In this document: piece by piece, positions 1 to 44,626 of the stretch | Numbering within the stretch: position 1 is the stretch's first letter | Layout: each line of letters starts with the position of its first letter | Source: Clostridiales bacterium | GTDB lineage: Bacteria > Bacillota > Clostridia > Oscillospirales > Acutalibacteraceae | Direction of reading: 5' to 3' | Assembly (NCBI GenBank): GCA_024697575.1 | Contig: JAILFM010000109.1 | Span: 1-44,626 of the forward strand | DNA: 44,626 bases | Notes under the pieces: generated by a model | Databases searched by the model: none | What the model was told of the DNA's origin: nothing | What the model saw: the letters and a program-made list of their open reading frames with translations, nothing else | Translations under genes and position numbers: made by a program

Positions 1-8
1 GCACTCAT

Positions 9-148
9 AACGGCGGCATCTTTTCCGCCTGATTTTGTCTCAAATCTTGAAATAAACAAATTATTTCTGCAATTTTTCGACTTCATCAGTCGAAAAACCT
101 GCTCGCCGTTCTAACACCCCGATTTAATCAGCTTTTCCTTAAAATCGG
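9..148. repeat. Structured non-coding element, possible MITE/REP-like remnant
   Basis: Nested inverted repeats: AACGGCG (9-15)/CGCCGTT (104-110); GGCGG (12-16)/CCGCC (25-29); perfect 10-bp TTTTTCGACT (73-82)/AGTCGAAAAA (88-97); CCGATTTAA/TTAAAATCGG (119-148). The right end matches repeat copies at 12050 and 29895. Confidence 0.5.
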
Positions 149-265
149 TTTAAATCTGCTATTCGTAAATTCAAATCTACTCAATAATGCTTATTATTTT
201 GATAAAAGTCAAGTGTTTTAAGAAATTTATTTTGTTTTCTTTGAATTTAATTTAAATATTTTTAC

Positions 266-294
266 TTGATACATTTCCTTATATGTGTTAATAT
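266..294 (+). promoter_or_regulatory. Sigma-A type promoter for the nusB operon
   Basis: TTGATA - 17 nt - TAATAT upstream of nusB. Confidence 0.6.
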
Positions 295-367
295 TACTCG
301 GATAATGTTGAAAGGACACTGAGTGGTTAAATATTGATTCTGCCACTGCCGTTTATGGATTAAGCAA

Positions 368-796
368 ATGAGTTTATCGTCTTCACAAATCAGAGAACAG
401 GCTTTTTATCTTATTTTTGATAAGGAGTTTAACAGCGATTTATCAAACGAAGATATTTTAAATCTTGCATATGAAACGGATGTTATTGAAAAAAATCAAA
501 AATGTGAAAAGCTGTTTATAACATGCTGTAATAATGCGGAAGAAATTGACGATATTATAAATAAATATTCGGTTAATCGCCGTTTCTCGAGAATTTCAAA
601 GGTTGCGCTGGCTGTCTTGAGGATTGCCGTATGCGAGCTGAAATTTTTCACTAAGACACCCGAGCGAGTTGTTATCAGCGAAGCGGTCATACTGACGAAG
701 AAATACGGCGGTGAAGAGGATTATTCATTTGTTAACGGTATTTTGAAATCATTTGTTGATGACAGGAAAGCAACCAATGACAGCTCTGGGGATTGA
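368..796 (+). CDS. nusB: Transcription antitermination factor NusB
   Basis: SSSQIREQAFYLIFDKEF..., RRFSRISKVALAVLRIAVCEL...VVISEAVILTKKYGGEEDYSFVNGIL typical of NusB; operon position. Confidence 0.9.
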   Translation: MSLSSSQIREQAFYLIFDKEFNSDLSNEDILNLAYETDVIEKNQKCEKLFITCCNNAEEIDDIINKYSVNRRFSRISKVALAVLRIAVCELKFFTKTPERVVISEAVILTKKYGGEEDYSFVNGILKSFVDDRKATNDSSGD

Positions 797-1712
797 TACA
801 AGCAACTACACAACTTCGGCTGCTGTTTATAACAATTTAAGCGGCGAAGTCAGGCAGGTTAAACGAATGCTTCCGGTAAAAAACGGCGAAAAAGGTCTCA
901 GACAAAGTGACGCCGTTTTTTTGCATACAAATCAGCTTCATTCGGTTCTCAGCGAACTGCTGTCCGGTTTTGACGATATAATTGACATTGTCAGTGTATC
1001 CGCCCGTCCGCGTGATGCAAAGGGCTCGTATATGCCGTGTTTTTTAGTAGGCCTTAATACTGCCAAATCTATTTGCAGTGTAACGGGTTTACCGTTAAAA
1101 GAGTACTCACATCAATCGGGGCACATAGCCGCCGCCGCATATTCTTCAGGGTGTTTGGATTTGCTAAAATCTGAATTCATCGCTTTCCATGTCAGCGGCG
1201 GTACAACCGAAATGCTTTATGTTAAACCTGTTTACGGCGACAAAATGCCGTTTGAGGTTAAAATTATCGGCTCAACGTTAGACCTGAACTTCGGTCAGGC
1301 GGTTGACAGGTTGGGAGTAAAGTTCGGCTTACCGTTTCCGTGCGGTAAAGAAATTGAAAAATCAGCTTTTTTATCCGAAAAGGTTTTCAAGCCTGCAGTT
1401 TCTGTTAAAGACGGTAACTGCAGTGTTTCGGGGCTTGAAAACAAGTTTAAATCTATGCTTGATAACGGCGAAAAAAAAGAGGATGTTGCCCGCTTTTGTC
1501 TTGATTATATTTCACATACACTTATTAAAATGACCGCCTTTGCACATAAGAATTACGGTGATTTACCGGTTCTGTTTGCAGGCGGAGTTATGAGTAATAA
1601 AATTATCCAAGCCGCTGTCAAAGAAAAATTTCCTCTTGCTCTTTTTGCTCAGCCTGATTTATCATGTGACAACGCAGTGGGAATGGCATTGCTGCCGTTT
1701 GTCGGTAAATAA
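777..1712 (+). CDS. Peptidase M22 / TsaD (Kae1)-family paralog
   Basis: LGIDTSNYTTS..., HQSGH metal motif, FHVSGGTTEML, LFAGGVMSN. Start moved from 753 to ATG 777; overlaps the nusB end. Confidence 0.8.
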   Translation: MTALGIDTSNYTTSAAVYNNLSGEVRQVKRMLPVKNGEKGLRQSDAVFLHTNQLHSVLSELLSGFDDIIDIVSVSARPRDAKGSYMPCFLVGLNTAKSICSVTGLPLKEYSHQSGHIAAAAYSSGCLDLLKSEFIAFHVSGGTTEMLYVKPVYGDKMPFEVKIIGSTLDLNFGQAVDRLGVKFGLPFPCGKEIEKSAFLSEKVFKPAVSVKDGNCSVSGLENKFKSMLDNGEKKEDVARFCLDYISHTLIKMTAFAHKNYGDLPVLFAGGVMSNKIIQAAVKEKFPLALFAQPDLSCDNAVGMALLPFVGK

Positions 1713-1714
1713 CA

Positions 1715-2926
1715 ATGAATATTGAAAATAACGCATATTTTACCGTTTCCGGATTAAATCTGTATATCAAATCCGTTATTGACAGGGATATAAATCTCAA
1801 TACTGTTTTTCTTAAAGGTGAAATTTCAAATTTTACCAATCATTTCCGAACGGGTCATTTCTATATGACCATTAAGGATGAACATTCTTCTATAAAAGCC
1901 GTTATGTTTAAAGCAGCTAATCAGCGTTTAAGATTTATGCCCGAAAATAATATGAGTGTTATCCTTAAAGGCAGAGTATCGGTTTTCGAGAGGGACGGGG
2001 CCGTTCAATTTTATATTGATGATATGCAGCCCGACGGTGCGGGAGCTTTGGCAATAGCTTTTGAACAGCTTAAAAAAAGGCTTTCTAAAAGAGGATGGTT
2101 TGACGAGTCTCACAAAAAGGAGCTTCCGGCTTATCCCGAAAAAGTCGGTGTTATCACTTCGGATACCGGCGCTGCCGTTCACGATATAATCAATGTGATT
2201 TCAAGGCGATATCCTCTTTGCGAAATTGTTTTTCATCCGGTATCTGTTCAGGGCGACGGGGCGTCAAAGCAAATATCCGACGCATTGGATTTGATGAATT
2301 CTCTTAACTGCGCGGATGTTATTATTGTTGGGCGCGGCGGCGGTTCAATGGAAGATTTGTGGGCATTTAATGAAGAAAATGTCGCTCAGGCAGTCTATAA
2401 CAGTCATATTCCCGTTATCAGTGCCGTCGGTCATGAAACGGACTTTACAATCTGTGATTTTGTTGCGGATAAGCGAGCGCCGACACCCTCCGCAGCGGCG
2501 GAAATCTGTGTTCCCGATGTAAGCGAATTGTTAAATAAAGTTAACAGCTTCAACAGATTTTTCGTTAATAAAGTGCAAAGCCAAATCTGTTTGATGAACG
2601 AAAAAGTCGCTGCTTTGGAAAAAAATATAAATCTGTTTAACCCTGTTCTGGTTTTAAAGCAAAAAAAGCAATACTTAACACAGATTGACTCTGTTTTAAA
2701 TAACAGTTATTTAAACATAATTAAATCGGAAAAAAACAAAATCGCCGTTCTTGCCGCTACGATTAATGCAAGAAATCCGCTTGATATTCTCTCAAAAGGC
2801 TACTCTGTTGTCTTAAAAAATGGCTTTCCGGTTTCCGATGTCTCTTCCCTTTCTGTCGGTGAAGAAATTGATATTTCATTTTCAAACGGCAAAGCAAGGG
2901 CAAAAATAACAGATGTGACGGTATAA
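1715..2926 (+). CDS. xseA: Exodeoxyribonuclease VII large subunit
   Basis: YFTVSGLNLYIKSVIDRD...VFLKGEISNF, GRGGGSMEDLWAFNEE, SAVGHETDFTICDFVADKRAPTPSAAAE. Confidence 0.97.
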   Translation: MNIENNAYFTVSGLNLYIKSVIDRDINLNTVFLKGEISNFTNHFRTGHFYMTIKDEHSSIKAVMFKAANQRLRFMPENNMSVILKGRVSVFERDGAVQFYIDDMQPDGAGALAIAFEQLKKRLSKRGWFDESHKKELPAYPEKVGVITSDTGAAVHDIINVISRRYPLCEIVFHPVSVQGDGASKQISDALDLMNSLNCADVIIVGRGGGSMEDLWAFNEENVAQAVYNSHIPVISAVGHETDFTICDFVADKRAPTPSAAAEICVPDVSELLNKVNSFNRFFVNKVQSQICLMNEKVAALEKNINLFNPVLVLKQKKQYLTQIDSVLNNSYLNIIKSEKNKIAVLAATINARNPLDILSKGYSVVLKNGFPVSDVSSLSVGEEIDISFSNGKARAKITDVTV

Positions 2927-2931
2927 TTTTT

Positions 2932-3129
2932 ATGGAAAAATTCGATTATGAAAAAGCTGTTAACAGGCTTGAAGAAATAGCGAAACTGCTTGAAAAAAGT
3001 GATTTGACACTTGAAGAAAATATTAAGCTTTACACAGAGGGTATGAAGCTGTGTAAAAAATGCAGTGACGAAATCAGCAAGGCTGAGCTGAAGATAACTC
3101 AAATTAAAGCTTTGTCTGAAACAGTGTAA
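2932..3129 (+). CDS. xseB: Exodeoxyribonuclease VII small subunit
   Basis: FDYEKAVNRLEEIAKLLEKSDLTLEENIKLYTEGMKLCKKC; follows xseA. Confidence 0.95.
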   Translation: MEKFDYEKAVNRLEEIAKLLEKSDLTLEENIKLYTEGMKLCKKCSDEISKAELKITQIKALSETV

Positions 3130-3140
3130 AAAGGCTTAAA

Positions 3141-4046
3141 ATGACAAAAGAAAAATTCAATCTGAAATATAACGAATATCTTGATTTAATCAATCATAAA
3201 CTTGAATTGATTTTTGATTCCGACTCTTTCCGCTTTCGCAAAAGCGACGGTTTGGAAAGAATGCTTGAATGCATGAAATATTCGGTTTTTTCAAGCGGAA
3301 AAAGAATAAGACCTGTTTTATGCCTCGCATTCTGCGATGCTTGCGGCGGCGATATACTGTCAGCATGTGATGTTGCTTGTGCAATTGAAATGATTCATAC
3401 TTATTCGCTTATACATGATGATTTACCCTGCATGGATAATGATGATTTCAGGCGAGGCAGACCGTCTTCTCATAAACAGTTCGGCGAAGCTGACGCTTTG
3501 CTTGCCGGTGATTCGCTTCTGACTTTCGCTTTTGAAGTTGTTTGCGTTTCGCAGTTTTCTGATGATATTAAATGCAAATGTATTTTTGAAATTGCAAAAT
3601 CCGCCGGCCCTTCCGGTATGATTGCCGGTCAGGTTATGGATTTACAAAATGAAAGCCGACTTTGTGATATTGACCGTATAATGCAAACAGATAACCTTAA
3701 AACAGGCGAATTGATTTGTGTTTCATCGAAGGCTGGCTGTATTATTGCCGGCGCTGACACTGATAAGATTAATTCGGCTGATATTTTCGGGCAAAAAATC
3801 GGTCTTGCTTTTCAGGTTGTAGATGATATTCTTGATGTGACTTCAACCTATGAAGAGTTAGGTAAGCCTATAGGCAGTGACATTAATAATAACAAGCAGA
3901 CCTATGTTTCGCTTCTCGGTTTAAAAGAAGCAGACGGCTTTGCAAAACAGTTAACCCGGGAAGCTGTGCAGGCTCTTGATATTTTCGGCGACAGAGCGGA
4001 TTTTCTTAAGGAGCTGGCTTTTACATTATGCGCCAGGAGAAAATAA
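3141..4046 (+). CDS. ispA: Polyprenyl (farnesyl/geranyl) diphosphate synthase
   Basis: GKRIRP, HTYSLIHDDLPCMDNDDFRRGRPSSHK, FQVVDDILD (two Asp-rich motifs). Confidence 0.95.
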   Translation: MTKEKFNLKYNEYLDLINHKLELIFDSDSFRFRKSDGLERMLECMKYSVFSSGKRIRPVLCLAFCDACGGDILSACDVACAIEMIHTYSLIHDDLPCMDNDDFRRGRPSSHKQFGEADALLAGDSLLTFAFEVVCVSQFSDDIKCKCIFEIAKSAGPSGMIAGQVMDLQNESRLCDIDRIMQTDNLKTGELICVSSKAGCIIAGADTDKINSADIFGQKIGLAFQVVDDILDVTSTYEELGKPIGSDINNNKQTYVSLLGLKEADGFAKQLTREAVQALDIFGDRADFLKELAFTLCARRK

Positions 4047-5899
4047 TGCAAAACGATTATAGAATTCTTGAGACTGTTAAAAGCCCTGAGGATGTCAAAA
4101 AATTAGATGATTCATCTTTAGAAGAGCTATGCCGCGAAATACGCAAAAAAATAATCTCAACAGTTTCCAATAACGGCGGTCATCTTGCGTCAAATCTCGG
4201 TACGGTTGAATTGACGGTTGCTCTTCATAAATGCTTTAACTGTCCTGATGATACGCTTGTTTTTGATGTCGGTCATCAGTCTTATACACATAAGCTTTTA
4301 ACCGGCAGATTTGACAGATTTGATTCATTAAGAAAAAAAGACGGAATTTCCGGCTTTACAAGACCGGATGAAAGCAATTTTGATTCTTTTTATGAAGGTC
4401 ATGCCGGTGTTTCCGTTTCACAGGCTTTGGGTGTTGCGGCAGCCAATAAAATCAAAGGAAATGATAATTATTCAATAGCTGTTCTGGGTGACGGCGCGCT
4501 CGGTAACGGTATGATATATGAGGCTCTTAATCACGCTGGCTCCTGCAGGACGAATCTTATTGTTATTCTTAATGATAACGAAATGTCTATAAGCGAAAAT
4601 GTAGGCGCAATGGCTCGATATCTTGCTGTTATCAGATCCAATCCGGATTACTACAGATTAAAAGCAAATACCGAAAAAATGTTAAGCCGTCTTCCTCTTG
4701 GCGGAAAAGAAATCTCACATTTGTTTTTCAGTATGAAAACAGCTTTGAAAAATATTATTTATTCTTCGTCTTTTTTTGAGGACCTTGGTTTTCGATATAT
4801 AGGGCCTATTGACGGCCATAATATAAACACATTGACCGGGGCGCTTATGAGCGCCAAAATGCATAAAGGCCCCGTTCTTTTACATGTTAACACAGTAAAG
4901 GGTTACGGTTATGAATTAGCTGAAAATCATCCCGAAAAATTTCACGGGATCTCGGAATTTGATGTAGAAACGGGCGAAGCTAAAAATGTTTCAGACTCTT
5001 TTTCTTCCGAATTCTCAAAAATAGTCTGTAAATTTGCAGAAAATGATAAACGAATTTGCGCTGTTACAGCGGCAATGTCTATAGGAACAGGACTTGAAGA
5101 TTTTTCAATAAAATTCCCCGACAGATTTTTCGATGTTGGTATTGCCGAAGAACACGCAGTAACTTTTGCATCGGGTCTGAGCGCAAAAGGTATGGTGCCT
5201 GTTTTTGCCGTTTATTCCACTTTCCTGCAAAGAAGTATTGACCAGGTAATTCATGATGCGTCACTTCAAAGGCAAAAGATGATAATTATGGTTGACAGGG
5301 CGGGCTTTGTCGGCGAAGACGGCGAAACTCATCAGGGTCTGTTTGATATTCCTCTTTTAAAATCTATTCCCGACATAACCATTTATTCTCCTTCAGATTA
5401 TAACCAACTTGAAGCCGCATTTAAAAATGCCGTTTATTTTGATAAAAATCTTGTTGTTATACGATATCCGAGAGGCGGAACCGGCGAAAAACCTGAACCG
5501 CTCGACGGTAAATCAGATAGTATAAATTTTTTCAAAAAGACCGGATCTAAAACCGTCGCTGTTTCTTACGGTCGTCTGTTCAATACCGTGAGAAGTGTTA
5601 TTGAACACGCCGGTTTGAATATTGATGCTTTACAGCTGTTTAAAATTAGCCCGATAGAAAAAGAATTATTTGATATTATCGGTTCTTATGATAATGTTAT
5701 ACTCTTTGAAGAGGGAATGAAAATCGGGGGAATAGGTGAAGAAATCGGCTTTGAACTGTGTTCCCGCGGTTTTAAAGGAAATTTTAAACTTTTTGCAGTT
5801 TCAAATTCTTTTGTTTCACACGCAAGTGTTTCACAGCAGCTTAAGCAATTTGGATTGGATGAGGATTCAATATCACGGGATTTAATCGGGTATAATTAA
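4046..5899 (+). CDS. dxs: 1-deoxy-D-xylulose-5-phosphate synthase
   Basis: GHLASNLGTVELTVALH, DVGHQSYTHK, GDGALGNGMIYEALNHAG; start chosen at ATG 4046 behind AGGAGA. Confidence 0.97.
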   Translation: MQNDYRILETVKSPEDVKKLDDSSLEELCREIRKKIISTVSNNGGHLASNLGTVELTVALHKCFNCPDDTLVFDVGHQSYTHKLLTGRFDRFDSLRKKDGISGFTRPDESNFDSFYEGHAGVSVSQALGVAAANKIKGNDNYSIAVLGDGALGNGMIYEALNHAGSCRTNLIVILNDNEMSISENVGAMARYLAVIRSNPDYYRLKANTEKMLSRLPLGGKEISHLFFSMKTALKNIIYSSSFFEDLGFRYIGPIDGHNINTLTGALMSAKMHKGPVLLHVNTVKGYGYELAENHPEKFHGISEFDVETGEAKNVSDSFSSEFSKIVCKFAENDKRICAVTAAMSIGTGLEDFSIKFPDRFFDVGIAEEHAVTFASGLSAKGMVPVFAVYSTFLQRSIDQVIHDASLQRQKMIIMVDRAGFVGEDGETHQGLFDIPLLKSIPDITIYSPSDYNQLEAAFKNAVYFDKNLVVIRYPRGGTGEKPEPLDGKSDSINFFKKTGSKTVAVSYGRLFNTVRSVIEHAGLNIDALQLFKISPIEKELFDIIGSYDNVILFEEGMKIGGIGEEIGFELCSRGFKGNFKLFAVSNSFVSHASVSQQLKQFGLDEDSISRDLIGYN

Positions 5900-6702
5900 T
5901 GAGCGATTTATTAAGGCTTGATGTCGCTGTCTTTGAGCGGGGATTGGCTCAAACGCGCGAAAAGGCAAAGGCTGTTATAATGTCCGGCCTGGTTTATGTT
6001 AACGGAATAAAACAAATGAAGGCGGGAAACTCGGTAAAACCGGATGATATTATTGAGGTTCGCGGCTCGGTCAATCCTTTTGTCAGTCGCGGCGGGCTGA
6101 AGCTTGATAAAGCATTAAAAGTCTTTCCTATCAACCTAAATGGGCTTGTTTGTATGGATATCGGAGCTTCAACCGGCGGTTTTACCGATTGTATGCTTCA
6201 GAATAACGCGGCGAAAGTCTATTCCATTGACGTCGGTTACGGTCAGCTCGCCTGGAAGCTGAGAACCGATGAACGGGTTATCAATCTTGAAAGAACAAAC
6301 TTCAGGTATGTCACACGAGAACAAATTCCCGATGAAATTGATTTTGCCAGCTGTGATGTATCTTTTATCTCATTGACAAAAATTTTACCTGTAATGTTCA
6401 GTCTGCTTAAAGACGGCGGTGAATCTGTTTGTCTTATTAAACCTCAGTTTGAAGCCGGCAGAGAAAATGTTGGCAAAAAAGGGGTAGTACGCGATAAAAA
6501 TGTACAGGTTGAAGTAATCAAACGGATTACCGCCTTTGCTGTTGAAACCGGATTTGAATTGAAAGACGTTTCATATTCACCTATTCGCGGACCTGAAGGA
6601 AATATTGAATTTCTGATGTATATAAAAAAATGCAATTCCGATAATCCACCTGTTGATTTTGATTTCAACTCGTTGGTTGATAATGCGCATTCTTCTGTGT
6701 AA
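5899..6702 (+). CDS. tlyA: TlyA family RNA methyltransferase (S4 + FtsJ-like)
   Basis: RLDVAVFERGLAQTREKAKAVIMSGLVYVNG (S4), FVSRGGLKLDKAL, DIGASTGGFTDCML. Confidence 0.92.
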   Translation: MSDLLRLDVAVFERGLAQTREKAKAVIMSGLVYVNGIKQMKAGNSVKPDDIIEVRGSVNPFVSRGGLKLDKALKVFPINLNGLVCMDIGASTGGFTDCMLQNNAAKVYSIDVGYGQLAWKLRTDERVINLERTNFRYVTREQIPDEIDFASCDVSFISLTKILPVMFSLLKDGGESVCLIKPQFEAGRENVGKKGVVRDKNVQVEVIKRITAFAVETGFELKDVSYSPIRGPEGNIEFLMYIKKCNSDNPPVDFDFNSLVDNAHSSV

Positions 6703-6716
6703 AGGCGATTGATAAT

Positions 6717-7565
6717 ATGAAATTTGCCGTAATACCAAACCTGACACGCACCGGCGCTCAGGAAGTTGTTGCTGATGTGTGTGAAAAAATTGAAAAATTC
6801 GGGTCTGAATTTGTTTTACCGGATTACACAGCTGATAATCTTTTAATAAAGAATGCCGTATTTTATCCGGAAGACAGGCTTTTTATTGATTGTGACGCTG
6901 TTATTGCTATCGGCGGCGACGGTTCAATTATTCATGCAGCGAAAAATGCCGCAGTTTTCCATAAGCCGGTTTTAGGCATTAATGCAGGTCATCTTGGCTT
7001 TATGTCCGGACTGGAAAAAAATGAAACTCAGCAGCTGGTAAATCTTATTTCAGGAGAATTTACCCTTGACAGAAGACTTGTGCTTAAAATAGAAATCTTC
7101 AATGGGGACAAAACCATTTATTCCGATTTTTGCATTAACGACTGCTATTTCACAAATAATACGCACGAAAGGCTGTCTGAAATCGATGTGGCGCTTAACG
7201 GGTGCAAATTTAAATCTTACCGATGCGACGGTGTAATAATCGCCACTCCGACAGGGTCAACAGCTTATTCGCTTTCTGCCGGCGGTCCCGTTGTCGATCC
7301 CGAACTTCAAAGCATTATTTTAACTCCGGTCAGTCCTCATTCTTTATTTAACCGCTCAATAATTTTCAGACCGGATTGCGAATTGTCGGTTTTTTCTTCT
7401 ACAAGTGAGAATATTATGGTCAGCGCGGACGGGGGAGGAGCCGCTTCTTTTTCCGACGGTGCTTATGCAAGAATCAGCGCGGCTGATTTTACTGCGGATT
7501 TTATCAGGATTAAATCTGATAATTTTATTGATGTTTTATATAAAAAACTATCCGAACGAAGGTGA
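6717..7565 (+). CDS. nadK: NAD(+)/NADH kinase
   Basis: AIGGDGSIIHAAKNA, GINAGHLGFM, DGVIIATPTGSTAYSLSAGGP. Confidence 0.95.
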   Translation: MKFAVIPNLTRTGAQEVVADVCEKIEKFGSEFVLPDYTADNLLIKNAVFYPEDRLFIDCDAVIAIGGDGSIIHAAKNAAVFHKPVLGINAGHLGFMSGLEKNETQQLVNLISGEFTLDRRLVLKIEIFNGDKTIYSDFCINDCYFTNNTHERLSEIDVALNGCKFKSYRCDGVIIATPTGSTAYSLSAGGPVVDPELQSIILTPVSPHSLFNRSIIFRPDCELSVFSSTSENIMVSADGGGAASFSDGAYARISAADFTADFIRIKSDNFIDVLYKKLSERR

Positions 7566-7577
7566 GGGGTGATTTTG

Positions 7578-8027
7578 GTGAAAAAAGACAGACACGACGC
7601 AATTCTGAATATAATTAACACTCACCTTGTGTCAACTCAGCTTGAGCTTGCTCAGTATCTTAAAAAAGAGGGGTATGAAACAACTCAGGCAACCTTGTCG
7701 CGCGATATTCGTCAGATGGGTCTTGTAAAAAAATCAGACTCAGCCGGTCGAAGCTTTTATTCCACTTCTCAACGTGCGGAAATCAGCATTTCCGGTAAAT
7801 ATATCAGCGTTTTTAAACAATCCGTTGTCAGTGTTGATATTGCGGGTCACCTTCTTGTTATTAAATGCTTTGCCGGTATGGCTCCCGCTGCATGCGCTGC
7901 TCTTGATTCAATGAAATGGGACGGAATTGTCGGAACAATAGCGGGCGATGACACTATTTTTGTTGCATGCCGAACGGAAGAATTTGCGGCAGAGATGGAA
8001 TATAAAATCGGGCAGCTTATCGACTGA
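7578..8027 (+). CDS. argR: Arginine repressor ArgR
   Basis: KKDRHDAILNIINTHLVSTQLELAQYLKKEGYETTQATLSRDIRQMGLVK; GTG 7578 is well spaced from GAGGGG. Confidence 0.93.
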   Translation: MKKDRHDAILNIINTHLVSTQLELAQYLKKEGYETTQATLSRDIRQMGLVKKSDSAGRSFYSTSQRAEISISGKYISVFKQSVVSVDIAGHLLVIKCFAGMAPAACAALDSMKWDGIVGTIAGDDTIFVACRTEEFAAEMEYKIGQLID

Positions 8028-8036
8028 GAAAGAATT

Positions 8037-9701
8037 ATGTTACAAAAACTGATTATCAACAATATTGCCGTTATTGAGAACGCTCAAATTGAATTTGAAA
8101 AAGGCCTTAATATTTTGACCGGTGAAACCGGTTCCGGCAAATCCATTATTATTGATTCAATTAATGCCGTTATCGGTGAAAGAACTTCCAAAGAAATAAT
8201 CAGAAGCGGTTGCCATGAAGGGAAAGTTTTTGCGTTATTTTCATGCGTTGGTGAAAATGTACTCAGGTTTATTGCCGACAAGGGCATTCCTCTTAATGAC
8301 GATGATACGGTAACCGTAGCCCGAACTATAAATGCTTCCGGTAAAAATAACTGCCGGATTAATTCTTTCCCCGTCAGCGTTTCAACCTTAAAAGAAATCG
8401 GCTTTGAACTTATCAACATTCACGGTCAGCATGACAGTCAGGCTCTTTTAAGAAGTGAAACACACTGTTCCTTTATCGACTCTCTTGCAGGTAATGAACT
8501 GCTGAGAAATGAGTATAAAGAAGCGTTACGGTCTTTAATTAAAACAAAAAAAGAACTGTATTCACTGTATGATATCAGAGATGAAAAGTCCAAAAAGCTT
8601 GACTATCTTCTTTTTTCCGTTGATGAAATCAAAAATGCGGATATAAAACCGGGTGAATCGGAAAAGCTTAACAAAGAAAAAACCATTCTTGAAAACAGCA
8701 GAAAAATTATTTCTTCATTATCTGAAGTTCGCGATACGCTTAAAAAAGACGATGGTGTAATTGATGCGCTTCAATTGAGCGCGGCTGTTTTGACAAAGCT
8801 TTCAGCTGTAATGGATGAATGTGAAAGCTTTAATGAAATAATTTTAAATTCAGTAACCGAATTGTCCGGTGTAACATCCGCCATTGATACGCTTATCGAA
8901 AACATTGACTACTCAACAGAAAGACTGTTTCAAATAAACGAAAGGCTTGACTTTCTTTATTCTCTGTTTTATAAGTATGGCAGTGACGAAAAAGCTGTTC
9001 TTGAGTATTATAACGGCGCTTTGGAAGAGATAGAAACGCTTAATAATACCGACGGCTCTATCTCTCTTCTTGAAAACAGAATGTATGATCTGTCTTCCAA
9101 AGTAAAAGATCTCAGTTCAAAGCTTACTTTAAACAGAAAAGAATCCGCTGAAAAATTCGCTCACAGCGTTTGTGCTGAACTCAAAGCGCTTGATATGCCC
9201 GATGCGGCTTTTGAAGTTATCTTTAAATCAATTCCGTTAAATTCAAACGGCGGTGATGATGTTGAGTTTTATATAAATATCAACCCCGGTCAGGAATTAA
9301 AACCGCTTTGCAAAACAGCCTCCGGCGGTGAGCTTTCAAGAATAATGCTCGCAATAAAAAATGTTCTTTCAAAGACCGATCCCGTTTCAACACTGATTTT
9401 TGATGAGATTGATACGGGTGTCAGCGGAAGCGCAGCGGGTAAAATAGCTGATAAGCTTCATATGCTTTCTCAAGATAAACAGGTTATCTGCGTTACGCAT
9501 CTTGCTCTTATAGCAGCAAAAGCGGATGTTCATTTCAATATTTCAAAAACTGTTGAAAACAACTGCGCAAAAACCAATGTTAAAAAGTTAGACCGTTCTG
9601 AGCGCATTGCCGAAATTGCGCGTATAAATGTCGGCGGTGATATATCCGAGACCCATTTAAAGTCAGCGGAAGAAATGCTGTTTAACAGTCATCAGATATA
9701 G
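8037..9701 (+). CDS. recN: DNA repair protein RecN
   Basis: LIINNIAVIENAQIEFEKGLNILTGETGSGKSIIIDSI, ASGGELSRIMLAIK, FDEIDTGVSG. Confidence 0.97.
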   Translation: MLQKLIINNIAVIENAQIEFEKGLNILTGETGSGKSIIIDSINAVIGERTSKEIIRSGCHEGKVFALFSCVGENVLRFIADKGIPLNDDDTVTVARTINASGKNNCRINSFPVSVSTLKEIGFELINIHGQHDSQALLRSETHCSFIDSLAGNELLRNEYKEALRSLIKTKKELYSLYDIRDEKSKKLDYLLFSVDEIKNADIKPGESEKLNKEKTILENSRKIISSLSEVRDTLKKDDGVIDALQLSAAVLTKLSAVMDECESFNEIILNSVTELSGVTSAIDTLIENIDYSTERLFQINERLDFLYSLFYKYGSDEKAVLEYYNGALEEIETLNNTDGSISLLENRMYDLSSKVKDLSSKLTLNRKESAEKFAHSVCAELKALDMPDAAFEVIFKSIPLNSNGGDDVEFYININPGQELKPLCKTASGGELSRIMLAIKNVLSKTDPVSTLIFDEIDTGVSGSAAGKIADKLHMLSQDKQVICVTHLALIAAKADVHFNISKTVENNCAKTNVKKLDRSERIAEIARINVGGDISETHLKSAEEMLFNSHQI

Positions 9702-9715
9702 GAGTGTGAATTTAT

Positions 9716-10486
9716 ATGAAAATCGGCGTTTGTACGGGAAATATTCCGGAAAACATTGAAATTATCAAACAATCTGGTTTTGATTTTGCGGAGCTCAATT
9801 GCAAAGCCGTTGCCGCTTCCTCCAAGCAGGAACTCGACCGGATAATGAAAATTGATTTTAATATTCTTTCAGCTAATTGCTTTATTGACCACAAGGTTGT
9901 CGGCAGCGAAAGAGATGATAATCTTATTAAAGATTATGTTGAAACAATGATGAATAAAGCCAATTACATCGGTATCAAAAAAACCGTATTTGGCTCGTCC
10001 GGTGCCAGAAAGGTTCCCGGTTATATGACAAGAGAAGAAGCGCGGAGTCAGGTTGTTTCTTTTTTAGGCGATATTGTTGCGCCGATTGCCGACAAATATG
10101 ACATTGACGTTGCAATAGAGCCGTTGAGATTTGGTGAATGTAATTGTATAAATACAATATCCGACGGTGCCGAAATTGCAAACAGAGTCAATCATCCGCG
10201 CATAAAACTTCTTGCAGATTGTTTTCATATGTTTGATAACAAGGAAAGTTTTGATATTTTACCTGAGTACAGCGGTTTACTTATTCATGCGCATACTTCA
10301 AGACCGTATCCGCCGGATGGCAGTGATAACAGAATTTTTCCGAAAACGAATGACGGGTTTAACCAGGCGGATTTTATCAATCAAATAAAAGCGTCAGGAG
10401 TTGATTCGTGCTCAGTAGAGGCAAGAGCCTTTGATTTTAAAGCTGATGTTTCAAAAGCTTATGAAGTTATGAAACAGTTCAGATAA
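9716..10486 (+). CDS. Sugar phosphate isomerase/epimerase (TIM-barrel, AP endonuclease 2-like)
   Basis: MKIGVCTGN..GFDFAEL, AIEPLRFGECNCINTISDGAEIANRV, LLADCFHM. Confidence 0.8.
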   Translation: MKIGVCTGNIPENIEIIKQSGFDFAELNCKAVAASSKQELDRIMKIDFNILSANCFIDHKVVGSERDDNLIKDYVETMMNKANYIGIKKTVFGSSGARKVPGYMTREEARSQVVSFLGDIVAPIADKYDIDVAIEPLRFGECNCINTISDGAEIANRVNHPRIKLLADCFHMFDNKESFDILPEYSGLLIHAHTSRPYPPDGSDNRIFPKTNDGFNQADFINQIKASGVDSCSVEARAFDFKADVSKAYEVMKQFR

Positions 10487-10509
10487 ATATTATTTTGGGG
10501 GATTTGTTT

Positions 10510-12033
10510 ATGAAAACAGATTTTAAAAAAATTGTAAGTGTTCTTCTTTGCTGTCTTATTCTGTCGGGTACACTTACAATTTCATCATTCGCAGTTGATA
10601 CCGCAGTTAATGAAGAGTATGCGCCGTTTCGTATTCATGTTTCGGTTAACGGGGATACTTCTGCACAGAAAGGTTTTTGCTGGTACACCCATGCAATGAC
10701 AGAAAGTAAAATTTCCCTTTTTAATCTTTCAATGGAACCTGTAAACGCCGAAATTGAATATGAAGATGTGTTTGAATGGGGCGGCAATTACTGCCATAAG
10801 GCTCTGGTTAAGGGACTTAAACCCGGTACCGAGTATTATTACACTGTCGGCGACGGAAATGTCAGCAGCTCTGTTGGTACTTTTGTTACCGACGACGGGG
10901 ACAGCGAATTTGAATTTGTTTCAGTCGCAGATATTCAGGCAAGCAGCCTTGAAAACTTTCTTAAAGGCAGAAATACGCTGAACGCCGCTTATAAAACCAT
11001 GCCCGATGCCGAGTTTTATATCAATCTCGGCGATTTTACCAATGACAGTACCAATGAAGAATGGGATTATTATGACAAAGCAGTAACAGATTTCAATCAG
11101 AATACTACTATTGTCCCGATATCCGGCAATCACGATGGCCTCGGCGTTTGGAATTGGTTTAACAATATGTTCAGCCTTGATACAAGCGAAAGTGTCCAGA
11201 CACTTAACGGTGTAAACTATTCATTTGATTACGGCAATGCTCATTTTGCCGTATTGAACACAAACGATGTTCTTTCTGTCAGCATTCCGCAGCTTGTTTG
11301 GCTTTATAAAGATATGAAATCCACCGATAAGGACTGGAAAATTGTTCTTATGCATAAGTCTCCTTACACTTTCGGTAAGGACGGCAAATGGCCCGACGCT
11401 CTCTATCTTCAGCGTGCGCTTACTGCAGTTTGCGATGCCACAAATGTAGACCTCGTTATGAGCGGACATGATCATCAGTATGTACGCACCAAAAAAATAA
11501 AAATGAATATGCAAAATGACAGCGGCACCACTTATGTTCTTTGCGGTACTGCCGGTTCAAAGAGATATGAAATCAGACCTTTCCTTAAAGGACTTTTCAT
11601 GAATATTAATCTTATTGAAAAGATAAATGTTCAAAGAACAACCGATTGGGACGGAACAGGCTGGGAAAAAACCGGTTTTAATCTTGAGGATATGACCAAT
11701 CCCGGCGGTCAATTCAATACCATATCTGTAAAGGGCGGTACACTTACATTTAATTCTTATGTTGCTGCTGACAAACAGTTTGATGACAACGGCAATATTA
11801 TTGAAAGCGAAGATGTTATCACCAATGTTGATTCTTTCGTACTTACAAAAGAAACTGGCAGTAACAAAGCTGAGTATTCAGGTAATAAAAAGACTTCATC
11901 GTTTGTGTTCTATTTAGGAATAATTCCTTCAATGATTTCACTTGCTGTTTACACATTCGGCGAATGGTTCCCCAAATTTATCGTTAATCTTCCTAATCTT
12001 GTTTTTAATGTCATAAAATTTGATATTTTCTGA
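10510..12033 (+). CDS. Secreted/membrane-anchored metallophosphoesterase with purple acid phosphatase-like N-domain
   Basis: Signal peptide, GLKPGTEYYYTVGDG, NLGDFTND, ISGNHD, MSGHDHQY, C-terminal hydrophobic segment; ATG 10510 after GGGGGAT. Confidence 0.88.
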   Translation: MKTDFKKIVSVLLCCLILSGTLTISSFAVDTAVNEEYAPFRIHVSVNGDTSAQKGFCWYTHAMTESKISLFNLSMEPVNAEIEYEDVFEWGGNYCHKALVKGLKPGTEYYYTVGDGNVSSSVGTFVTDDGDSEFEFVSVADIQASSLENFLKGRNTLNAAYKTMPDAEFYINLGDFTNDSTNEEWDYYDKAVTDFNQNTTIVPISGNHDGLGVWNWFNNMFSLDTSESVQTLNGVNYSFDYGNAHFAVLNTNDVLSVSIPQLVWLYKDMKSTDKDWKIVLMHKSPYTFGKDGKWPDALYLQRALTAVCDATNVDLVMSGHDHQYVRTKKIKMNMQNDSGTTYVLCGTAGSKRYEIRPFLKGLFMNINLIEKINVQRTTDWDGTGWEKTGFNLEDMTNPGGQFNTISVKGGTLTFNSYVAADKQFDDNGNIIESEDVITNVDSFVLTKETGSNKAEYSGNKKTSSFVFYLGIIPSMISLAVYTFGEWFPKFIVNLPNLVFNVIKFDIF

Positions 12034-12049
12034 TTTTTCAGTTTTGAAT

Positions 12050-12072
12050 GATTTAATCAGCGTTTCCTTAGA
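12050..12072. repeat. Dispersed short repeat, copy B
   Basis: GATTTAATCAGCGTTTCCTTAGA; reverse complement nearly identical to 29895-29918 and similar to 121-143. Confidence 0.6.
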
Positions 12073-12075
12073 ATG

Positions 12076-12107
12076 CCGGTGCGGCTTTTGCTGTACCGGT
12101 TTTTTTA
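12076..12107 (+). terminator. Intrinsic terminator after the phosphatase gene
   Basis: CCGGTGCGGC-TTTT-GCTGTACCGG (10 bp with two wobbles) followed by a T7 run. Confidence 0.85.
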
Positions 12108-12134
12108 TTTTTTTTACTGTTTTTGTTAAAAAAC

Positions 12135-12163
12135 TTGACAATTGTTACATGTTTATCTATAAT
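12135..12163 (+). promoter_or_regulatory. Consensus sigma-A promoter upstream of lexA
   Basis: TTGACA - exactly 17 nt - TATAAT. Confidence 0.85.
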
Positions 12164-12206
12164 ACATACATAAAACTATATCTTTTGTTTTTCAGGGGTT
12201 GATTAT

Positions 12207-12818
12207 ATGGCACAATATAAACAAGATATGGCTGATAAAATCATTCGTTTTGTTGATGATTTTTATGTTAAATATCTCAGAGCGCCTTCTTTAAGGGAAA
12301 TTGAAAAATATGTTAATGTTTCCCGCCAGACTGTTATGAAATACCTGAAGATGTTAGATGACGAAGGTACAATAACTTATGACGGTCAGCAGGGAATATT
12401 AAAGACAAAATTTATGAGTGAGCTTACGGGCGGCACTATCGTAAAGTTGCCTGTTCTGGGCAGAATAACCTGCGGCAGTCCCGAGGGTAATGTTCAGGAG
12501 CAGCTTGGTGTCTTTGAGTTTCCAAGGACAATGATCGGCAACGGCGAACACTTTGTTCTTATAGCAAGCGGAAATTCAATGATTGGCGCAGGGATAACAG
12601 ACGGCGACTATGTCATTATTAAAAAGCAATCCGATGCAAGGGTTGGTGATATTGTTGCTGTTATGGACGACTCGGGCGACACAACTTTAAAAACCTTAAA
12701 ATTTGATAACGAAAAATTTACCCCTTATTTGCATCCGGAAAATAAAACATATGAGGATATTTATCCGAAAGAAATAAATATTCAGGGTGTTGCGGTTAAG
12801 GTTATTAAAAATCTATAA
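12207..12818 (+). CDS. lexA: LexA-like SOS repressor / S24 autopeptidase
   Basis: HTH APSLREIEKYVNVSRQTVMKYLKMLDDEGTI; ITCGSP cleavage region; catalytic S (ASGNSMIGAGI) and K (DTTLKTL); adjacent to recA. Confidence 0.9.
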   Translation: MAQYKQDMADKIIRFVDDFYVKYLRAPSLREIEKYVNVSRQTVMKYLKMLDDEGTITYDGQQGILKTKFMSELTGGTIVKLPVLGRITCGSPEGNVQEQLGVFEFPRTMIGNGEHFVLIASGNSMIGAGITDGDYVIIKKQSDARVGDIVAVMDDSGDTTLKTLKFDNEKFTPYLHPENKTYEDIYPKEINIQGVAVKVIKNL

Positions 12819-12871
12819 TTTTTTAAAATATATTTGCAGAATAAACTCATTGTAATGATTTCGGAGGGATT

Positions 12872-14002
12872 ATGGCTGAAAAAGTTAAACTTTCACCTGA
12901 AGAGCAAAAACAGCTTGCGTTAAAGACAGCGCTTGAAAAAATCGAAAAAGCATACGGAAAGGGCTCGATAATGCGCCTTGGCGACAATAAGGCTCTTAAT
13001 GTTGATGTTATATCAACAGGCTCTTTTATGCTTGATATAGCCACCGGTGTCGGCGGTCTCCCAAAGGGAAGAATAATTGAAATTTACGGTCCCGAGTCTT
13101 CGGGCAAAACAACCCTTGCGCTTCACTGCGTTGCAGAGTGTCAGAAGGCGGGCGGAGTTGCCGCATTTGTTGATGCTGAACACGCTTTGGATCCCGTTTA
13201 CGCAAGCGCTTTGGGAGTTGATATAGATCAGCTTCTTGTTTCACAGCCTGATAACGGTGAACAGGCTCTTGAGATAACCGAGGCTCTTATTCGTTCAAAT
13301 GCCGTGGAAATTCTTGTTGTTGACTCAGTTGCCGCTCTTGTTCCAAAAAGTGAAATTGAGGGCGAAATGGGCGATTCACATGTAGGAGCTCATGCAAGGC
13401 TGATGTCACAGGCATTGAGAAAAATTACAGGCGCAGTTTCTAAATCCAACTGTGTTGTTATTTTCATCAATCAGTTAAGAGAAAAGGTCGGCGTTGTATA
13501 TGGCAATCCGGAAGTTACAACCGGCGGAAGAGCACTTAAGTTCTATTCATCGATGAGACTTGATGTTCGTAAAGGTGAGCCTATCAAGTCCGGAAGCGAA
13601 GTAATCGGCAACAAAACAAAAGTTAAGGTTGTTAAAAACAAAGTTGCTCCTCCGTTTAAGGTTGCGGAATTTGATATTCTTTACGGCAAGGGAATATCAC
13701 GAATGGGCGAGATTGTTGATGCGGCGCTTCAGCTTGATATTATCAGCCAAAGCGGTTCGTGGTTCTCATACAAAGGTGAAAAACTCGGTCAGGGCAAAGA
13801 CAGGATAACCGCTTTAATAAACAGCAATGAGTCTTTGAAAAAAGAAATTGAAGAAAAGGTCAGCTCTTCTCTTTCTAAATTGTCCGATAAATCCGAAAAA
13901 TCTTCAACAGCTTCCGAAGAAAGAGAAATCCCTCAACCCGTGCCGATGTCCAAACCGGCCGCAAGAGCAAAACTTGATATTCTTGTTGACGAAGATGAAT
14001 AA
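12872..14002 (+). CDS. recA: Recombinase RecA
   Basis: [60 protein letters not shown]. Confidence 0.99.
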
Positions 14003-14004
14003 TA

Positions 14005-14637
14005 ATGAAGATTTTTGCAAAACCGGGCAAAGGCGATAAGATTCATATTCTTATTGACGGTGAATACCGTTTTACCGTTGACAGTGATTTCTGGTATTCG
14101 TGTCCATACAGAACTGTAAAAGAAATTAACGATGGCGGCGAAGATGAATTTTTAGAGCTTATAGGTACAAGACACGCATTTTTATCGGGTTTAAGAATTC
14201 TTTCTTACGGCGATCACCCAAAAAAAGAAACCGTACAGCGTTTGTGCCAAAAAGGCAATAAGCGTGAATATGCCGAAAAAGCTGCCGAGCTTCTTGAATA
14301 TTATGGCTATATCAATGATTCAAGATTTGCCGAAAATTTTGCCTTCAGGTTAATTAATGACAAGGGAATGAGTCTGAGGGGAATAAGATATGAGCTTAAG
14401 CGAAGAGGAGTATCCGACGAAATAACAGCACAAGTACTAAGTGAAATTGATTTTGACAGTCAGTCGGAAATTATATATTCTCTTGTTGAAAAAAAATACT
14501 TTAAGTATCTGAATGATGAAAAAGGCAGGCGAAAAGTCTTTAACGCTCTTGTTCGCTTAGGATATTCTTATTCTGATATTAAAAGCGTTTTAAATAAGTT
14601 TGAAACCGATACCGAAATTGAGGATTTTTATGAATAA
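14005..14637 (+). CDS. recX: Regulatory protein RecX
   Basis: YINDSRFAENFAFRLINDKGMSLRGIRYELKRRGVSDEI; directly after recA. Confidence 0.92.
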   Translation: MKIFAKPGKGDKIHILIDGEYRFTVDSDFWYSCPYRTVKEINDGGEDEFLELIGTRHAFLSGLRILSYGDHPKKETVQRLCQKGNKREYAEKAAELLEYYGYINDSRFAENFAFRLINDKGMSLRGIRYELKRRGVSDEITAQVLSEIDFDSQSEIIYSLVEKKYFKYLNDEKGRRKVFNALVRLGYSYSDIKSVLNKFETDTEIEDFYE

Positions 14638-15955
14638 AAAAATCGGTATGATATCCCTTGGATGTCCCAAAAATCAGGTTGATGCCGAAAGAATGCTCGC
14701 TCAGCTGTGTGATGCAGGGTATGAAATTTCAGAAAACTCTGAAGAATTGGATGCTGTCATAATAAACACTTGCGGATTTATTGATGCTGCTAAAGAAGAG
14801 GCAATAGAAAATATCCTTGAAATGGCTCAGTATAAGCAGGCAGGGCTGATAAAAAAAATTATTGTTACAGGCTGTCTTGCCCAGCGTTATTCAGATGAAA
14901 TTCTTAAAGAAATTCCCGAAGTAGACGGAGTCATCGGTATCGGCGCAAACGCAGATATTGTTTCGCTTGTAAATAAAGTTTTATCGGGTGAAACATTTTG
15001 CAAAATACCCGCAAAAAATGAATTGCCTTTATCCGGTAAACGCGTGCTGTCAACACCGGAACACTGGGCATATCTAAAGATTTCCGACGGCTGTATGAAC
15101 AGATGCGCATATTGCGCAATACCCGGAATAAGAGGGGATTTGCGCTCTGTTAAACCGGGGGATGTTATATCCGAAGCGCATGAACTTGCAAAATCAGGTG
15201 TTAAAGAGCTTATAATTGTTGCTCAGGACACTACCAATTACGGATATGATTTATTTGGAAAGAGCGCTTTGCCGTCACTTCTAAAAGAACTGTGCAAAAT
15301 TGATGGTATAAAGTGGATAAGGCTACTGTACTGTTATCCGGATAAGATTACAGATGAACTTCTTTCTGTTATGAAATCCGAAGAAAAAATTCTGCACTAT
15401 ATTGATTTGCCGTTACAGCATGCCGATGATGCGGTTCTTAAAAGAATGAACAGGCGAGGAGACCGTAAACTTTTGGAAACTGTAATTGATAAAATACGGT
15501 CCACTCTTCCCGATGCTGTTATCAGAACAACCTTTATGGTCGGCTTTCCCGGTGAAAGTGATAAGGAATTTGAAACTCTTGCAGGGTTTGTAAAAAAAAT
15601 CAGGTTTGACCGTATGGGATGCTTTGCTTTCTCTCCAGAAGAGGGAACACCGGCTTTTGATATGCCTAATCAAATTGATGAGAAAATAAAAGCAAAACGC
15701 GGCGAAATACTTATGCAAAGTCAGCTTATGATAACAGATGAGATTAATTCTCAAAAAATCGGTAAAGTATTTGAAGTAATTGTCGACGATTTTGACGAAG
15801 AAAACAATGAATACGTCGGCAGAACATATATGGATGCGCCTGAAATTGACGGAATTGTTCGTTTTACAGATAGTAATGTTTTGAAGAAAGGCGATTTTGT
15901 AAAAGTTGAAATAACGGATTATTCAGATTATGATTTAATCGGTGTTCGTATATAA
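14630..15955 (+). CDS. rimO: Ribosomal protein S12 methylthiotransferase RimO
   Basis: IGMISLGCPKNQVDAERML, KISDGCMNRCAYCAIPGIRG (radical SAM CxxxCxxC), C-terminal TRAM; start ATG 14630. Confidence 0.96.
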   Translation: MNKKIGMISLGCPKNQVDAERMLAQLCDAGYEISENSEELDAVIINTCGFIDAAKEEAIENILEMAQYKQAGLIKKIIVTGCLAQRYSDEILKEIPEVDGVIGIGANADIVSLVNKVLSGETFCKIPAKNELPLSGKRVLSTPEHWAYLKISDGCMNRCAYCAIPGIRGDLRSVKPGDVISEAHELAKSGVKELIIVAQDTTNYGYDLFGKSALPSLLKELCKIDGIKWIRLLYCYPDKITDELLSVMKSEEKILHYIDLPLQHADDAVLKRMNRRGDRKLLETVIDKIRSTLPDAVIRTTFMVGFPGESDKEFETLAGFVKKIRFDRMGCFAFSPEEGTPAFDMPNQIDEKIKAKRGEILMQSQLMITDEINSQKIGKVFEVIVDDFDEENNEYVGRTYMDAPEIDGIVRFTDSNVLKKGDFVKVEITDYSDYDLIGVRI

Positions 15956-15998
15956 ATATAATCAAAGATCCAACATAATAAAGAGCCGGAGGCAGATT

Positions 15999-16652
15999 TT
16001 GTTTCGCAATTTAAAAGAAGATATTTCCACAGTTAAATCCAGAGACCCCGCTGCTCGGTCGATTATAGAAATATTGTTTTTATACCCCGGTATTAAAGCT
16101 ATACGAATGCACAGAAAAGCATATTGGTTTTATAACCATGGTTTCTTTTTTATTGCAAGGTGGATATCGCAAAGAGCTTCCCGAAAAACCGGCATAGAGA
16201 TACATCCTGCCGCAAAAATAGGTAAGAGACTGTTTATTGACCACGGTACAGGTGTTGTTATAGGTGAAACTACAATTATCGGTGACGACTGTACCTTGTA
16301 TCAGGGGGTTACACTCGGCGGTACGGGTAAAGAAACCGGTAAGCGTCATCCGACTTTAGGCAATAATGTAATGGTTGGCAGCGGCGCTAAAATTCTCGGT
16401 CCCGTACAAATCGGCAATAACAGCCGCATTGCATCGGGTGCTGTTGTCTTAAGAAATATTCCCGAAAATTGTACGGCTGTCGGTGTTCCTGCAAGGGTTG
16501 TGAAAAAAGACGGCAAAAGAATTGTTGACGACCTTGATCAGGTTCATTTTACAGACCCGGTTATGGAAAAGCTCAGGCGGCTTGAAAATGAAGTGCATCA
16601 TTTAAAAAAAGAATTAAAAAAAGTTGAGGGTCATAAAAATGAGGATATTTAA
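15999..16652 (+). CDS. cysE: Serine O-acetyltransferase
   Basis: Hexapeptide acyltransferase: HPAAKIGKRLFIDHGTGVVIGETTIIGDDCTLYQGVTLGGTGKETGKRHPTLG; TTG start 15999 preceded by GGAGG. Confidence 0.92.
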   Translation: MFRNLKEDISTVKSRDPAARSIIEILFLYPGIKAIRMHRKAYWFYNHGFFFIARWISQRASRKTGIEIHPAAKIGKRLFIDHGTGVVIGETTIIGDDCTLYQGVTLGGTGKETGKRHPTLGNNVMVGSGAKILGPVQIGNNSRIASGAVVLRNIPENCTAVGVPARVVKKDGKRIVDDLDQVHFTDPVMEKLRRLENEVHHLKKELKKVEGHKNEDI

Positions 16653-18030
16653 TACATTAACAAGGGAAAAGCAGACATTTGTTCCTATTGAGCCGGGTAA
16701 AGCCCGCATCTATGCCTGCGGTCCAACTGTATATAACTATATTCATATCGGAAACGCAAGACCGCTGTGTGTCTTTGATGTTCTCAGAAGATACCTTGAA
16801 TATATCGGTTATGATGTAACTTTTGTTCAGAATTTTACGGATATTGACGATAAGATAATAAAAAAAGCAAACGAGGACGGAACTGATTATTTAACAGTTT
16901 CCAAAAAGTTTATTGATGAGTTTTGGATTGATGCAAAAGGTCTTAATTTCAGAAAAGCCGATATTCATCCTCTTGCTACCGAAAACATTGATAAAATAAT
17001 TGAAATCGTAACAGGTCTTATCGAAAAAGGACACGCTTATGTCGTTGACGGTGATGTATATTTTGCAACAAACACTTTCCCGGAATACGGTAAGCTGTCA
17101 CATCAGCCGCTTGAAGACCTTGAAGCCGGCGCAAGAATAATGATTGGTGACATTAAGCGTAATCCTATGGACTTTGCTCTTTGGAAAAAGGCAAAGCCGG
17201 GTGAACCATATTGGGAATCTCCCTGGGGTCAGGGAAGACCGGGCTGGCATATTGAATGTTCCGCAATGAATATCCGTTATCTTGGCGAAAGCATAGATAT
17301 TCACTGCGGCGGTCAGGATTTGATTTTTCCGCACCACGAAAATGAAATTGCGCAAAGCGAATGCTTTACCGGTAAACCGTTTGCAAATTACTGGATGCAC
17401 AACGGGTATATCAATGTAGACAATGTTAAGATGTCAAAATCACTCGGTAATTTCTTTACTGTCAGAGATGTTGCGGAAAAGTACGGATATGAGCCCATCA
17501 GATACTTAATGATTTCTTCTTCATACAGAAGTCCGATTAATTACAGCGTTGATATTATTGAGCAGTGCAAGGCGTCGCTTCAACGTCTTTATAACTGCAG
17601 GGATAATATTGATTTTGAGCTGAAAAATGCTGCTGACGGTGAAATTGATGCCGGAATAAAAGATCAATGCGATAAAAGAGTAGCTCAATTTAAAGATGCA
17701 ATGGATGATGATCTTAACACAGCAGACGGAATTGCCGCTGTTTTTGATCTTGTTAAAGATATCAATACGCTTGTTTTAAACAAAGGGTCATCCAAGGCAA
17801 CAATCAGTTACGCTGCCGAAAAATTTGATGAATTGACCAATGTTCTCGGTCTTATGTATAATCGAAATAAAGAAGAAACAGATGATGAAATTGAGGAATT
17901 AATTAATCAGCGTACTCTTGCGCGCAAAGATAAAAACTGGGCTAAAGCCGATGAAATTCGCGATAAATTAAAGAATATGGGTATAATTCTTGAGGATACA
18001 CCCAACGGAATTAAATGGCACAGACAATAA
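16639..18030 (+). CDS. cysS: Cysteinyl-tRNA synthetase
   Basis: YACGPTVYNYIHIGNARP, GWHIECSAM, KMSKSLGNF. Confidence 0.98.
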   Translation: MRIFNTLTREKQTFVPIEPGKARIYACGPTVYNYIHIGNARPLCVFDVLRRYLEYIGYDVTFVQNFTDIDDKIIKKANEDGTDYLTVSKKFIDEFWIDAKGLNFRKADIHPLATENIDKIIEIVTGLIEKGHAYVVDGDVYFATNTFPEYGKLSHQPLEDLEAGARIMIGDIKRNPMDFALWKKAKPGEPYWESPWGQGRPGWHIECSAMNIRYLGESIDIHCGGQDLIFPHHENEIAQSECFTGKPFANYWMHNGYINVDNVKMSKSLGNFFTVRDVAEKYGYEPIRYLMISSSYRSPINYSVDIIEQCKASLQRLYNCRDNIDFELKNAADGEIDAGIKDQCDKRVAQFKDAMDDDLNTADGIAAVFDLVKDINTLVLNKGSSKATISYAAEKFDELTNVLGLMYNRNKEETDDEIEELINQRTLARKDKNWAKADEIRDKLKNMGIILEDTPNGIKWHRQ

Positions 18031-18046
18031 AATCTTTGCTTTTTTT

Positions 18047-18090
18047 GAAGAAGATGTTTGTCATTTTATATGTGCAAATATCTTCTTTTT
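18047..18090 (+). terminator. Intrinsic terminator after cysS
   Basis: GAAGAAGATGTTTG ... CAAATATCTTCTTTTT inverted repeat ending in a T-run. Confidence 0.65.
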
Positions 18091-18123
18091 AATAGATTAT
18101 CATAATTAACACTTGATTATATA

Positions 18124-18870
18124 ATGGAATTAAAAGATTTTTTTAAGAATAATAATAAAGCGGCTGTTGCGTTTTCCGGCGGTATTGATTCTTCGTTTTT
18201 ACTTTATGAGGCAAAGAAATACGGAGCTGATATAACTGCATATTTTGTTAACTCTGCTTTTCAGCCGGAATTTGAACTGAATAATGCGTTGGATTTCTCG
18301 AGGAAATACAATATACCTTTAAAAATTGTTGATTTTGATGTTTTATCCTGCAATGATGTAATACAGAATAACTGTGAAAGATGTTATTATTGCAAGAAAA
18401 GAATTTTCAGCTTAATTAAAAGTGCTACCGAAAAAGACGGATACACTCTTTTAATTGACGGAACCAATGCTTCAGACAAAGAAACAGATCGCCCCGGTAT
18501 GGCAGCTTTGAAAGAATTGGGTGTAGTTTCTCCGCTTAAAGAATGCGGCATTACAAAAGAAGAAATACTGCTGCGTTCTAAAGAAGAAGATATAATTTGC
18601 AATAATTTATTTTCGTATTCATGTCTTGCAACCAGAATTCCTTTTGGAGAGCATATAACAAAAGAAAAACTTGAAATAACAGAAAAAGCTGAAAAATATT
18701 TATACACACTCGGATTTCGTGATTTCAGGGTAAGAACAGTAAATTCAAACGCAAAAATTCAGTTAAAAGCTTCGCAATTTGAACTTATCTTGAAGAAACG
18801 ATATGATGTTTTAAACTATTTAAGACAGTTTTATCCTTCTGTTTGCCTTGACTTGGAGGAAAGAAAATGA
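18124..18870 (+). CDS. larE: LarE, ATP-dependent sulfur transferase for nickel-pincer nucleotide
   Basis: AVAFSGGIDSSFLL (PP-loop), CERCYYCKKRIF, YSCLATRIPFGEHIT. Confidence 0.93.
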   Translation: MELKDFFKNNNKAAVAFSGGIDSSFLLYEAKKYGADITAYFVNSAFQPEFELNNALDFSRKYNIPLKIVDFDVLSCNDVIQNNCERCYYCKKRIFSLIKSATEKDGYTLLIDGTNASDKETDRPGMAALKELGVVSPLKECGITKEEILLRSKEEDIICNNLFSYSCLATRIPFGEHITKEKLEITEKAEKYLYTLGFRDFRVRTVNSNAKIQLKASQFELILKKRYDVLNYLRQFYPSVCLDLEERK

Positions 18871-19619
18871 ATAACGAAGTATGCTCACTTCTTGAAAATG
18901 TAAGGAACGGAACTGTCAGTGTTGACGATGCGTTGCTTAAACTTAAAAAGGAACCGTTTGAAGATTTAGACTTTGCTAAAATTGATTATCACCGTACTGT
19001 CCGCCAAGGTATGCCTGAGGTAATCTACGGCGCGGGTAAAACCTTAAAACAAATAGTTTTAATTGCGGATAATATGCTTAAAAACGGCGAAAACAGAATA
19101 TTAATAACACGTATTGACAAAAAAAATGCCGATGAGCTGTCACAGTCCTTCAATTTAAACTATTATGATGAAGCCCGTATTGCTATTATCGGCGATATGC
19201 CCGAGCCTGACGGAATAGGCAAAATTGTTGTTCTTACAGCCGGTACTTCCGATATTCCGGTTGCTCAGGAAGCGGCTGTTACAGCCGAGGCCTTCGGTAA
19301 TGAAGTTGTAAGGCTGTTTGATGTCGGTGTTGCCGGTCTTCACAGACTGCTTAGTTTTTTAGATGATATTATGTCTGCAACTGTTATCATTGCAATCGCC
19401 GGTATGGAAGGCGCACTGGCGAGTGTTGTCGGCGGTTTGGCTGACTGCCCGGTTATAGCTGTGCCTACAAGTGTCGGTTACGGTTCATCTTTTGGCGGTT
19501 TTGCTGCGCTGTTATCAATGCTTAACAGCTGTGCTTCGGGTGTCAGTGTGGTGAATATTGACAACGGTTTCGGAGCCGGCTATCTGGCGGGAATGATAAA
19601 TCATATTGGTAAGAAATAG
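18867..19619 (+). CDS. larB: LarB, nickel-pincer cofactor biosynthesis
   Basis: IDYHRTVRQGMPEVIYGAGKT, TAGTSDIPVAQEA, DVGVAGLHRLL, AGMEGALASVVGGL. Confidence 0.95.
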   Translation: MNNEVCSLLENVRNGTVSVDDALLKLKKEPFEDLDFAKIDYHRTVRQGMPEVIYGAGKTLKQIVLIADNMLKNGENRILITRIDKKNADELSQSFNLNYYDEARIAIIGDMPEPDGIGKIVVLTAGTSDIPVAQEAAVTAEAFGNEVVRLFDVGVAGLHRLLSFLDDIMSATVIIAIAGMEGALASVVGGLADCPVIAVPTSVGYGSSFGGFAALLSMLNSCASGVSVVNIDNGFGAGYLAGMINHIGKK

Positions 19620-19660
19620 TTAATTCTTTTTGTATTTATTAGAAAACAGAGGCGTGATTT

Positions 19661-20884
19661 ATGAAGATTTTATATTTTGATTGTTCAATGGGCGCTGCAG
19701 GTGATATGTTAACCGCCGCACTGTTTGAATTGATTGATAATAAAGAAGAATTTATTAATAAAGTTAATAATTTAAGTATTCCCGGCGTAACTTTTTGCTT
19801 TGAAAATGCCAAAAAATGCGGTATTACAGGTACTGCTGTAAAAGTGAAGGTTAACAATATCGAAGAAGATGTAAAATTGTTTGATAACAACCATATTCAT
19901 TCTTCCCCAATACATGAAGAAGAGCACCACCATCATCACCATCACAGCAGCCTTGATTATATTAACCATATTGTGAGTAGTTTATCGTTAACAGAGAAGG
20001 TAAAAAATGATATTTCAGCTGTTTTTACGATTTTAGCCGACGCCGAAAGCAAAGTTCACGGACAGCCGATTGAAGAGATTCATTTTCATGAAGTGGGTTC
20101 CATGGACGCGATTGCGGATATTACTGCTGTTTGTATGCTGATAAATGAAATATCACCCGACAGAATTTTATCTTCACCGATTAATGTCGGGTCCGGCTTT
20201 GTAAAATGCGCTCACGGAATTCTACCGGTTCCCGCTCCCGCAACCGCAAACATTCTTAACGGAGTACCTGTCTATACAGCTATGATAAAAAGCGAACTGT
20301 GTACGCCTACTGGTGCGGCGCTTTTAAAATATTTCGTTTCTGAATTTTGCGATATGCCGGTTTTAGAAATAAAAAAAACCGGTTACGGCATGGGTTCAAA
20401 AGAATTTGAAGTTGCAAACATTTTAAGAGCGCACCTTTGTGATTATGGTAATTGCAGAGACAGAGTGGCAGAGCTTAAATGTAACATCGATGATATGACC
20501 GGCGAAGAAATCGGTTTTGCTTTTGAGAAAATAATGTCAGGCGGAGCATTAGATGTGTTTTTAACAACTGTTCAAATGAAAAAAATGCGCCCGGGTATTT
20601 TATTGACAGTGATATGCCTTGAAAAAGATGTTTCCCAAATTACAAATCTGATCTTTAAATATACAAATACCATAGGTATACGCGAATCTGTTTGCAATCG
20701 AAGCGTTTTACAAAGAAAAATAAAACAAGTTGATACAAATTTCGGAAAAGTCCATAAAAAGATATCTGAAGGTTATGAAATAAAAAAAGAAAAGTTTGAA
20801 TATGATGATATTTCCGAAATTGCAAATAACAATAATACAAGCATTGACGATATAAAAAATAATATATTTGAAATAAACCAATAA
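19661..20884 (+). CDS. larC: LarC, nickel insertion protein
   Basis: YFDCSMGAAGDMLTAAL, His-rich HEEEHHHHHHHSS, CNIDDMTGEEIGFAFEKIM; LarC1 and LarC2 regions in one frame. Confidence 0.95.
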   Translation: MKILYFDCSMGAAGDMLTAALFELIDNKEEFINKVNNLSIPGVTFCFENAKKCGITGTAVKVKVNNIEEDVKLFDNNHIHSSPIHEEEHHHHHHHSSLDYINHIVSSLSLTEKVKNDISAVFTILADAESKVHGQPIEEIHFHEVGSMDAIADITAVCMLINEISPDRILSSPINVGSGFVKCAHGILPVPAPATANILNGVPVYTAMIKSELCTPTGAALLKYFVSEFCDMPVLEIKKTGYGMGSKEFEVANILRAHLCDYGNCRDRVAELKCNIDDMTGEEIGFAFEKIMSGGALDVFLTTVQMKKMRPGILLTVICLEKDVSQITNLIFKYTNTIGIRESVCNRSVLQRKIKQVDTNFGKVHKKISEGYEIKKEKFEYDDISEIANNNNTSIDDIKNNIFEINQ

Positions 20885-20929
20885 CAATATTTTGTAACAA
20901 TTTTATTACCTGCTTTTCGGAGAATTTTG

Positions 20930-22180
20930 ATGAAAAAAATCAGAGATTATAATTTGGTGATTGTCAGTCAAAAAGGCGAAAGATGGCTTTCAAGCGGTCA
21001 TCCGTGGGTTTATTCGTCGGATGTAGTCAATGTTAAAAATATTACCGGTAATGAAACGGAAAACGGTGACATTGTTGATGTTGTTTCTCAAAAGGGCAAA
21101 TATATCGGAACGGGTTTTTACAATAAAATAAGTAAAATTGCCGTAAGAATTATTTCGACAAATGCAAATGATACCTTTAATTCTTCTTTCTGGCGCCGTC
21201 GTGTTAATTATGCTGTTGAATACAGGTTGTCCGTTATGCCGCATGACAATATAGATGCTTTCCGCGTAATCTTCGGAGAATCCGACGGTTTTCCCGGTCT
21301 TACGGTAGACTTGTTTCATAATATTTTGTCGGTTCAGTCTCTTTCATATGGAATTGAAAAGAATAAAGACATTATCTATCCGATAATTATTGAGACCCTT
21401 GAAGAAAAAGGGTTTGAGATTTCCGGTTTATATGAGCGTAATGACGTTGCAATCAGAGAACTTGAAGGGTTGAGAGAATATAAAGGTTGGTATAATTTTT
21501 CAAATAAAAGAAATCAGGCTGAACCTAAAGTTGAAATTACAGAAAACGGAATAAAATATCTTGTTGATATTGAAAACGGTCAAAAAACAGGGTTCTTTCT
21601 CGATCAGAAATTTAACAGACTGTCGGTTGCAAAAATTGCCAAAGGTAAAAAAGTTCTTGACTGCTTTACACATACCGGCTCTTTTGCCTTAAATGCCGCT
21701 TTCGGCGGCGCTGAACATGTAACTGCGGTTGATGTTTCAAAGTCAGCTCTTGATATGGCAAAGCATAACGCTCAGCTTAACGGTCTAAGTGATAAAATTG
21801 AATTTATTAAGGCGGATGTATTTGATTTTCTGCCTGCTTTGATTGATAAAGGCGGACATCCATTTGATTTTATTATACTCGATCCTCCGGCGTTCACAAA
21901 GTCAAGAAAAACAGCGTTTAATGCTGAAAAGGGTTATAAAGAAATAAACTACAGGGCTATGAAGCTTTTACCGCTTGGCGGCTATCTGGCTACTGCTTCG
22001 TGCAGTCATTTCATGCCACACGCTCGGTTTGAAAAAATGCTGATTTCAGCCGCTTCGGATGCCAAAGTTAAACTTAAACAAATCGAGGTAAAGCAACAGG
22101 GGACAGACCACCCTGTAATGTGGAATGTCCCCGAAACGGATTATCTTAAGTTTTATATTTTTCAAATAGTTGATTTTTAA
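20930..22180 (+). CDS. rlmI: Class I rRNA large subunit methyltransferase (RlmI-like)
   Basis: PUA-like N-terminus (GHPWVYSSDV), NGQKTGFFLDQKFNR, VLDCFTHTGSFAL, LDPPAFTKSR. Confidence 0.9.
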   Translation: MKKIRDYNLVIVSQKGERWLSSGHPWVYSSDVVNVKNITGNETENGDIVDVVSQKGKYIGTGFYNKISKIAVRIISTNANDTFNSSFWRRRVNYAVEYRLSVMPHDNIDAFRVIFGESDGFPGLTVDLFHNILSVQSLSYGIEKNKDIIYPIIIETLEEKGFEISGLYERNDVAIRELEGLREYKGWYNFSNKRNQAEPKVEITENGIKYLVDIENGQKTGFFLDQKFNRLSVAKIAKGKKVLDCFTHTGSFALNAAFGGAEHVTAVDVSKSALDMAKHNAQLNGLSDKIEFIKADVFDFLPALIDKGGHPFDFIILDPPAFTKSRKTAFNAEKGYKEINYRAMKLLPLGGYLATASCSHFMPHARFEKMLISAASDAKVKLKQIEVKQQGTDHPVMWNVPETDYLKFYIFQIVDF

Positions 22181-22189
22181 ATCAAGAAT

Positions 22190-23617
22190 TCAATTGCTTT
22201 CATTCAAGATAGATTTTTCTTTTTTGATTTTTTCGGAAATTTTAAGAGTTATATTGTCCATATATTCGCCTACAAGTTTATACTTTTTGCAGAAAACAAT
22301 CAGTGAACCGATTATGAAAAGGGGAGGAATGACATACATCATTGCAGATACCGCGCTGTGAACCTGCGCGCTGTTTCCTGAGTGCATATCGCCTACATAA
22401 CCTGTTATCCATAACAGAGCATAAAGCGATATTGTCTGCATTGTATATGCCATCTTTTGAAGAAACCCCTTCATTGAAAAAGTGACGCTTTCGTTTCTGC
22501 CGCCTGTTTTGATTTCTCCGTAGTCAACAATATCACTCAAAAATACTGTCTGGCTTACGAACATTACCGCGCTTCCAAGAGAAACAAAAGTATAAGCAAT
22601 ATTCAGCAAAGTGTATTGCCTGAGCATACCGGAAATACCCATAAAAACAAATCCGATCACTTCAACCGTTAGTGCAATAATATATCTTTTTCTCTTATCG
22701 AACCATTTTTCAAGTAAAAGAACTGCCGGCAGACCGATTATTGAGCCCACCGCTCCGAAAAGCCCGAATGTTGACTGCATTTTAACATTGCCGACAACAA
22801 CATCAAAAAAGTAAGATCCCGCAGCCGCCGCAAGGTACCATCCGGTATTTGACAGCATTGCAAAAATCATAAAAATCATCAATTGATCATTGGATTTAAT
22901 GATTTTTATAGAATTTGAAAATGAAAATTTTTCGCTTTGAGGCGCTGACAAACGCTTGTTTTCCTTTGTTACGCTAACGCATAATAAAGCAAAAACAATC
23001 AGGAAAAATGAACATGAAATTGATGTTATTCTGAAGGAGTTGCTGTCATAAACCTTGTTGTTGCCGTCATATGTAATACTTACCGCTGTCATGAGAATCG
23101 GTCCTATTATTTGAATTATGCCTTGACCAATTCCGGAAAATGCTCTCGTAATAGTAGCGACAAGGTTTCTTTCTTTTGGGTCGCTCGTAAAAGAGGGCAC
23201 CATTGACCAATACGGAATATCGGCAACGGTATTCGTCATACCCCAAAGCACATACATAATTGCGATATAGACATATAAGCCCACACCCTGCAGACCGAAG
23301 ATATTATTAAATAAAAGTGAAAGAACTATACCGTTTAAACACGCGCCCAGTAAAATCCACGGTCTGTATTTCCCCATTTTATGGTTTGAACGGTCGACTA
23401 TGGAACCCATTATCGGGTCGTTAATGCCGTCCCAAACTCTGGAAAACGCAGTCAAAAAAAGCAGAAATGCGCTGTGAAGCATCAAAACATCAGTTAAGTA
23501 TTTGTTAAGATACTGATTAAACATCCCATAACTTAAATCAAGACCGATAGCGCCTAATCCGTAGCCTAAATACCTTGGTATATTGTTTTTTGATTTATTT
23601 TCATCTTTTTTTGACAA
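22190..23617 (-). CDS. MFS/GPH-family sugar transporter
   Basis: YGLGAIGLDLSYGMFNQYLNKYLTDVL, RVWDGINDPIMGSIVDRSNHKMGKYRPWIL; TTG start. Confidence 0.9.
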   Translation of the reverse strand: MSKKDENKSKNNIPRYLGYGLGAIGLDLSYGMFNQYLNKYLTDVLMLHSAFLLFLTAFSRVWDGINDPIMGSIVDRSNHKMGKYRPWILLGACLNGIVLSLLFNNIFGLQGVGLYVYIAIMYVLWGMTNTVADIPYWSMVPSFTSDPKERNLVATITRAFSGIGQGIIQIIGPILMTAVSITYDGNNKVYDSNSFRITSISCSFFLIVFALLCVSVTKENKRLSAPQSEKFSFSNSIKIIKSNDQLMIFMIFAMLSNTGWYLAAAAGSYFFDVVVGNVKMQSTFGLFGAVGSIIGLPAVLLLEKWFDKRKRYIIALTVEVIGFVFMGISGMLRQYTLLNIAYTFVSLGSAVMFVSQTVFLSDIVDYGEIKTGGRNESVTFSMKGFLQKMAYTMQTISLYALLWITGYVGDMHSGNSAQVHSAVSAMMYVIPPLFIIGSLIVFCKKYKLVGEYMDNITLKISEKIKKEKSILNESN

Positions 23618-23706
23618 AAGTAATCAACTCCAATACGGTTATTTACCTGCTGAGTTTAACATAAATAATATTATTTTTCAATACTTACAGTTTTGAGGAT
23701 TTTCCG

Positions 23707-25128
23707 ATGAAAAAAACACCTGATTATGTAAAGAATGCAGCTTCTGTTGTTCCGAGTGAAAGACAGATAAAATGGCAACAGACAGAGTTTTACGCTTTTG
23801 TACATTTTGGAATGAATACTTTTACTGATTCCGAGTGGGGCAGCGGTAACGAATCTCCTTCACTATTTAACCCTTCAAAGCTTGACTGCAGACAGTGGGC
23901 GAAGCTGTTTATGTTAAGCGGAATGAAAGCGATGATATTGACAGCTAAACATCATGATGGATTTTGTTTATGGCCGAGTGAATATACAGATCACAGTGTA
24001 AAATCTTCTCCATGGCGTAACGGACGAGGAGATGTTGTTGCAGACTGCGCTGCGGCATGCAAGGAATTTGGACTTAAATTCGGCATTTATGTTTCTCCAT
24101 GGGACCGCCATGAGGAATCATACGGTTCAGGTAAGGATTATGACGATTATTTTGTTAATCAACTGACTGAACTTTGTTCAGATTACGGTGAGCTGTTTTG
24201 TGTTTGGTTTGACGGCGCATGCGGTGAAGGCAAAGACGGAAAAAAGCAGAATTATGATTGGCTGAGGTATTATGATGTTATTCGCTCTCTTCAGCCAAAC
24301 GCAACAATTAACATTTGCGGTCCGGATGTAAGATGGTGCGGCAATGAAGTCGGCGTTTGCCGTAAGAGCGAGTGGAGCGTTGTGCCGTATTATTATTCAG
24401 ATTTCGAATTAATAAAAAAAGAAAATCAGATAAAATCATTCCATATTCCTAAAAATACCAGTAAAATGGCTCTTGATATAGGCAGCAGAAAAAGGATTAA
24501 AAAATGTCCGGAACTGATTTGGTATCCGGCTGAAGTGGATGTTTCCGTTCGTAAAGGATGGTTTTATCATGAATCAGATAAGTACTCTGTTAAACCATTG
24601 AACAAAATAATGGATATCTATTATAATTCGGTTGGATCCAACGCTTGTTTGCTTTTAAATGTTCCGCCAAACAAGGAAGGGAAAATCAGCTCTGAAGATA
24701 CCGATCTTCTGCTTTCAGTCGGAGCTCAGCTTGACATTGAATTTAATGAAAATCTAGCGCTTGGCTCAACTTTAACATGTGATAGGTGTCTCGATAAAGA
24801 GCATGATTCTCAAAACATTATTGATAATCCCGGTGATAATTACTGGCATTCGGGATATGATCCGGACGGCAGCACACTTTTACTTGACCTTGGCGATGAA
24901 TATGATATTGATAAAATTGTATTAGGCGAACATATCAGAAGTGGTCAGCAAATAGAAAGGTTTACCCTTTATGTCAAAACCGGAAACAAATGGAATAAGC
25001 TGTATAATGGTACAGTAATCGGCTATAAGAAGATTATAAGATTTAAGGAAGTCAGAGCAAGATATTTTAAACTTGTAATTAATAAATCAAGATGTTTCGC
25101 AACACTTGAAAAATTTGAGGCGTATTAA
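23707..25128 (+). CDS. GH29 alpha-L-fucosidase with C-terminal discoidin/CBM32-like domain
   Basis: FYAFVHFGMNTFTDSEWG, LTAKHHDGFCLWPSEYTDHSV, FCVWFDGACGEG; no signal peptide. Confidence 0.92.
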   Translation: MKKTPDYVKNAASVVPSERQIKWQQTEFYAFVHFGMNTFTDSEWGSGNESPSLFNPSKLDCRQWAKLFMLSGMKAMILTAKHHDGFCLWPSEYTDHSVKSSPWRNGRGDVVADCAAACKEFGLKFGIYVSPWDRHEESYGSGKDYDDYFVNQLTELCSDYGELFCVWFDGACGEGKDGKKQNYDWLRYYDVIRSLQPNATINICGPDVRWCGNEVGVCRKSEWSVVPYYYSDFELIKKENQIKSFHIPKNTSKMALDIGSRKRIKKCPELIWYPAEVDVSVRKGWFYHESDKYSVKPLNKIMDIYYNSVGSNACLLLNVPPNKEGKISSEDTDLLLSVGAQLDIEFNENLALGSTLTCDRCLDKEHDSQNIIDNPGDNYWHSGYDPDGSTLLLDLGDEYDIDKIVLGEHIRSGQQIERFTLYVKTGNKWNKLYNGTVIGYKKIIRFKEVRARYFKLVINKSRCFATLEKFEAY

Positions 25129-25472
25129 TGAATATACAAATTTTCGGCACAAACAAGTGCTTTGACACTAAAAAGGCTCAGCGATACTTTAAAGAGCGTA
25201 ACATTAAATTTCAATATGTTGATTTAACTCAAAAGAGTTTGAGCAGAGGTGAACTTGACTCTGTCAGAAAATCTACCGGTTTATCAATTGAAGAAATTTT
25301 GAATGAAAAATCAAAGGATTACGAGAAAAGCTTTATTAAATATATTGCGGGCGAAGAAGCTAAGATTGAAAAAATCCTTGAAAACGGCACTTTACTTAAG
25401 ACACCGATAGTCCGTAACGGAAAACAGGCTACGGTTGGTTATTCACCGGAAGTCTGGAAAACCTGGGAATAA
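25128..25472 (+). CDS. ArsC/Spx-family thioredoxin-fold protein
   Basis: IFGTNKCFDTKKAQRYFKERNIKFQYVDL..TPIVRNGKQATVGY; overlaps the fucosidase stop (TAATG). Confidence 0.85.
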   Translation: MNIQIFGTNKCFDTKKAQRYFKERNIKFQYVDLTQKSLSRGELDSVRKSTGLSIEEILNEKSKDYEKSFIKYIAGEEAKIEKILENGTLLKTPIVRNGKQATVGYSPEVWKTWE

Positions 25473-25493
25473 ACAGGAGTATAATTATCAAGA

Positions 25494-25516
25494 CGGCCCG
25501 GAATTAATCCGAGCCG
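25494..25516. terminator. Hairpin between convergent genes
   Basis: CGGCCCGGA-ATTAA-TCCGAGCCG, one mismatch; no clear T-tract. Confidence 0.4.
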
Positions 25517-25524
25517 CCGATTAT

Positions 25525-26238
25525 TTATGATTTTGATTTCATTTTTTTAAAATCATCATACCATAAATCTCTATGAATAATCATAGCAGAAATAATGCTG
25601 ATTACAATTGTAATAAACATCAGAATGCCAACTTGCATCTTTGGCGCAAAAATCAGAATAATGCAGCCGCCTATCATAGGTGCAATTGCAATTTTCCAGT
25701 GTTTTATAAAATAACCTGCGCCGAGTGCACCGAAAAGCGCGGGCAAAACATTTTCAAATGCGCTTTTGAAAACTGAACCTTCAGCTGTTATCTTCGGCAG
25801 AACGGGAGCGAAAAGAAGAACACCGGCCGCAATTACAACCGTAGTTGTTATTGCGGAGACTGCAATTGATATTGTTGAAATAACTTCGCCTTCTTCTGTG
25901 TTAGGCTTAACTTTTGCCCCTTCCATTGCATTTAAACCGCATGGAAGCTTAAGGTTTGAAATATTGCCCGTAATAAAACTGAGATATGTTCCTCCCGCGC
26001 CGAGCATGGGAACATATGTTGCAATTTCTACAAATGCCGTCACCCAATACAGCGGAATAAGAACTGCCAAGGTTTTTGCGAGTGCATTAAGATCCGGCCA
26101 GGCTTTTAATACTATCGACATTACAACCGGAATTGCGCACATAGCGATCAATGATGCGTAATTCCAAATTGCGCCCCATTTGTGGACTTTTTTAAAATAT
26201 TCACTGTTCATATATTTACCTCCACACAATTGCAGCAA
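25525..26238 (-). CDS. Polytopic membrane protein, partner of the DUF5058-type protein
   Basis: Multiple hydrophobic segments; GAGGTYLSFITGNISNLKLPCGLNAMEGAKV; start overlaps the upstream gene's stop. Confidence 0.65.
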   Translation of the reverse strand: MLQLCGGKYMNSEYFKKVHKWGAIWNYASLIAMCAIPVVMSIVLKAWPDLNALAKTLAVLIPLYWVTAFVEIATYVPMLGAGGTYLSFITGNISNLKLPCGLNAMEGAKVKPNTEEGEVISTISIAVSAITTTVVIAAGVLLFAPVLPKITAEGSVFKSAFENVLPALFGALGAGYFIKHWKIAIAPMIGGCIILIFAPKMQVGILMFITIVISIISAMIIHRDLWYDDFKKMKSKS

Positions 26239-26989
26239 TGTCAGGAAGGAAATGAGTCAATATCATTGCACTTCCCATACCGATAAACATGCTAAGCGGC
26301 ATTGTAAAAGGTTCTATTTTTGAAAGTTTGAATTTAATGCATATTTTTGTAAGAATTATCATTGCAACAACTGATACAATGAGAACCGTTACACTCAAAA
26401 CGCCTGCGTCTGTCCGTCCATCGGACGATAAGCCTGCAATTGAACGCGACAAAAAAGCTGAAATAATTCCGATAAAAGCAGCTGCTGAGATTATATCTCC
26501 GATTTTAGAAGACTTTTCGCTTTTGCTGATAGCTCCGCCGATTGTTTTCTGAAGCTTCTTGACCGCAAACGGTAACAGTAACAGTGGAAAAATAGCTCCT
26601 ATGTTCATAGCCCATGCTACCGTTGTAAAACTGACCGGGTCAGTTACTTCGCTGTTTATAGTGCCTCCTAATGCAGAAAGAGCATTTTCAGCGGCTACCG
26701 TTTCATATGCAAGGTTTCCGATAACGGTAAGGCGTATCCAGGGCAAAACAATTCCGAGCGAGTTTGCAAGAACAATAACCGTAACAAGGATTGAAATCGC
26801 CGGTGCAAATGTAAATAGAGCGCTTGAAAATATTGTATTTTTCATACTCTCTTTACTTATTCCGATTTCTTTGCCGTGCTTCCAGCTTTTAACAATAAAA
26901 AATACAGATTGAATAACGATAAACACAACAATGAATATAGCCATAGCATACATCCATTTGCTTTCTTTAAAGTCTATTGTAATTCCCAC
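26216..26989 (-). CDS. DUF5058-like membrane protein
   Basis: SKWMYAMAIFIVVFIVIQSVFFIVKSWKHGKEIG, LFTFAPAISILVTVIVLANSLGIVLPWIRLTVIG; true start uncertain. Confidence 0.7.
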   Translation of the reverse strand: MGITIDFKESKWMYAMAIFIVVFIVIQSVFFIVKSWKHGKEIGISKESMKNTIFSSALFTFAPAISILVTVIVLANSLGIVLPWIRLTVIGNLAYETVAAENALSALGGTINSEVTDPVSFTTVAWAMNIGAIFPLLLLPFAVKKLQKTIGGAISKSEKSSKIGDIISAAAFIGIISAFLSRSIAGLSSDGRTDAGVLSVTVLIVSVVAMIILTKICIKFKLSKIEPFTMPLSMFIGMGSAMILTHFLPDIAAIVWR

Positions 26990-27007
26990 CTTTCAATAAT
27001 ACTTGAA

Positions 27008-27769
27008 TTATTTTTTGAGTTCAATTTCGCTGACAACGGCATAGTGGTCTGAATAAAACTGATTGTCAATTTTTTCGTTAATAACCTTAAAGGTTAGCGG
27101 GTCAACTGTTGCTTTGTCAACAAAAATAAAGTCTATTATAGTTTGAACTTTTTCCGGTTCAAAAGCGTGGAATGTGTAGCAATCATCAGTTATAGGTGCC
27201 ATGGTTCTTGCGTCACCAAGGTTTGCGCTTATCATCGTTTTATAACACTGAGAACCTTGTTCAACATTAAAGTCACCTGTGCATACCACGGGAACACCGC
27301 CGAATGAAGCGGCTTTTTCCTGAATCATTTTTGCTCCGTTTATCTGCGCATTTATGCCGATATGATCAAGATGCGTGTTAAAATGAACATAGCTTTCACC
27401 TGTGATTTTATCCGTAAGTTTAACAAATGTTGCTATTCTTATGCATCTGGCATCCCACCCGAGAGAAGGAACATCAGGGGTTTCTGACAGCCAGAAATTA
27501 CCGCTTTCGGAGGCGCTGAATTTATCTTTAAGATAAAAAACAGCTGAAAACTCCCCGTCTTCTTTGCCGTCTTCTCTGCCGACGCCTACATAGTTGTATT
27601 CCGGCAGACCTTTGCAAAGAGCGTTCATCCATTCAATATGAGCTTCCTGAACTCCGAACGAGTCCGGCATTTGATTACGAAGCATCTTGATAACAAGCGG
27701 AATTCTTTTTTCGATGCTGTGCTCTTTATCACCCCAGCAAAGAACATTTGTTGACAAAACTTTGTACAT
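27008..27769 (-). CDS. Endonuclease/exonuclease/phosphatase family protein
   Basis: SFGVQEAHIEWM, FNTHLDHIG, CTGDFNVEQGS, IDFIFVDK, YSDHYAVVSE. Confidence 0.9.
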   Translation of the reverse strand: MYKVLSTNVLCWGDKEHSIEKRIPLVIKMLRNQMPDSFGVQEAHIEWMNALCKGLPEYNYVGVGREDGKEDGEFSAVFYLKDKFSASESGNFWLSETPDVPSLGWDARCIRIATFVKLTDKITGESYVHFNTHLDHIGINAQINGAKMIQEKAASFGGVPVVCTGDFNVEQGSQCYKTMISANLGDARTMAPITDDCYTFHAFEPEKVQTIIDFIFVDKATVDPLTFKVINEKIDNQFYSDHYAVVSEIELKK

Positions 27770-27793
27770 GGTTTTTCCTTTCATAAATAAACT

Positions 27794-29233
27794 TTATCGT
27801 TTATAAACTCTGTTTAATTTTTTGAAAAATTCACCGTCGGCATCTAAAAGCTGTTGTTTGCTTATTCTGTAACCCCAGTTTCCTTTGGCAATTCCGGGCT
27901 TGTTTAACCTGCAGTCAGAGCCGTACATAAGATAGTCCTGAATGGGAATTATTGCAAGATTGCTCACAGATGAAAAAACCTGTCTGATAAGAAGGGGAGA
28001 TGCTTTTCCCCAATCATCACCGTTAAAGTTACAATATTCAAGCATTCTTTTTCTTTCTTCTACACTGCATTCCCAGAGATACCCGAAAATTGTATTGTTA
28101 TCATGTGTTCCGGTGTAACATACGGAATTCTTCACATAATTGTGCGGCATGTGAATACTGTCAGAGTCATCTAAAAACGCAAACTGCAAAATTCTCATCC
28201 CCAGGAAGCCGCTTTCATCTACAAGAGAACGAACTTCATCTGTAATGTCGCCCAAATCCTCCGCAATAAAAAGCTTATCTTCATGCCCTTCTTTTATTGA
28301 ATTGACAAAATCTATACCGGGTCCTTTAATCCATTTACCGTTTTTTGCGGTTTTTTCATTTGAGTCGACTGACCAATAAGATTCAACAGCTCTGAAATGG
28401 TCGATTCTTACACCGTCAAACAGACTCATTGTGTGATTAATCCTGTCTTTCCACCAGGAATATCCGCCTTTTTCCATCTTTTTCCAGTTATATAACGGAT
28501 TGCCCCACAACTGACCGTCCTCAGAAAAATAATCCGGAGGAACACCTGCAACGCTTTGCGGATACCCATCGGAATCTATGTCAAACAATTCGCGATTTTC
28601 CCATACATCGGCGCTGTCGTCATTGACATAAAACGGGATGTCACCGATTATATTTACACCTTTTTTGTTTGCATATTCTTTAACCTTTGCCCACTGTGTA
28701 AAAAACTCATACTGAATAAACTTCCACATATTGAGTGTATCAATATCGGTGACAGTATTATCCGTCCATTTTTGCCACGGGAGAAGGCTGTTTTGTTTTC
28801 GAAGCGTCATAAAGATGCAAAAAGACTCAATGTGAGGATGCTCCGATATGAATTTATCCGCTTTTTCACCACTGCATTTGTAAAATCTTTTCGCTGCTGT
28901 ATTTAACAGATTCAGTCTTTCTTTGCCAAGCCTTTCAAATTCACAGACCCAGGGGGATAACTGTTTTGCTGAGTTCAGTTCATCTTTTGTAATCAGTCCG
29001 TCATCAAAAAGCAGTTCAAGGTCAATAAAATACGGATTGCCTGCAAATGCGGAAAAAGACTTGTATGGGGAATTGTATTCATCAGTTACGGTAAACGGAA
29101 GAACCTGCCAGAGCGAAAACCCCTTATCCTTTATAAAATCAATAAATTCAAAAGCGTTTTTTCCGAAGCTTCCGATTGAATAATCACCGTAAAGTGAAGA
29201 AATATGCATTAATATGCCGCTTTGTCTTTTCAA
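27794..29233 (-). CDS. malQ: 4-alpha-glucanotransferase
   Basis: RQSGILMHISSLYGDYSIGSFGKNAFEFIDF, IGDIPFYVNDDSADVWENRELF, DGVRIDHFRA, IAEDLGDIT, YTGTHDNNT. Confidence 0.97.
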   Translation of the reverse strand: MKRQSGILMHISSLYGDYSIGSFGKNAFEFIDFIKDKGFSLWQVLPFTVTDEYNSPYKSFSAFAGNPYFIDLELLFDDGLITKDELNSAKQLSPWVCEFERLGKERLNLLNTAAKRFYKCSGEKADKFISEHPHIESFCIFMTLRKQNSLLPWQKWTDNTVTDIDTLNMWKFIQYEFFTQWAKVKEYANKKGVNIIGDIPFYVNDDSADVWENRELFDIDSDGYPQSVAGVPPDYFSEDGQLWGNPLYNWKKMEKGGYSWWKDRINHTMSLFDGVRIDHFRAVESYWSVDSNEKTAKNGKWIKGPGIDFVNSIKEGHEDKLFIAEDLGDITDEVRSLVDESGFLGMRILQFAFLDDSDSIHMPHNYVKNSVCYTGTHDNNTIFGYLWECSVEERKRMLEYCNFNGDDWGKASPLLIRQVFSSVSNLAIIPIQDYLMYGSDCRLNKPGIAKGNWGYRISKQQLLDADGEFFKKLNRVYKR

Positions 29234-29255
29234 TTAATCACCTTCAATCTTCAGA

Positions 29256-29284
29256 ATAATAACATAAACAAATGGTAATGTAAA
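29256..29284 (-). promoter_or_regulatory. Promoter for malQ operon
   Basis: On the minus strand TTTACA - 17 nt - TATTAT. Confidence 0.6.
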
Positions 29285-29310
29285 TATTTTTTAAAATATA
29301 CATTTTTATC

Positions 29311-29339
29311 TTAACTTTATCATTTCGGTATGATATAAT
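29311..29339 (+). promoter_or_regulatory. Promoter for gtrA-like gene
   Basis: TTAACT - 17 nt - TATAAT. Confidence 0.6.
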
Positions 29340-29383
29340 TCGCTTAGAGGAGGCGGATACTTTCAATATGTGTCCGAAGATTT

Positions 29384-29914
29384 ATGGCTAAATTAAAAGA
29401 TATTGATAAAAAAGCCGAAGAAAAGGGCAAGGGACTTGTTACACTTTGGCAGTTTGTGAAATTCATTTTTGTTAGTTTGATAGCTTTTGTTGTTCAATTC
29501 TTATTGCTTAATACTCTCGGACTTATTCCGGCTGTTAAAGAGCTGTATTCGGTGGATTTTAAATGGTGGATTTTTACCTGTGAAGTTGCTGCGGGCGGTT
29601 TAGGTTATTTTATTGTTAATAATACAGCTAATATATCCGCGCAGATTGTTTCTTTTTTTGTTAACAGAGAAAAAACATTTAATTCCGGGGCAAATGTTGC
29701 AATAACCCTTCCGATTTATCTTGTTTTTACAATTTGTCTGATTGTTTTTTCGGCATGGTTTAATCCTTTCTTTAAGGACTTTCTTGTTTCAAAAGGTTTG
29801 GGGGATGTCCCTGCGTCAAACGCATCGACCATGCTGTGCTGCACAATCCAATTCTTTTTGTATTTCCCCGTTGACAAGATTTTATTCAGAAAGCCTAAGG
29901 AAACGCTGATTTAA
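29384..29914 (+). CDS. GtrA-like membrane protein
   Basis: WQFVKFIFVSLIAFVVQFLLLNTL ... ISAQIVSFFVNREKTFNSG. Confidence 0.75.
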   Translation: MAKLKDIDKKAEEKGKGLVTLWQFVKFIFVSLIAFVVQFLLLNTLGLIPAVKELYSVDFKWWIFTCEVAAGGLGYFIVNNTANISAQIVSFFVNREKTFNSGANVAITLPIYLVFTICLIVFSAWFNPFFKDFLVSKGLGDVPASNASTMLCCTIQFFLYFPVDKILFRKPKETLI

Positions 29915-29918
29915 TCAG
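29895..29918. repeat. Dispersed short repeat, copy C
   Basis: CTAAGGAAACGCTGATTTAATCAG; overlaps the GtrA 3' end and supplies its stop codon. Confidence 0.6.
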
Positions 29919-29963
29919 AGTTTACCCAAAAATAAATAATATTAATCAAAGGAAGAGTATGAA

Positions 29964-30911
29964 ATGAAGAAATTATCTAAATCCATATCGTTAATTTTAC
30001 TTCTCGTTTTAATTGTTGGTCTATTTGCTTCCTGCGGGAATGCCGGCGCTGATAAAAACGCATCGGAAGCCATAGCATATACTGCCCATGAAAAATCTTA
30101 CGGTTATGATTATGTCAGTCAGGATGTTGATACGGAAGCTGTTTCTGAAAACAACCCTGCGGAAATTAACAACAGTTCCGACAGGAAGCTCGTAAAAAAC
30201 GGTGAGTTATCAGTTCAGACGAAGGAATTTGATGCTTTTCTTTCTTTAGTTGATTCAAAGGTTAAAGCCCTCGGCGGTTATATTGAAGAAAGCAGTGTTA
30301 ACAATAACAATGATTACTATTATTCATCTTCTTTAAAAAATGCTGCTCTCACAGTCAGAGTTCCTGAGGAAAAGTTCGACGAATTTCTAACTGCAGTTTC
30401 TGAGATGTCTAACATAACCAGCAAAGCGGTTTCTGTTACTGATATAACTGACAGCTATATTGACACCGAAAGCCGTATTAATGCTCTTAGAGCTGAACAA
30501 AAGGCGCTTATGAATATACTTGAAAAAGCGGACAAGGTTTCCGATACGATCGAAGTATATTCAAGAATAAGCGAAGTTAATGCTCAAATTGAGAGTTTGA
30601 CAAGAACAATAAAATCATATGATAAAATGGTTGCTTATTCAAAAATAGAAATTGATGTATATGAAGTTGAAAAAATAACCGAAACTGAAAAAGAAGGCTT
30701 TTTTGCGGAGACATTCAGGCGACTGAAGGATAATTTATATGATATAGGTGTTGGTTTAAGAAACTTTGCAATTGGATTCATTAGCTCTTTACCTTATCTT
30801 TTGATTTTGTTTGTTATTGTTTTTGCGGTTATAATCATTATCAAAAAGATAATAAAAAAACATAAAAAAAAGAAGGCTGCAAAGACTGTGACTGAGGAAA
30901 AAAGCGAATAA
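29964..30911 (+). CDS. DUF4349 domain lipoprotein with C-terminal TM
   Basis: LIVGLFASCGN lipobox-like; RKLVKNGELSVQTKEFDAFLSLVDSKVKALGGYIEES; VRVPEEKFDEFL; TM plus basic tail. Confidence 0.85.
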   Translation: MKKLSKSISLILLLVLIVGLFASCGNAGADKNASEAIAYTAHEKSYGYDYVSQDVDTEAVSENNPAEINNSSDRKLVKNGELSVQTKEFDAFLSLVDSKVKALGGYIEESSVNNNNDYYYSSSLKNAALTVRVPEEKFDEFLTAVSEMSNITSKAVSVTDITDSYIDTESRINALRAEQKALMNILEKADKVSDTIEVYSRISEVNAQIESLTRTIKSYDKMVAYSKIEIDVYEVEKITETEKEGFFAETFRRLKDNLYDIGVGLRNFAIGFISSLPYLLILFVIVFAVIIIIKKIIKKHKKKKAAKTVTEEKSE

Positions 30912-30928
30912 GTTATTGCAGTATTCAT

Positions 30929-32566
30929 ATGAATGATTTATCAAAATTATTTTTAAATGTTTCTGATGGCGATACGGTTACTTTGAATGAAAACGGAGTT
31001 TATTCGATTTCACCAGAAGACAGTTTTGTTTTGGAAAATCTTTTTTTCAGCAATACGGCAAATCAGAGTGAGAATCCTAACGGAACAAGGTTTTGCGGTA
31101 TTTATCTTGAAAATAAGAATAATATTACCATTGACGGTAACGGCGCAGTGATATTGATTCACGGCATTATGACCCCTTTCATATTTAAAAAATGCCGTAA
31201 TGTAATGTTAAAAAATCTGACGTTTGATCATTATCGGCCGACAATGAGTGAAATGACTGTTATCCTCAGTCAACCCGGCAGAGCGGTTGTCAGAATCAAT
31301 GATGAATATATCTATAAAATCAAAGATAATGATTTGATTTGGCAATCCGAAAACAAAAATAACGGTGAAAAGTATTGGGAAATTAAATATAAGGGTCCGG
31401 GTGTTCTTACAAACTCTTATAACCTTGAAACCGGTATAATTGATGATATGATTGCCGGGAAAAATGATTCTTGGGGCGGTTTTCCCGATATTGAAAAAAT
31501 TACGCAGTTGCAAAAAGGCGTTCTCAAACTCGAATTCAAAGATAAAGATAAAAAAATTCCCGTTAATACGGTCGCTCAGACAAGAAGTATAAAACGCCTT
31601 CAAACAGGCGGTGCGATTGATGAATGCGAAAACATTGTTCTTGAAAACCTCAGAATAATGTCAATGAACGGCTTTGGTATTTTGGCGCAGAATTCAAAAG
31701 ATTTAACCTATATCAATCTCGATTGCACACCGAAACAGGGCAGAACGATTGTTTCCGACGCTGATTTTTTCCATTTTTCAGGTTGCAGCGGCACTGTTAA
31801 TGTTATAGGTTGTAAGGCAAAGGGCGCACATGACGATATAATTAATATTCACGGAACTCATCTTAAAATTATATCGCTTGACAGTGAAAACAATTCCGTG
31901 TTGTTGCGTTATTCACACGCAGAAAGCTGGGGCTTTAACCCTTACTATCCCGGTGATGAGATTGAATTTGTTTCCGGAAATTGTTTAACCTCATATCACA
32001 AAACAACCGTTAAATCACTGAAAAAAATCAATAACACCGATTTTCTCGTTTTTCTGAATTCTCTGCCTGAAAAAGAGCCTAAGGATAACGATGTTATCGA
32101 AAACGTAACAAGAACCGCCGCTTTGAATGTTTTTAACAATCAGTTTTCATGCATTCCTTCAAGGGCTGTTTTATGCACAACACGCAAGGATGTTCATATA
32201 GAAAACAACTTATTTATGAATATGGGTGCTCCCGTTTTGTGCGTTGCCGATGATGCCAATTTCTGGTTTGAATCCGGAAAGAGCGGAAGAATCTATTTCG
32301 AAAACAATATTGTCATTAATTGCTCTGTAAGGGAAGAAAATTCGGGTTCCGATGTGATAAGATACGAACCGGTTGTTATGGATAAAGAGTTTAATCAACC
32401 CGTTCACAATTTTTTATCTGTAAAAAACAATAAGTTTTATAATTATTTTTCGGACAGATATACAATTAATTTGAACTATTTGAATGAAGCTGAGATTAAA
32501 AATAATTATTCCAATGTCAGTTTAGTAACAAAAAAAGGCAAAGGATGCGTTAAAGTATCGGTTTAA
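30929..32566 (+). CDS. Right-handed beta-helix protein, GH110 alpha-1,3-galactosidase-like
   Basis: NNITIDGNGAVILIHGIMTPF, DADFFHFSGCSGTVNVIGCKAKGAHDDIINIHGTHL, NNLFMNMGAPVLCVADDANFWFESG; resembles the GH110 core. Confidence 0.65.
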   Translation: MNDLSKLFLNVSDGDTVTLNENGVYSISPEDSFVLENLFFSNTANQSENPNGTRFCGIYLENKNNITIDGNGAVILIHGIMTPFIFKKCRNVMLKNLTFDHYRPTMSEMTVILSQPGRAVVRINDEYIYKIKDNDLIWQSENKNNGEKYWEIKYKGPGVLTNSYNLETGIIDDMIAGKNDSWGGFPDIEKITQLQKGVLKLEFKDKDKKIPVNTVAQTRSIKRLQTGGAIDECENIVLENLRIMSMNGFGILAQNSKDLTYINLDCTPKQGRTIVSDADFFHFSGCSGTVNVIGCKAKGAHDDIINIHGTHLKIISLDSENNSVLLRYSHAESWGFNPYYPGDEIEFVSGNCLTSYHKTTVKSLKKINNTDFLVFLNSLPEKEPKDNDVIENVTRTAALNVFNNQFSCIPSRAVLCTTRKDVHIENNLFMNMGAPVLCVADDANFWFESGKSGRIYFENNIVINCSVREENSGSDVIRYEPVVMDKEFNQPVHNFLSVKNNKFYNYFSDRYTINLNYLNEAEIKNNYSNVSLVTKKGKGCVKVSV

Positions 32567-32617
32567 AAAACTCACCGGCAGTCGACTTTTTTAAAGTCCG
32601 AAGCCGGTGAGTTTTTT
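32565..32617. terminator. Bidirectional intrinsic terminator
   Basis: Perfect AAAAAACTCACCGGC (32565-32579) / GCCGGTGAGTTTTTT (32603-32617) between convergent genes. Confidence 0.9.
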
Positions 32618-32629
32618 CTTTGAAAAAAA

Positions 32630-33421
32630 TCAGAATTCGCTGCTTATCGCAAATGCATGGTTCAGCGGTCCGCTGCCTTTTCCTAAGTCAAGCATTGCTT
32701 TGAGCGCACCGGAAACATACTTTTTTGATTTTTCAATCGATTGTATCAAATCAAATCCTTTTGCAAGGTTAGAAGCTATGGCGCTTGAGAGAGTGCATCC
32801 TGTGCCGTGAGTGTTTGGGTTATCGATTCTTTCACTGCGAAACCATTTCGTTTTTCCATAGCTGATTAAAAGGTCATTTGCATCGTTGATTTTATGACCG
32901 CCTTTTAAAAGAACACTGCAATTAAATTCATTTGAAATAATCAATGCCGCATTATACATATCTTCTTCACTTATAATATGCATTTCTGTCAGACGCTCTG
33001 CTTCCGGAATATTCGGTGTAATAAGCGTTGCCAACGGAAACAGTTCTTTTTTCAGAACATCTACAGCACTGTCGTCTATTAGCTTAGAACCTGAGCTCGA
33101 TACCATAACAGGGTCTACAACTATATTTATTGCTCTGTATTGTTTTAACTTTTTTGCAATTACTTTTATAAGTTCTTTATCGGATACCATTCCAATTTTT
33201 ACCGCATCCGGAAAAATATCAGTGAAAATACAGTCCAGTTCCTTTTCCAAAAAATCGGGCGTAACATTCATTATGTCGGTAACGCCTGCAGTGTTCTGTG
33301 CAGTCAGGGCAGTTACGGCGCTCATTGCAAAAACACCGTTTGCAGTCATGGTTTTAATATCCGCCTGTATTCCCGCACCGCCTGAGCAGTCACTGCCTGC
33401 AATAGTCAACGCTGTTTTCAT
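32630..33421 (-). CDS. thiD: Hydroxymethylpyrimidine/phosphomethylpyrimidine kinase
   Basis: ALTIAGSDCSGGAGIQADIKTMTANGVFAMSAVTALTAQNT, NPNTHGTGCTLSSAIASNLAKG. Confidence 0.95.
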   Translation of the reverse strand: MKTALTIAGSDCSGGAGIQADIKTMTANGVFAMSAVTALTAQNTAGVTDIMNVTPDFLEKELDCIFTDIFPDAVKIGMVSDKELIKVIAKKLKQYRAINIVVDPVMVSSSGSKLIDDSAVDVLKKELFPLATLITPNIPEAERLTEMHIISEEDMYNAALIISNEFNCSVLLKGGHKINDANDLLISYGKTKWFRSERIDNPNTHGTGCTLSSAIASNLAKGFDLIQSIEKSKKYVSGALKAMLDLGKGSGPLNHAFAISSEF

Positions 33422-33441
33422 ATTTCCTCCGAAATAATATT

Positions 33442-34095
33442 TTATACTATACCAAACAAAGCCGATTTAAACTCTGACATATTATCAATATAAAAATCAG
33501 CTTCAGCTTTCAGATACTGTTGATTTTCTTTATTGTAATTATCACTGACCCCCATTGTTATAAATCCGGCTTTTTCAGCTGTTCTTAATGCATAAAGTGA
33601 GTCCTCAACAACCAGACAGTTTTCGGGTTTAATATTAAGAAATTCACATGCAGATAAAAATATTTCCGGTGAACTCTTACTTGAACCGATTTCCGTATTT
33701 GTGAAAATGTTATCAAAATATTTTAATAAGCCGTGATTTGAAAGCGATTTTTCTATATGATAACGCATGCCCGAGCTCGCAATAACCATCGGAATGTTTT
33801 TGCTTTTAAGAAATGATAGCGCGTTTTCAATTCCCGGCTTTTTTTCGGCGCTGAAATACATCTTGTCAAGCTCTTCTTTGATTAGACGGATTATTTCTTC
33901 ATTTGATTTATTTATCTGAGTTTTTTCTTTCATTAACTCAGTCGCTTCTTCAATGCTTTTTGACGCAAGAACTTTGATAAGTCCGGCATCAGGTTCAAGC
34001 CCAAAAAAACGGATTAAGTTTTCGCTCACTTTCGCCCAGATACCCATTGAATCAAGTATAACTCCGTCGTTATCAAATATAACGCCTTTAATCAT
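33442..34095 (-). CDS. HAD hydrolase, beta-phosphoglucomutase-like
   Basis: GVIFDNDGVILDSM, VIASSGMRYHIEKSL, LVVEDSLYALRTAEKAGF. Confidence 0.9.
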   Translation of the reverse strand: MIKGVIFDNDGVILDSMGIWAKVSENLIRFFGLEPDAGLIKVLASKSIEEATELMKEKTQINKSNEEIIRLIKEELDKMYFSAEKKPGIENALSFLKSKNIPMVIASSGMRYHIEKSLSNHGLLKYFDNIFTNTEIGSSKSSPEIFLSACEFLNIKPENCLVVEDSLYALRTAEKAGFITMGVSDNYNKENQQYLKAEADFYIDNMSEFKSALFGIV

Positions 34096-34264
34096 TATCT
34101 GAAAGTCCTTTCACGTTTCCGATTATTTGCTTAATAATATAAGAAAAAGAAATCTTCTGTCAATATGAGTTAATTAAAATATTTGACATTTGAGATATTT
34201 TATGCATTAATATAAAGTGACTAAGTAAGTTTTAAATTTTTTTGACCAAGGGGAGAAGTATTAT

Positions 34265-35869
34265 ATGAAAAAGATTGATCTTTCGGTTTACGGTATTAAC
34301 GATGTCAAAGAGGTTATTTACAATCCCTCTTTTGAACAGCTTTTTGAAGAGGAAACAAAGCCGGAACTTGAAGGTTATGAGGTTGGTCAGTTAACAGAGC
34401 TCGGCGCTGTTAATGTTATGACCGGTATTTTCACAGGCCGTTCACCCAAGGACAAATATATTGTCATGGATGAAAATTCTAAAGATACCGTTTGGTGGAC
34501 GAGTGATGAGTATAAAAACGACAATCATCCCTTGTCAGAGTCTACTTGGCATGAATTAAAAGAATTAGCGGTAAAAGAGCTCAGCGGCAAAAGACTGTTT
34601 GTGGTTGATGCTTTTTGCGGCGCAAATGCCGATACCCGTATGTCCATTCGCTTTATTGTTGAGGTGGCTTGGCAGGCTCACTTCATTAAAAATATGTTCA
34701 TTGTGCCTACGGATGAAGAATTAGAATCATTTGAGCCTGATTTTGTTATCTATAATGCATCAAAAGCTAAGGTGGAAAATTTTGAGCAGCTCGGTCTCAA
34801 CAGTGAAACTGCCGTTGCTTTCAATATCACAAGCCATGAGCAGGTTATAATCAACACATGGTACGGCGGCGAAATGAAAAAGGGTATGTTTTCCATGATG
34901 AACTACTATCTGCCTCTTAAAGGAATCGCTTCAATGCATTGCTCCGCCAATACCGATTTGAACGGTGAAAACACCGCTGTTTTCTTTGGCCTTTCAGGTA
35001 CCGGCAAAACCACGCTTTCAACAGACCCTAAACGTCTTCTTATCGGCGATGACGAGCACGGCTGGGATGATAACGGCGTATTCAATTTTGAGGGCGGTTG
35101 TTACGCAAAGGTTATTAACTTAGACAAAGAGAGCGAGCCCGATATTTATAACGCTATTAAACGCAATGCCCTTCTTGAAAATGTTACTGTTGATAAAGAC
35201 GGCAAAATTGATTTTAACGATAAGAGCGTAACCGAAAATACCCGCGTTTCTTACCCGATTAATCATATTGAAAAGATTGTTCGCCCCGTCTCGGCAGCAC
35301 CTGCGGCTAAAAATGTTATCTTCCTTTCCGCTGACGCTTTCGGCGTTTTACCTCCGGTTTCAATTCTTACACCTGAGCAGACAAAGTATTACTTCCTTTC
35401 CGGCTTTACAGCGAAGCTTGCCGGCACCGAGCGTGGAATTACAGAACCTACACCCACTTTCTCAGCTTGCTTCGGTCAGGCTTTCCTTGAACTTCACCCG
35501 ACAAAATATGCGGAAGAGCTTGTTAAAAGAATGGAAATGAGTGGCGCCAAGGCATATCTTGTCAACACCGGCTGGAATGGAACCGGTAAGAGAATTTCCA
35601 TAAAAGATACACGCGGAATTATTGACGGCATTCTCGGCGGCAGTATTCGAAATGCGGATACCAAAGTTATTCCTTATTTTAATCTTGAAGTTCCCACATC
35701 ACTTGATGGTGTTGATTCCGGTATTCTTGACCCGCGTGATACTTATGCGGATAAGTCCGAATGGGAAGCGAAAGCAAAAGATCTGGCATCAAGATTTATT
35801 AAGAATTTTGCAAAATATGAAGGTAATGAGGCGGGCAAAGCCCTTGTTTCCGCCGGTCCCGTAGTTTAA
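34265..35869 (+). CDS. pckA: Phosphoenolpyruvate carboxykinase (ATP)
   Basis: [60 protein letters not shown]. Confidence 0.98.
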
Positions 35870-35888
35870 GGCTTAATTGTTACGATTG

Positions 35889-35924
35889 TGCCGGAAGCAA
35901 TCTTTGATAGGGTTGCTTCCGGCA
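35889..35924. repeat. 12-bp perfect inverted repeat downstream of pckA
   Basis: TGCCGGAAGCAA / TTGCTTCCGGCA, 12-nt loop, no T-tract on either side. Confidence 0.6.
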
Positions 35925-35963
35925 AAAGAAAAATAGTGAAAATGATGAAATGGTTACAATAAC

Positions 35964-35991
35964 TTGACAAAAATATTATTAATGTTATAAT
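35964..35991 (+). promoter_or_regulatory. Promoter for tRNA-Leu
   Basis: TTGACA - 16 nt - TATAAT about 10 nt before the tRNA 5' end. Confidence 0.85.
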
Positions 35992-36001
35992 AGCCTCACT
36001 T

Positions 36002-36088
36002 GACGGCGTGATGGAATTGGCAGACGTGCTGGACTCAAAATCCAGTCCTGGCAACAGGGTGCGGGTTCGACCCCCGCCGCCGGCACCA
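36002..36088 (+). tRNA. tRNA-Leu (CAA)
   Basis: Anticodon arm CTGGA-CTCAAAA-TCCAG, long variable arm, T-arm GCGGG-TTCGACC-CCCGC, encoded CCA. Confidence 0.95.
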
Positions 36089-36103
36089 TAGTCTTTTAAT
36101 CTG

Positions 36104-36154
36104 AAAGTCCTTGAAAAGCAGTTTACCTGTATTTTGGGACTTTTTTATTTTTTT
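36104..36154 (+). terminator. Terminator after tRNA-Leu
   Basis: AAAGTCC ... GGACTTT followed by a T-rich tract. Confidence 0.55.
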
Positions 36155-36201
36155 CCGGGAATCATTACCGCTTCTCACTGCTCGGTAGTTGAAATATTTT
36201 C

Positions 36202-36230
36202 TTGATATTCGGTTTTTCAATCACTATAAT
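36202..36230 (+). promoter_or_regulatory. Promoter for APC-GGDEF/GH5/GPH operon
   Basis: TTGATA - 17 nt - TATAAT. Confidence 0.7.
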
Positions 36231-36262
36231 GAGTAATATTAATATTGAAAAGAGTATGTGTT

Positions 36263-38500
36263 ATGAATAACTCTGAAACGCAGTCAAAGAGCGGTTTGTC
36301 TCGTTATATTAATATGCGTTCGGCCTGGGCGCTCGCAGTCGGAACAAGCGTCGGGTGGGGTTCACTTGTTGTTACCTGTAATACTTACCTAAAAAATGCC
36401 GGACCGCTTGGAAGTGTGCTCGGCATAATAATAGGCGCAATTGTTATGCTGATTGTATGCCGTAATTACGGTTATCTTGCAAATAAATACCACGACGCAG
36501 GCGGTGTTTATTCCTATACAAAAAATGTTTTCGGCTATGACAGGGCTTTTCTTGTTTCATGGTATTTGAGCATGGTTTATATTTCCATGTTTTGGGCCAA
36601 CGCAACATCTTTACCTTTATTTGCCAGATATTTTTTCGGCGATACATATCATTTCGGCTATCTTTACTCAATATTTGATTATGATGTTTATGCCGGTGAA
36701 ATGCTTCTTACTCTTGCGGCAATTGTGCTCGTTACAATTCTGTGCGTTAACAGCAAAACAATGACAGCTCATGTGATGACCGTTCTGGTAATTGCTTTTG
36801 TTATAGGTATTATTGTTTGCTTTGTTGTTTCACTGTTCGGTGGAATCAATTCAGGTGTAAATATAAGCCCTGCTTTTGCGCCGGATAATCTGCCTTTTGC
36901 CCAGGTAATACACATAACATTTATTTCCCCCTGGGCTTTTATCGGATTTGAAAATATATCACATTCAGCTGAGGAATTTAAATTCAATATTAAAAAGCTT
37001 CATAAAATTCTTGTTATTTCAGTGATTACAACAACTCTGCTGTATATATTCGTAACTTTGCTTTCAATAACGGCTTATCCGCCGGAATATGGTAACTGGT
37101 TTGAATATATTCAAAATCTCGGTAATGAAAAGGGCTTGCGTGCTCTGCCGGCTTTTTACGCCGCAAGCCGTTATCTCGGTAACACAGGTGTGGTTATTCT
37201 ATCTGTTTCACTTCTGTCGCTCGTCCTCACAAGTCTTATTGGAAATATGCGCGCTCTGAGCAGACTTTTTTATTCACTCTCTAAAGATGACATTTTGCCT
37301 TCGCTTTTTTCAAAGCTTAACAAAAAGCGTATTCCGTCGCGCGCTATGCTTCTTGTTTCTGCTATTTCGCTTGCCATCCCGTTTTTCGGCAGAACAACGA
37401 TTGGCTGGGTTGTTGATATAACGACTATAGGTTCAACGCTTATCTATGGCTTTGTTTGCGCGGCGGCTTTCAAAACTGCAAAAAAAGATAATTGTAAAAA
37501 AGTTAAAATTACCGGATTGATTGGGTTTGTTACCATGGTAATATTCGGTATTTATTTGCTTTTACCCGGAGTATTCAGAGGTAACAATCTTAAAAATGAA
37601 ACTTATTTTCTGCTGATTACATGGTCAATTCTCGGGTTTGTTTATTTCAGGGGAATTATTGCTAAAGACCACGCAAGGCGTTTCGGTAAGGCAATAATCG
37701 TATGGATTGCAATGCTTTCACTTGTTGTTTTAATGTCGGTTATTTGGACTAATAATATTGAAGAAGCGACGACAAAATCCGCTATATCGGGTGTTAAGGA
37801 TTATTATGAGGGTACTGCCGGCTCCGAAATTCTTGCTTTGGATGAAGAAGATTTTATAAATCAAACTCTGGAAAATATTCACAAAACCGATCTGATGATT
37901 AATTTTGTTGTAATTGCTTTGTTTATTTTTGCGCTTTTTGTTATGCTTAACAATCACTTTTCTATGAAGAAATGGGAGCAAAAAGCCATTAATGAACGCG
38001 ATGCCGCAAAAATTGCGGCTTACAAAGACCCACTGACCGGTGTTAAAAGCAAAACGGCATATTCTGAGGCGGAAACCCAGATTGAAGAAATGATTTCTTC
38101 AGGAATAACAGCGCCGTTTTCCGTTGTTGTCTGTGATATTAACGGGTTAAAATTTATTAATGACACTTTGGGTCATAAGGCCGGTGATGAATATATTCAA
38201 AAAGGTGCAAAACTGATTTGCGAGCTGTTCAAACACAGCCCTGTGTACAGAACCGGCGGTGACGAGTTTGTTATAATACTTTCTGAAATAGATTATCTTA
38301 ACCGAAGCGCAATTATGAAAAAGTTGCATGATTTGTCGGTTGATAATATCGGTAAAGACGGTGTTGTTATATCCGGCGGTATTTCAGATTTTGAGCCCGG
38401 CGTTTCCAAAAACTATAAGACTGTCTATGAAAAAGCGGACGCACTTATGTATGAAGAAAAGAAATTACTTAAAGGCTTAGGCGCTGTAACGCGTTTATGA
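36263..38500 (+). CDS. APC-superfamily amino acid permease fused to a C-terminal GGDEF domain
   Basis: Permease N-terminus SAWALAVGTSVGWGSLVVTCNTYLKNAGPLGSVLGIIIGAIVM; C-terminus DPLTGVKSKTAY...VVCDINGLKFINDTLGHKAGDEYI...YRTGGDEFVIIL. ATG 36263 preferred over TTG 36245. Confidence 0.9.
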   Translation: MNNSETQSKSGLSRYINMRSAWALAVGTSVGWGSLVVTCNTYLKNAGPLGSVLGIIIGAIVMLIVCRNYGYLANKYHDAGGVYSYTKNVFGYDRAFLVSWYLSMVYISMFWANATSLPLFARYFFGDTYHFGYLYSIFDYDVYAGEMLLTLAAIVLVTILCVNSKTMTAHVMTVLVIAFVIGIIVCFVVSLFGGINSGVNISPAFAPDNLPFAQVIHITFISPWAFIGFENISHSAEEFKFNIKKLHKILVISVITTTLLYIFVTLLSITAYPPEYGNWFEYIQNLGNEKGLRALPAFYAASRYLGNTGVVILSVSLLSLVLTSLIGNMRALSRLFYSLSKDDILPSLFSKLNKKRIPSRAMLLVSAISLAIPFFGRTTIGWVVDITTIGSTLIYGFVCAAAFKTAKKDNCKKVKITGLIGFVTMVIFGIYLLLPGVFRGNNLKNETYFLLITWSILGFVYFRGIIAKDHARRFGKAIIVWIAMLSLVVLMSVIWTNNIEEATTKSAISGVKDYYEGTAGSEILALDEEDFINQTLENIHKTDLMINFVVIALFIFALFVMLNNHFSMKKWEQKAINERDAAKIAAYKDPLTGVKSKTAYSEAETQIEEMISSGITAPFSVVVCDINGLKFINDTLGHKAGDEYIQKGAKLICELFKHSPVYRTGGDEFVIILSEIDYLNRSAIMKKLHDLSVDNIGKDGVVISGGISDFEPGVSKNYKTVYEKADALMYEEKKLLKGLGAVTRL

Positions 38501-38520
38501 TTTTTCGGGAGAATGAAAAA

Positions 38521-39984
38521 ATGGATCGTATTTCAGTTGATCAAATGAATTTTGTTGACTCAGTCGGCAGAACCCGTATTTTTAACGGGATGAATATTGA
38601 TGATAAACTGATTGGTGATGTTTTTCGTTATAATCTTGATGAAGATTTTTTTGAAAAATATGTTTCGAACGGTTTCAATCTGATTCGCCTCGCTGTTCAA
38701 TGGGCGAATATTGAGCCTTGTCCCGGCGTGTACAATGAAACCTATCTTATGTCTATTGATAATATTTTTCGCCTTGCTGAGCGTTACGGCGTTTATATTC
38801 TTCTTGATATGCATCAGGATTTATTTTCCGGTTTTAATGGGGTAGGGGGCGGAGACGGCGCGCCCGATTGGGCATGCCTGACAGATGGAATTAAACCCAA
38901 ACCATACAGATTTGTTTGGGCAGAAGCGTATATGTTCGGTAAGTGGGTTCATAACTGCTTTGACCATTTCTGGAATAATGACAAGTTTGACGGTCAGGGA
39001 TTGCAAGACCGGTATACCGATTTATGGCAGATGCTTGCGAGCCGTTACGGTGAAAGTCCGGCTTTGTTCGGCTATGATTTGTTTAATGAGCCTGCGCCGG
39101 GTTCAAGTGCAAAAAAAATGATTTTACGCCTTGCTTTAAGCGGAGTTCGGCAGGCTTTGACGAGCAAAAAAATCAAGCGTTTATCTATTTTGTCGGCACT
39201 TTTTAAGAAAGATTCAAAACTTCTTCTTGATTCTTTTCCCGGCGATGTTATACGGGATATTGTTAATAAGATTGATAAATATGAAAAAGAATTTGATTTA
39301 AAATATTACTCTCCGTTTCTCAATAAAATTGCCTCATCAATCCGCAAAGTAACACCCGACGGTATCTTTGTGATTGAACAGCCGTATTTTTGTAATATCG
39401 GTGTCAGGTTTTCAGCTGAGCCGATAGAAGTTAATGGCAAACGCGAACCTTTGCAGTGTTTCGCTCCTCATGCTTATGATATTACTGTTGATACGCCGCT
39501 ATACAAATATGCCGATACAGGACGGGTTAAGGCGTTTTTTAATGAGATGCGAAACTCTCAGCTTCGTTTAAGTGTACCTGCAATTGTCGGCGAATGGGGA
39601 GGGTGCAGTGATAATAAAGATACTTCATGGTTCGGCCATGCCGATGAACTGCTTGATTATTTTGATTCTAATCAATGGGGGCAGCTTTATTGGGATTATC
39701 ACGGCGATGATATGGATGCGCCTTTAATGCAAATGCTGGGTCGCACTTACCCCGTAGCTGTTGCGGGTGATATATTGCGCTATGGCAGAGACTCCGGTCA
39801 TCGTACATTTACTCTCGAATATGAATCGGATGGTGTGAATGAAACCGTTATTTATGCGCACTGTCCGTGTACTGTTAACTGCAATGGAAAAGCGCGTATT
39901 ATAAAATCTTACCATGACGGCGCATCTCTGATTGGTATTGAAGCCGGCAAAGGAAAAACAGCAGTTGTTTTGACATTCGATTAA
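38521..39984 (+). CDS. GH5 glycoside hydrolase, endoglycosylceramidase-like
   Basis: GFNLIRLAVQWANIEPCPGVYNETYL, VYILLDMHQDLFS, DLFNEPAPG (acid/base), IVGEWGG (nucleophile). ATG 38521 behind GGGAG. Confidence 0.8.
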   Translation: MDRISVDQMNFVDSVGRTRIFNGMNIDDKLIGDVFRYNLDEDFFEKYVSNGFNLIRLAVQWANIEPCPGVYNETYLMSIDNIFRLAERYGVYILLDMHQDLFSGFNGVGGGDGAPDWACLTDGIKPKPYRFVWAEAYMFGKWVHNCFDHFWNNDKFDGQGLQDRYTDLWQMLASRYGESPALFGYDLFNEPAPGSSAKKMILRLALSGVRQALTSKKIKRLSILSALFKKDSKLLLDSFPGDVIRDIVNKIDKYEKEFDLKYYSPFLNKIASSIRKVTPDGIFVIEQPYFCNIGVRFSAEPIEVNGKREPLQCFAPHAYDITVDTPLYKYADTGRVKAFFNEMRNSQLRLSVPAIVGEWGGCSDNKDTSWFGHADELLDYFDSNQWGQLYWDYHGDDMDAPLMQMLGRTYPVAVAGDILRYGRDSGHRTFTLEYESDGVNETVIYAHCPCTVNCNGKARIIKSYHDGASLIGIEAGKGKTAVVLTFD

Positions 39985-39999
39985 ACCGGAGTGTACGGT

Positions 40000-42138
40000 A
40001 TGAGTTTGATTCAAAAAAGCAAAGATACTTTGAATAATTTCAAAACATATTGGAAAGCGCCTTCAAAGGGAAATTATATGTCCTTTCGCGAGGTGTTTGC
40101 TTATTCGGTAGGCGGTTTCGGCGCATATTCTGTGTTTACAATGGCACAGGCTCTGTTGCTTTCCACAACCAATGTAATTATCGGCAACACCATAGGCATT
40201 CAGCCTATGCATATGTACTTAATGTACCTAATTTCGGTTATTTCCAACATACCGTTGACAATGCTTCGCGCAAATATGGTTGATAATGTTAAATATAAAG
40301 AGGGAAAGTACCGCCCGTATCTGCTGAGGATGGGAATACCGACTGTCTTAATATCTCTGCTTTTTGTATTTACGCCTTATTCGGTCGTGCCGTATCTTAT
40401 TCGCTGCATTCTGATTTTTATTTATAACTTCGGTTTGCAGTTTTTCTACAACTTTTTTTATGACGCATATGAAAATCTGATTCATGTTCTTTCGCCGAAT
40501 TCGCAGGAGCGAACAAATGTAACGGCGATAAAGAGCATGATTTATTCGCTGTCACCAACAATCACTAATTTTGTTACGCCGTTGATTGCCTCAAAGGTTG
40601 CAAATGGTAATATGTATGATTTGCGTGTTTACCGCTGGCTTTATCCGTTCATTTCCGTTGTCGGGGTTATTCTGATTGTTGTTGTTTATGCAAACACAGA
40701 AGAAAAAATAGTGATTGCAAAAACGCATCCGATGAAAATTAAATTCACTGATGCGCTCAGAGAAGTGGCTAAAAACAAGTATTTCTGGATTATTTCACTT
40801 GCAGGTTGGCTCGGATTTTTGGAAACCTGCACATATGTGGTACTTCAGTGGCTTTATAACTATGCCCATCTTTGCACTGCCGAGCAGTATTCATTAATCA
40901 CCCTGATTCGCGGTACGGCATACACCTGGGGTATGATTCTTGCGCCTTTCGCCGTTAAGCGCTGGGGCAAGAAAAAGGTTTTGATAGTTACAAATGTTGT
41001 GAATATTTTCTTTCTGGCGCTTGTATATCCGCTCATGGGTTCAATCTGGACTGTTCTTATGTGTATGTATATGAACTCCGTAGCCGATTCTTTTATCCTT
41101 GTTCTTAACCCTGCTATTCAGGCTGATATTCGAGATTATCAGCAGTATAAGAGCGGCGAAAGGATTGACGGAATGTTCGGAGCCGTCGCTATGATCGGCT
41201 CATTTATAACAATGGCAACAAGTTCGGTACTGCCCGCCGTCTATGAAAAATACGGTATCTATTCAGGCAACGGTTATGAAAATATGTATGATGTGCTTTA
41301 TAACACGGATGTGCTTTTTAAGCTTGTCGGTGTTCTGGTGATTCTTTCCGCTGTAGGTGCCGCGCTGAATGTTATACCGTATTTTTTCTATGATTTAACC
41401 GAAGCAAAACAGAAATGCATTATAAAAATTCTTCAGTTACGGGCAGTAATTGAAGATTACGGCAACGGTGTTAAGAATGACTCGGATATAACTGAAACAG
41501 TAGCATTCATTCGGGAGGCAAAAAACTGCGTTGACGCTGTTTCTGCCGGTTATAATTATAGATATAAACAATCCGACAAACTGTATAAAAAATCAAAAGA
41601 TGTGAACGAAAACTATGAAATTTCCAAAGCGTTACTGAATGAGCTGAATCGTTATTCATCACCTGTGGAAAAAGCCAAGCTTAATGAATCGATACGGTTT
41701 GCAAATGCAGGTGTAGAAGGAATATTTGACATAAGTAACAGCATTCTTGAAGAAGCAAAATCCTTACCATCCGGAACTAATCAGGAACGCCTTATCCGGA
41801 AGGAAAAGATTGCGTCTGCAAAGCTTGCTCTCCGCTGTAAAAAAGCTGCGCTAAAATACTATCCGGACGGGTTGACTGTATTTGATGAAACGCAGCTGAA
41901 TGAACTTTATGAAGAAGAAAAATCACTTGCCGAGAAGAAAAACGCGCTGCTTCGAGAAAAAGCAGTCAAAGCAAAAATCAACGGAGTAATTGCTTCTCAG
42001 AAAGCTGTGACCCGCAATATTAAAACGCAGCAAAAAAAGTATCAACAGTATTTGGAAAGCACAAAGATACTTCGTGACGCTCAGAAAAACATTAAACAAG
42101 CTGAAAACTATAAAAAATTCGCAGAGAAACCTTACTGA
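40000..42138 (+). CDS. GPH/MFS-type transporter with long charged C-terminal extension
   Basis: YSVGGFGAYSVFTMAQALLLSTTNVIIGNTIGI, VDNVKYKEGKYRPYLL; Lys/Glu/Ala-rich helical tail after the last TM. ATG 40000 preferred over GTG 39991. Confidence 0.8.
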   Translation: MSLIQKSKDTLNNFKTYWKAPSKGNYMSFREVFAYSVGGFGAYSVFTMAQALLLSTTNVIIGNTIGIQPMHMYLMYLISVISNIPLTMLRANMVDNVKYKEGKYRPYLLRMGIPTVLISLLFVFTPYSVVPYLIRCILIFIYNFGLQFFYNFFYDAYENLIHVLSPNSQERTNVTAIKSMIYSLSPTITNFVTPLIASKVANGNMYDLRVYRWLYPFISVVGVILIVVVYANTEEKIVIAKTHPMKIKFTDALREVAKNKYFWIISLAGWLGFLETCTYVVLQWLYNYAHLCTAEQYSLITLIRGTAYTWGMILAPFAVKRWGKKKVLIVTNVVNIFFLALVYPLMGSIWTVLMCMYMNSVADSFILVLNPAIQADIRDYQQYKSGERIDGMFGAVAMIGSFITMATSSVLPAVYEKYGIYSGNGYENMYDVLYNTDVLFKLVGVLVILSAVGAALNVIPYFFYDLTEAKQKCIIKILQLRAVIEDYGNGVKNDSDITETVAFIREAKNCVDAVSAGYNYRYKQSDKLYKKSKDVNENYEISKALLNELNRYSSPVEKAKLNESIRFANAGVEGIFDISNSILEEAKSLPSGTNQERLIRKEKIASAKLALRCKKAALKYYPDGLTVFDETQLNELYEEEKSLAEKKNALLREKAVKAKINGVIASQKAVTRNIKTQQKKYQQYLESTKILRDAQKNIKQAENYKKFAEKPY

Positions 42139-42145
42139 TTAAATC

Positions 42146-42186
42146 GAGTAGGAGGGGGATCGAACCTCTTACCTCTTGAATGCCAT
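42146..42186 (-). pseudogene. Partial 3' half of a tRNA, tRNA-Ala(GGC)-like
   Basis: Reverse complement ATGGCATTCAAGAGGTAAGAGGTTCGATCCCCCTCCTACTC: anticodon loop, 3' anticodon stem, T-arm (one mismatch), acceptor 3' strand. No 5' half and no CCA. Confidence 0.6.
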
Positions 42187-42392
42187 CGGGTTCAAAGCCT
42201 TGAAATGATTGGATTTATTTGCAAATACTTGAATTATTACCATTTTTTGATGACAATTTGCTTGCCGATTATTAAAATAATCACAATCATTATTTTCAGT
42301 TTCAAGTAAAAATCAAGTAACGCCTTTTTCATTGTCGGCATTTTTGAGCAGACTAGTATCCTATACGTTTGATTTTTTGAGTTACCATTTGA

Positions 42393-42420
42393 AATGTGCA
42401 ATCCGGTATTATTGCACATT
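42393..42420. repeat. Perfect 10-bp inverted repeat upstream of tnpV
   Basis: AATGTGCAAT - CCGGTATT - ATTGCACATT. Confidence 0.6.
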
Positions 42421-42470
42421 GGCGAAATTAAACCTCCTTTGCAAAATGGCAGTGCAAAGCCGGTTTTGTT

Positions 42471-42842
42471 ATGAAATCATTGTTTGAACAGATTGGCAGC
42501 ACCCACACGCAGCAGGGCGATTATTATCTGCCGGATCTCAAATTACCACCCGAAGAAGAGCGTCCCGTCGGCGTGTGGGGCCAGCGCAGGCTGCGCTATC
42601 TCCGGGAACATCGTCCGATCCTCTATACCAACCTGAAGACCAGTGGTCAGCTCCGTTCTCACCTCGCCGACATTGAGAAACAAGCCAACGCTCTCTTCCT
42701 TCGGTTAGTCAAAGACTATGCCGCCTTCGAAGACGTCACCGAGCAACTCAAGGCGGAACAGCCTATGGAGTGGGTGCGGAGGATGAATGGAATCAAGGCG
42801 AGAGTGACCGAGGCAATAAATAGTCAACTGGTATTGGTGTAA
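42471..42842 (+). CDS. tnpV: TnpV-like transposon-encoded protein
   Basis: SLFEQIGSTHTQQGDYYLPDLKLPPEEERPVGVWGQRRLRYLREHRPILYTNLKTSGQL resembles TnpV of Tn4451-type elements. Confidence 0.85.
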   Translation: MKSLFEQIGSTHTQQGDYYLPDLKLPPEEERPVGVWGQRRLRYLREHRPILYTNLKTSGQLRSHLADIEKQANALFLRLVKDYAAFEDVTEQLKAEQPMEWVRRMNGIKARVTEAINSQLVLV

Positions 42843-42881
42843 TAATCGACGTACCGTCTTCTCCAAAAAACATTTTATGAC

Positions 42882-42916
42882 CGCACTGTGTGTTGATCCC
42901 GATCACACAGTGCGGC
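42882..42916 (+). terminator. Terminator after tnpV
   Basis: Perfect 12-bp CCGCACTGTGTG / CACACAGTGCGG, then CTGTTTTGGG. Confidence 0.65.
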
Positions 42917-42937
42917 TGTTTTGGGCTTTGTTGTCAG

Positions 42938-43795
42938 TTATTCTTCTGCGTTCAGCAAAACAGTGTTTTCTGGAAGAATCAAATTATCACTGAAAAAGAT
43001 ATACTCTTGAGCTCTTCTTGCACCATTAGCACTGTAGTAGATATCTATGTAGCTGCCTCTATATCCAGAATACAGTTTTGAAACGAGATCGCAAATATCA
43101 TAAGTAACGACCCATTTCCTCCGACACGCAGCAATTTGATCTCTAAGCGCCACATGATCGGCGTCAGAAAAAGCGTTTTTGTATAGTTGACCACCCTTGG
43201 CAACATAAGGTGGGTCAAAATTGATGAACGCTTTATAATAATGACATAACTCTGTCTGCAAAAAAGCTGATGCGTCTAAATTATACAAATCAATTCTATC
43301 TGAAAGCGCTGAAATAGCATTGATTTTTTTGATTAATTCCGCCCTATTAAAGCGAGCATCCATTTTATACTTTCCAGTTTGATCACGTTTTCCAATTACG
43401 CCACCATTAATGATCCCTGATACATTTGTTCTATTGAGAAAAAGAACTGCTTTTGCAAGTTCAAGTTCAGAATGGTTTTCTTGTTCAGAGTAAACCTTAT
43501 GCTGTCTGTCCCATTCATCAACTGTTATGGGAACAGTATTGACAAAGTCACACATCTGCTGCGTACTGTTAAGAACACAGTGCCAAAATGCATAAATAGC
43601 CGGATCATAGTCATTAATGACTATTCTCTTAACATCATCCTTCAGAAGTAATTTTAATGCTAATCCAGATCCCCCTGCAAACGGCTCAATGTATGTTTCA
43701 CCGAGCAAACCATTAATCTCAATAAGTGAGCGTATATAATTATATAGCTTTGCTTTTCCGCCTGGATAACGCAATGGTGATGGTGTGAGTGGCAA
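42938..43795 (-). CDS. D12-class N6-adenine DNA methyltransferase (Dam-like)
   Basis: SPLRYPGGKAKL, YIEPFAGGSGLAL, INDYDPAIYAFW, INFDPPYVAKG; TTG start behind AGGGAGGGG. Confidence 0.93.
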   Translation of the reverse strand: MPLTPSPLRYPGGKAKLYNYIRSLIEINGLLGETYIEPFAGGSGLALKLLLKDDVKRIVINDYDPAIYAFWHCVLNSTQQMCDFVNTVPITVDEWDRQHKVYSEQENHSELELAKAVLFLNRTNVSGIINGGVIGKRDQTGKYKMDARFNRAELIKKINAISALSDRIDLYNLDASAFLQTELCHYYKAFINFDPPYVAKGGQLYKNAFSDADHVALRDQIAACRRKWVVTYDICDLVSKLYSGYRGSYIDIYYSANGARRAQEYIFFSDNLILPENTVLLNAEE

Positions 43796-43823
43796 ATCTG
43801 TCCCCTCCCTTCATTGTATATTT

Positions 43824-44626
43824 TTACGCCCATTCTCTTGGGTTTATTTCATGGTAATGTGCAACTTTCAAGAAAAGTGTATGAAGCTCGTTGAAAAAAC
43901 GATCCACTTCAGACTGGCTAGTTGGATTATGGAGCCAGTACTTAAAAATCAGTTCAAAAAAAGTTCTATGATCGCAAAACATCTTTTTATTAAATGCTCG
44001 GGTTTTTCCTTTTGTAGATTCGTCGCTTTCCCTTAACCGCACCAATTCTTCTTTGAACTCTCTCACTGGTGTTTGAATCTGATTAATATAGTATGTTTTA
44101 CTATACCCTTTGTCAACTATAGTCCGTTGTATCCAAAACGGATCATCCTCAACGTATAATTGTTCAGCATAATCCAACAACAATTGTTCTGGTGATTTTC
44201 TTCCAGGGAGTGCGATTATACAATTTGACAGATTCGAGTTGTGATCTCCATCGAGGATACAAATAGATCGCATGGTAGTGCGCAGCAATTTATCATCATT
44301 AAAAATGCCCTTTAGGTTTTCTGCCCCGATGTTAGTATGTACCATGTGGAAAAACCGCCTTGCATTTCTGAATCCTTCAGACTCGTTATCATAATGGTTA
44401 AACAGCGTTTCTAGAATAGAGCGAGCCTCATCATCTTCCGTAAATAACGGAATCACTTTATCTGCAAAAATATCTTCGTGTGTTAGTGACTGGAGATGCA
44501 TCTTTATTTTATAAATATCAGGGTCTTCCATTTGGAAAACTGAAGTAACATTATCGATTAAGTATAGTACATTATCTTTTTTAGTAAGCATTTCTTCCAA
44601 GAGAGACATACTATGTGTTGTAAATA
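43824..44626 (-). CDS. OLD-like AAA/ABC ATPase with C-terminal TOPRIM-like domain, truncated by window edge
   Basis: Frame stays open to 44626; upstream codons read FTTHS before MSLLEEML (H-loop). TOPRIM-like: VIPLFTEDDEARSILETLF, HTNIGAENL, SICILDGDHN, CIIALPGRKSPEQLLLDY. Confidence 0.75.
   Translation of the reverse strand, partial: FTTHSMSLLEEMLTKKDNVLYLIDNVTSVFQMEDPDIYKIKMHLQSLTHEDIFADKVIPLFTEDDEARSILETLFNHYDNESEGFRNARRFFHMVHTNIGAENLKGIFNDDKLLRTTMRSICILDGDHNSNLSNCIIALPGRKSPEQLLLDYAEQLYVEDDPFWIQRTIVDKGYSKTYYINQIQTPVREFKEELVRLRESDESTKGKTRAFNKKMFCDHRTFFELIFKYWLHNPTSQSEVDRFFNELHTLFLKVAHYHEINPREWA

Follow-up and report, generated by a model that had tools for sequence, protein, structure and literature searches.

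A gene pair at the end of a contig

The stretch of DNA analysed here (the window; 44,626 nucleotides) is an entire contig of a Clostridiales bacterium, and the locus of interest lies at the contig end. Two co-directional open reading frames, separated by a gap of 28 nt, are present on the minus strand as an earlier sequence-only reading had described. Transcription runs from position 44626 downwards, with the ATPase/TOPRIM gene, of which a fragment is present, first and the methyltransferase (MTase) gene second. The features of the locus are:

43824 to 44624, minus strand: C-terminal half (266 aa) of an OLD-like ABC ATPase-TOPRIM protein, 5' end lost at the contig end (70% identity to residues 284-549 of the relative in locus L013)
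44610 to 44621, minus strand: ABC H-loop TTHS (H287 and S288 invariant in 47 homologues)
44421 to 44441, minus strand: TOPRIM glutamate motif TEDDEAR (E346 and D347 invariant in 47 homologues)
44241 to 44255, minus strand: TOPRIM DxD motif LDGDH (D408 and D410 invariant in 47 homologues)
43802 to 43809, minus strand: Shine-Dalgarno-like GGGAGGGG, 6 nt 5' of the MTase TTG (direct sequence reading)
42938 to 43795, minus strand: complete D12-class N6-adenine DNA methyltransferase of the PD-Lambda-5_B family, 285 aa, TTG start (PADLOC, 359.7 bits; PF02086; alignment with invariant motifs)
43670 to 43687, minus strand: MTase AdoMet-binding motif I, EPFAGG (E37, A40, G41 and G42 invariant; P38 and F39 nearly so)
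43205 to 43216, minus strand: MTase catalytic motif IV, DPPY (D194-P195-P196-Y197 invariant in 24 relatives)
42471 to 42842, plus strand, opposite to the pair: TnpV transposon gene

The sequence-only reading had called the MTase a Dam-like D12 enzyme. Membership of the D12 family stands (PF02086, 74.8 bits; cut-off 22) and the protein is Dam-like, but its score against the NCBI Dam model, 57.5 bits, is under the cut-off of 114.85. The best PADLOC model is PD-Lambda-5_B, which covers residues 1-279 and identifies the protein as a B-type methyltransferase of the PD-lambda-5 system; it also scores as MTase_II (292 bits). The closest solved structures by profile are an adenine-specific MTase (7m6b) and DpnM. 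In 60 close relatives of the source genome, the MTase clade was absent (best E 1e-11), which points to a recent acquisition or a sporadic occurrence of the module. An exact-DNA search of viral contigs gave no copy of the window element.

No Pfam model matches the ATPase fragment, and the sole PADLOC model that does so is HEC-04, weakly, at 23.6 bits. Relatives were gathered by an MTase search of genome contigs, and the gene upstream of the MTase was then examined. In these relatives, the upstream gene encodes a full-length protein of about 550 aa, for which HEC-04 is among the best models (50-71 bits). Alignment to these proteins places the start of the window fragment at the ABC H-loop and shows that the two acidic motifs of TOPRIM are present in it. 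Among 47 diverse homologues, down to ~20% identity, the Walker A, ABC signature, Walker B, H-loop, TOPRIM glutamate and DxD motifs are all invariant. Thus, the ABC motifs of the OLD family are complete in the full-length homologues, with only the H-loop visible in the window copy, and the C-terminal TOPRIM domain with conserved glutamate and DxD is found in the window motifs, in the 47 homologues and in the fold match to the Thermus scotoductus OLD protein (TsOLD) and the retron-Eco8 effector. The ABC-ATPase/TOPRIM call, which had been made from half a gene, is in this way upheld by its relatives. The AlphaFold model of the ATPase (pLDDT 84, pTM 0.57) has its best matches to the retron-Eco8 OLD effector, T. 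scotoductus OLD, PtuA and GajA. Because the TM-scores are low, about 0.3 over the whole chain at about 14% sequence identity, these matches support the fold class and the domain order and not close structural kinship. About eight distant ATPase-TOPRIM relatives in prophages (L139-L146; about 27% identity, up to 615 aa) have no MTase or PD-Lambda-5_A gene within the flanks examined. The ATPase fold is, therefore, not strictly MTase-dependent, and these proteins probably represent a different OLD context.

The sequence-only reading had also placed a transposon gene and a tRNA scar next to the pair. TnpV accounts for the former. Beside it, a stretch at 42140-42200 (minus strand) resembles the 3' part of a tRNA (GGTTCGATCC) and is possibly an attachment-site remnant, but an assembly search gave no second copy or intact tRNA partner, ARAGORN made no call, and its folding is no better than that of shuffled sequences and not tRNA-like. 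Further away, an unusual fusion of an amino acid permease (AA_permease_2) to a C-terminal GGDEF diguanylate cyclase domain is encoded at 36245-38500 (plus strand), and a GH5 cellulase-type gene and a gene for an MFS sugar transporter come next (38497-42138).

Partners of the methyltransferase clade

In 291 genomes of the same class, an ATPase-side search gave seven matches, all with the MTase adjacent. An MTase-side search of the same genomes gave 15 matches: six with the ATPase (window included), two with the ATPase and PD-Lambda-5_A, four with PD-Lambda-5_A and three without a partner, one of these at a contig edge and one a partial MTase. In this sample, the ATPase accompanies the MTase at least as often as PD-Lambda-5_A does. 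On viral contigs, the ATPase profile had the MTase clade next door at 36 of 49 loci, many of them near-identical. The pooled, non-redundant MTase loci (n=75), in which the ratio of partner types is biased because they were partly collected via the ATPase, comprise 41 with the ATPase only, 27 with PD-Lambda-5_A only, five with both and two with neither; in other words, the ATPase is present at 46, PD-Lambda-5_A at 32 and one or both at 73 of the 75 loci. The bias does not explain the near-absence of partnerless MTases. Adjacency is kept across layouts, i.e. ATPase-MTase, MTase-ATPase (L121, L206), divergent (L030, L034), convergent (L200) and PD-Lambda-5_A-MTase-ATPase (L179, L183). Because it survives changes in order and orientation, we suggest a functional link and not just a shared operon. 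The comparative sequence data thus support that the ATPase-MTase pairing is real and not due to chance; rare co-occurrence of the two genes, which the sequence-only reading had named as a finding that would refute it, is clearly contradicted by these counts.

PD-Lambda-5_A itself gave nothing significant against Pfam. In its AlphaFold model, the N-terminal domain is ParB/Srx-like (KorB, ParB, Noc and sulfiredoxin; best E 6e-4) and has an EGNRR motif, and the C-terminal domain is helical, with an invariant R and H. Independently, the RefSeq annotation of an E. coli member reads "ParB/Srx family N-terminal domain-containing protein". Enzymes of the ParB/Srx type can have nuclease and NTPase activity according to work cited in PMC10853773. 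An assignment of the helical C-terminal half as AbiV/HEPN-type was considered and rejected, as the matches are weak (E about 2). A variant of 615 aa (L018, 4143-5990) has an insert weakly resembling bacterial Ig-like domains, below the Pfam cut-off.

In the sisters of the window locus (L013, L014) as well as in L015 and L016, PD-Lambda-5_A, ATPase and MTase lie in a row, while L017 has the ATPase and MTase only; PADLOC confirms PD-Lambda-5_A as the third gene in L013, L015, L045 and L152. PD-Lambda-5_A was found neither in the window nor in the rest of the assembly, and the contig ends at the position that it has in L013-L016. The closest relatives encode all three genes, so the source organism may have a third gene past the contig edge. 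PD-Lambda-5_A is clearly missing from 41 of the 75 related MTase loci. In L014, its gene (2911-4314) has an in-frame stop giving two adjacent open reading frames (156 and 310 aa), with the ATPase and MTase intact; judging from this locus, PD-Lambda-5_A may not be needed alongside the ATPase. The sequence-only reading, with its two-gene picture, did not see that PD-Lambda-5_A can replace the ATPase beside this MTase clade or join it, nor that three genes are possible.

A maximum likelihood tree of 76 MTases requires at least 15 changes of partner label, compared to a mean of 28.5 for shuffled labels. For the ATPase alone there are 10 changes and for PD-Lambda-5_A alone 12, of which the starred branches force at least 8 and at least 10, respectively. 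With so few changes relative to the shuffled mean, the partners cluster on the tree and are thus inherited, yet repeatedly exchanged. MTase and partner distances are correlated (Mantel r 0.62 for the ATPase and 0.65 for PD-Lambda-5_A). Over 271 aa, L059, L061 and L066 have MTases that share 77-82% identity, with three unrelated partners: the L059 and L061 ATPases are 27% identical to each other, and the L066 partner is instead PD-Lambda-5_A. Nucleotide similarity of L059 or L061 to L066 is confined to the MTase gene.

Known systems and genomic context

PD-lambda-5, composed of the MTase and the A protein, was found experimentally to give broad anti-phage protection (Vassallo 2022, PMC9519451); its authors described it as a compacted RM+Abi system and cloned it in an mrr-deleted host (PMC9519451). 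The window locus shares with it the MTase family, with E. coli members of both versions scoring equally, at 404 bits, and the two versions have an E. coli prophage hotspot and the gene spacing in common and co-occur by their partner types at some loci. However, the window MTase adjoins an OLD-like ABC ATPase-TOPRIM and not the ParB/Srx-fold A protein. The nearest named family for the ATPase by sequence is HEC-04/IbfA, a fused ABC ATPase-TOPRIM reported to be protective against T4 and T5 (PMC12111858). The domain order is identical, but the similarity is only remote, and HEC-04/IbfA has been described as one gene that has no methyltransferase for a partner.

Gabija GajA, the retron-Eco8 effector and TsOLD (OLD classes 1-3) also have an ABC ATPase followed by a TOPRIM nuclease domain. 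Their partners are the GajB helicase, a retron RT/ncRNA or nothing, while here a D12 MTase takes this place. GajA models reach at most 59 bits against the ATPase relatives, and no GajB-type UvrD-like helicase adjoins them: the neighbours are the MTase and, in L013, also PD-Lambda-5_A and RM genes, and no such helicase is present in the window. Nor was a reverse transcriptase noticed among the neighbouring genes scanned. PARIS likewise pairs an OLD-type ATPase with a TOPRIM effector and is common in prophages, whereas ATPase and TOPRIM are one polypeptide beside an MTase here; AriA models are weak (up to 77 bits), the AriAB model gives at most 52 bits over part of the protein, and an MTase and no AriB was seen as the neighbour. 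With the MTase adjacent in 7/7 genomes, the ATPase also differs from the stand-alone OLD proteins of class 1. OLD/TOPRIM auxiliary effectors occur beside BREX (PMC12839542), and the recruitment of OLD-ABC nucleases next to adenine-methylation systems is thus common to both; by contrast, those effectors are add-ons to multi-gene loci, while the module here has no modification gene other than one small D12 MTase. Reviews of OLD proteins define classes by helicase, retron, PARIS or stand-alone context, with archaeal Cran1 as class 5, and name no methyltransferase partner (PMC10568477, PMC12796447).

Thus, the statement of the sequence-only reading that the partners differ from those in Gabija, PARIS and retrons is borne out. 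Its view of a defence-type module of two genes that belong together is supported as well. Its suggestion of a new arrangement does not hold for the MTase half, which is already part of PD-lambda-5 (360 bits) and has a known defence role, so that the locus is a variant of that system and not entirely new. New relative to the literature covered are the OLD-type ATPase-TOPRIM as a partner, the fact that it alternates or is stacked with PD-Lambda-5_A, and its presence in E. coli at the PD-lambda-5 site.

The relatives have an HpaII-type RM operon (L013), a NotI-type RM system (L019) or a SIR2-STALD gene (L017) as neighbours. Prophage members adjoin the integrase in Streptococcus phage PP758854, in E. 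coli Ec-RL2-1X (pair at 1414590-1417303 of NZ_CP066839) and in the icd/intE prophage of STEC388, and another setting is inside an ICE. In L202, an E. coli e14-like prophage at icd, the pair (5358-7997) is flanked by icd and intE. A site bordered by the P2-type replication endonuclease gene and the portal gene has canonical PD-lambda-5 (A 558 bits, B 404 bits) in E. coli MSI001, while the same P2-type prophage site in E. coli E110019 has the MTase (B 404 bits) and an ATPase-TOPRIM (pair at 3139020-3141580 of NZ_CP035751); the E110019 ATPase matches no PADLOC model at E 1e-25. The phiNP-type pair, one ATPase subtype alone, was found at ≥80% query coverage in 85 of 5,426 complete E. coli genomes (about 1.6%), where it is annotated merely as "AAA family ATPase" and "DNA adenine methylase". 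Judged by these sequence searches, the MTase + ATPase-TOPRIM variant is widespread.

A model for the module and its alternatives

Based on these data, we suggest that the locus is probably a methylation-linked anti-phage module of the PD-lambda-5 kind with an OLD-family effector. In this model, the D12 MTase would mark the DNA of its own host by N6-methyladenine at a fixed motif, and its partner would be the effector, in which an OLD-family ABC ATPase head, acting as a DNA- and ATP-driven sensor and gate, is fused to a TOPRIM nuclease. In the uninfected, methylated cell, the effector would be off. Upon sensing of unmethylated foreign DNA, or upon a block of the MTase by a phage, the ATPase would change state and the TOPRIM domain would then cut nucleic acid (phage DNA or a host target), stopping the phage or the infected cell. 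The MTase would be the constant module, and the effector could be swapped for the ParB/Srx-fold PD-Lambda-5_A, or both could be stacked. The model is supported by the match to the B-type MTase, the pairing, the invariant catalytic residues, the fold, the effector swap and the prophage, ICE and defence context. That two unrelated partners use the same MTase clade is most simply read as the MTase providing a self mark or licensed state and the partner being the effector, and the use of an mrr-deleted cloning host suggests that the PD-lambda-5 MTase modifies host DNA. The defence function of the ATPase version, methylation as its self mark and the substrate of the TOPRIM nuclease are inferred; the methylation-guided self/non-self discrimination proposed by the sequence-only reading is plausible for the window module. 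The effect need not be restriction because OLD-family TOPRIM proteins, such as P2 Old and PARIS AriB, can cut tRNA according to work cited in PMC13261556 and PMC12409363.

It is also conceivable that the ATPase does not read DNA methylation and instead guards the MTase or the host DNA-processing machinery, with phage anti-restriction proteins (e.g. DNA mimics) as the trigger, the TOPRIM domain killing the cell (e.g. by tRNA cleavage) and the MTase serving as bait or antitoxin. Such abortive infection has precedents within the shared OLD-like fold: in PARIS, AriA detects the DNA mimic Ocr, and the host tRNA is cut by AriB (PMC12839542), and inhibition of RecBC sets off P2 Old, which cuts a host tRNA (cited in PMC13261556); it would also suit the description of PD-lambda-5 as compacted RM+Abi (PMC9519451). 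However, a shared methylation read-out would explain two unrelated partners on one MTase clade no less well than a shared bait would, and we consider guarding somewhat unlikely. Direct restriction and guard-type abortive infection are not separable by sequence; OLD and TOPRIM proteins offer precedents both for DNA nicking and for tRNA cleavage. An orthodox type II-like RM system, in which the OLD-TOPRIM protein is an ATP-dependent restriction nuclease cutting the unmethylated form of the MTase's motif, would account for one MTase next to one nuclease-type gene and for the MTase_II score, and GajA, a class-2 OLD protein, is described as a sequence-specific nicking enzyme (PMC8136825). Yet the TOPRIM/ABC effector has no obvious specificity domain, and highly similar MTases pair with ATPases of 21-27% identity or with a ParB-fold protein, each of which would need a matched specificity. 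Orthodox RM is, therefore, improbable.

The two remaining alternatives concern the pair as such. Prophages and the vicinity of other RM genes are the setting of many members, as would be expected if an orphan MTase (e.g. for phage anti-restriction) merely adjoined a stand-alone OLD gene of class 1 at a hotspot of defence genes. The adjacency in 7/7 cases in an unbiased genome sample, the presence of one or both of two specific partners at 73 of 75 MTase loci, and the survival of adjacency through inversions and order changes largely refute such a coincidence, to which we give hardly any weight. Lastly, the window ATPase copy could be a broken remnant in the source organism: a TnpV gene lies alongside, and the N-terminal half of the ATPase was not found elsewhere in the same assembly (an AAA_15 match in the same genome, C43, was rejected as this half, as we read it from position and sequence as RecF beside RecR). 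However, the fragment runs off the contig end in frame, where the contig simply ends. Moreover, codon-position conservation of both genes against L013 (0.78/0.84-0.89/0.44) is of the functional-gene type and, at the level of sequence comparison, shows both to be under protein-level selection. A dead module is thus quite improbable.

The shared and swappable MTase links PD-lambda-5 with OLD-family ATPases and poses a common question for both, i.e. whether methylation or the MTase itself is the effector switch. Current detection tools label only half of the MTase + ATPase-TOPRIM loci, and the E. coli copies at the canonical PD-lambda-5 prophage site make a direct swap experiment possible. More tentatively, and with somewhat less than even confidence, we speculate that one MTase clade is a universal self-marking plug for which unrelated effectors, i.e. 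divergent OLD-type ATPase-TOPRIMs and a ParB/Srx-fold protein, are interchangeable or stacked. If so, the immunity would be modular and gated by methylation, no sequence specificity would be required of the nuclease itself, and OLD proteins would gain a sixth gene-context class.
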